From: Spirochaetota bacterium
GTDB taxonomy: Bacteria; Spirochaetota; B62-G9; DRHN01
DNA length: 40,559 bases
Direction of reading: 5' to 3'
Assembly (NCBI GenBank): GCA_030673105.1
Contig: DAOVJS010000004.1
Coordinates: 1 to 40,559 of the forward strand
Position numbers and translations under genes: made by a program. This document shows positions 1-40,559 of the stretch, one piece after another. A model generated the notes under the pieces. The model saw only the letters and a list, made by a program, of their open reading frames with translations. It did no database searches and had not been told where the DNA came from. How positions within the stretch are numbered: position 1 is the first letter of the stretch; the number at the start of each line of letters is the position of its first letter.

Positions 1-84
1 AACCCTCCTGAAACTTTTTTTAAAATTCAGGTATTGTTAGAGAATGGACTTATTAGTGAAGGGAAAAGAGGTATAATGCTTCTT

Positions 85-1974
85 TTACAATCCAGTTCCC
101 TTGAGTGTAATTTTGTACGGGTTTTCATCGGAATCGTCATTACTAATTTCCATGCGCGTTCCTCTTATTCCGGTTGCAGTAGGGCTGAATGTTACTGAAA
201 AAGTCTCCTTATTACCGGTATATACAGTTAAAGGCATCTGCAAATCATGTAAGAAATCGCCAGCCTGGCCTTCAACAAACAATATAGAATTGATGTGTAA
301 ATCGGCTGTGCCTATGTTTTGAATAATGAATTCTGTCAATACTGAGTTTCCTACCCCAATAGTTCCAAAATTATAGGTGGAACCGTGGAGATACTCAATA
401 GTTTCCACAAATATACTTATTTCAGGTTCACTGCTCAAAGTCCCCTTTCCAATTACAGTAATACTGTAGGGATTTTCATCCTGATCGTCATTGGGTATTT
501 CTATTGTCACTTTTTTGTTCCCTGTATTGGCGGGTGAAAATATAATGTCGAAGTTTGTACTACCTCCGGGCGCTAAATAAGTTGACAGCAGGGAATCATC
601 AATACTGAAATCAAGAATATCTCCGTCAACAATGGAAATCGGACCTGTGAGGTTCAATGCGCCCGTACCTGTGTTTTCAATGATGATTGTGACCGAACTT
701 GAAGTTCCCACTAAAACATCCACAAAATCATGACCGATCGATCCATCAGGAATCTCGTTGCCCGTTTCGTCGTTCTCAACATAGATATCAGGGATAAGTG
801 TACCCACTGCCACACCTGTTCCAATAACCGTAAAAAGATACGGTGCTTCATCAGGATCATTGCTGTCGATACTTATTTCAGCTTCTCTATCCCCAGTACT
901 CACAGGTAAGAATGTAACAGTAATACTCTGTGAAACGCCTGGTATGACAGTAAACGATGTTGGGGAAACGGTGAACTCCCCGGGATTTGAAATTACATCA
1001 ATCACAGAAATACCGGTTATATTTAATGTGTCTGTTCCTATATTTTCAATCGTGAATATTGCTGAATCAGAATTTCCGATCTCTACCCACCCAAAATAAT
1101 GACTTCCTGTTTGATTGGGTATTTCTAATGACCCGTGCTTTACAAGGATGTCGGGGACAGGCGTATCCGATCCTGTTCCATCAACCGTGAATGTATATGA
1201 GCCTTCATCTGGATCATCGTTCAACACTTTAACTGCTGCAGAATAGTACAATGAGTTTGTCGGTGAAAATTTGATAGTAAAAGTTGAGCTGTCTCCAGGA
1301 GCTATAGCGCATGGTATTTCTGGCGCAATAATACTGAACTGATCGGTATTTCCAGAATCGAGGCTTATATCGCTAATATACAACTCAGCCGTCCCGATGT
1401 TTTCAATGGTAAATTGCACTGAGCTGGTAGTCCACACTTCGATAGTTCCATAATTATATATTCCCGACCCATCGGGTATGTCAAGCGGGCCCTGTTTTAT
1501 ATTGATATCCGGAGACACCCCGCCAGCTCCAGAGCCCTCTCCTTCAATTTTAATTGAGTATACGTCCTCATCAGGATCATTGCTTTTTATAATTAATGTT
1601 GCATATGAAATGTCTGTGCTTATTGGTTTGAACTTAATGGTGAATACTGTACTCTCATCCGGCTCTAAAACCGACGACATTGATGATACATCAAGTTGGA
1701 ATTGAGAAATATTATCCTCAAGAAAATATAAACTCTCGATTTTTAATGTAAGTGCTCCCATGTTTTCAATAGTAAAGGTAGCTGATTTTGTGGTATAAAC
1801 ATCTACAGTTCCAAATGAGTAGCTGCCTGTTTCGTCGGGTAAAGATAAAGTTTCTATTTTTATATCAATGTCAGGCACACTTGTACTCGTTTCAAAGACA
1901 TTCGTTCGGTATAGACTGCAGGCAGTAAAAATGAAAATAAGTACTGGTATAAATATATATTTAAAATATCTCAT
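85..1974 (-). CDS. Lipoprotein with five choice-of-anchor-D (ASPM/SPD-2/Hydin-like) modules
   Basis: The N-terminus has a short basic segment, a hydrophobic stretch and a FTAC lipobox-like motif, so it is probably a lipid-anchored envelope protein. The rest is about five repeats of roughly 115-120 residues. Each opens with PD/PE-I-x-I, followed by a Y-x-FG core, then F-x-I-x-N-x-G-T, and closes with N/S-DDP/Q-DE-x-x-Y and a G-x-G linker. This is the pattern of choice-of-anchor-D Ig-like beta-sandwiches, known in surface and adhesion proteins; no enzymatic domain is visible. The last repeat ends directly at the stop codon. An upstream in-frame TTG at 1986 is possible, but the ATG at 1974 gives a normal signal peptide; neither has a clear Shine-Dalgarno. 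Phe at lipobox -3 is unusual in proteobacteria but tolerated in some phyla. Function beyond surface display is unknown. Confidence 0.8.
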   Translation of the reverse strand: MRYFKYIFIPVLIFIFTACSLYRTNVFETSTSVPDIDIKIETLSLPDETGSYSFGTVDVYTTKSATFTIENMGALTLKIESLYFLEDNISQFQLDVSSMSSVLEPDESTVFTIKFKPISTDISYATLIIKSNDPDEDVYSIKIEGEGSGAGGVSPDINIKQGPLDIPDGSGIYNYGTIEVWTTSSVQFTIENIGTAELYISDISLDSGNTDQFSIIAPEIPCAIAPGDSSTFTIKFSPTNSLYYSAAVKVLNDDPDEGSYTFTVDGTGSDTPVPDILVKHGSLEIPNQTGSHYFGWVEIGNSDSAIFTIENIGTDTLNITGISVIDVISNPGEFTVSPTSFTVIPGVSQSITVTFLPVSTGDREAEISIDSNDPDEAPYLFTVIGTGVAVGTLIPDIYVENDETGNEIPDGSIGHDFVDVLVGTSSSVTIIIENTGTGALNLTGPISIVDGDILDFSIDDSLLSTYLAPGGSTNFDIIFSPANTGNKKVTIEIPNDDQDENPYSITVIGKGTLSSEPEISIFVETIEYLHGSTYNFGTIGVGNSVLTEFIIQNIGTADLHINSILFVEGQAGDFLHDLQMPLTVYTGNKETFSVTFSPTATGIRGTRMEISNDDSDENPYKITLKGTGL

Positions 1975-2166
1975 TTTTACACTCAAAGTTCGCTACCATT
2001 TTAGTTTAAGTACCTATATAACAGTATATCACATTTTATATGGATTACAGTTGTAAAATATGGTAATATATCCGGGATGGTACCAGTGTCAGCAGCACCA
2101 CAATACTTTTAGTGTAACAGGATTTACAGCAGGAATAAATGGGTTATAAATAGTGAAGAAAAATAT

Positions 2167-2240
2167 TCGGGCTGGCCAGACTTGAACTGGCGACCCCATG
2201 TCCCCCAGACATGTGCGCTACCCAACTGCGCCACAGCCCG
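2167..2240 (-). tRNA. tRNA-Pro (anticodon GGG)
   Basis: The minus strand folds into a complete cloverleaf of 74 nt: a 7-bp acceptor stem CGGGCTG/CAGCCCG, GCGC D-stem, anticodon stem CATGT/ACATG around the loop CTGGGGG, and T-stem GCCAG/CTGGC with loop TTCAAGT. The anticodon is GGG, which reads proline CCC and CCU. The discriminator base is A. The 3' CCA is not encoded (ATA follows), so it must be added by a nucleotidyltransferase. Confidence 0.95.
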
Positions 2241-2248
2241 ATTTTACA

Positions 2249-2296
2249 ACAGGCAGGGAAACTTATCAATCTTATTAGAAGTTATTTCCTGCCTGT
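2249..2296. terminator. Inverted repeat, possible terminator between tRNA-Pro and the radical-SAM gene
   Basis: The arms ACAGGCAGG (2249-2257) and CCTGCCTGT (2288-2296) pair perfectly, and extend by three A-T pairs if one base is bulged. The loop is about 30 nt. On the plus strand the right arm is followed by GGTTTTT; on the minus strand the T-run is poor. The hairpin lies downstream of the radical-SAM gene and just upstream of the tRNA. It could end the radical-SAM transcript, but the long loop makes this uncertain. The rest of the 2241-2454 gap shows nothing recognisable. Confidence 0.4.
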
Positions 2297-2454
2297 GGTT
2301 TTTACCTAAATTATTAGCGTATTTTCATAAGTCTCTAATTGCCGAAAAGCAGCATCCACAGCTCATAGGCTTGTTTAAATAATATTTACTCTTTTCTGTA
2401 ATGTCAAGTTATCTCCAGTTCTGGCGCATCTATTTTTTCAATGAAATGTTATCA

Positions 2455-3420
2455 TCAGGGGATAATATCAAATTTATTTAAACATGCGCTATCAAGCCGT
2501 GTTATTAATTTCTTCGAAGTCATGTGGGAAATGTCAAAAACATCCTCCCACACAGTTGGATTTTCCATACACATATATATCACATTTTCATCCACATAGT
2601 TTTTAAGGTATGTTTTTATCTTTTGATACACCAATGTCCTGAGAGGTCTGAAATATCTCATTTTATTATCCGATCCCTTTATAAACTCCCCTCCTCTGTA
2701 TCCTGTAACCATCTTTTCCATTAAATGTTTCATTTCGGGGATAAAACGCAGCGTACCCATACTTATATAAACTATATTTTCAGGATTAACTTTTTTGAAT
2801 ATCAAATCGATTGTTTTCCTGTATTCAGCCTCCCAATTTTCATGGATTATTATGGGGTCGAAGTGAAACGCTAATTTATATCCTGACTCCTGCACTCTGA
2901 ATGCTGCGTCAATCCGGGCATTTATTTTAGGAGCATACCTCTCCTCTTTTTGCGCGGCATATATGCTGTTTACAGACCATGAAAGGATTGTGTTTTGGTG
3001 TTCTTTGATTTTCAATATCCCTTCAATATTTGTTGTTTTTGTTTTTAATTCGAGTACAGCTTTATTATTATTTGATATATAGGGAATTAATTCATTATAC
3101 AGAGGCAGGGCCTGCTCTAAAAGAAGGCTGTCGGTAAATTCTCCTGTTCCGAACCGCGTAATCCCTTCCCGTTTCTCTAAAAACTCTTCAAGCTCATCAA
3201 AGAGTTTCTTTCTATTTTTAAAAATTATCACAGGTTCATTTTTAAAGTAGTAGTTTAAAATGCAATAGGTGCACCCTAAACTACACCCATGAGCAAAATC
3301 TATTATCTGGTATCCGCAGCATACATAGTTTGGAGTTCCAGGACAGGGTTTTATGAACCTCCCCTTATTATTAACCTTTTTAATAACAGACTTTTCTCTC
3401 AAGTTCTTTAACCTTGACAT
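2455..3420 (-). CDS. Radical SAM protein of the spore photoproduct lyase (SplB-like) family
   Basis: The radical-SAM cluster motif CxxxCxxC is at C46, C50 and C53 (HGCSLGCTYC), and binds a 4Fe-4S cluster that cleaves S-adenosylmethionine. The preceding CPGTPNYVCCGYQIID is typical of the spore photoproduct lyase/COG1533 DNA-repair photolyase group, and the length (321 aa) fits. In Bacillus SplB a cysteine about 44 residues after the last cluster cysteine donates a hydrogen atom. The matching region here (about residues 89-101, RFGTGEFTDSLL) has none, and there is no Cys between C53 and the C-terminal third. It may therefore act on another substrate or use another donor. The ATG at 3420 is preceded by AAAGGG at good spacing. 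It is divergent from the 3461 gene, which starts 40 bp away. Confidence 0.8.
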   Translation of the reverse strand: MSRLKNLREKSVIKKVNNKGRFIKPCPGTPNYVCCGYQIIDFAHGCSLGCTYCILNYYFKNEPVIIFKNRKKLFDELEEFLEKREGITRFGTGEFTDSLLLEQALPLYNELIPYISNNNKAVLELKTKTTNIEGILKIKEHQNTILSWSVNSIYAAQKEERYAPKINARIDAAFRVQESGYKLAFHFDPIIIHENWEAEYRKTIDLIFKKVNPENIVYISMGTLRFIPEMKHLMEKMVTGYRGGEFIKGSDNKMRYFRPLRTLVYQKIKTYLKNYVDENVIYMCMENPTVWEDVFDISHMTSKKLITRLDSACLNKFDIIP

Positions 3421-3442
3421 AAGACCCTTTATAAAATATTTT
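3414..3442 (+). promoter_or_regulatory. Candidate sigma-70 promoter for the uptake cluster
   Basis: TTGACA (3414-3419) is a perfect -35 and lies 17 bp before TATTTT (3437-3442). It overlaps the start codon of the divergent radical-SAM gene and sits 18 bp upstream of the ATG at 3461. The -10 box is only a moderate match. Confidence 0.4.
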
Positions 3443-3460
3443 AAATAAGTCTTTTTGCAT

Positions 3461-4780
3461 ATGAAAAAATTGGAATCACACCAGATGTATTATACCGGCA
3501 TTTGTGAGGATGCCTTTTCTAAAAGAACAATAATTAGTGTAATAACCGGGTTAAACAAATTTCTCTCCGACACCATTGTCACAGTAACTGGGAATAAAAT
3601 CTCAACAAATACTTTTTCCGGGTCGGTTAACAGGGGGGGATATTTATTTTTAAGCGGCGCGGTGATAAAAGGTGTCTCACTTTTCGAACTGTACCGCAGT
3701 TATGAAGCTCAAAATGCTTTTTCAGATACAGTAAAAAGGCACCTGAGCATTTTTAAAGATGTAGTAAAAGCCTCAGAATTAATTAAAAACAAAATAGGCT
3801 TCTATCCTCCTCTTATTCTAAACAGCATATTTATTGATCCCGAAGATAAAAGTATTACTTTTCTTCCTGTTAAACTTGTTGATTTCCTCAATAAGTATCA
3901 GGATGTAGATAAACAGAATACCCTGTATTTTTGTATTGACAATAAAATAGATTTCCTGAACCCTGACGGAAGCGCTTTTACGCGTTCTGTGGGGAAACTA
4001 ATTTACCTTCATTTGCTGAAAGGTCAGGATACCCCTGGAGAGCCGGTATTTGATATTGCGGATTTTGTAAAGGATACTCCCCGGTTTCTTTCTGACACCA
4101 TGTGGGATGTGCTGCACGGGAAATATATCGAAATACAAAGACTTTTAGATGCGATTGATGATTCTCTTAATAAAGAGAACAGCAGCACACCTGCCGGGGT
4201 TTCCTTCTGGCGAAGCAGAGCTGTCATTACTTTTAAATACTCCTTAAGCGTGTTTTTTTCAAGAAGAAAGAAAATCATTTTTTTACTGTTAATAATTACC
4301 GGGATTTCAACATACCTTTTCCTGGACTTTTTATTAAAAAATAAAAATATCGATTATACAGCCGGACTTGATTCCGAAAAGGTCGTTGAGCTTTATTTCC
4401 ATGCGGTGGATAACCTGAAACTGGATATTATTGAATCAATTTTCTACAAAAGGGCCGGGAAAGAAATAAGAAATGAACTTAGCACACTGTACGTGATGAT
4501 AAAACTGCAAACAGTATACGGGAATATACCTTCAGGGCCTGAAGATATGGGCTCTATAGATGAAAAGTATCGGGATACTAAAGTATATGGTATCGAAGAT
4601 CTGGAAATTAAAAAAATAAAGGGCGGTGAAAACCCTGTTTTTTCTACGAAATATAAAAAAATTCTAAATACCGGTGGTAAAAATACAGTATACTCTATTG
4701 AAGAGACAATTTATCTTAAAAAGTATCATGACCACTGGTATATTGTTGAAAGCAACAGAAACTTAGTTCAGGAAAAATAA
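3461..4780 (+). CDS. Unrecognised membrane protein with a single transmembrane segment, head of the uptake cluster
   Basis: I do not recognise this protein. It has a soluble N-terminal part of about 270 residues, then basic residues (SRRKK), one hydrophobic segment at about 275-297, and a C-terminal part of about 140 residues. The N-terminal part has features reminiscent of a degenerate protein-kinase C-lobe (LILNSIFIDPEDKSITFLP resembles a catalytic loop plus DFG strand, without the catalytic Asp and DFG); this is inference only. The C-terminal part, from VVELYFHAVDNL to HDHWYIVESN, could be an NTF2-like or similar alpha+beta fold outside the membrane. The ATG at 3461 is used here; an in-frame TTG at 3455 is possible. 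The stop abuts the ATG of the binding-protein gene, so the two are very likely cotranscribed. Confidence 0.75.
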   Translation: MKKLESHQMYYTGICEDAFSKRTIISVITGLNKFLSDTIVTVTGNKISTNTFSGSVNRGGYLFLSGAVIKGVSLFELYRSYEAQNAFSDTVKRHLSIFKDVVKASELIKNKIGFYPPLILNSIFIDPEDKSITFLPVKLVDFLNKYQDVDKQNTLYFCIDNKIDFLNPDGSAFTRSVGKLIYLHLLKGQDTPGEPVFDIADFVKDTPRFLSDTMWDVLHGKYIEIQRLLDAIDDSLNKENSSTPAGVSFWRSRAVITFKYSLSVFFSRRKKIIFLLLIITGISTYLFLDFLLKNKNIDYTAGLDSEKVVELYFHAVDNLKLDIIESIFYKRAGKEIRNELSTLYVMIKLQTVYGNIPSGPEDMGSIDEKYRDTKVYGIEDLEIKKIKGGENPVFSTKYKKILNTGGKNTVYSIEETIYLKKYHDHWYIVESNRNLVQEK

Positions 4781-6058
4781 ATGAAAAAATACGGCCCTGT
4801 AATCCTAACTGTGATTCTATTGGTTTCCTGGGGATTTTCCAGACACAATGCTGAAGGAGGAATAAAAAGACGTTCGGTCGAATTAACATTCTGGCACAGT
4901 ATGAGTATTTACCAGGGTGATACTCTTGAACAACTCGTCGAGGAGTATAATAATAACAATGAAGACATACAGGTAAGATTAATCTTCCAGGGCCTATATG
5001 ACGACATGAAAATAAAATTAATAAATGCTGTAAAAACCGGAGATTTACCTGACGTCTCACAGGTTGCCATAGAATACCTCGATGTTTTTATCGATGATAA
5101 CAGAATAGAGCCGATTACAGATTATATTTCTGAAGATGATAAAAATGACATTCTGTCACAGTTCTGGAATGGAGTTACGAGACAAAGAGAAATCTATGCG
5201 TTCCCGTTTAATCATAGTGTGCAGGTTCTCTATTATAATAAGGACGCTTTTGAAAAAGCGGGTCTTGATCCAGACAAACCTCCGAAAACCTGGGAAGATG
5301 TTATTAAATATGGAAAAAAACTTACGAAAGATTTCGACGGAGACGGCACCATCGATCAATGGGGAATATTAGTCTCACTTGAAGGTGTCTTTGGATTTAC
5401 ACCGCTTATAAGGCAGGTGGGCGGGGAATTTCTGAATGATGACAGAACAAAAGCCCTTTTTAACAGTGAAGAAGGTGTCAGGGTTATGGAACTGGTTCAG
5501 AAAATGGCCTACGAGTATAAAATTATGCCCTCCAACTGGACACTTTTTGAAGGGACAAGTGCCTTTCTTCAGGGAAAAATCGCGATGGGGCCTATTACGT
5601 GCGCCGGTATCAAATTCGCTGAAGACAATCTTCCCTGGGAACTTGGTATTGCCCCTCTTCCTTATATTGAAAATAAATCCGTCCTGCTTGGCGGTGCCGG
5701 CCTTGTAATTTTCTCAAAGTCTTCACACAGAAGAAAGGCAGCTATGAACTTCATAAGCTGGCTTACAAACAAGGAAAATTCTATCAGGTGGCATGAAAAA
5801 ACAGGCTATCTACCTATCAGAAAATCTGCTATGGAGAGTTTTGAACTTCAAAGTTTTCACAGGCTGAATCCTAACTACAAAGTTCCTGTTGACCAGCTCT
5901 CCTATTCCAGGCCGCCGGATTTTACACCGTATCTGCCGCAAATCGATCAGATTGTACGCTATGCAATCGAAGATATTATGATAAACAGAAAGGATCCTCA
6001 AAAGACGCTTAATATAGCAGCGGAGAAAGTAAATAACCTCCTTAAAGAAGAGGAATGA
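4781..6058 (+). CDS. ABC transporter substrate-binding protein, sugar type (UgpB/MalE-like, family 1)
   Basis: This is an exported binding protein with an N-terminal hydrophobic signal sequence (about residues 4-20, no lipobox Cys). It is followed by the family-1 solute-binding start ELTFWHSM, then VEEYNNNNEDIQV and KLINAVKTGDLPDV, the classic first-lobe pattern. FDGDGTIDQWGI and the closing GGAGLVIFSKSSHRRKAAMN are also typical of this family (COG1653). It should capture a sugar, oligosaccharide or glycerol-3-phosphate-like ligand in the periplasm and pass it to the two permeases encoded downstream; the ligand cannot be read from sequence. The ATG follows the previous stop directly, and the stop overlaps an ATG of the barrel gene by 4 bp (ATGA), indicating translational coupling. 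Confidence 0.9.
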   Translation: MKKYGPVILTVILLVSWGFSRHNAEGGIKRRSVELTFWHSMSIYQGDTLEQLVEEYNNNNEDIQVRLIFQGLYDDMKIKLINAVKTGDLPDVSQVAIEYLDVFIDDNRIEPITDYISEDDKNDILSQFWNGVTRQREIYAFPFNHSVQVLYYNKDAFEKAGLDPDKPPKTWEDVIKYGKKLTKDFDGDGTIDQWGILVSLEGVFGFTPLIRQVGGEFLNDDRTKALFNSEEGVRVMELVQKMAYEYKIMPSNWTLFEGTSAFLQGKIAMGPITCAGIKFAEDNLPWELGIAPLPYIENKSVLLGGAGLVIFSKSSHRRKAAMNFISWLTNKENSIRWHEKTGYLPIRKSAMESFELQSFHRLNPNYKVPVDQLSYSRPPDFTPYLPQIDQIVRYAIEDIMINRKDPQKTLNIAAEKVNNLLKEEE

Positions 6059-6060
6059 AG

Positions 6061-7197
6061 ATGAAACGGAAGATCCTGCTGTTCACGTATGTGTTAACCG
6101 TATTCGCCATTTCCAGTATAATAGCTGACGAAGAAAATATATTTCTAAAAAAACTGATAATAGAGGGCAATTCTGTAACACGTGAAAGTTATGTTCGTAG
6201 TTTCATAACGCTAAAAGAGGGAAAAATTTATAAACTGGATACTATAATAGATGAAATAAATGTCAGCAGAGAAAATCTTGAACGGACAAATTTATTCTCA
6301 AGTATATTCTTTGATGATGAACTTGATGAAGAAAATAATCTAACCCTCACAATCAGGCTGAAAGAGAAGAACTACCTTTTATTCGGGCCTGATGGATATA
6401 TCACCTATCAAAATAATGATATCCATATAAATAGTATAATTTACATCTCACATGTAAATTTCCTTGGAAGGGCCGCAATTTTATCAGCCCGTATCCCTGT
6501 TTATGAAAATCTTGGTTTTATAATTCATTATCAGGATATGATGAGTAAAGTAAGGTACACGGTTGATTTTGAATATATCTATCCTTTAAATGAAGGAAAC
6601 AGCTGGCTATTATTTACACCCGGCGCGGCATACAGGGCAAAAGAGAACCTTTTTATCGGTGTTAATTTTAAACTTAACCGGAATGTTACCACCTCTGCCG
6701 TTTTTTCACCATACCTTGAAGCAGGTATTAAAAAAAGACACTCCTACAAAGTTAAAAAGTGGTATTTTACCTCGTTCTCTCCATATTATGGTTACAACTT
6801 TGATGGTTCTTCTTTGTATGGATTAGAATCAAACTTAAATCACAATTGGGATCTGCTTTTTAAAATAGTATATGCTGTTATGGTTGAGGTTAATATTCAG
6901 GGCGGAGAAGTACCTGACAATCTAATTCTAAAATCAAAAGTCAGGGGAACTCATTTTGATATTTACAGGGGTAACAAACAGGTATCAATTTCAAATGAAC
7001 TGCATATTCCTCTACCCTGGAATACTGATATCGTCATAGTACCTTTTCTGGACTCGGATCTTATCGGATATGACAGTCTTCAATTTTTAATGGGAGGAGG
7101 AATCGGGTTGCACTGGTTCAGCAGATACCAGGATCCTCTCATCGTGGAAGTTGCCTTTGGAAAAGGTGTTATGCTCAATTTCCAGAAAAGATTTTAA
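6061..7197 (+). CDS. Outer-membrane beta-barrel protein with one POTRA domain (BamA/TamA-like)
   Basis: A signal peptide (KRKILLFTYVLTVFAISSIIA) is followed by one POTRA domain at about residues 25-95: LKKLIIEGNSVTRESYVRSF, a helical segment, then ERTNLFSSIFF and a final strand LTLTIRLKEK. The remaining 280 or so residues are alternating amphipathic strands ending in QKRF, as expected for an outer-membrane barrel of the Omp85 superfamily. It is much smaller than BamA (five POTRAs), so it is probably not the essential assembly factor. Its overlap with the binding-protein gene suggests a role in the same uptake process, for example as an outer-membrane channel; this is inference. The ATG at 6061 has AGGA six bases upstream; the overlapping ATG at 6055 has almost no spacing. 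Confidence 0.8.
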   Translation: MKRKILLFTYVLTVFAISSIIADEENIFLKKLIIEGNSVTRESYVRSFITLKEGKIYKLDTIIDEINVSRENLERTNLFSSIFFDDELDEENNLTLTIRLKEKNYLLFGPDGYITYQNNDIHINSIIYISHVNFLGRAAILSARIPVYENLGFIIHYQDMMSKVRYTVDFEYIYPLNEGNSWLLFTPGAAYRAKENLFIGVNFKLNRNVTTSAVFSPYLEAGIKKRHSYKVKKWYFTSFSPYYGYNFDGSSLYGLESNLNHNWDLLFKIVYAVMVEVNIQGGEVPDNLILKSKVRGTHFDIYRGNKQVSISNELHIPLPWNTDIVIVPFLDSDLIGYDSLQFLMGGGIGLHWFSRYQDPLIVEVAFGKGVMLNFQKRF

Positions 7198-7220
7198 TTG
7201 TATAAAAATTGACATTCTGC

Positions 7221-7349
7221 CTAATTCAGGCTGTCCCTTAACATATACAATGGCCGTTTAGATAAGATTTCCTCTGTAATATGAGGCACTAAATGTAAAA
7301 TGTGTCGTATGGGACAGCCTAATTAGAGGTTTTGGGACAACCTCAATTA
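7221..7349. repeat. Three-copy GGGACA(R)CCT-AATTA repeat in the gap before the permease genes
   Basis: One unit is present three times: inverted at 7222-7237 (reads GGGACAGCCTGAATTA on the minus strand), direct at 7311-7325 (GGGACAGCCTAATTA) and direct at 7334-7349 (GGGACAACCTCAATTA). The first two form a 16-bp stem with one bulged base around a 73-nt loop. The third, with the preceding AATTAGAGGTT, forms a tight hairpin ending next to the start codon at 7351. This could be a small non-autonomous mobile element (MITE-like) with terminal inverted repeats, or a set of operator sites. No transposase gene is present. No Shine-Dalgarno is visible before the ATG at 7351. Confidence 0.7.
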
Positions 7350-7350
7350 T

Positions 7351-8310
7351 ATGAAAATACAGCATATATCACATAGATACTGGAAAAGTGATGTAAAAAG
7401 AGCATTTATCTATATATTACCCACCTATCTCATACTTTTTATTTTCATAATAATTCCCATTTTTTTCGCTTTTTATCTTAGCTTTAACAGGTGGAATCTT
7501 CTCGGAAACATAAAGTTTATAGGTCTGGCTAACTATAAAAAACTGTTCCAGATTGAGGAGTTCTGGAAAGCACTGATCAATACATTTTACTATACCTTTA
7601 TAACAGTCCCTGTCGGAATCGGCCTATCACTCATTCTCGCGCTCCTTCTGAACTCGAAGATCAAAGGCCTTATGTTCTACAGAGCCGCGTACTTTATGCC
7701 TGTAATGACTTCGGTTGTAGCAAGCGCTTTTATCTGGCAGTGGATTTTCCAGTCTCATAACGGAATTTTAAACCATATGTTAGGATTTGTGGGGGTTAAA
7801 CCGCTCTCATGGCTGAATGAACCTAAAGGCATCTTTAATGTGATTTTCAATTCTCTGGGTTTAAATATCCCCGGCTTTCTCGGCGGCCCGAGTGTAACCC
7901 TCGTTGCTATCAGCATAATGAGCATATGGAAAAATACTGGTTATTATATGATTATTTTTTTAGCCGGATTACAGAACATTCCGAAAACTTATTATGAAGC
8001 TGCTGAAATCGACGGTGCGGGTCCGGTGAGACGTTTTTTCTCAATTACCCTGCCCATCTTAAGTCCAACCACCTTTTTTGTCCTGATTATGTCTATTATC
8101 TTTTCGTTCCAGGTATTTGAGCAGGTAGCGGTAACAACAAAGGGCGGCCCTTTAAACGCATCTCTTGTGCTTGTGTACTTCATTTATGAAAGGGCGTTTA
8201 AATTCCTGGAAGTCGGCTTTGCATCTTCAGCGGCGTTTATCCTGTTTGCGATTGTCATTATACTCACCTATTTTCAGGTGAAAATACTTGGAAAGAGGGT
8301 GCATTATTGA
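7351..8310 (+). CDS. ABC transporter permease, MalF/UgpA type
   Basis: This is an inner-membrane permease of the binding-protein-dependent sugar transport family. It has about six hydrophobic segments, beginning with YILPTYLILFIFIIIPIFFA, and the cytoplasmic EAA loop at about residues 213-232 (YYEAAEIDGAGPVRRFFSIT) that docks on the ATPase. Its length of 319 aa is normal. It pairs with the next permease, overlapping it by 4 bp, and with the binding protein at 4781. No ATP-binding subunit is encoded nearby, so a shared MsmX/UgpC-type ATPase elsewhere is likely. The ATG at 7351 has no obvious ribosome-binding site because the repeat element runs up to it. Confidence 0.92.
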   Translation: MKIQHISHRYWKSDVKRAFIYILPTYLILFIFIIIPIFFAFYLSFNRWNLLGNIKFIGLANYKKLFQIEEFWKALINTFYYTFITVPVGIGLSLILALLLNSKIKGLMFYRAAYFMPVMTSVVASAFIWQWIFQSHNGILNHMLGFVGVKPLSWLNEPKGIFNVIFNSLGLNIPGFLGGPSVTLVAISIMSIWKNTGYYMIIFLAGLQNIPKTYYEAAEIDGAGPVRRFFSITLPILSPTTFFVLIMSIIFSFQVFEQVAVTTKGGPLNASLVLVYFIYERAFKFLEVGFASSAAFILFAIVIILTYFQVKILGKRVHY

Positions 8311-9146
8311 AAAAGCTGTCAACCAGGACGTTTATAAAACATACCCTTCTTCATATAATTTTAATCTCCGGAGTTATCATAATGATATTCCCTTTTTTAT
8401 GGGGGATATCCACATCACTCAAAGATATGAGGGAAGTGCTCTCAAACCCCTTTAGTATAATACCCAGGCAGATAACCTTTATCAATTACAAAAATGTGGT
8501 TAAATCAATTCCCATTGTAAGGTTTTTTATTAACAGCCTTATAGTTTCGATTACGATCACAGCGAGCCAGCTGATTACGTGTTCTATCTCAGCGTATGCC
8601 TTTTCACGCTTAAAATTTCCTTTCAGGGATGGTCTGTTCTACATTCTCCTGGGTACCATGATGATCCCCCAGCACGTAATCATGATACCGGTTTATTTAA
8701 TATTGAACTTTTTCCGGCTTATTGACACCTATGCCGCAATGATCGTTCCTTTTATCTCAAGTGCCTTTGGGACATTTCTCCTGAGGCAATTTTTCCTGAC
8801 AGTTCCAAAGGAGCTTGAAGAGGCAGCGACACTTGACGGATGCGGTCACCTTCGTTTTCTTTTCAGGATAATGATCCCGCTTGCTCGACCAATTCTTGCT
8901 ACCCTTGCGATTTTCACCTTTATGTGGAGCTGGAACAACTACCTCTGGCCCCTTATTGTTACAAACAGGATTGAAATTCGAACACTTCAGTACGGACTTG
9001 CCATGTTTAAAGAAGAAGGCGGTTTGAACTGGGGACAGCTTATGGCCGGCACCACAATAGCAACTATCCCTATACTGATTCTCTTTTTTATTGCCCAGAA
9101 ACAATTCATTAAAGGAATAACTCTTACCGGATTGAAAGAGGGCTGA
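8307..9146 (+). CDS. ABC transporter permease, MalG/UgpE type
   Basis: This is the second inner-membrane permease of the importer. It has about six hydrophobic segments and the EAA motif EEAATLDGCGHLRFLFRI at about residues 172-189. The C-terminus (QKQFIKGITLTGLKEG) is the classic MalG/UgpE ending (FIKGLTxGAVKG-like). It starts with TTG at 8307, overlapping the upstream stop (TTGA), with GAGGGTG seven or so bases before it; no earlier ATG is available without a long overlap. The length of 279 aa is standard. It forms a heterodimer with the 7351 product, and the substrate is unknown. Confidence 0.92.
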   Translation: MKKLSTRTFIKHTLLHIILISGVIIMIFPFLWGISTSLKDMREVLSNPFSIIPRQITFINYKNVVKSIPIVRFFINSLIVSITITASQLITCSISAYAFSRLKFPFRDGLFYILLGTMMIPQHVIMIPVYLILNFFRLIDTYAAMIVPFISSAFGTFLLRQFFLTVPKELEEAATLDGCGHLRFLFRIMIPLARPILATLAIFTFMWSWNNYLWPLIVTNRIEIRTLQYGLAMFKEEGGLNWGQLMAGTTIATIPILILFFIAQKQFIKGITLTGLKEG

Positions 9147-9266
9147 TGGTTTAGCGGTACCGGCATTATATACCTGATTTTGTCAGATTCAAAGCAATTT
9201 TTCAATTCTCCGGGTGCCGAAAAACAGGAGGAACAGCTATAATCTAATTGATTTGTACCCTTAATG

Positions 9267-9286
9267 TGTTATGTTATGTTATGTAA
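9267..9286 (+). repeat. Short tandem pentamer TGTTA upstream of the OmpA-domain gene
   Basis: Three TGTTA units are followed by TGTAA, between 40 and 60 bp before the ATG at 9327. A TATAAT box lies just upstream at 9238-9243, but with a poor -35. Such short repeats can vary in copy number, but three units is little. Confidence 0.5.
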
Positions 9287-9326
9287 CTACTTCCTTATAA
9301 ATGAAAAAAGATGTAGAAAGAAAAAC

Positions 9327-10529
9327 ATGAAAAAAATCATAATTCTTATACTTTTTCTAATGGCCTGCTTTAATACATACGCCGGAGAGCTCTTTCAGTT
9401 TAATTATAAACTCGGGCAAAGGTTTCACGTTGAGGGCTATGTTGATGAGGACTTATATAAAAATGATATCCTTGTAAAGAGTGTAAGACTGAAAAATGTT
9501 GGTGATCTTTATGTGACAAAAATATTAGGAAATAAGGCATTCCACGAGGGTACTTTTAGATATTATACGGCTGAAGGCATTTCAGGCGAATTTGTCAAAA
9601 GAGAGGAATATCCGACCAAATTTTTCAGAGACATCCACGGTAATTATGAAATTAAGGACATTTATTTCATGCCTGTGGTAAGAGGGGTACCCACATTTCC
9701 CGACACACCTCTGGAAGTTGGAGACCAGTGGTCCTCCAGGGCGTATGAAGCTCATGATTTCCGGGAACTGTATGGTATTTCCAAACCTGTCATGCTTCCC
9801 GCTGCTGTTTCCTATCAATATCTTGGCAACACAGAGATTGATGGTGAAAAAATTGCTAAAATATCAATAAACTATGTGATAAACTATACACTGCAATATC
9901 AATATGGGACCAATTTCGAAACTCCTCTGCCCTACCGCATCATCGGCTATTTTAACCAGGTCTATCTCTGGAATCTGGATAGAGGGTTACCCCATTCATA
10001 TAAAGAAAATTTTGATTATGTATTTATCATGTCGAATGGTGAAACTATTGAGTATTCAGGTAAATCACGGGCAGTCCTGACAGTAACAGAGGATACCGGT
10101 AAAGATCAACTTATCATTAAAAATATCATGAATAAACTGCAGGAAAACATTCCCTCTGTTGAAGTGACGAGCACCGATCAGGGAATCGTAATAAATATCG
10201 GAGAAATACTATTCAGGTTTGATTCTGATGAGTTGACAGAGGGCGCAGAGGCAGACCTGGCAAACATCGTTGAAGTCTTAAAAGATTTCCCCAACAGGAG
10301 GATACGGGTTGTGGGTCACACGGACAGCGCAGGACCTGAAGACTACAACCTGTCGCTTTCACTGAGGAGGGCCAAAAGAACGGTTTATGAACTAAAAAAA
10401 ATATATCCCGGCCTCTCAGGAAGAACCACCTATCTTGGAATGGGAGAGAGTAAGCCGATAGCAAATAATGAAACAGAAGCAGGGAGAAGGAAAAACAGGA
10501 GAGTAGAAATCATTATCCTCAATGAATGA
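9327..10529 (+). CDS. OmpA-family envelope protein with C-terminal peptidoglycan-binding domain
   Basis: A signal sequence (MKKIIILILFLMACFNTYA) precedes about 260 residues of unrecognised, strand-rich sequence and a C-terminal OmpA-like domain at about residues 285-400. That domain shows IGEILFRFDSDELTEGAEA, the core VVGHTDSAGPEDYNLSLSLR, and the closing GRRKNRRVEI. It should bind peptidoglycan non-covalently, tethering the envelope. The signal could be cut by signal peptidase I after TYA, or the LMAC may be a lipobox. The in-frame ATG at 9264 adds a non-signal tail, and the ATG at 9327 preceded by AGAAAGAA is preferred. It lies 180 bp after the permeases and is convergent with pta only 18 bp away. 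Confidence 0.88.
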   Translation: MKKIIILILFLMACFNTYAGELFQFNYKLGQRFHVEGYVDEDLYKNDILVKSVRLKNVGDLYVTKILGNKAFHEGTFRYYTAEGISGEFVKREEYPTKFFRDIHGNYEIKDIYFMPVVRGVPTFPDTPLEVGDQWSSRAYEAHDFRELYGISKPVMLPAAVSYQYLGNTEIDGEKIAKISINYVINYTLQYQYGTNFETPLPYRIIGYFNQVYLWNLDRGLPHSYKENFDYVFIMSNGETIEYSGKSRAVLTVTEDTGKDQLIIKNIMNKLQENIPSVEVTSTDQGIVINIGEILFRFDSDELTEGAEADLANIVEVLKDFPNRRIRVVGHTDSAGPEDYNLSLSLRRAKRTVYELKKIYPGLSGRTTYLGMGESKPIANNETEAGRRKNRRVEIIILNE

Positions 10530-10547
10530 CCGGGATAGTATACTAAT

Positions 10548-12644
10548 TCACGACTGCTGGGCCTGTATCGCGGTAACGGCGATAGTGTAGACAATATCCT
10601 TTACCAGAGCTCCCCTGCTTAGATCATTTGCGGGTTTATTAAGACCCTGAACAACAGGACCGATTGCCAGAACCTGAGCCGCCCTCTGTACAGCCTTATA
10701 GGCTGTGTTGCCTGCATTTAAGTCCGGAAATATATACACGGATGCTTTCCCAGCTACTTCACTGTCCTGCAGTTTTACTTTTGCCACTTCTTCCGAAATC
10801 GCGGCGTCATACTGTATGGGTCCTTCTATTGGCAGATCAGGCCTCTTCTGTTTGGCAATCTTCGTGGCTTCTCTCACCTTATCTACTTCTTTTCCTTTAC
10901 CGGATTCACCGGTTGAGTATGAAAGCATGGCAATAAATGGATCTATTCCAAACAATCTGGCTGTGTCCGAGCTGGTTATCGCTATATCAGCAAGCTGTTC
11001 AGGGTTGGGATCTTCAACAAGGGCACAGTCACCGTAAACTAAAACTTTATCAGGCATGCACATAAAGAAAACACTGGACGCGAGTAATACTTTTTTCTTA
11101 GTCTTTATTATCCTTAAAACAGGTCGAAGTGTATTAGCCGTAGAGTGTACTGCGCCTGACACAAAGCCATCGGCATGCCCCTTGCGGACCATCATCACTC
11201 CGAAATTAATTGGATCGAGCATCAGGTCTCTGGCTATTTCTTTTGTTTCACCTTTATGCTTTCTCAATTGATAGTATGTCTCGGCATAATCCTCTAATAA
11301 ATCTATACTATCTTTTGAGGGGTCTATGATATTTGCGCCTTCGAGATGTACGCCCATATTTTTACTCATTTCAACAATTTTGTCCTTATCTCCAAGCAGT
11401 GTGATATCGCACGTGCCCCTGTGAAGTATTTCAGAAGCAGCTCTTATTATCCGCTCTTCAGTACCTTCCGGCAGGACAATATGTTTTTTGTCAGCCTTTG
11501 CCATCTCCAGTATGCGGTATTGAAACATCATGGGTGTTGTTATATCTGTCACGACATAACCCAGCCGGCTGTATATTTCGCTCACATCAACATAATTTTC
11601 AATCAGCTGGTTTACTAAATCAATTTTTTCAATATCATCCTGCTTTAGCTCTCCTTTTATAGTATTTACTTTTAGTGCCGTATCGTAGGTATCCTCACTT
11701 ACGGATAGTATTGTCAGGCCGGGGTCGGTTATTCCTGCCATTAACTTTTTTACATTTTCTCCAGGAATTAGACCGCCTGTCAAAATGATACCGGAATACT
11801 TAGGATAGCATATTGATTTTTGAGCTATCATGACAGTAAAAATTAAATCGACCCTGTCCCCCGGCGTGATTAACAGATACCCATCCTGATCCTTTATGTG
11901 CTCAAGAACGTTTTCAGGTGACATGGCAAGGACCTTTACATCAGTAACCACCTTAGACATATCATCTCCTCTGTAGATGATTTTTGAATTCAGCTTCTCA
12001 GCAACCTCTTTCAACCGCGGCCCTGAGAGTACCGGGTCGAACCTCACTACTCCAAAAAGTGGTATCTGTTTTCTTTCAAGTAATTTTTTTATTTTTTTTG
12101 TGTCTTCCTCATAGTTTTGTGATTCCAGCCTGTTTACCACGACACCAAGAAACTGGCAGCCCATCTCTCTAATAGATTCCGTAACCTCAGTTATGGTCTG
12201 AACAATTTCATCTATTGATTTTCCGGACCCTTTAGCTACTAAAAGGACCGGGGCTCCAAGGTTTTTTGCAAGCTCAGCATTAAGATCGAATTCCAGCACC
12301 GATATTATACTGGTGTAATCAGTACCTTCAATAACAACAACATCCTTACCTGCGGCAAGCCTCTCAAAGGAGTTGAATATTTTTTCAAATAACTCTTCTT
12401 TATCTTCTTGAGCTTCAGTCCAGGATGCCGGATTAATGTCACGAAGATCATCAGTTAATTTAAAAATCTCTTTGGTTAATATCGCGTCTTCATCAACAAC
12501 GCTTCCAGGCCTATATCTCTGGCCTATAGGCTTCATATAACCTACGTTAGGTACAATCCCCTGAAGTGCATTGATTAAACCTATAGTTACCAGGCTCTTC
12601 CCGCTTCTCTGTTCAGTTGAAGCAATAAAGATCTTTTTTTCCAT
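10548..12644 (-). CDS. pta: Phosphate acetyltransferase (long form)
   Basis: This enzyme interconverts acetyl-CoA and acetyl phosphate, linking central carbon flow to acetate and ATP formation with acetate kinase (not in this window). At 698 aa it matches the long Pta of E. coli. An N-terminal BioD-like P-loop domain (IASTEQRSGKSLVT, residues about 7-20) is followed by a DRTGG-type middle domain (about 220-340) and the C-terminal PTA catalytic domain (from about 370). The latter contains LPEGTEERIIRAA, GFVSGAVHSTANTLRP and FPDLNAGNTAYKAVQR. It starts at an ATG with GGGATAGGG upstream. It is divergent from glmM, with a 135-bp shared intergenic region, and is monocistronic by context. Confidence 0.96.
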   Translation of the reverse strand: MEKKIFIASTEQRSGKSLVTIGLINALQGIVPNVGYMKPIGQRYRPGSVVDEDAILTKEIFKLTDDLRDINPASWTEAQEDKEELFEKIFNSFERLAAGKDVVVIEGTDYTSIISVLEFDLNAELAKNLGAPVLLVAKGSGKSIDEIVQTITEVTESIREMGCQFLGVVVNRLESQNYEEDTKKIKKLLERKQIPLFGVVRFDPVLSGPRLKEVAEKLNSKIIYRGDDMSKVVTDVKVLAMSPENVLEHIKDQDGYLLITPGDRVDLIFTVMIAQKSICYPKYSGIILTGGLIPGENVKKLMAGITDPGLTILSVSEDTYDTALKVNTIKGELKQDDIEKIDLVNQLIENYVDVSEIYSRLGYVVTDITTPMMFQYRILEMAKADKKHIVLPEGTEERIIRAASEILHRGTCDITLLGDKDKIVEMSKNMGVHLEGANIIDPSKDSIDLLEDYAETYYQLRKHKGETKEIARDLMLDPINFGVMMVRKGHADGFVSGAVHSTANTLRPVLRIIKTKKKVLLASSVFFMCMPDKVLVYGDCALVEDPNPEQLADIAITSSDTARLFGIDPFIAMLSYSTGESGKGKEVDKVREATKIAKQKRPDLPIEGPIQYDAAISEEVAKVKLQDSEVAGKASVYIFPDLNAGNTAYKAVQRAAQVLAIGPVVQGLNKPANDLSRGALVKDIVYTIAVTAIQAQQS

Positions 12645-12729
12645 TTTATAGCCCTATCCCTGTAATATAAATTTTATTATCTGATAATGTATATTTTAAT
12701 AGATTATAGGTTCTTCTCCAATAATTAAG

Positions 12730-12758
12730 TTTACTTTTTGAAAATTTAACCTTACAAT
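12730..12758 (+). promoter_or_regulatory. Candidate sigma-70 promoter for the glmM-type gene
   Basis: TTTACT (12730-12735) and TACAAT (12753-12758) are separated by 17 bp. The predicted transcript begins about 15 bases before the ATG at 12780, just ahead of the AGAGGG ribosome-binding site. Confidence 0.5.
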
Positions 12759-12779
12759 CAGAAAAAAAAGAGGGATGTC

Positions 12780-14144
12780 ATGCCGCTCATGGTCAGTGTG
12801 TCAGGGATTCGTGGAATCGTGGGAGAAGACCTTACTCCTCCGGTTTTAATTAATTTCGTGGAATCTTTTATCAATTTTCTTGGCAGCAATCAGGGAAAAA
12901 TACTAATTGGACGTGATTCCAGGGAAAGCGGGAAGTTTATTGAAAGAATTGTCGAAGGAACGATAAATGCGCTCGGTTCTGACGTTGTTAACATAGGAAT
13001 TGCCACAACTCCCACGGTCCTGCTAATGACCAGGAAATTGAGCTGTGATGGAGGTATAGCAGTAACTGCAAGTCATAATCCGTCCCAGTGGAACGCTCTA
13101 AAGTTATGTGATGAAAAGGGTTTATTTTTAAATCAGGAGGGTATCGAAAAATTAAAAAAACGTGTGAATAATCCTGATCGTTCCTCCGAAAGGTGGGGCA
13201 GGTTTGATTGTCTGGGATCAACCCGTTCAGAGAGCAATGCCGGTCTTGTGCACATAGATGAAGTTTTGAAGCTGATAGATCATGATCTGATAAAACAAAA
13301 AAAGTTCAAAGTTGCCATCGACCCTGCGGGAGCCACAGGTTCTGTTATTGATAGAACCTTTCTTGAGAAACTGGGCTGTACAGTCATCGGAATTAATGAG
13401 AAGCTTGAGACACGGTTTCCAAGGGGCACTGAGCCTGTTCCTGAAAATTTAGATGAATTGTGTAATTTTGTAAAAACTCATAAAGCTGACATCGGGTTTG
13501 CTCAGGACCCGGACGGCGACAGGCTCGCGGTTGTTTCAGAATCAGGGACGGCAATTGGTGAAGAATACACGCTTGTACTGGCAGGTGAGGCATATCTTCA
13601 GAGAAAAAAAACCGATGTGGCATGCAATTTATCAACATCCATGATGATTGATGATCTTGCCCGGCGATTTGGAGTAAATGTTCACAGAACAAAGATTGGT
13701 GAAATAAATGTTACAGACAAACTTTTAAAAGATAACCTTTTTTTTGGCGGAGAAGGAAACGGAGGAGTAATTGTTCCTGAAATTAATCCCTGCAGGGACA
13801 GTATTACAGCAATGGGTTTGATTCTTGAATTGTTAGCCACGACAGGTAAAACAATAAGCCGGATTATAAGTGAATTTCCCTCTTATTTCATTAAAAAAAC
13901 AAAGATACCTGTCAAAGAAAAAAGGAATGAAGATCTTTATCGAAATATATATGAAAAGGCCAAAGTTAAGTTTCCAAACTATATGATAAATACTATAGAT
14001 GGTATTAAAATATATAACAATTCAGAATGGCTTCACATAAGACTCTCTAATACCGAGCCGGTAATGAGAATAATGGCTGAGTCACAAACCGAATCCATAT
14101 CCGATAAGCTTATATCTGCCAGCATTGCGATGATTGATCATTAA
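12780..14144 (+). CDS. glmM: Phosphohexomutase, probably phosphoglucosamine mutase
   Basis: This is a four-domain alpha-D-phosphohexomutase. Landmarks are the phosphoserine loop VTASHNPS with Ser98, the metal-binding loop DPDGD at 243-247, the sugar-binding GGEGNGG at 323-329, and the phosphate-contacting RLSNTEPVMR at 421-430. It would convert glucosamine-6-phosphate to glucosamine-1-phosphate for UDP-GlcNAc, peptidoglycan and lipid A synthesis. The NTEP version of the last motif occurs in GlmM-like and phosphomannomutase branches, so mannose or glucose phosphates remain possible substrates. The length of 454 aa fits. The ATG follows AGAGGGATGTC. It is first in a plus-strand run with rarA. 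Confidence 0.88.
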   Translation: MPLMVSVSGIRGIVGEDLTPPVLINFVESFINFLGSNQGKILIGRDSRESGKFIERIVEGTINALGSDVVNIGIATTPTVLLMTRKLSCDGGIAVTASHNPSQWNALKLCDEKGLFLNQEGIEKLKKRVNNPDRSSERWGRFDCLGSTRSESNAGLVHIDEVLKLIDHDLIKQKKFKVAIDPAGATGSVIDRTFLEKLGCTVIGINEKLETRFPRGTEPVPENLDELCNFVKTHKADIGFAQDPDGDRLAVVSESGTAIGEEYTLVLAGEAYLQRKKTDVACNLSTSMMIDDLARRFGVNVHRTKIGEINVTDKLLKDNLFFGGEGNGGVIVPEINPCRDSITAMGLILELLATTGKTISRIISEFPSYFIKKTKIPVKEKRNEDLYRNIYEKAKVKFPNYMINTIDGIKIYNNSEWLHIRLSNTEPVMRIMAESQTESISDKLISASIAMIDH

Positions 14145-14173
14145 CCTATCAGCAATTTCAGAAGTAAATGAGG

Positions 14174-14202
14174 TTGCCTGCTGAACACGGTAATTGTAAT
14201 AT
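14174..14202 (+). promoter_or_regulatory. Candidate sigma-70 promoter for rarA
   Basis: TTGCCT (14174-14179) and TAATAT (14197-14202) are 17 bp apart in the 104-bp gap after the glmM-type gene. Its position supports the rarA start at 14249 rather than an open-frame ATG at 14168, which would lie upstream of the promoter. Confidence 0.45.
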
Positions 14203-14248
14203 ACAGGAAAGTAAACTTGTCAATCATTATATGGAAGGTCTTCATTTT

Positions 14249-15508
14249 ATGAGCAATCTTTTCCAGAACAGCAGTGAAAAGGATGAACCCCTGGCTAAAA
14301 AACTTTCTCCTAAAAGCATGGACGAATTTTTCGGGCAGGATAAAATTGTCGGTGAGGACGGCGCAGTCCGGCAATTTATTTTAAAAGATAAAGTTATTTC
14401 CTGTATATTTTATGGTCCGCCGGGGTCCGGAAAAACTGCACTGGCAAGAATAATCGCGCGTGTTACAGAAAGCGATCTTATCCGGCTGAATGCGGTAACC
14501 GCACGCGTTGAAGACTTAAGAACAGCGCTCAAAAGAGCCTCACAAAATAAGCTGACCGGAATAAATACAATCCTCTTTATTGATGAGATCCACAGATTTA
14601 ATAAAATGCAGCAGGATGGGCTTTTACCCGGTCTGGAAGAAGGTACTGTTACCCTCATAGGGACTACAACGAAAAACCCGTTCTTTTCGCTCATTCCTCC
14701 CCTTAGATCCAGAGTCCTTCTTTTTGAATTTGAAAAGCTGTCTTATGACGCTCTGAAAAATATACTTGCGAACGCAGAAAAAAAGGAACCCATTAAAATT
14801 GAAAAAAGCGCCCGTGAATATCTGATCAATTTTGCCAATGGAGATGCACGGCGGATGCTCAATCTTCTTGAAGCAGCCGCTATTGTGAGTGAAAAGGGAG
14901 AAATAACTGTTGATTGCTTTGAAAGGTTAGCAAGGAAACAATCTATTCTTTACGATCGGGACGAAGACTACCATTATGATGTTATCTCGGCATTCATTAA
15001 ATCAATTCGCGGGTCTGACCCGGATGCCGCGCTCTACTGGCTTGCGCTTATGATTGAGGGCGGCGAAGATCCGCTTTTTATATCCAGGAGGCTGATTATT
15101 CTGGCCAGTGAAGATATAGGCCTTGCCGATTCTCTATCCCTCATTCTTGCCCAGGCAGCATATGAGGCGGTCGATAATATCGGTATGCCGGAAGCCAGGA
15201 TCATCTTATCTCATATTACCGTTTATCTATCACTTCAGCCAAAGAGTAATTCAAGTTATCAAGCTATTGAAAAGGCCGCTGAATATGTGAAAACTCATGA
15301 AACACTTGATGTGCCAGCCTATCTGAAATCTTCACACCCCGCGAATAAGTTTTATAAATATCCTCACGATTTTAAATATCACTTTACACCACAGGATTAT
15401 ACCGGTAAACAGATCCAGTTCTACGAACCGGGCGAATTAGGGTACGAAAAAGAACTAAAAAAGAGACTCGCATTTTTAAAACAGCTGGGGTCAAAGGGAA
15501 AAAGTTAA
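14249..15508 (+). CDS. rarA: Replication-associated recombination protein A (MgsA/RarA AAA+ ATPase)
   Basis: This is a clamp-loader-like AAA+ ATPase acting at stalled replication forks. The N-terminal DEFFGQDKIVG box is followed by Walker A GPPGSGKT (56-63), the Walker B region [11 protein letters not shown] (109-119), and sensor-1 GTTTKNPFFS. The C-terminal half carries the RarA tetramerisation domain with SDPDAALYWLALMIEGGEDP and SEDIGLAD. The length of 419 aa from ATG 14249 is normal. GGAAGG lies ten bases upstream, and the conserved N-terminus begins soon after. The stop is immediately followed by the TTG of the next gene. Confidence 0.95.
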   Translation: MSNLFQNSSEKDEPLAKKLSPKSMDEFFGQDKIVGEDGAVRQFILKDKVISCIFYGPPGSGKTALARIIARVTESDLIRLNAVTARVEDLRTALKRASQNKLTGINTILFIDEIHRFNKMQQDGLLPGLEEGTVTLIGTTTKNPFFSLIPPLRSRVLLFEFEKLSYDALKNILANAEKKEPIKIEKSAREYLINFANGDARRMLNLLEAAAIVSEKGEITVDCFERLARKQSILYDRDEDYHYDVISAFIKSIRGSDPDAALYWLALMIEGGEDPLFISRRLIILASEDIGLADSLSLILAQAAYEAVDNIGMPEARIILSHITVYLSLQPKSNSSYQAIEKAAEYVKTHETLDVPAYLKSSHPANKFYKYPHDFKYHFTPQDYTGKQIQFYEPGELGYEKELKKRLAFLKQLGSKGKS

Positions 15509-16099
15509 TTGACAAAAAAAGAAATGAGAGAAAAGGCACAGGAGCTGCGTGATAATATCAGAGCCTCTGATAAAAAAATATTTGATAAATCTATATCACA
15601 AAATCTTTTTTCCTGGAAATGTTATCAAAAAGCAAGATGTATCTTTTGTTTCGTAAGCTTTAGAAGCGAGGTAAACACATTTAATATACTGGAAACATCT
15701 ATTGCAGAGGGAAAGACAATCGCGGTCCCTCAAATAAACCTCAAAACCGGAGAAATGAAGGCAAAAGTAATTAAAGATTTGAAAAAAGACCTCTGCCCGG
15801 GTGAATATGGTATCCTGGAACCGACAGCCCTTTGCAGAGAGGTGGATTACTCAAAGCTTAACCTTATAATTGCTCCGGGGCTTGCTTTTACCTTAACCGG
15901 CGCCAGGCTTGGTTATGGCGGCGGGTACTATGATCGGTTTATACAAAAAAATAGTAATATACCTGTTTGTACTCTTACATATCATATGCAAATTATGGAT
16001 TATTTACCTATAAAGGAACATGATATACCTGTCGATTATCTAATAACGGAAAAAGGCTTAATAAATACGGGACGAGGTAAACATGAAAAGAGAGTTTAA
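15509..16099 (+). CDS. 5-formyltetrahydrofolate cyclo-ligase
   Basis: This enzyme converts 5-formyl-THF to 5,10-methenyl-THF using ATP, returning folate to the one-carbon pool (MTHFS/YgfA family). Evidence is the N-terminal helix with basic residues, the sugar-phosphate-binding stretch FVSFRSEVNT, and the signature LIIAPGLAFTLTGARLGYGGG followed by YYDRF, which forms the ATP/substrate site (signature split here for length). 196 aa is typical. The start is TTG, placed directly after the rarA stop with AAAGGG upstream; an ATG at 15524 would also leave the domain whole. It overlaps the next gene by 17 bp. Confidence 0.93.
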   Translation: MTKKEMREKAQELRDNIRASDKKIFDKSISQNLFSWKCYQKARCIFCFVSFRSEVNTFNILETSIAEGKTIAVPQINLKTGEMKAKVIKDLKKDLCPGEYGILEPTALCREVDYSKLNLIIAPGLAFTLTGARLGYGGGYYDRFIQKNSNIPVCTLTYHMQIMDYLPIKEHDIPVDYLITEKGLINTGRGKHEKRV

Positions 16100-17015
16100 G
16101 GTTACTTTCTGGGGTGTTAGAGGGAGCCATCCGGTTCCTGGAAAAAATACTCAAATATTCGGCGGAAATACAACCTGTCTTGAAGTTTCAATAGGAAAAG
16201 TAATAATCATAATAGATGCCGGAACAGGAATAATAAATCTTGGCAACAGAATTACAACAGACTATTTCGCCTCGGGGAGTAAGGAACCGCTGGTACTGAC
16301 ACTGCTCTTTTCCCATCTCCATCATGACCATACGCAGGGGCTTCCATTTTTCACTCCATTCTACCTTGGTCAGACAAACTTCCACTTTTTCGGACCCTTG
16401 AATTTCGGTAATGAATTACACAGAGTCCTGGAGCAGTCAATGACACCCCCGAACTTCCCGATAGATTTTCATCTATCGAATTCAGTGAAAAATATTACTA
16501 CTATTAAAGAAAATAATATCATTATAATTGATCCTGATAAGAAAATCCCCAGACTCGTTAATACCCATCTTGAAAAAGTTGAAGGAAAAGATACTGATAT
16601 TATTGTAAGCATTATGAGCGGATTTTCTCACCCTGCGAACGGAATCTACGTATATAAAATTGAATATAGCGGGAAATCAGTCGTTTTCTGCACAGATGTT
16701 GAAGGTTTTATGTTTGGAGATGTAAAACTGGTACAATTTGCCAGAGGCGCTGAACTGTTGATACACGACGCCCAGTACAATAAAGAACAGTATACAGCCA
16801 TGCCAACGCCAAGACAGGGATTTGGACACAGCATACCTGAAATGGCAATCGAAGTAGCGCAGCTTGCTGAAGTAAAAAATCTCGCTCTCACCCATCATGA
16901 CCCGTCTTCCACAGACACGCAGCTTATGAAGTATGATTCACAATACAAGAAAAAGTTTGAATCCCTTTTCTATGCCAGAGAAGGTCAAATTTTTCAAATT
17001 ATCCAGGACAAATAG
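16083..17015 (+). CDS. MBL-fold metallo-hydrolase
   Basis: This is a metallo-beta-lactamase fold protein with the metal motif HxHxDH at H78, H80, D82 and H83 (SHLHHDHTQG). Later ligands are probably the His in GFSHPANG, the Asp in FCTDVEG and the His in LTHHDPSS. The opening VTFWGVRGSHPVPG with GGNTTCLEV resembles the RNase Z/PhnP/cyclic phosphodiesterase-like group often annotated only as MBL-fold hydrolase. The substrate cannot be told; a phosphodiester is a reasonable guess. Its start overlaps the preceding gene, and GAGG lies before the ATG. The gene ends 9 bp before a convergent gene. Confidence 0.88.
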   Translation: MKREFKVTFWGVRGSHPVPGKNTQIFGGNTTCLEVSIGKVIIIIDAGTGIINLGNRITTDYFASGSKEPLVLTLLFSHLHHDHTQGLPFFTPFYLGQTNFHFFGPLNFGNELHRVLEQSMTPPNFPIDFHLSNSVKNITTIKENNIIIIDPDKKIPRLVNTHLEKVEGKDTDIIVSIMSGFSHPANGIYVYKIEYSGKSVVFCTDVEGFMFGDVKLVQFARGAELLIHDAQYNKEQYTAMPTPRQGFGHSIPEMAIEVAQLAEVKNLALTHHDPSSTDTQLMKYDSQYKKKFESLFYAREGQIFQIIQDK

Positions 17016-17024
17016 CCTGACATA

Positions 17025-19010
17025 TTACTTTTTCTTCACGACCAATTCAGGATCATCTATTTTTAGTAATTTGGTAATATAATACTCCCTATCATCTTCT
17101 ATCTCAACCCTAAATCTTATTTTCTCATTTTTAAGCGAAGCTTCGGATAAAATTAGAGTAAAATCAACCCTTTTACTATCAAAGGTCTCCATGCCGCTTA
17201 TTTCAAATCCTCTGGAATCAAATAATTTATCTTTATAAAAATATGTGATCCCTTTTTGATCCTGTGGACTGAATAATTCAATGCTTATTTTCTTAAGCCT
17301 GGAGGTCCCGTTATATTTTATAAAAATTGATCCTGTAGTTTTTATTGCACCACGGTCCAATTCAATCTGATCATGAACAGCAATATCAAAAAGAAGATCC
17401 TCCGCCAGCAGGTCCCTGCGCAGATTATAGACGCTTGAAATATAAGCAACCGCATAGTCTTTAGTAGTGAAATCTCCTCTCCTTCCCCATAATGCCCTGG
17501 CAATATCATGTAAAAAAATACCTGACGCGAGTCCATCCCGTATAATATTTCTGTAACCTGCCACATTTCTTCGAAACAGCTCTTCCGGCGGGCTCAATAT
17601 ATCAGAATCTAGCAGCCTGTAATCAATACAGTTACCAATGATTATATTTCCTTCACCACTTTTAATATACCTATTCCATTGATTCAACAAACGCGTGAAT
17701 TGCTGGCTGTTTGCTTCATACAGCATTACAGCGTCTATCGACACCCCCGCGTCAAAAAACATTACAGGGTCCTGCCCGTGTTCTTTCCCGTGATTCCATC
17801 CGAGCGTGTAAACCCAGACAGGTTTTGTCACCCTGGCCTCTTTCATAACTCTCTTAACTATTTCAGCAACCTTATGGGCCCTCCACCACCTCCATTTCTC
17901 AATGATAACAGGATCTTTCTCCACCTCTATTTTCTTTGCAAACCATTTTATTTTCTCTTCAGCATTAAGTTTATCCCAGTCACCGGGAGTTTTTATGTTG
18001 GTTTCATCTATCACGGCAGGGGCTAGCTCATATCCATCTGCACGGCCGGTCCTGATAAAATCAAACCCGATGTAGGTTATCCCGGGGTCCTCCTGGAACT
18101 GTTTTACAAGATTTATTATATCCTGTATCCTCTTTTCAGACGCGAGAGATATATGTTTTGCGAGATAGAGCCTGTCGTTTTCCTGGTTATAACCAAGCCC
18201 GTACTCGTATCTTTTCGAAAGACGGTATTTACCTGGAATATAAAAAGACATGACATAAGCCCCAATATCAATTCCATATTTTATTGCAAGCTCCTTCAAC
18301 AGAAGCAGATTTTCAAGCGGGCCTTCATCCCACGGGCTCCTGTCCAACGGCCTCTTCTTAAACGCTGTCGTTTCTCCTGCAAGTATCCAGAGGGCATCGG
18401 CATTCATAAACTTTGCCCATTTCAATATTGCTGAATAATCCGTTTTCCGGCCGGATGGATCTGTAAAAGATCTTTCCTTAATTCTTCTATTCGTCTCAAG
18501 GTCGACAATTGAAATCCCCTTTTTAATCTCAGGGAGAGGTTTTCTCTTCAGGCAGAAGACTATTTTCCCGTCTGTCCGCAGCTCCTTTTCGCCATAATAC
18601 AGCTTTATTTCATAGTACCCTGCCCCCTCATTCCATGAAGGAAGATAAACAGCCTTAAATCTATCCTTATCACCCTGTACAGAGCTTTTAAGAAAAGGTA
18701 TGTCATAGACCATGCCGGCAGATGGATGCACTTTGCCTTCCTTGAAAATTCTCATATAAAGGGACCCTGTGTCCAGGCCCGGTATATTATACAGATAAAC
18801 ATTTAATATATCATAATGGTAAATTTCTTGTTTAGATAAAACAACTTTTGGGTTTTCAATTTGTATACTTTCAATATTACCATTTTTATCAATGCCAACC
18901 ACCTCATCCAATATCTTCTGGTCGGCATTCACTGCTGTTCCGGCAAAACTGAATCCCACTAAAAAGATAAAAAAACATATACTCCTGCCTGACTCTGAAA
19001 TTGAATTCAC
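17025..19010 (-). CDS. Exported TIM-barrel glycoside-hydrolase-like protein, specificity unknown
   Basis: A signal peptide (ICFFIFLVGFSFAGTAVNA) is followed by an N-terminal beta-sandwich-like region (to about 165). A barrel-like domain follows, with GIDIGAYVMSFYIPG, the strand PGITYIGFDFIRTG, the helix KWRWWRAHKVAEIVKRVM, VWVYTLGWNHG and IDAVMLYEANS. These look like successive beta-strands of a glycoside-hydrolase-like TIM barrel; the Asp in GFDF and Glu in LYEAN are candidate catalytic acids. A C-terminal region (about 540-661) looks like another beta-sandwich. I cannot assign a GH family. It begins with GTG at 19010 behind a GGGGGG tract and is divergent from the transglutaminase-fold gene. 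Confidence 0.7.
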   Translation of the reverse strand: MNSISESGRSICFFIFLVGFSFAGTAVNADQKILDEVVGIDKNGNIESIQIENPKVVLSKQEIYHYDILNVYLYNIPGLDTGSLYMRIFKEGKVHPSAGMVYDIPFLKSSVQGDKDRFKAVYLPSWNEGAGYYEIKLYYGEKELRTDGKIVFCLKRKPLPEIKKGISIVDLETNRRIKERSFTDPSGRKTDYSAILKWAKFMNADALWILAGETTAFKKRPLDRSPWDEGPLENLLLLKELAIKYGIDIGAYVMSFYIPGKYRLSKRYEYGLGYNQENDRLYLAKHISLASEKRIQDIINLVKQFQEDPGITYIGFDFIRTGRADGYELAPAVIDETNIKTPGDWDKLNAEEKIKWFAKKIEVEKDPVIIEKWRWWRAHKVAEIVKRVMKEARVTKPVWVYTLGWNHGKEHGQDPVMFFDAGVSIDAVMLYEANSQQFTRLLNQWNRYIKSGEGNIIIGNCIDYRLLDSDILSPPEELFRRNVAGYRNIIRDGLASGIFLHDIARALWGRRGDFTTKDYAVAYISSVYNLRRDLLAEDLLFDIAVHDQIELDRGAIKTTGSIFIKYNGTSRLKKISIELFSPQDQKGITYFYKDKLFDSRGFEISGMETFDSKRVDFTLILSEASLKNEKIRFRVEIEDDREYYITKLLKIDDPELVVKKK

Positions 19011-19082
19011 AAGCCCCCCGCTATTTTTTTGAAATCCGGAAAATTATGACCACACCATTTCATGTCTGCATTTTATTTTTTA

Positions 19083-19111
19083 TTGATTTTAGCCGGTAAA
19101 ATTGGTACAAT
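19083..19111 (+). promoter_or_regulatory. Sigma-70-type promoter of the transglutaminase-fold gene
   Basis: TTGATT (19083-19088) and TACAAT (19106-19111) are 17 bp apart. The expected start of transcription is about 30 bases before the ATG at 19147. It lies in the divergent intergenic region with the GTG-start gene at 19010. Confidence 0.55.
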
Positions 19112-19146
19112 ACATTTTCAAATCACTACTATTGTCGGAAAAAAAA

Positions 19147-20784
19147 ATGAGAAGTGTGAGAAGATTAAAGATCCATTTCTATGTAATGTTCGCGGTATTA
19201 ACCATTTTTAGCCTTAACACACATGCGGATATTATCCAGGTTGAAGGGGAAATGGGAAGTTCTGTAACGGCATATATTACCAGAAGGTTTTCAAGTCCAA
19301 AAAAGGAAATAGGCCTTTCATACAGAATATATTTTCCCTTAACATTTACGGAAAGTATGAATACACAAAAAATTTCAGGCCTCAGAAAGACATTTGTTCC
19401 TTCTCCCACAGAGATCCGCGAGTTCACGGATGAATTCGGCAATACAGGTGCTGACTTATTCTGGAATAAACCAGTAAGAATAATACAGCTTGACCTTCGG
19501 TTTAATGCAAACACATACGCGAATTTTTCAATCCTGACAAGTGAATCACCTTTTCCTGTTACCATTACTGATCAGGAAAAAATATTTCTGACATCTACCG
19601 AACTTGCCCCTGCGGACGATTTTTATATAAACTACATTGGAAGATCACTTTCTTATGATCTGAGCCGTGAAATCGATGTTGTCAGCAGTATATTCCTGTG
19701 GCTTGATAAAAATATACGTCTTACAAATAAACTGGAAAGTGATACTCCGGATGATGCTTTATCGGTCCTTCAAAGAAGAGACGGCAGAGATAAAGGGCTC
19801 AGCAACCTTGCGGCAGCACTTTTGAAAGGTATGGGGATCCCGGTTAGAGTTGTACGCGGCCTCTCCTTCCAGAAGGAGTTGAGCATAAAAGCTGAAAATC
19901 AGACATATATATATAACCACCCGAATGGTGAAAGATTCTGGGTTGAGGTATTTTTTCCCGATATCGGCTGGGTTTCGTACGACCCCCGGGGGACACGCTT
20001 CGGAACAACATCTCACGTAATAAAACTCTCAGCAGGCCCTGATTCTGATCACATTTTAGAAATGTGGAGCATCGTTGAAGAATATATTGATATTCAAAAG
20101 GAATATATCTATGATATAAAGTCTGATTATTCAAATATAATTTTCAAGGGACTTAAGAATGGAGAGGTTGACAAGATAGTATTGACCCCATTAGTCACTG
20201 ATGTTAATGAATATCAGAATGAGCCCAATCTCGATATCGAAGGCTTACAGATAGATACAGCTTCTGAAGAACCGGAAGCGGCAATAACCGGCATGATTTT
20301 TCAGAACAGCGACATTTCTCAGAGCCTGGATCTGATCGCGACAAGAAACAAAGTCTATGCCCAGAAGTTTAGCGTATCATTTCCAATCACTCTGACAGGA
20401 ATAAACCTGCCTCTCATCAAATTTGGTGATGAGGGAAGAATATGGATAGAAATATTTGCAGATGAAAATGGATTTCCCGGCAAAAAACTTTTCCGTACCT
20501 ACAGCATAAATTCCCCTAAAATTCGCTACATGATGATCGAAAATCCATGGCTCTCTTTTCCAGTTGGTAAAAAAACAGATTCTTATCTGCAAAACGGCGA
20601 CTACTGGTTAGCTCTCCGTTCATCGGGCAACTGCATTTTTAACTGGTACGCCTGTGAAGGGAATGTTATCGGTACAGGTAATGATACCAGATACATGGAT
20701 GTAAGCAAGAAAAAACAACACTGGGATAATATTATGAACATGGATTTAAACTTCCAGATTTTTGGCAAGCGTGGAGAGGAATAG
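19147..20784 (+). CDS. Exported transglutaminase-fold protein lacking catalytic Cys and His
   Basis: A signal peptide (residues about 6-28) leads into an N-terminal beta-rich domain. A transglutaminase-like core at about residues 195-285 shows DDALSVLQRRDG, GLSNLAAALLKGMGIPVRVV and FWVEVFFPDIGWVSYDPRG. In active family members the first motif carries the nucleophilic Cys; here that position is Asp215. The His of the HxWVEV motif is Arg263, and only Asp279 of the triad remains. The fold appears intact, so a binding or structural role is likely. The C-terminal part (about 400-545) looks like a beta-sandwich with IFADENGFPGKKL, as in choice-of-anchor modules. The ATG at 19147 gives a clean signal peptide; the open frame begins at 19102, at the promoter. 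Confidence 0.8.
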   Translation: MRSVRRLKIHFYVMFAVLTIFSLNTHADIIQVEGEMGSSVTAYITRRFSSPKKEIGLSYRIYFPLTFTESMNTQKISGLRKTFVPSPTEIREFTDEFGNTGADLFWNKPVRIIQLDLRFNANTYANFSILTSESPFPVTITDQEKIFLTSTELAPADDFYINYIGRSLSYDLSREIDVVSSIFLWLDKNIRLTNKLESDTPDDALSVLQRRDGRDKGLSNLAAALLKGMGIPVRVVRGLSFQKELSIKAENQTYIYNHPNGERFWVEVFFPDIGWVSYDPRGTRFGTTSHVIKLSAGPDSDHILEMWSIVEEYIDIQKEYIYDIKSDYSNIIFKGLKNGEVDKIVLTPLVTDVNEYQNEPNLDIEGLQIDTASEEPEAAITGMIFQNSDISQSLDLIATRNKVYAQKFSVSFPITLTGINLPLIKFGDEGRIWIEIFADENGFPGKKLFRTYSINSPKIRYMMIENPWLSFPVGKKTDSYLQNGDYWLALRSSGNCIFNWYACEGNVIGTGNDTRYMDVSKKKQHWDNIMNMDLNFQIFGKRGEE

Positions 20785-20852
20785 ATGCTTCCTTGATCGT
20801 ATCAGACTGATATTGAGGCCGGAAGTTCTACCAGGTTCACCGCAGAAAAAGT

Positions 20853-23004
<2,152 letters not shown>

Positions 23005-23036
23005 TATTAGTTACCGGTACTGACTCACCGACCCCA

Positions 23037-24188
23037 TTAATAATTACCGAGGCGGGTGCCTCTAAAATAATAAGCAATTATATCTCTATAGCTAAATCCC
23101 TGCTCCGCCATTCTTTTTGCTCCAAACTGACTTAAACCGACTCCATGCCCGTATCCTCTTCCTGAAAAGGTAAATATGTACCCGCCTTTAGCGCGCGCTC
23201 TATGAATATTATGAATGAGAAGACTTTTTAGAGACTTCGGATCAACCGCCAGCCTGAAGGTGTTTCCCTTTATAACCTGTCTCTGGTTTCTCTCAAAGAT
23301 AAGCAGGAATTCCCCTGCCCTGCGGGAACCTGTTTTTTTGTAGATTCTAATGTCCCTGAGAACAAGAGATTCATACTCTTGCATTATTATACCTTTCAAT
23401 GCAGCCTTTATCTCTTTTCCGGTCATGCTGAAAGTCCAGAAAGTGTCCTGGTTTTTTGAAGAGTAAGGGTCAGGTATACTCCTGAGATAAGGAAGGTCTT
23501 TTTGAAAAATATCCCTGCAGTTTTCTGTCACGCCGCCTGAATTTGAATGAAAAAAGGCCTCTATCGGTTCATTCTGATACAAAATGATGATACCATTTGT
23601 GTCGAGGATGGCACTGTTAATTCGGGAATTGATCTCAGAATAATCAAACTTCTGATACATCGTTGTATCATCAACATCATATAAAGTATCTTTATTATTA
23701 AGTATTTTTCTGTACGCAAAGGTTCTTGATACCACAGCCTGGGCTTTAAGCGCTTCAACAGGCCAGTTTTCAGCGACCTCAGAGGACAGGACACCTTTTA
23801 AATACTCTTCAACAGGCAAAATATTTATTATGAATCTGTCCTGTACTAAAATGCTGCCGAAATACTCTTTCCCGTTGATTCTCATTTTATTGGGGCTCTG
23901 AAAATAAACAGGTGTAGTATAGTGTTTGCCGTTTACAATAATATACCCGTCATTTACCTCAATCACTGAACGGGTGGGGAGCTTTGTCGATTTCCCTGCA
24001 TTCAAAAGAACGGCATTATCAGACTGGAGATTTATTTCTTCAATGTTCTTTCCAATAACCACCAGTATTGTCACGGGCTCAGGTTCGGCCTTTTCTGGTC
24101 TGTCCGGGACGCGATATGTTCTGCTGACACAGCCAATAAGTAATAATAATAGGGCCAATATTAACCCGTTTATCAGCCATTTTGTCAT
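23037..24188 (-). CDS. SpoIID/LytB-domain lipoprotein
   Basis: The N-terminus ends in the lipobox LIGC (LLLLLIGCVSR), so it should be lipid-anchored in the envelope. After about 100 residues the SpoIID/LytB domain begins. Its landmarks are VEEYLKGVLSSEVAENWPVE, AQAVVSRTFAYRK, FFHSNSGGVTENCRDIF and the closing GYGHGVGLSQFGAKRMAEQG. SpoIID of Bacillus is a lytic transglycosylase on denuded glycan strands and LytB is an amidase enhancer; in diderms the role is presumably peptidoglycan turnover. AGGAG lies six bases before the ATG, 8 bp after the ruvB stop. Presence of a SpoIID domain does not imply sporulation. Confidence 0.93.
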   Translation of the reverse strand: MTKWLINGLILALLLLLIGCVSRTYRVPDRPEKAEPEPVTILVVIGKNIEEINLQSDNAVLLNAGKSTKLPTRSVIEVNDGYIIVNGKHYTTPVYFQSPNKMRINGKEYFGSILVQDRFIINILPVEEYLKGVLSSEVAENWPVEALKAQAVVSRTFAYRKILNNKDTLYDVDDTTMYQKFDYSEINSRINSAILDTNGIIILYQNEPIEAFFHSNSGGVTENCRDIFQKDLPYLRSIPDPYSSKNQDTFWTFSMTGKEIKAALKGIIMQEYESLVLRDIRIYKKTGSRRAGEFLLIFERNQRQVIKGNTFRLAVDPKSLKSLLIHNIHRARAKGGYIFTFSGRGYGHGVGLSQFGAKRMAEQGFSYRDIIAYYFRGTRLGNY

Positions 24189-24196
24189 GGCATCTC

Positions 24197-25216
24197 CTAA
24201 AATAACTCCCCTTCAACTACATTCTTAAAAGTAAGTCCTAAATGTTTATAGGCAAGCCTGGTAGCTACTCTCCCTTTAGGAGTTCTTTTTAAGAAACCGA
24301 TCTGGATCAGATAGGGTTCATATATATCTTCGATTGTTTCTCTGTCCTCTCCCAGAGATACAGCAATTGTATCAACGCCGACCGGTCCTCCCTCATATTT
24401 GGATATAATTGTGGTAACAAGCCTTCTGTCCATATTATCAAGCCCCAGGGCATCGAGATTGAGCATTTCCAGGCCCTTACGGGCCAGCGATTCATCAATA
24501 TACCCGTCACCCTCAACTTCCGCGATATCACGCAGCCTTTTTAAAATCCTGTTCGCGACTCTCGGAGTACCTCTTGATCGTTCAGCTATTATTTTCGCGC
24601 CTTCATCGTTGACATCAATATTCAAAATCCGCGAAGACCGCCTGGCAATTTCAAAAATATCTTCATTTTTATAAAAATCTATCCTCTGCGTAATCCCGAA
24701 TCTTGCGCGAAGAGGGGCGCTTAAAAGCCCCGCCCTTGTTGTCGCGCCTATGAGAGTAAAAGGCTTCAGCGCTATTTTAATCGATTTTGCCCCGGGCCCC
24801 TGTCCAACCACGATATCCAGGGTATAATCCTCTAAAGCAGGGTAGAGAATTTCTTCTAATATGGGTTTAAGTCTGTGAATCTCGTCAATGAAAAGGACTT
24901 CACGAAATTTTAACGACGAGAGGATTGCCGCAAGGTCACCGGGTCTTTCAATCGCCGGCGCGGATGTAGATTTGAAACCAACACCAAGCTCATGGGAAAT
25001 AATCGTCGCAAGTGTTGTTTTTCCCAGCCCGGGCGGTCCGTAGAGAAGCACATGATCAAGATTCTCATTTCTCCCGCGTGCAGCTTTTATATAAATACCA
25101 ACCTGTTTCTTCAGATCTTCCTGACCGATGAAATCTTTCAGCCTCGAGGGCCTTAGAGACCCCTCTTCACTGTCGCTGGACAGCCTTTTCGAAGTTGTGA
25201 TTCTTTCCTTATTCAA
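24197..25216 (-). CDS. ruvB: Holliday junction branch migration DNA helicase RuvB
   Basis: This is the AAA+ motor of the RuvAB complex. [12 protein letters not shown] opens the domain, with Walker [12 protein letters not shown] (59-69), Walker [10 protein letters not shown] (109-117), sensor [18 protein letters not shown], and C-terminal winged-helix [20 protein letters not shown] and [12 protein letters not shown]. All are canonical, and 339 aa is normal. The start is TTG at 25216, with AAAGGAT about eight bases upstream. It is clustered with ruvA and ruvC. Confidence 0.98.
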
Positions 25217-25261
25217 TGCATCAATCCTTTATCCTTGATTCCCCGGAAGACCCTTCGAAAC

Positions 25262-25855
25262 CTAAGATAAATGCCTCAAAGCAGCTTCCACGATTTTTGC
25301 CACATCATCTTTTAATTCAACAATTGACAGGGCATTGTCAACAGCCCTCCTGGATTCCGCTGCTGAAAACCCGAGTGACTCAAGGGCTGTTACAGCCTCA
25401 AGATAGGTCGACGAAACCGGTGACGCGGTTGTGTCAAAAGTTTTTCTCACCCTTTCTTTGAGCGTAAATATTATCTGCTGCGCCTTCTTTTTTCCAATAC
25501 CGGAAAGTGCTATCAGAAAATCAATATCCTCGGATACAATTGCCTTTACAATATCAGCTGTATCCCTGGTTCCAAGAATCTTCATCGACTGTTTTGGTCC
25601 TATTCCGCTCACAGTCAAGAGCAGGTTAAAAAGATTATGTTCATCCTTATCCAGAAACCCATATAAATCCATTGTGTCTTCACGATGGATTAACTGAGTG
25701 TAGAGCTTTACACCAGAAGGACCGTCTTCTATTATTGCTTCCAGCTTATTGAGCAGCTTTCTTGAACAGTAAACATAATAGCCGACACCATTTACATCAA
25801 TGATACACGAATCATCCTCAATCTGTACAGGTGTCCCTCTCAAATATCCAATCAT
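25262..25855 (-). CDS. ruvA: Holliday junction branch migration protein RuvA
   Basis: RuvA binds four-way junctions and loads RuvB rings. The OB-fold start MIGYLRGTPVQIEDDSCIID is followed by the double helix-hairpin-helix regions LLTVSGIGPKQSMKIL and LIALSGIGKKKAQQII. A C-terminal three-helix domain from about residue 148 contacts RuvB (EAVTALESLGFSAAESRRAV). The length of 197 aa is normal. It starts at ATG with only a short AGG close by. It lies between ruvC (182-bp gap) and ruvB (45-bp gap). Confidence 0.97.
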   Translation of the reverse strand: MIGYLRGTPVQIEDDSCIIDVNGVGYYVYCSRKLLNKLEAIIEDGPSGVKLYTQLIHREDTMDLYGFLDKDEHNLFNLLLTVSGIGPKQSMKILGTRDTADIVKAIVSEDIDFLIALSGIGKKKAQQIIFTLKERVRKTFDTTASPVSSTYLEAVTALESLGFSAAESRRAVDNALSIVELKDDVAKIVEAALRHLS

Positions 25856-25891
25856 GACCTATAACACTGAATGAGATTTTTCCCGGTGACC

Positions 25892-25913
25892 GCAAATATA
25901 CGCCAATATTTAC
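25892..25913 (-). other. Hairpin in the ruvC-ruvA spacer
   Basis: GTAAATAT and ATATTTGC pair (one G-T) around a six-base loop in the 182-bp spacer, with CCCG/CGGG nearby that could extend it. No T-run follows, so it is not an obvious terminator; it might slow transcription or be without function. A second small stem CGTTA/TAACG lies at about 25992-26009. Confidence 0.35.
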
Positions 25914-26037
25914 GGGCACTAACGATTTTAAACATGAGTGTAATTCTGAAGTACTCTCTTTAGATTACTTTAAACACATGAAAAGGGCAATCGTTATTTT
26001 TTAGTAACGTTTATATCTGTTGAGATGGATGGAGATA

Positions 26038-26508
26038 TCACTGGTCTGGATAGTAACAAATGGCAATCGCGAGGGCATCAGAAGCATGATTGTTTTTAGG
26101 AAAAGTGTCGAGCTTGAGTATCTCCTTAACAACTAATTGTATCTGTTTCTTATCCGCCCTTCCTGATCTGCCGACAGCCGATTTTACTTCAAGGGGGGTA
26201 ATCTTTTTAATGTTTATGCCATAGTTTCCCACGGCCAAACTTATTACACCTATTGCCTCGCTGACGTGAGTGAGAGCTTTCAGGTTTTTGCTGTAAAAAA
26301 TGGATTCAATTGCGACAGCGCCGGGCTTATATTTTTTAATAATTCCATTAATGCTGTCGTAAATCTGCCTTAACCGGACCTCATGACGGTCTTTTACCGA
26401 TGTCGTAATGACCCCGCAATCAAGCATGATCATACTGTCATCTTCCGTGATTTCAATAATCCCGTAGCCTGTAGAGGCTATACCGGGATCGATTCCAAGT
26501 ATGATCAA
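26038..26508 (-). CDS. ruvC: Holliday junction resolvase RuvC
   Basis: RuvC is the endonuclease that cuts RuvAB-bound four-way junctions. The RNase H-like active site is complete: Asp7 in LGIDPGIASTGYG, Glu68 in AIESIF, His141 and Asp144 in NHASDALAIA. The length of 156 aa is typical. It starts with TTG at 26508, with AAGGA six bases upstream; the AAGGA overlaps the yebC stop, indicating coupling with yebC. Confidence 0.97.
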   Translation of the reverse strand: MIILGIDPGIASTGYGIIEITEDDSMIMLDCGVITTSVKDRHEVRLRQIYDSINGIIKKYKPGAVAIESIFYSKNLKALTHVSEAIGVISLAVGNYGINIKKITPLEVKSAVGRSGRADKKQIQLVVKEILKLDTFPKNNHASDALAIAICYYPDQ

Positions 26509-26518
26509 ATGGGATTCC

Positions 26519-27268
26519 TTATAGAACTATTGTCTGCATCACTTCATTCGGTATATCAAAGTTTGCCGCTACATTCTGAACATCATCGACGTCTTCGAGT
26601 TTTTCCATTAAATGAAGGATCCTCTCAGCACTTTTCGCGTCCAGCTTGATAGTGGTGCTTGGCACCCTCATCACCTCGTTCACCAGCATTTCAATGCCCT
26701 TTTCCCTGAAGGAATTCGATACATCTTCAAAGGCTTCAGGAGATGTCGTTATTTCCCGGACATCATCTTCGCTCTTCACGTCATCCGCACCCGTATCCAG
26801 AGCCAGCTCCATGACGGTATCTTCATCGTATTTTTCAGCATTTACAGTAATCACTCCCTTTTTTTCAAATATCCATGAAACGCACCCGTTTTCACCAAGA
26901 TTCCCTCCGCTTTTGGTGAGAATATTCCGTATTTCAGCAGTGGTTCTGTTTTTGTTATCTGTCAATGCGTCGATCATAATCGCGACCCCTGACGGGCCGT
27001 ATCCCTCATAAACAATCTCTTCAAGATGATAGCCCTCCAGCTCTCCGGTCCCCTTTTTTATGGCTTTTTCGATATTATCTTTAGGCATATTTGCTTCTTT
27101 TGCTTTTGCTATAACTGTTCTTAACCGGGGGTTTGCGTCAGGGTCCCCGCCTCCCAGGCGCGCGGCTATTGTCATCTCCCTTATTATCCTGGTAAAGATT
27201 CTACCTCTTTTTGCATCCAGGGCACCTTTTTTATGCTTTATTGAATGCCATTTGCTGTGTCCAGACAT
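26519..27268 (-). CDS. yebC: YebC/PmpR/TACO1-family protein
   Basis: The protein begins MSGHSKWHSIKHKKGALDAK, the invariant family N-terminus, preceded by GGAGGATAT; this fixes the start at 27268 although the frame stays open to 27352. IIREMTIAARLGGGDPDANP, NIEKAIKKGTGE and YEGYGPSGVAIMI are further family motifs. Members act as DNA-binding regulators or, as shown for some, relieve ribosome stalling at proline stretches. 249 aa is normal. It heads the ruvCAB run, a common arrangement, behind a promoter at 27365-27393. Confidence 0.97.
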   Translation of the reverse strand: MSGHSKWHSIKHKKGALDAKRGRIFTRIIREMTIAARLGGGDPDANPRLRTVIAKAKEANMPKDNIEKAIKKGTGELEGYHLEEIVYEGYGPSGVAIMIDALTDNKNRTTAEIRNILTKSGGNLGENGCVSWIFEKKGVITVNAEKYDEDTVMELALDTGADDVKSEDDVREITTSPEAFEDVSNSFREKGIEMLVNEVMRVPSTTIKLDAKSAERILHLMEKLEDVDDVQNVAANFDIPNEVMQTIVL

Positions 27269-27364
27269 ATATCCTCCATAAATGATCGTATTTAAACCTG
27301 AACCCGACATCCCGGGCTGGTAATATTCGCAGGTGCATTTACTCACGGTCACCAGTTAATATTC

Positions 27365-27393
27365 ATAATAACAATTAATTGAATAAGTTGCAA
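27365..27393 (-). promoter_or_regulatory. Candidate sigma-70 promoter of the yebC-ruvCAB-spoIID-queA-tgt run
   Basis: On the minus strand TTGCAA (27388-27393) and TATTAT (27365-27370) are 17 bp apart, about 100 bases before the yebC ATG. This is the only gap of that size before the run. Confidence 0.5.
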
Positions 27394-27439
27394 GCACTTG
27401 AAGAGTAAATAAAAAGAAAGGTGCACTTTATTTTCTTTA

Positions 27440-27970
27440 TTAAATATTTTTTACTTTCATTCGGTAAATAACCCTCAATTTGTTGAAAAAGTCGATCGAC
27501 TCTTCCCTTTTATAATCCCTGAATGTCCACTCCCAGGGGGAATAGCTGTCTTTTCTGTATCTCAGCGTAACTTCCGCGAAAATTCCCTTTTTAAGATATA
27601 ATCTGTGCTGAAAATTTTTCGTTGTGGCAAGTACGACCTTGGCGCTCGTTAAGTATCCGGGATCAATATTTACACTTCGCTTTCCGTTAACGGAAAACAA
27701 GTTATCTTCAATTTGATTGGTTTTTAACTTAATATCAACTATACAGTCCTTTTCGATAAGATAGTCAAAGGCCGCAAAAACCCTGGTAAGGTTTTTTCCC
27801 ATTTCCTCTTTATAATATTCTGTTTCTATAAAGGTAAACAGTCTGGAAGTCAATATGATGGCACCAAACTCTTTCTCAAGTATTTTATATATGTATTCCG
27901 GTTCTGCTGTTTTACAGTAAAGTATTCCCGTGAATAAAATGGCTTTTTGAGGAGGTTTTACTGTTCCCAT
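27440..27970 (-). CDS. DUF4416 family protein
   Basis: This is a protein of 176 aa with the family features DPGYLTSAKVVLATTKNF, HRLYLKKGIFAEVTLRYRKD, and W-T-x-x-D-Y near the C-terminus (WEWTFRDYKR). The function of the family is not known. It is soluble, with no signal peptide or membrane segment. It is the last gene in the phoH-to-thpR run, 33 bp after thpR, so it is probably cotranscribed with RNA- and DNA-maintenance genes; that is no proof of role. Confidence 0.85.
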   Translation of the reverse strand: MGTVKPPQKAILFTGILYCKTAEPEYIYKILEKEFGAIILTSRLFTFIETEYYKEEMGKNLTRVFAAFDYLIEKDCIVDIKLKTNQIEDNLFSVNGKRSVNIDPGYLTSAKVVLATTKNFQHRLYLKKGIFAEVTLRYRKDSYSPWEWTFRDYKREESIDFFNKLRVIYRMKVKNI

Positions 27971-28003
27971 TATGTCTATCCCGTATTTCTCAAATCCCTT
28001 GCG

Positions 28004-28561
28004 TTAAAGCTCATATATCTTTATCGGTTTATACAGAGGCCCTTCTCTCCTGAGGATAGATTGATAGAATACTATGCTTTTAATCTGGAATTTTCCAAAC
28101 TCTATTTCACGGTGGCTGCTTAGCTCCGTTATAATCCCTTCTCCGCAGCGGCCTTTTACCCTGCCGATAGTCAAATGAGGTGTATAATCTCTAGTTTCAA
28201 TATTAACCTTGATGCTTTTTGAGGGTAAATCATTTTTAATATATTCATAAATCCTGTTCAATTCGCCGGTAGTATTTTCGATTCCTGTCCAGAAAACCCT
28301 GGGTCTTTTCATGGACGGAAATGCCGATAGACCGCCTGCTGAAACGCTAAAAGGAGCAATTTCCTCAACAGCGGCCCGTATGGTCTTCTCAAGTACATCC
28401 TTACCTGTTTCATCGATCTCTCCAAAAAAATAGATAGTTAAATGGTTGTTTGCAGGTTTTACCCATTTGACGTTTTGATCTATCCTCCTGAGATTCTCTG
28501 TGAATTTGCCTATTTTTTCATTTACACCTGTTTCAATGTCCGCTGCCAGAAAGGTTCTCAT
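28004..28561 (-). CDS. thpR: RNA 2',3'-cyclic phosphodiesterase (2'-5' RNA ligase family)
   Basis: The two HxT motifs of the 2H phosphoesterase superfamily are present: HLTIYFFGE (near residue 42) and HLTIGRVKG (near residue 130). The family opens 2',3'-cyclic phosphate ends of RNA, and was first described as a tRNA-half ligase. The length of 185 aa is typical. Its ATG overlaps the cinA stop by 4 bp (ATGA), so translation is probably coupled. Confidence 0.95.
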   Translation of the reverse strand: MRTFLAADIETGVNEKIGKFTENLRRIDQNVKWVKPANNHLTIYFFGEIDETGKDVLEKTIRAAVEEIAPFSVSAGGLSAFPSMKRPRVFWTGIENTTGELNRIYEYIKNDLPSKSIKVNIETRDYTPHLTIGRVKGRCGEGIITELSSHREIEFGKFQIKSIVFYQSILRREGPLYKPIKIYEL

Positions 28562-29793
28562 TTTAAGTCCATCCCTTTTAAAAATTTAAAAAGCATAAAA
28601 AGCGCTTTATTAACACTTCTCAGCCGAACAGTATCCCTGTCACCTGCAAACAGATTCCGGCTGGTTTCAGGCTTTTGCCCCTTGCATGAAAGACAGATAA
28701 AAACAGTTCCAGCCGGTTTATCAACAGTCCCCCCGGACGGGCCCGCTATTCCGGTTATTGAAAGCCCAATATCCGAACCGGTTAACTTCCGTGCACCACC
28801 GGCCATTTCTCCGGCAGTCCGGCTGCTGACCGCACCGTAACTTTTAAGTGTTTTTTCTTTAACACCGAGCATTTTTTCTTTAACCTCATTGCTATAGGCA
28901 ACAACACCGCCTTTAAAGTACTCCGAGCTTCCCGGTACATCGGTAATCACTTTTGAGAGCCAGCCTGCCGTACATGATTCAGCCGTTGAAAGTGTCAGAT
29001 GATTTTTTATCAGCAAATCACCCGCAACCTGTTCTATTTTTCTTTCATCCCTGTTTATAAAATATGAATCAAGTAAACTGGTGATCTCTCGAATACACGG
29101 CTCAATTTCATTGTTCCGGGATTCTACCCTTACCCTTATCAGACCATAACTTACCCTTGTGCCGTAATGAATTCCTTTATACTTCAAGATAATTTCTGAC
29201 AGATGTTTATCAAGAGTATATTCAGCAATGCCGGCAAATAACAGGGTAGAGGATTGTAAATTCGAGCTAAAAAAATTTTCTTTTGCAAGTAAAGGTATAA
29301 CCTCATTTTCAAACATGTTTTTCATTTCCTTTGGAACGCCCGGTAAAGCGAAAATATATCTGCCTTCATCAACTATGAAAAAGCCGAAGGCAAGCCCGAC
29401 ACCATTTTCAAGCAATCGCCCCCCCTCCGGGCAGGATGCCTGCAGTCTATCTGATTCGGTAAATTCCCGTCCCCTTTTTAAATACCATTTCTTAAGCTCT
29501 TTCGCCTTTTCTCCATCTATATATACATTTTTTTTCAATACGCCGCAGATTACCCTGCGTGTTATATCATCCCTGGTCCCGCCCAGGCCGCCCGTAATTA
29601 TATAGATGCCGCGCTCCTGTAATATTTTTCCCATGTACCGGACGCAGGTGTCATACTCATCAGGGAGGGTTAATACTGAAGATACTTCGATTCCCCTTTT
29701 AACAAGCTCTATGGATATGTAAGCCGCATTGGTATTAATCGTCTCACCTTTGGTCAGCTCATCACCAATGCTGATAATAAATGCCCGTGTCAT
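28558..29793 (-). CDS. cinA: CinA family nicotinamide-nucleotide amidase / MoaB-like protein
   Basis: The N-terminal MoaB-like domain (about 1-170) has ISIGDELTKGETINTNAAY and TGGLGGTRDDITRR. The C-terminal PncC amidase domain (about 250-405) has STAESCTAGWLSKVI, GVVAYSNEVKEKMLGV and GIAGPSGGTVDKPAGTV. The C-terminal domain hydrolyses NMN to nicotinate mononucleotide in pyridine-nucleotide salvage, and the N-terminal domain acts on ADP-ribose in some members. 411 aa is the normal two-domain length. Despite the name, a link to competence is not shown in most bacteria. It sits 22 bp after recO. Confidence 0.95.
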   Translation of the reverse strand: MTRAFIISIGDELTKGETINTNAAYISIELVKRGIEVSSVLTLPDEYDTCVRYMGKILQERGIYIITGGLGGTRDDITRRVICGVLKKNVYIDGEKAKELKKWYLKRGREFTESDRLQASCPEGGRLLENGVGLAFGFFIVDEGRYIFALPGVPKEMKNMFENEVIPLLAKENFFSSNLQSSTLLFAGIAEYTLDKHLSEIILKYKGIHYGTRVSYGLIRVRVESRNNEIEPCIREITSLLDSYFINRDERKIEQVAGDLLIKNHLTLSTAESCTAGWLSKVITDVPGSSEYFKGGVVAYSNEVKEKMLGVKEKTLKSYGAVSSRTAGEMAGGARKLTGSDIGLSITGIAGPSGGTVDKPAGTVFICLSCKGQKPETSRNLFAGDRDTVRLRSVNKALFMLFKFLKGMDLK

Positions 29794-29815
29794 AATCCAA
29801 CCCCGTATTCAACCA

Positions 29816-30580
29816 CTACTCGTAGGATACAAACTCACTTAGCTGTTTCCAGCTTTTAGGAGTTGCGTGAAAGGTATGCAGATAAAGCTGCTCAATTACC
29901 GACCGGATGTTAGATAGTGTGTGCCCTTTCATAGTAACCTTCTTTGCCTCCTTAATTGAGGAATCCTTTACCCAGTTTATAAATTTCAGGGTCCCATCAA
30001 TCACAGAGGCCGAAGAACCTGTTTTACACGAGTCACAGAGGGGAAATCCTAGATATAGGTCCATGTATACTGCTGTGCCCTTCAGATCACGGCCGCATTT
30101 TGTGCAGAGGCAGGTGTTAGGGCTGTATCCAAGAACTGAGAGAAGCTTAATGTCGTACATTGAAAGAAGGTATACACCTTTTCGCGGATCTATCCCATCA
30201 AGTATTCTCAGCGCGTCAGAAAGCAAATTGAAGAGTTTTATGTCGGATTGATACTTTGCAACAAACCGGATAACCGGTTCAATGAGTGAATTCGCGATAA
30301 AATATTTGGTTAAATCCCCGCGGATTGAGATATTATGGGACCTTACCTCCACATCTTTGATCGTAAAAAGGCTCTCCTCATTCTTATGGTAGAGTAATAA
30401 GTGTAAAATTGTAAAGGGTTCTAATTTACTTCCGAACCTGCTTTTTGTTTTTCGCGCTCCAAACGCGGATGCTTCAACCTTTCCCCGGTCCTCTGTGAAG
30501 AGATTAACAATTTTATGGCCCTCGCCGAATTGTACTGAGTTTAAGACAATAGCTTCTGTTTTTACAAATCGTGAATTCAA
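29816..30580 (-). CDS. recO: DNA repair protein RecO
   Basis: RecO helps load RecA onto single-stranded DNA in the RecFOR pathway. The N-terminal OB fold has TEAIVLNSVQFGEGHKIVNL, and is followed by a helical domain with LLSMYDIKLLSVLGYSPN. A four-cysteine zinc site follows (CTKC about 14-17 residues before the next pair, then CDSC). The length of 254 aa is typical. The start is TTG at 30580 and the ribosome-binding site is poor, but the conserved N-terminus leaves little choice. Confidence 0.95.
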   Translation of the reverse strand: MNSRFVKTEAIVLNSVQFGEGHKIVNLFTEDRGKVEASAFGARKTKSRFGSKLEPFTILHLLLYHKNEESLFTIKDVEVRSHNISIRGDLTKYFIANSLIEPVIRFVAKYQSDIKLFNLLSDALRILDGIDPRKGVYLLSMYDIKLLSVLGYSPNTCLCTKCGRDLKGTAVYMDLYLGFPLCDSCKTGSSASVIDGTLKFINWVKDSSIKEAKKVTMKGHTLSNIRSVIEQLYLHTFHATPKSWKQLSEFVSYE

Positions 30581-30591
30581 GGTTTTAATAA

Positions 30592-31398
30592 TTACAGTTT
30601 AGATTCTTCTTCAGTCTCATTTTCTAAATTTTTCAGATCTATTCTTACCTTTTTTATCTGACGCCCAGCCATCTTCTCTATTTTCAACTCCATACCCATA
30701 AGGGATATTTTTTCACCTGTATCAGGAATTTTTCCGATCCGGTTAAAAATAAATCCCCCCACAGTATCACCCCCGTCAACAGGAAGGTTAATATTGAGCT
30801 CTTCATTTAACTCATGTATAGGCGTGCGGGCATTGCACAGATATGAGCCCGGTGAAATTCTTTTAATTTCCTCTTCCTCATTGTCGTATTCATCCTGGAT
30901 TTCTCCAACAATTTCTTCAATTATATCTTCCAGACACACAATTCCTGCCATGCCGCCGTATTCATCGACAACAATAGCAATATGGACCTTTTTCTGTCGT
31001 AATTCCTTTAACAGATCGTCAATCATCTTCCCTTCCGGAACAAAAAGCACCGGTCTAAGCATTTTCCTGATATTTTTACTGTCCGTATTTTTCGCAAGAT
31101 AAGGCAGAAGATCTTTCGCATAGAGGAAGCCAATCACATTATCAATCGAGCCTTCATACACAGGTATCCTGGAGTGGCTGCTTTTAATAACCGTTGAAAT
31201 GACTTCATTAAAATCCTTATCCACAGGGACCGCAACAACATCGGTCCTGGGAACCATTATGGTTTTTGCGGTGGTTTCCCCCAATCCAAAAACACCCCGT
31301 ATCATTTCCCGTTCGTCTTCTTCAATTTCATTGCCATTCTCATTAATAATTTCTTCGAGTCTTGAGCCCTTCTTTTTCTTAAAAAATGTAAATCTCAT
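30592..31398 (-). CDS. CorC/HlyC-family CBS-domain protein (no membrane domain)
   Basis: This is a soluble protein of 268 aa with two CBS motifs (about residues 45-165; TIMVPRTDVVAVPVDKDFNE and FVPEGKMIDDLLKELRQ), EYGGMAGIVCLEDIIEEIVG, and a C-terminal transporter-associated domain (GGDTVGGFIFNRIGKIPDTG). It matches E. coli YbeX/CorC, linked to magnesium and cobalt efflux and to ribosome biogenesis. The DUF21 membrane domain of larger relatives is absent. It shares one base with the ybeY stop (TAATG), and the ybeY-corC order is conserved in many bacteria. Confidence 0.93.
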   Translation of the reverse strand: MRFTFFKKKKGSRLEEIINENGNEIEEDEREMIRGVFGLGETTAKTIMVPRTDVVAVPVDKDFNEVISTVIKSSHSRIPVYEGSIDNVIGFLYAKDLLPYLAKNTDSKNIRKMLRPVLFVPEGKMIDDLLKELRQKKVHIAIVVDEYGGMAGIVCLEDIIEEIVGEIQDEYDNEEEEIKRISPGSYLCNARTPIHELNEELNINLPVDGGDTVGGFIFNRIGKIPDTGEKISLMGMELKIEKMAGRQIKKVRIDLKNLENETEEESKL

Positions 31399-31841
31399 TA
31401 AGTTTGTGCTACCTCCGATAGTATCTTTTTGGTAAATTCCATCATTGTCTTCTCATCTTTCTGATAATTATGGGTGTATCCCAGAAGATGAAGCAAACCA
31501 TGAATAAACAAAATTAAAAACTCCTCATCCAGAGTCTCCCCCATCGCATTTGCCTGTCTTCGCGCGGTATCAATGGAAATAATAATATCTCCCAGGATGT
31601 TACTTCCGATTTGCGGGGTTTTTTCCTCCCTCATGGAAAATGAGAGTACATCGGTGGGGGCCTCTATACCTTTATACTTTGTATTTAACCTGCTTATAAA
31701 TTGATCATCGCATACAACCAGTGATATATCTCCCGCTTCTTTTCCTGTCAGACTGAACGCGGCACTGGACAGCTTTTTTAGAATTTTTATAGAAACGGGC
31801 AGATTTTTATTTTCTTCTTTTAAATAAATATTAAAATCCAT
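31398..31841 (-). CDS. ybeY: Endoribonuclease YbeY (rRNA maturation factor)
   Basis: The zinc motif HGLLHLLGYTH places ligands at H114, H118 and H124, the family signature being H-G-x-L-H-L-x-G-Y-x-H. APTDVLSFSM and LGDIIISIDTA are also typical. YbeY takes part in 16S rRNA 3'-end maturation and ribosome quality control. The length of 147 aa is usual. The ATG at 31841 has no Shine-Dalgarno, so it may depend on coupling to the upstream pgpH-like gene 16 bp away. Confidence 0.95.
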   Translation of the reverse strand: MDFNIYLKEENKNLPVSIKILKKLSSAAFSLTGKEAGDISLVVCDDQFISRLNTKYKGIEAPTDVLSFSMREEKTPQIGSNILGDIIISIDTARRQANAMGETLDEEFLILFIHGLLHLLGYTHNYQKDEKTMMEFTKKILSEVAQT

Positions 31842-31857
31842 AGGAGTTACGGTTTTA

Positions 31858-34044
31858 TTATTTCTCCTGCCCGGTTTTCTTTATCTCTCTCTCATCCGGA
31901 TATTCGATTCTTGAGTGGTAAACACCGGTTAAATAACGCCTGAAAGCTATTGATATTTTCATCAACCCTCTTAATGTCAGGGAACTTTCATTAAATTGAC
32001 CCTCCCTGAACTTGCTTTCAATGATTTCATTGACAAGCTCTTCAATCCTCTTGGCAGACGGGTTTTGCAAAGTCCTTGAGGCGGCTTCAATGGTATCTGC
32101 CAGCATTACTATAGCAGCCTCCCTTGTCTGAGGTTTGGGGCCCGGATAGTGGTAATCATGCTTATCAATTTCAGTGCCCTCATCCTTTTTCTCGAGGGCC
32201 TGATAATAAAAATACTTCATAAGAGATGTACCATGATGCTGTTCAATGACATCGATAACCTCTTTAGGCAATTTTATACTATTGGCCATTTCTACACCGA
32301 TCTTTATATGTGCCTTTAAAATCGAGTTTGATAATGATGGCTTAATTAAATTATGTAAACTTTCCCCATTGCTGTTCTCGATATAGTACTGCGCGTTTGG
32401 TATTTTCCCAATATCGTGGTAAAGTGCCGCGACCCGTACAATGAGAGGATTAGCCTTTATATACCTTGCGGCATTTTCAGCCATATTTGCAACATTGATA
32501 CTGTGATGGTATGTACCCGGGGCCTCAATCTGTATTCTTTTCATCATAGGGTTATTCAGGTCTGAAAGTTCCAGAAGCCGGAAGTTTGTTGGAATATTTA
32601 ATAAAATTTCAAAGAAGGGAATAGTACCTAAAGAAAGCACCACTGAAAAGATTCCATTTCCCGCGCCCCATGTGAGAAGGGTTATAAACTCCCTTGAATT
32701 CAACTCTTTCAGCAAACCGACCGCGGTTAATATCAGCTCATTTGTAATTACAATAAATAAGCTGGATTTTAGTATATCGCTTCTTTTTTCAGCATTTTTA
32801 ACAGCGTAAATTGCTATAAGACCGGAACCTATTGAAAAGATAAAAGTATAGGGATCATTTCCGGAAATTAACATCAGAAACACCGGTAATACAAGCGCGA
32901 GAGTTAAGGAGAACCTTCTTTTGTATAAGACTTCCGCATTCATAGTAATGCCAGCTATAGGTATGAAAACACTAAATACGATATAATGGGGCAAATTTTT
33001 AATAAGCGTAAGCAGATACGCGTAAAAGACCGTAAACAGGGTAAAGGAAACAAGAACCAGGTATTTTTTTAAATCTATTTTCATACCCTCATCAAAAAAT
33101 GGGACAGTAGAAAGAAAGAGGAGGATGAGAAGAAGAATACCAATCCCTACGATTGCTTTCAGATTGAAGTTGCTGGTATAGAGAGTGATAGCCTCTAATT
33201 TTGGGAAATTTTCATCGTTTATTTCTTCACCGCGCCTTATTACTATTGCGCCTTTTTTAATAGTATTGAGTACAGGCCTCACCGTTCTTACTTCTTCATT
33301 GACGAGCTTTATACTCTCTTCATTATTGTAGAAAATATTTGGTTTCAGAAAATTGGTTGCGCTGTTAACAAGCACCCTCACATTTTCAGCATTTAATTCC
33401 TGGAAATTTTCCACAACGTATTCATTGACAGTTTGCAGCACTTCATCACCGGCAGTTATTTGAGCAACTTCAACCTTTTCCTGCGTAATTTCAGTTTCTT
33501 TAATCCTTTTCAGAATTATGCCTTTATCACTGTACTGAAGCAGCTGGTCCTTATTCAGGGCACTCAACCCATTATTTAAAACAAAACTGATGGTAGATTT
33601 TAGTTTCTCGCTATACTGCTGTTCCTCATGATTTATTAAAAAATTAATTAACAATCCTTCATCAAAATCAGAAAAATTCTTCTCATATATCCTGTCAACC
33701 TTTTCCTCATCTGTAAGTTCTTCATGGCTAACCTCCTCAATTAGAGTTAAAAATCCATCAAGCCTTTTGAAAATATTATCATTTATAAACTCTTTAAAAT
33801 CAAAAATAACAGTAGCTCTGTTTCTAACCTCTATTACGCGCTTTTCTGTCTCTTTAGTATTGACATATGTGATATCTCTTGGACTAATAATGTCCTCACC
33901 GGATATATCTCCCACTGAGTAATTATAACGGACTCCAAAATATGGCTTTGCAATCATCCACAGCAGCATACAGAAAAGTGCTATTAGAGCGCTGTAAAAT
34001 ATTATATTCCTTCTGTCATTTATTAAAAAATTGTACTTCTTCAT
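31858..34044 (-). CDS. 7TMR-HD family membrane phosphohydrolase (PgpH/YqfF-like)
   Basis: An N-terminal membrane anchor (about 12-33) precedes a long extracytoplasmic 7TMR-HDED-type region (about 40-270), and then six or seven transmembrane segments (about 280-480). A C-terminal HD domain follows, with HHSINVANMAENAARYI, ALYHDIGKIPN (near residue 545) and EQHHGTSLMKYFYY. In Listeria, PgpH of this architecture degrades cyclic di-AMP; the same role here is inferred from family. The length of 728 aa fits. It overlaps phoH by 4 bp, and its place between phoH and ybeY is seen in several phyla. Confidence 0.93.
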   Translation of the reverse strand: MKKYNFLINDRRNIIFYSALIALFCMLLWMIAKPYFGVRYNYSVGDISGEDIISPRDITYVNTKETEKRVIEVRNRATVIFDFKEFINDNIFKRLDGFLTLIEEVSHEELTDEEKVDRIYEKNFSDFDEGLLINFLINHEEQQYSEKLKSTISFVLNNGLSALNKDQLLQYSDKGIILKRIKETEITQEKVEVAQITAGDEVLQTVNEYVVENFQELNAENVRVLVNSATNFLKPNIFYNNEESIKLVNEEVRTVRPVLNTIKKGAIVIRRGEEINDENFPKLEAITLYTSNFNLKAIVGIGILLLILLFLSTVPFFDEGMKIDLKKYLVLVSFTLFTVFYAYLLTLIKNLPHYIVFSVFIPIAGITMNAEVLYKRRFSLTLALVLPVFLMLISGNDPYTFIFSIGSGLIAIYAVKNAEKRSDILKSSLFIVITNELILTAVGLLKELNSREFITLLTWGAGNGIFSVVLSLGTIPFFEILLNIPTNFRLLELSDLNNPMMKRIQIEAPGTYHHSINVANMAENAARYIKANPLIVRVAALYHDIGKIPNAQYYIENSNGESLHNLIKPSLSNSILKAHIKIGVEMANSIKLPKEVIDVIEQHHGTSLMKYFYYQALEKKDEGTEIDKHDYHYPGPKPQTREAAIVMLADTIEAASRTLQNPSAKRIEELVNEIIESKFREGQFNESSLTLRGLMKISIAFRRYLTGVYHSRIEYPDEREIKKTGQEK

Positions 34045-35039
34045 TTTATGCCTTCTGATTCAAATGCCTTGATAATTTCTTCTACAAGGGGATGTCGCAC
34101 AACGTCCTCAGGCCCAAGGTAAACAAAAGATATGTCATTTATCCTTTCCAGTGTCTTTGAGGCTACAATCAGCCCCGATTTTTTTGTTTTTGGCAGATCA
34201 ATCTGGGTAATATCCCCTGTAACAATCGTTTTTGAGTTGAACCCGAGCCTCGTTAAAAACATGAGAATCTGTCCCCTTGATGTGTTCTGAGCTTCATCCA
34301 GAATTATGAAGGAATCATGCAGAGTTCTTCCTCTCATATATGCCAGGGGAGCTACTTCAATCGCTCCTTTTTCTACATACTTTTGAAACATTGTGTATGG
34401 AATCATGTCGTATATGGCATCATAAAGGGGTCTCAGGTAAGGGTTAACTTTCTGTTCAAGGTCCCCGGGGAGGTACCCGAGACTTTCGCCGGCCTCCACG
34501 GCCGGCCTGGTGAGTATTATTCTTGAGATATTCTCAGCAATGAGATAGTGAAGGGCAAAAGCCATCGCAAGATAGGTCTTGCCGGTGCCGGCAGGGCCGA
34601 TAGCAAATACGAGGTCGTTCTGTTTAATCGCTTCAAAATAGCGGGCCTGGCCCAAAGATTTTGGACTTATTACCTTCCCGTTTGAACCAATGGAAATCTG
34701 TTTATTCTGAAGCTCCGCGATATTAAAATCTATATTATTTTTAACCCTGCTGATAATAAAGGAAACATCTTTCTGATTAATCCTTCTCCGTTCTTGAAAA
34801 AGAGAAATGATATTCTCAATGACCCTCTTCCCAATTTGGATATTATTTTCATTTCCCCGCAGGGTCAGGTATGATTCCCTACCCGCTATATACAGGCCGG
34901 TTTTCTGCTCGATATTATGGATAATGTTATCACTATTAGCATAAAAAAGCTCCTGAATTTCTCTTTCAGGTAGCTCTATTCTCTCTTCAAGCGGTGAAAG
35001 AACACTATTATCTAAATCTAATGGCTCTGAATCTTCCAT
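34041..35039 (-). CDS. PhoH-family ATPase
   Basis: An N-terminal KH-like part (about 45-85) is followed by a PhoH P-loop domain with Walker A AIGPAGTGKTYLA (146-158), RPAVEAGESLGYLPG, and Walker B FIILDEAQNT followed by FLTRLGFNSKTIVTGD. It resembles E. coli YbeZ, which works with YbeY in rRNA processing. The length of 332 aa is usual. The ATG is preceded by AAAAGGGG. It is first in an eight-gene run down to 27440. Confidence 0.94.
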   Translation of the reverse strand: MEDSEPLDLDNSVLSPLEERIELPEREIQELFYANSDNIIHNIEQKTGLYIAGRESYLTLRGNENNIQIGKRVIENIISLFQERRRINQKDVSFIISRVKNNIDFNIAELQNKQISIGSNGKVISPKSLGQARYFEAIKQNDLVFAIGPAGTGKTYLAMAFALHYLIAENISRIILTRPAVEAGESLGYLPGDLEQKVNPYLRPLYDAIYDMIPYTMFQKYVEKGAIEVAPLAYMRGRTLHDSFIILDEAQNTSRGQILMFLTRLGFNSKTIVTGDITQIDLPKTKKSGLIVASKTLERINDISFVYLGPEDVVRHPLVEEIIKAFESEGIK

Positions 35040-35104
35040 AACCCCTTTTCAGCTCTTGTTTAATCAGGTTCCCTGATAGATAATGGAAATACTCGGTTAA
35101 GAAT

Positions 35105-35133
35105 ATACTATCATTCTATAAAAAAAAATACAA
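35105..35133 (-). promoter_or_regulatory. Candidate sigma-70 promoter of the phoH run
   Basis: On the minus strand TTGTAT (35128-35133) and TAGTAT (35105-35110) are 17 bp apart, the spacer holding a T-run. About 60 bases of leader follow, including a small stem ATCAGG/CCTGAT at 35063-35077. Confidence 0.4.
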
Positions 35134-35154
35134 ATATAATCTAATTGAAGAATA

Positions 35155-36951
35155 TTATTCCTTCATCTTGATCCCTAATTCAGAAAGCTGTTTCTCTGAA
35201 ATTACATCCGGTGCGCCGGTTAACGGACAGATTCCGCTGCTTGTTTTAGGGAATGGTATCACATCTCTAATTGAATCTTCATTTTGCAGAAGCATAACTA
35301 TCCTGTCAAGCCCGAAGGCTATACCGCCGTGAGGCGGGGCCCCATACTCAAGGGCATCCAAGAGAAATCCGAACTTTTTAACTATTTCTTCAGGTTTTAA
35401 TCCCAGCGCGGTAAAAATTCTACCCTGCATATCCTTACTGTGTATCCTGATACTACCGCCGCCAAGCTCTACTCCATTCAAAACAAAATCATAACTTCTA
35501 GATTTGACTTTAAATGGTTCTGATTCAATCCTGCCCAGATCCTCTTCAGCCGGTGCTGTGAATGGATGGTGTACGGAAACAATTTTCTTCTCCTCTTCAC
35601 TCCAATCAAAAAGCGGAAAATTAACTATCCAGCAAAATTCCCGGCTGTTTTTATCAATAAGTTTATAAATATCCCCCAGTTCAATACGTACTTTACCCAG
35701 AAAGGGAAGCACAGTTTCCCTGCTTCCGTATGCCGAGAGTAAAATAAAATTTTTCTCATCCGTAAAACTCTCTGTTTTCTCTCCGATCGGGGATTCAAAT
35801 AATTTTATCATAGGGCCGGAAAGGGTATTATTTACACATTTTAGCCAGGTAAAAACGTCGACACCTTCTTTCTTTGACATCGCGGAGTATTTATCCAGTA
35901 TTTTCCGGGATAATTCCTCAGGCATGGGGCTGACAATACCGTATAGATGTTTATCCGTTGACAAACCTTCACGGATAAACTCCCTGGGTTTGAATTCTGA
36001 AAAGGATTTAAGGTTAATTATTTTAAGGTCAAATCTAAGATCAGGTCTGTCTGTTCCATAAAGCTCAAGCGCTTTTTCAAAATCAAGTTTTCGAACGGGG
36101 GTCTTAAGATCCCTGTCGTAACACGATATTAAAATATTTTTAAACATACCGTCAACCAGGCTGTATATATTTTCCTCGCTGATAAACGATGATTCGATGT
36201 CTATCTGTGTAAACTCCGGCTGTCTATCCGCCCGCAGATCTTCATCCCTGAAACATCTGACGATCTGGTAATATTTTTCAAAGCCGGCTACCATGAGCAA
36301 TTGTTTAAAAATTTGGGGGGATTGAGGAAGAGCGTAAAATCTACCTGTGCTGAGCCTTGATGGAACCAGAAAATCCCGGGCGCCTTCAGGTGTAGACTTT
36401 GTTAAAAAGGGCGTCTCAATATCAATAAATCCCAGGCTGTTGAGATAGTTTCTGATGTTGTTTACAATCCTGTGGCGTTGAATAATGTTATTCCGCATGC
36501 CATCACGCCTGAGGTCGATATACCTGTAACGCAATCTGTTCTCTTCTGATATGTTGCTCTGCTTTATTACTCCTATGGGCGGTGTTTTTGAAACATTGAG
36601 GACTTCTATATCGGTTACCCAGACTTCATAACCTCCGGTAGGAATATTTGGGTTTGGATTTTCCCTTTTCCGGACTTCACCGGATGCCTTAACCACATAC
36701 TCCATTTTTATTCTAGATGCTTCTTCAAAGCTAAGCTTATTAAAATCTTCGTTAAAAACGAGCTGTACAATCCCCGACCTGTCCCGTAAATCAATAAATA
36801 CAACTCCACCGTGCTCGCGTTTTATCTGAACCCATCCGTACAGATCAATTATTTTCCCGAGTAAATTATCATCAACATCCCCGCAGTAATATTTTTTCAG
36901 AACCTCCCCCCGGATAATAGGAATAAAAACAGATTTAAGATTATTCTTCAC
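35155..36951 (-). CDS. aspS: Aspartyl-tRNA synthetase, bacterial type, probably non-discriminating
   Basis: This is a class II aminoacyl-tRNA synthetase with an N-terminal OB anticodon-binding domain, motif 2 around [20 protein letters not shown] and [16 protein letters not shown], an inserted GAD domain (about 290-410), and motif 3 [13 protein letters not shown]. At residue 47 the loop reads KREHGGVVF, with His where discriminating E. coli-type enzymes have Leu; His is associated with enzymes that also charge tRNA-Asn, for later amidation by GatCAB. The frame opens with GTG at 36951, but the usual AspRS start aligns about 17 residues later, near a CTG at 36900 behind a GGGGGGAGG tract. The start is therefore uncertain. 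The length of 598 aa is normal. Confidence 0.96.
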
Positions 36952-37060
36952 CTATAAAAAGTCAAGTATTTATTACCGGCATGATATTGCTATATTGAGG
37001 AAGAGACCTTTGCATATTTATCAGTTAATGATTAGAAATTAGTGCCTGAATTTGTTTTAA

Positions 37061-37089
37061 TTGACATTTTACTAACTTGAAATTACAGT
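37061..37089 (+). promoter_or_regulatory. Sigma-70-type promoter of the PfkB-SIS pair
   Basis: TTGACA (37061-37066) is followed after 17 bp by TACAGT (37084-37089). The start of the kinase gene is only 17 bases further, so the leader is short. Confidence 0.55.
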
Positions 37090-37105
37090 ATTTCATAGGA
37101 AATCA

Positions 37106-38020
37106 ATGATGAAAACAGTAATCGTACTCGGAGACCTGAATATTGATATTATTCTTTCAGGTATAGAAAAATATCCATCCCCGGGGAGAGAGATTCTTGC
37201 TGAAGAACATGTTGTTAAGGCGGGCGGGTCCGCGGCAAATGTCGCGTCAATGCTGGCTGTAAACGGATGTCCTGTTCAGCTTTTCAGTCAGGCAGGAAGT
37301 GACTCTTTCGGCAGGTACGCGGTCGAGAGTCTGAAAAAATACGGCCTTAACACGGATAAAATTACCTTCTCAAAAAAAGACTCGACAGGTATTACAGTAT
37401 CACTCACATATCCGGATGACAGAATATATATAACCCATACAGGGACAGTTGCTTCAACGAGGCTGGAAGATATCAAGAACGGATATATATCAAGAGGTTC
37501 TCATCTTCACCTGGCATCATATTTCCTCCAGAAAGAGCTGAGGCCTTCAATAGGAAGATTATTGGAAAGGGCAAAAATGGCCGGCATGAGCACCTCACTT
37601 GATCCGGGCGGTGATCCGTCCGGAGAATGGGACATAAGCGGCCTGGTTGAGTATCTCCAGTATCTTGACTGGTTTCTGCCCAATGCCGATGAAATAAAAG
37701 GTATAACCGGGACCGGGGATATTCACAGGGCTGTTCACGATTTTCACTATATGAAGGGTCTTGTTGTCAAAACAGGGCCTGAAGGCGCGATAACGCGTTA
37801 TAAGGGGAAAATCAGACACCATGCGGGATATACTGTTAAAATAACTGACACTACATGCGCAGGTGATTGTTTTGACGCAGGATTTCTGTATGGAATAACC
37901 ACAGGCAGATCGCTCTCCGAAGCAGTAGACATTGGCAACAAATTCGGCGCGCACGCGGTCTCGTGTACAGGACTGCCGCCTAAAAGAATTATTCCTGACC
38001 ATAAAACGAATAAAGGATGA
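37106..38020 (+). CDS. PfkB-family carbohydrate kinase
   Basis: This is a ribokinase-like fold kinase. GDLNIDIIL opens the sheet, GGSAANVASMLA is the first PfkB signature, and TTCAGDCFDAGFLYG the second, with the catalytic base Asp in AGD. It should phosphorylate a sugar or sugar phosphate with ATP; which one cannot be read from sequence. The length of 304 aa is typical. ATGs at 37106 and 37109 are both possible behind AGGA. The SIS-domain gene begins 4 bp after its stop, suggesting a two-step pathway such as amino-sugar or fructosamine use. Confidence 0.92.
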   Translation: MMKTVIVLGDLNIDIILSGIEKYPSPGREILAEEHVVKAGGSAANVASMLAVNGCPVQLFSQAGSDSFGRYAVESLKKYGLNTDKITFSKKDSTGITVSLTYPDDRIYITHTGTVASTRLEDIKNGYISRGSHLHLASYFLQKELRPSIGRLLERAKMAGMSTSLDPGGDPSGEWDISGLVEYLQYLDWFLPNADEIKGITGTGDIHRAVHDFHYMKGLVVKTGPEGAITRYKGKIRHHAGYTVKITDTTCAGDCFDAGFLYGITTGRSLSEAVDIGNKFGAHAVSCTGLPPKRIIPDHKTNKG

Positions 38021-38024
38021 TAAA

Positions 38025-39095
38025 ATGAGCAATGAAACGTATGCACCAGGGGATTACACATTTTCTGAGATTAAATCACAGGCCGGTTCCTGGGGAGCTG
38101 TTTTCAGCAGAATTGACAGCAAAGCTGAACAGTTCAGGAAAATGTATTCTGAATCAGATGAAATAATTTTTACAGGATGCGGTTCAGCGTTCAACATATC
38201 TCACGCTGTTGCTCCGTTTTTCCAGAAGCTGTCCGGAAAGACATGCCGCGCTGTCCATGCCTCCGAGATAATGGTCAATCCGGAATTATTTTTAAATAAA
38301 AACCGGAAAACCATGGTTATCGGGTATTCACGTTCAGGTGATACAACCGAGAGCGTACGGGCACTTGAAACGGCCAAAAGTTTAAACGCACGGATAACCG
38401 CTGTTGTCTGCTTTAAACAGAGTAAAATGGCACACACGGCCGATCTCGCACTTATACTTGAAGAGGCAGTAGAAAAAAGTGTAACCACAACCCGCTCTTT
38501 AACCGCTATGGTCATTGCGGGATACTATCTGGCGGGTAAGTGCACAGGCAGCGATTCTGTCTGTCAAAATCTGAAGAAACTGCCTGATATCGCCAGGCAG
38601 AAGATGGATATGTTTCATGATACCGGAAAAAAAATCAGCTCTGAAAAAAACATCACAAAATACGCGTTTCTGGGAAGCGGAAGTTACTACGGGCTCGCCA
38701 GGGAAGCTCAATTAAAGTTTAAGGAAATGGTCCTTCTGCCATCGGATTCCTATGTGTCCCTTGATTATCAACACGGCCCCATGTCGAACGTTGATGAACA
38801 TATGCTTGTAACGATTATGGTTTCAGACACGGGCCGTTCTTATGACCTGGAGCTCGCCGTGAAGATGAAGTCCCTGGGCGGCATGGTATTTGTAATATGT
38901 GATCAAGCCGGCGGGAAGTTCAAACATTACGCTGATTACCTGATCGAATTACAGACAGGCCTGGGTGACGGAGTGCGCAATATCCTGTATATGCCGGCTT
39001 TACAGTTCATGGCTTATTATAGATCCCTCAGCCTTGGGTTTGATCCGGACAATCCTAAAAATTTGAGCTATCATATTGAGCTAAAAACAGGTTAA
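38025..39095 (+). CDS. Double-SIS-domain sugar-phosphate isomerase/deaminase-like protein
   Basis: Two SIS domains are present: the first (about 35-170) with FTGCGSAFNISHAV and the phosphosugar loop GYSRSGDTTESVRAL, the second (about 200-340) with FLGSGSYYGLAREAQLKFKE and YQHGPMSNVDEHM. The layout matches AgaS/FrlB/GlmS-C-terminal-type proteins that isomerise or deaminate amino-sugar phosphates; there is no glutaminase domain, so it is not GlmS. The frame is open from 37932 but AAAGGATGATAAA fixes the ATG at 38025. It works presumably with the PfkB kinase just upstream. Confidence 0.9.
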   Translation: MSNETYAPGDYTFSEIKSQAGSWGAVFSRIDSKAEQFRKMYSESDEIIFTGCGSAFNISHAVAPFFQKLSGKTCRAVHASEIMVNPELFLNKNRKTMVIGYSRSGDTTESVRALETAKSLNARITAVVCFKQSKMAHTADLALILEEAVEKSVTTTRSLTAMVIAGYYLAGKCTGSDSVCQNLKKLPDIARQKMDMFHDTGKKISSEKNITKYAFLGSGSYYGLAREAQLKFKEMVLLPSDSYVSLDYQHGPMSNVDEHMLVTIMVSDTGRSYDLELAVKMKSLGGMVFVICDQAGGKFKHYADYLIELQTGLGDGVRNILYMPALQFMAYYRSLSLGFDPDNPKNLSYHIELKTG

Positions 39096-39225
39096 CAGTA
39101 CAAACCCGGAAGGTTTTCACCTATTTAAATGGTTAATATATGCTTTCACTGTTGAACATGTGGTCATCCAGTATAGAATTGTCCAATTTGTGAAATTATT
39201 GTACTTATTTAATTATATCAATTTG

Positions 39226-39489
39226 TTAATTGACAAAAATCAGTATTTTTGTTATAATAGTAAAATCGAAATAAAAATATTCAAGTATACTACAGCTTAG
39301 GTTATACGAGGAGAAGTACATACCATCGAAATAATGGTTAACAATCTCTCCAGGATGCAATGATTCGGTAACTATCCTTCGATAGACACTTAATTTTGGC
39401 ATTCCATTTGTTCCAAAGTAGTTTTTTATCCTATCATGTTTTATGTTTATACGTTGTCGTTTCGTATAATCCATTGCCGGGGCTTTCAT
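39226..39489 (-). pseudogene. Possible remnant resembling the N-terminus of ribosomal protein L18
   Basis: An 87-codon frame reads, after nine residues, TKRQRINIKHDRIKNYFGT and then NGMPKLSVYRR. This follows the L18 N-terminal pattern of basic residues, R-I/V-R-x-K, G-T, P-R-L-S-V-F-R. After the Arg-Arg the resemblance stops. A shift of one frame gives a few L18-like residues (RIIASWRD against HIYAQVIDD) and then a stop. The frame is antisense to the ino1 leader. It could be a decayed L18 copy, or chance; the evidence is only a short match by eye. Confidence 0.25.
39230..39258 (+). promoter_or_regulatory. Consensus sigma-70 promoter upstream of ino1
   Basis: Perfect TTGACA (39230-39235) and perfect TATAAT (39253-39258) with exactly 17 bp between them. 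It reads toward the inositol-phosphate synthase gene, whose ATG lies about 280 bases after the expected transcription start. Confidence 0.8.
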
Positions 39490-39544
39490 AATCCTGGTGA
39501 CTTTTGAATCTTATTATAAAAATTTATTGAGGAGGTATATGGTT

Positions 39545-40559
39545 ATGGAAAAAATCAAAATTGCGATTGTAGGAGTGGGCAACTGTACCAGTTCATTGCT
39601 CCAGGGTATTGAGTACTATAAGAACAAAGATGGCAAAGATGCTATCGGATTGATGCATTGGGATATCGGTGGTTATAAGCCTTACGATATTGAAGTAGCA
39701 GCTGCTTTTGATATTGATAAAAGAAAAGTGGGAAAGGATGTGTCCGAGGCTATATTCGAATATCCAAACTGTACTACTGTATTTTGTAAAGATGTACCCA
39801 GCGCAAATACTAAGGTGAAGATGGGAGTGATTCTTGATGGTTTTGCGGATCACATGAAGAATTATGATGACAGGTATACATTTGTTCTGAACAATGAAAA
39901 GGAAGCTTCAAAGGAAGATATAGTGGGTACACTGAAAGAGTCAGGAGCACAGATACTCTTGAATTATCTACCTGTGGGCTCTGAGCAAGCTTCAAGGTTT
40001 TATGCAGAATGTGCCCTTGAAGCGGGTATTGCGTATATAAATAATATGCCTGTTTTTATAGCAAGCGATCCTGAGTGGTCAAATAAATTTAAAGAGAAAA
40101 ATATACCGATAATAGGTGATGATATCAAGGCTCAGCTTGGGGCAACTATTACACACCGCGTCTTAGCAGATTTGTTTGAAAAAAGGGGAGTAAAGTTAGA
40201 AAGGACTTATCAACTGAATACCGGCGGTAATACAGATTTCCTTAACATGCTTATGCCGCATAGACTTACTTCAAAAAAAGAATCAAAGACAGAGGCTGTA
40301 CAGGCAGTTCTCTCAAAAAGGCTTGATGCTGAAAACATCCACGTAGGGCCAAGTGATTATGTGCCCTGGCAAAAAGACAACAAGGTCTGTTTTATCAGGA
40401 TGGAGGGCAAACTTTTTGGTGACATACCAATGGATCTGGAATTACGGCTCTCGGTTGAAGATTCTCCGAACTCCGCAGGAGTGGCAATTGATTCGATCAG
40501 ATGCATTAAATTAGCTCTAAATAAAGGTAAAGGAGGTATTTTATATTCGCCTTCTGCAT
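39545..40559 (+). CDS. ino1: Inositol-3-phosphate synthase (partial, cut by the right edge)
   Basis: This is an NAD-dependent enzyme converting glucose-6-phosphate to 1L-myo-inositol-3-phosphate, first step of inositol lipid and solute synthesis. The frame is open for 338 codons to the window edge; actinobacterial homologues have about 365, so some 30 C-terminal residues are missing. Landmarks are the Rossmann loop IAIVGVGNCTSSLLQGIEYY, NYLPVGSEQASRFYAECALE, PVFIASDPEW, IGDDIKAQLGATITHRVLA, LNTGGNTDFLNML and DSPNSAGVAIDSIRC. These match the Mycobacterium/Thermotoga-type short form closely. GGAGG lies nine bases before ATG 39545; an in-frame ATG at 39539 is very close to it. Confidence 0.95.
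   Translation, partial: MEKIKIAIVGVGNCTSSLLQGIEYYKNKDGKDAIGLMHWDIGGYKPYDIEVAAAFDIDKRKVGKDVSEAIFEYPNCTTVFCKDVPSANTKVKMGVILDGFADHMKNYDDRYTFVLNNEKEASKEDIVGTLKESGAQILLNYLPVGSEQASRFYAECALEAGIAYINNMPVFIASDPEWSNKFKEKNIPIIGDDIKAQLGATITHRVLADLFEKRGVKLERTYQLNTGGNTDFLNMLMPHRLTSKKESKTEAVQAVLSKRLDAENIHVGPSDYVPWQKDNKVCFIRMEGKLFGDIPMDLELRLSVEDSPNSAGVAIDSIRCIKLALNKGKGGILYSPSA

Follow-up and report, generated by a model that had tools for sequence, protein, structure and literature searches.

Between positions 3455 and 9146 of the window, a stretch of 40,559 nucleotides from a spirochaete MAG, lie five open reading frames, all on the plus strand. They encode a one-transmembrane (one-TM) protein (3455..4780; TTG start, with an in-frame ATG at 3461), a UgpB-like CUT1 substrate-binding protein (SBP; 4781..6058), a protein with a signal peptide (assigned by eye), one POTRA domain and a predicted short Omp85-type barrel (‘the barrel’; 6055..7197; 380 aa from the ATG at 6055 or 378 aa from that at 6061), and two permeases, the UgpA/MalF-like PERM1 (7351..8310) and the UgpE/MalG-like PERM2 (8307..9146). 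The barrel gene interrupts the importer genes, sitting between SBP and permeases. A dispersed structured repeat with two predicted hairpins (7222..7350; strand not assigned) separates barrel and PERM1 genes, and the next gene after PERM2 (9264..10529, plus strand) encodes an OmpA-C-terminal protein (PF00691, E = 5.2e-17), presumed to bind peptidoglycan. The ORF coordinates bear out the 4-bp overlap of SBP and barrel genes and the 0-bp junction of one-TM and SBP genes that the original prediction had described, and tight coupling extends across the cluster: apart from a barrel-PERM1 gap of 153 bp, neighbouring genes overlap or adjoin directly.

By their domain content, the SBP and the two permeases are a CUT1 importer: Pfam recognised SBP_bac_8 in the SBP (E = 8.7e-43) and BPD_transp_1 in the two permeases (E = 4.5e-14 and 3.7e-19). 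The glycerol-3-phosphate importer UgpB/UgpA/UgpE provided the best NCBIfam matches of the three proteins as well as the best solved relative of the SBP (UgpB, 4aq4; E = 4.7e-46). However, all three stayed below the respective equivalog cut-offs, with 176.4 bits against 411 for UgpB, 144 bits against 335 for UgpA (PERM1; NF007852, E = 7.9e-42) and 177 bits against 297 for UgpE (PERM2; NF008210, E = 5.2e-52). Alignment by eye to the UgpB binding-site residues, with roles as given in the accessible text of PMC12718374, showed two Tyr and one Ser of the phosphate-binding set to be kept, with Thr or Cys in place of the fourth residue, a Ser. Of the two Trp residues one is kept, nothing aligns with the arginine, and the glutamate is offset by one position. 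Our guess for the ligand would be either a small saccharide or an organophosphate, for instance a glycerol phosphate ester. No lipobox was seen by eye in the window copy of the SBP.

The window SBP is 69-82% identical to its 7 orthologues, PERM1 has a median pairwise identity of 76% (7 genomes), and PERM2 orthologues are 82-89% identical over nearly their full length in 6 relatives (73% for a piece of 80 residues at a contig end in G006), other PERM2 homologues reaching at most 41%. SBPs of two other groups (identities of 40-43% and about 31%) are encoded by lone genes in the loci examined. A permease was found beside none of these 11 loci (phmmer with both window permeases, E ≤ 1e-5; several of the contigs were short, with some of the SBP genes close to their ends), so that adjacent permeases of their own are rejected for the 11 loci, and the two groups may feed the same permease. 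As originally predicted, the cluster does not encode the ATPase: ORFs and Pfam revealed none between 3455 and 9146. MalK-type domains are encoded outside the cluster in 8/8 genomes of the order, G006 having a single one.

In the window barrel protein, POTRA was the sole Pfam domain over cut-off (E = 9.9e-6). The domain (PF07244) was recovered in 8/8 barrel homologues (best E = 8.8e-10), and the window copy contains one such stretch, consistent with the single-POTRA barrel proposed earlier. The Omp85 barrel domain PF01103 matched 0/8 homologues at E ≤ 1. The SBP gene lies directly upstream of the POTRA barrel gene in 8/8 genomes, a layout compatible with a two-partner-secretion-like pair in which the barrel would export or surface-display the SBP, but the POTRA is of the PF07244 type, with neither POTRA_2 (PF08479) nor ShlB (PF03865) among the families matched at E ≤ 1 by any of the 8 homologues, and the SBP is an ordinary CUT1 protein, whose co-encoded permeases require it to be periplasmic. 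We consider such a pair highly improbable.

Profile comparisons pointed towards BamA. By hhalign, the barrel protein aligned best with a region of 11 spirochaete BamA proteins that spans the last POTRA and the first strands (E = 4.8e-8); the second-best alignment was to the first POTRA (E = 3.3e-6). An RG motif (L6, RG(T/Y)) lies 84 residues from the C-terminus in 8/8 homologues, L112 having an extra copy at 104, and the C-terminal part aligned to the C-termini of 20 spirochaete Omp85 proteins with an hhalign probability of 78% (E = 1.7e-5; single comparison). An AF2 model built from 3 rows was poor (mean pLDDT 45; residues 245-380 below 50), and the Foldseek matches listed for it (50 of 526) were BamA or TamA with TM-scores of 0.26-0.33, one of those listed bearing only the title ‘membrane complex’. 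A phmmer search of the barrel protein against solved structures returned no matches.

The protein had been held too small for BamA. It is indeed not BamA: a separate BamA, in frames of 831-856 aa, is present in 6/8 genomes of the order, ruling out the barrel as this organism's BamA, and none was found in G000 (61% complete) and G007 (88% complete). Its size, though, does not preclude a full, possibly 16-stranded Omp85 barrel, because the POTRA is followed by ~270 residues, and beyond residue 105 the sequence shows 16 alternation peaks, some of them close together or in the L6 stretch. The barrel is best read as a predicted short BamA-like Omp85 paralogue, a wording chosen over that of a proven subfamily member because PF01103 is unmatched in 8/8 homologues. 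It resembles the BamA-like subfamily of Heinz & Lithgow 2014 (PMC4104836), whose members, in the text accessible, combine one to three POTRA domains with an Omp85 barrel and are additional to BamA; it differs in being too diverged for PF01103 and in being encoded inside a CUT1 importer gene set.

This kinship invites a reading in which the barrel carries no ligand but, as a BamA-like factor (cf. TamA, Sam50, PlpD), assembles or translocates an importer-linked outer-membrane or surface protein. An assembly role is what the authors of the subfamily expect, in the accessible part of their paper, for proteins with one to three POTRA domains, always found beside a BamA (PMC4104836), and Anabaena Omp85 mutants are discussed, again in accessible text, as affecting porin insertion (PMC9705863). 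The separate BamA proteins and the best alignment, which covers the final POTRA of BamA and the beginning of its barrel, fit this role, as do median pairwise identities of 56% for the POTRA, 30% for residues 108-290 and 44% for residues 291-380, the POTRA and the L6-to-end region being better conserved than the first strands. A best-conserved POTRA would also be expected with a conserved periplasmic partner. Against an assembly role, Pfam recognised no other barrel protein as a possible client among the window genes, and the barrel gene sits inside the importer genes. We rate it as somewhat unlikely.

To follow the pairing across relatives, we compared 8 genomes of the order (window genome included; two families, seven genera). 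SBP and barrel genes are adjacent in 8/8, spaced by -4 bp in 6 and by 0 and +3 bp in the others, and PERM1 follows the barrel in 7/7 genomes where the contig reaches. Rather than never being near the importer in relatives, as the original prediction had allowed for, the barrel gene lies by it in all 8 genomes compared. The arrangement is more than chance, since it recurs in all 8 genomes. Barrel and PERM1 genes are 3, 3, 3, 6 and 15 bp apart in five relatives and overlap by ~1 base in L113, provided PERM1 starts at the located methionine. At the level of the phylum (392 genomes sampled), full-length barrel (E ≤ 1e-3) and SBP (E ≤ 1e-80) matches fell within the same 8 genomes, all in the order; the barrel as a general spirochaete gene is rejected by this count.

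All carriers of the pair form one clade with shared flanks, so its conservation is partly synteny, and the association may go back to a single evolutionary event. A radical SAM gene (rSAM) lies upstream in 7/7 genomes where visible and PGM downstream in 5 of the genomes where that side is visible, which is what would be seen had the barrel gene been inserted once in the order's ancestor and then been retained by synteny, in a role unrelated to the importer. Such hitchhiking sits poorly with overlapping or near-zero distances maintained across two families and seven genera while other genes come and go: 3/8 genomes lack the one-TM gene or have a broken one, the OmpA gene follows PERM2 in 4/6 visible genomes (the window, L111, L114 and L115) and is missing in 2/6 (L113 and L117), and Pta/Ack genes vary across the order, the barrel being missing in none. 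We judge hitchhiking to be quite improbable.

Outside the order, a further 130 genomes matched the barrel model only within positions 7-191 of its 378 positions, the frames being mostly of BamA size (at least 800 aa). No CUT1 importer was present in the stretch around any of five partial matches examined (frames of 396-483 aa; matches left out of this check include frames of 588, 617, 623 and 674 aa), and two of the five adjoin ABC-2-type transporter genes. At L252, an ABC ATPase, an ABC-2 permease and a one-POTRA protein are encoded consecutively. Among 80 control loci around SBP relatives, 77 of which hold a permease match, the barrel profile matched 2 from the order and none of the 78 others, mostly from Gram-positive bacteria; other Omp85 proteins are poorly detected by this profile (3/20 controls at E ≤ 10), and this result excludes close barrel relatives only.

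The one-TM protein matched no Pfam family and, by phmmer, no solved structure. It is nonetheless not the unrecognised protein of the original prediction, but a member of a family of spirochaete membrane proteins whose kinase-like domain is devoid of catalytic residues. Family matches occur in 94/392 phylum genomes, those outside the order mostly through the TM and C-terminal part; 6 lie in the order, one of them a remnant (G002), and the gene was not found in G003 and G004. A 20-row family profile matched Ser/Thr kinases (4eqm ‘Protein kinase’, E = 5.6e-9; PknB, 2.7e-8). The order's 5 rows alone gave chance matches only and none to kinases, and they align with the 15 outside rows over 414 columns (hhalign E = 1.4e-38). 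The positions aligned with the HRD and DFG Asp residues hold other residues (by eye). From the wide family profile, the N-terminal half is predicted to be a degenerate, pseudokinase-like domain. A low-confidence model (mean pLDDT 42) places the TM at about 270-296, and the C-terminal domain is presumed periplasmic. A profile search of 20 one-TM loci outside the order found no CUT1 SBP or permease. That the family is free of importers outside the order is refuted by L203, where 56 bp separate a family gene from an importer of the branched-chain-amino-acid type that has a binding protein of its own.

Nutrient passage through the outer membrane of spirochaetes is little understood, and the roles known for Omp85 proteins lie in the assembly or movement of proteins rather than in supplying importers. 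In the LamB/maltose and CymA/cyclodextrin systems, a specific outer-membrane channel is encoded with a CUT1 importer; LamB and CymA are porins without POTRA, whereas the window barrel looks like an Omp85 protein. In the reading that we favour, the barrel would be the outer-membrane partner of the importer. Importer proteins and barrel would be made together; the barrel would offer the ligand a passage across the outer membrane, and its POTRA, on the periplasmic side, would dock or position the SBP; the SBP would hand the ligand on to the two permeases, which a shared ATPase of the MalK type, encoded at another site, would drive. In favour of this reading are the adjacency of SBP, barrel and PERM1 genes in the order, the confinement of barrel and SBP to the same 8 genomes, the retention of the barrel where one-TM or OmpA genes are lost, the well-conserved POTRA, the lack of a recognised client among the window genes, the UgpB-type residues kept in the SBP and the MalK-type domains in 8/8 genomes. 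We advance this partnership tentatively, as a reading with somewhat less than an even chance; as a conduit or docking port, the barrel is scarcely better supported than as a BamA-like assembly factor.

Precedents in spirochaetes favour the partnership: other Omp85 proteins are likewise paired with ABC transporters, at L252 and in Borrelia. As described in the accessible portion of PMC13078400, the Omp85 paralogue BBJ25 is encoded with a MacB-like ABC transporter, much as the window barrel is encoded with an importer. The BBJ25 cluster, however, comprises a MacB/LolCDE-like transporter with LolA-like and TPR proteins, for which export is proposed, as opposed to a type-I importer with an SBP; BBJ25 has 346 aa, and that portion mentions no POTRA for it (PMC13078400). 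Genes for a MacB-like transporter, LolA-like and TPR proteins were absent by Pfam among the window neighbours, which comprise the CUT1 importer, radical SAM and OmpA-type genes. ABC-linked relatives pointing to export, not import, speak against a conduit, as does the barrel's lower conservation (median pairwise identity 40%) compared with rSAM (56%) and PGM (55%) outside the cluster. Also counting against it are the restriction of the pair to one clade with shared flanks, the arginine and glutamate differences from UgpB and the 78 loci in which the barrel profile had no match. We know of no Omp85 protein with small-solute uptake as its physiological role, and an Omp85 protein paired with a sugar importer was not found in titles or abstract openings among the literature matches listed.

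The fullest version of the partnership, in which an Omp85/BamA-type barrel is a solute entry port whose POTRA docks the SBP for envelope-spanning uptake, possibly watched by the pseudokinase-like protein, is unlikely on present evidence; if true, it would make the barrel the first Omp85 member known to us with a role in nutrient uptake. That a CUT1 importer and a one-POTRA protein of Omp85 type are so constantly paired offers a testable case, either of an Omp85 protein with a transport role or of a dedicated assembly factor regulated with nutrient uptake.

The 153-bp gap between barrel and PERM1 is filled by the dispersed repeat, which the original prediction does not mention and for which the gap in six relatives leaves no room. 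Rfam returned no matches in 2000-11000. In a consensus scan, promoter-like sites numbered 32 (19.1 expected) and terminator-like sites 10 (4.6 expected), none of the latter on the plus strand of the gap. The repeat occurs at 40 places in its own genome, this one included, and its alignment with nine further copies has a predicted fold of -39.7 kcal/mol.

On contig C85 (genome of 2.32 Mb in 240 contigs, 60.9% complete), ORF calling revealed a one-TM protein gene at 3455-4780 and, together with domain searches, genes for a CUT1 substrate-binding protein (SBP, 4781-6058), a POTRA-barrel protein (hereafter barrel, 6055-7197), two CUT1 permeases (PERM1, 7351-8310; PERM2, 8307-9146) and an OmpA-C-terminal protein (OmpA, 9264-10529), all on the plus strand. 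Gene distances bore out the original observation that the SBP and barrel genes overlap by 4 bp and that the one-TM gene abuts the SBP gene, with which it shares no position. On the minus strand, 85-1986 encodes a 633-aa protein with about five ASH/HYDIN-like Ig repeats and, by eye, a lipobox-like start; 2455-3420 encodes a 321-aa spore-photoproduct-lyase-like radical SAM protein (rSAM), far under equivalog cut-offs, whose gene adjoins the cluster in 7/7 genomes showing that side.

Conservation of gene order, one of the checks originally proposed, was assessed in eight genomes of the order (two families, seven genera). Both SBP (71-82% identity) and barrel (35-57%; in two pieces in G002) are present in 8/8, and the closest SBPs among named loci belong to two MAGs titled Spirochaetes bacterium (L015, 80%; L016, 72%). 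In the fetched stretches, the SBP-barrel order was kept in all eight, at a distance of -4 in six and of 0 or +3 in one each, and the barrel-PERM1 order in all seven where it is visible, the G002 contig stopping just past the barrel with PERM2 on another contig. PERM1-PERM2 order holds in the same seven, in G006 via an 80-residue piece at the contig end. The arrangement is confirmed, and is fixed among the genomes examined of its order. The one-TM gene is intact in 5/8 genomes and a remnant in G002; searching the eight did not recover it from G003 or G004. Median pairwise identities (%; n, genomes yielding the gene) were 84 for PERM2 (n=6), 76 for PERM1 (n=7), 70 for SBP (n=8), 63 for OmpA (n=4), 40 for the barrel (n=8) and 32 for one-TM (n=5), with 56 for rSAM (n=7) and 55 for PGM (n=5) as neighbours.

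The barrel protein begins, by eye, with a signal peptide and contains one POTRA, found in 8/8 homologues. Among its profile alignments, the best (E 4.8e-8) pairs it with 11 spirochaete BamA proteins, at their last POTRA and the beginning of their barrel. An RG motif, presumably that of L6 of the Omp85 barrel, lies 84 residues before the C-terminus in 8/8, and at least 92 residues from the end in 20 other Omp85 proteins. PF01103 was matched by 0/8 homologues. An AF2 model built from three sequences was confident in the POTRA only; the Foldseek PDB matches listed for this poor model, BamA and TamA at TM-scores of about 0.3, are supportive only. An alternation count gave 16 peaks, compatible with a compact 16-strand barrel yet no proof of one. 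That the protein is the organism's BamA was rejected, as anticipated, with a separate BamA gene in 6/8 genomes of the order.

Across the phylum, a profile of the eight barrels matched 138/392 genomes, at full length in 8; in the remaining 130 the match was confined to positions 7-191, that is, the POTRA and first strands. SBP at E<=1e-80 returned the same 8/392. The barrel is thus found together with the importer in this sample. All carriers, however, form one clade, so the pairing may reflect a single event. This would suit mere hitchhiking of the barrel gene, which we nonetheless regard as improbable. A role as assembly factor is less remote, if still unlikely. We favour over both a tentative reading in which the barrel is the outer-membrane partner of the importer, a function we infer. 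As a weak control, the barrel profile was run on 78 loci surrounding relatives of the SBP from outside the order and matched none.

The barrel-PERM1 gap, at most 15 bp in the six relatives showing it, holds in the window a dispersed repeat of ~129 bp (7222-7350) with two predicted hairpins, present at 40 places in the genome (73-100% identity) and without Rfam match. A consensus scan found no terminator-like site on the plus strand of the gap. The repeat may alter permease expression in this genome.

SBP is UgpB-like, below the UgpB cut-off. Relative to the UgpB residues named in PMC12718374, reading of the alignment indicates that three of the four that contact phosphate are unchanged, that one of the two Trp is conserved, that the Arg has no aligned counterpart and that the Glu is shifted by one. 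As originally stated, no ATPase was found among the cluster genes; MalK-type domains in 8/8 genomes of the order (only one in the 83%-complete G006) make it plausible that a shared ATPase encoded elsewhere serves the importer. SBP paralogues of 40-43% identity occur in G002-G007 as well as in the own genome, though not in G001; others share about 31%. The window permeases were unmatched at the 11 paralogue loci fetched (nine and two, respectively); there (L229-L239; own genome and G002-G007) the SBP-paralogue genes stand alone.

The one-TM protein, originally called unrecognised, belongs to a spirochaete family matching 94/392 genomes (six in the order). A 20-row family profile (five from the order, 15 others) matches Ser/Thr kinases (5.6e-9) with catalytic positions replaced, and the order rows can be aligned to those 15 others across 414 columns, so that by family profile the protein is pseudokinase-like; the five order rows alone match no Ser/Thr kinase. 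Profile searches found no CUT1 SBP or permease at 20 one-TM loci outside the order. By eye, hflK/hflC-like genes adjoin the one-TM gene at seven of these (L197, L200, L201, L205, L210, L213, L214), Band_7 being confirmed in all five proteins tested, from four loci; at L203 the neighbour is a branched-chain-amino-acid-type importer.

The phylum has short one-POTRA proteins elsewhere too; of five such loci examined, none had a CUT1 importer nearby, and ABC-2-type transporter genes adjoin at two (L252, L256). At L252:4826-7865, from another spirochaete, ABC ATPase, ABC-2 permease and one-POTRA protein form a tight row, possibly a trans-envelope exporter. According to PMC13078400, the Borrelia Omp85 paralogue BBJ25 is likewise clustered with an ABC transporter, although that one is MacB-like whereas the window's is a CUT1 importer. 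With L252, L256 and BBJ25 all showing it, the link of spirochaete Omp85 paralogues to ABC transporters recurs; the importer type of the window's transporter is not known from other such cases. Second short Omp85 proteins with PF01103, perhaps BBJ25-like, are encoded in two relatives, at L162 (G001:C55) and L163 (G005:C406) in frames of 398 and 383 aa.
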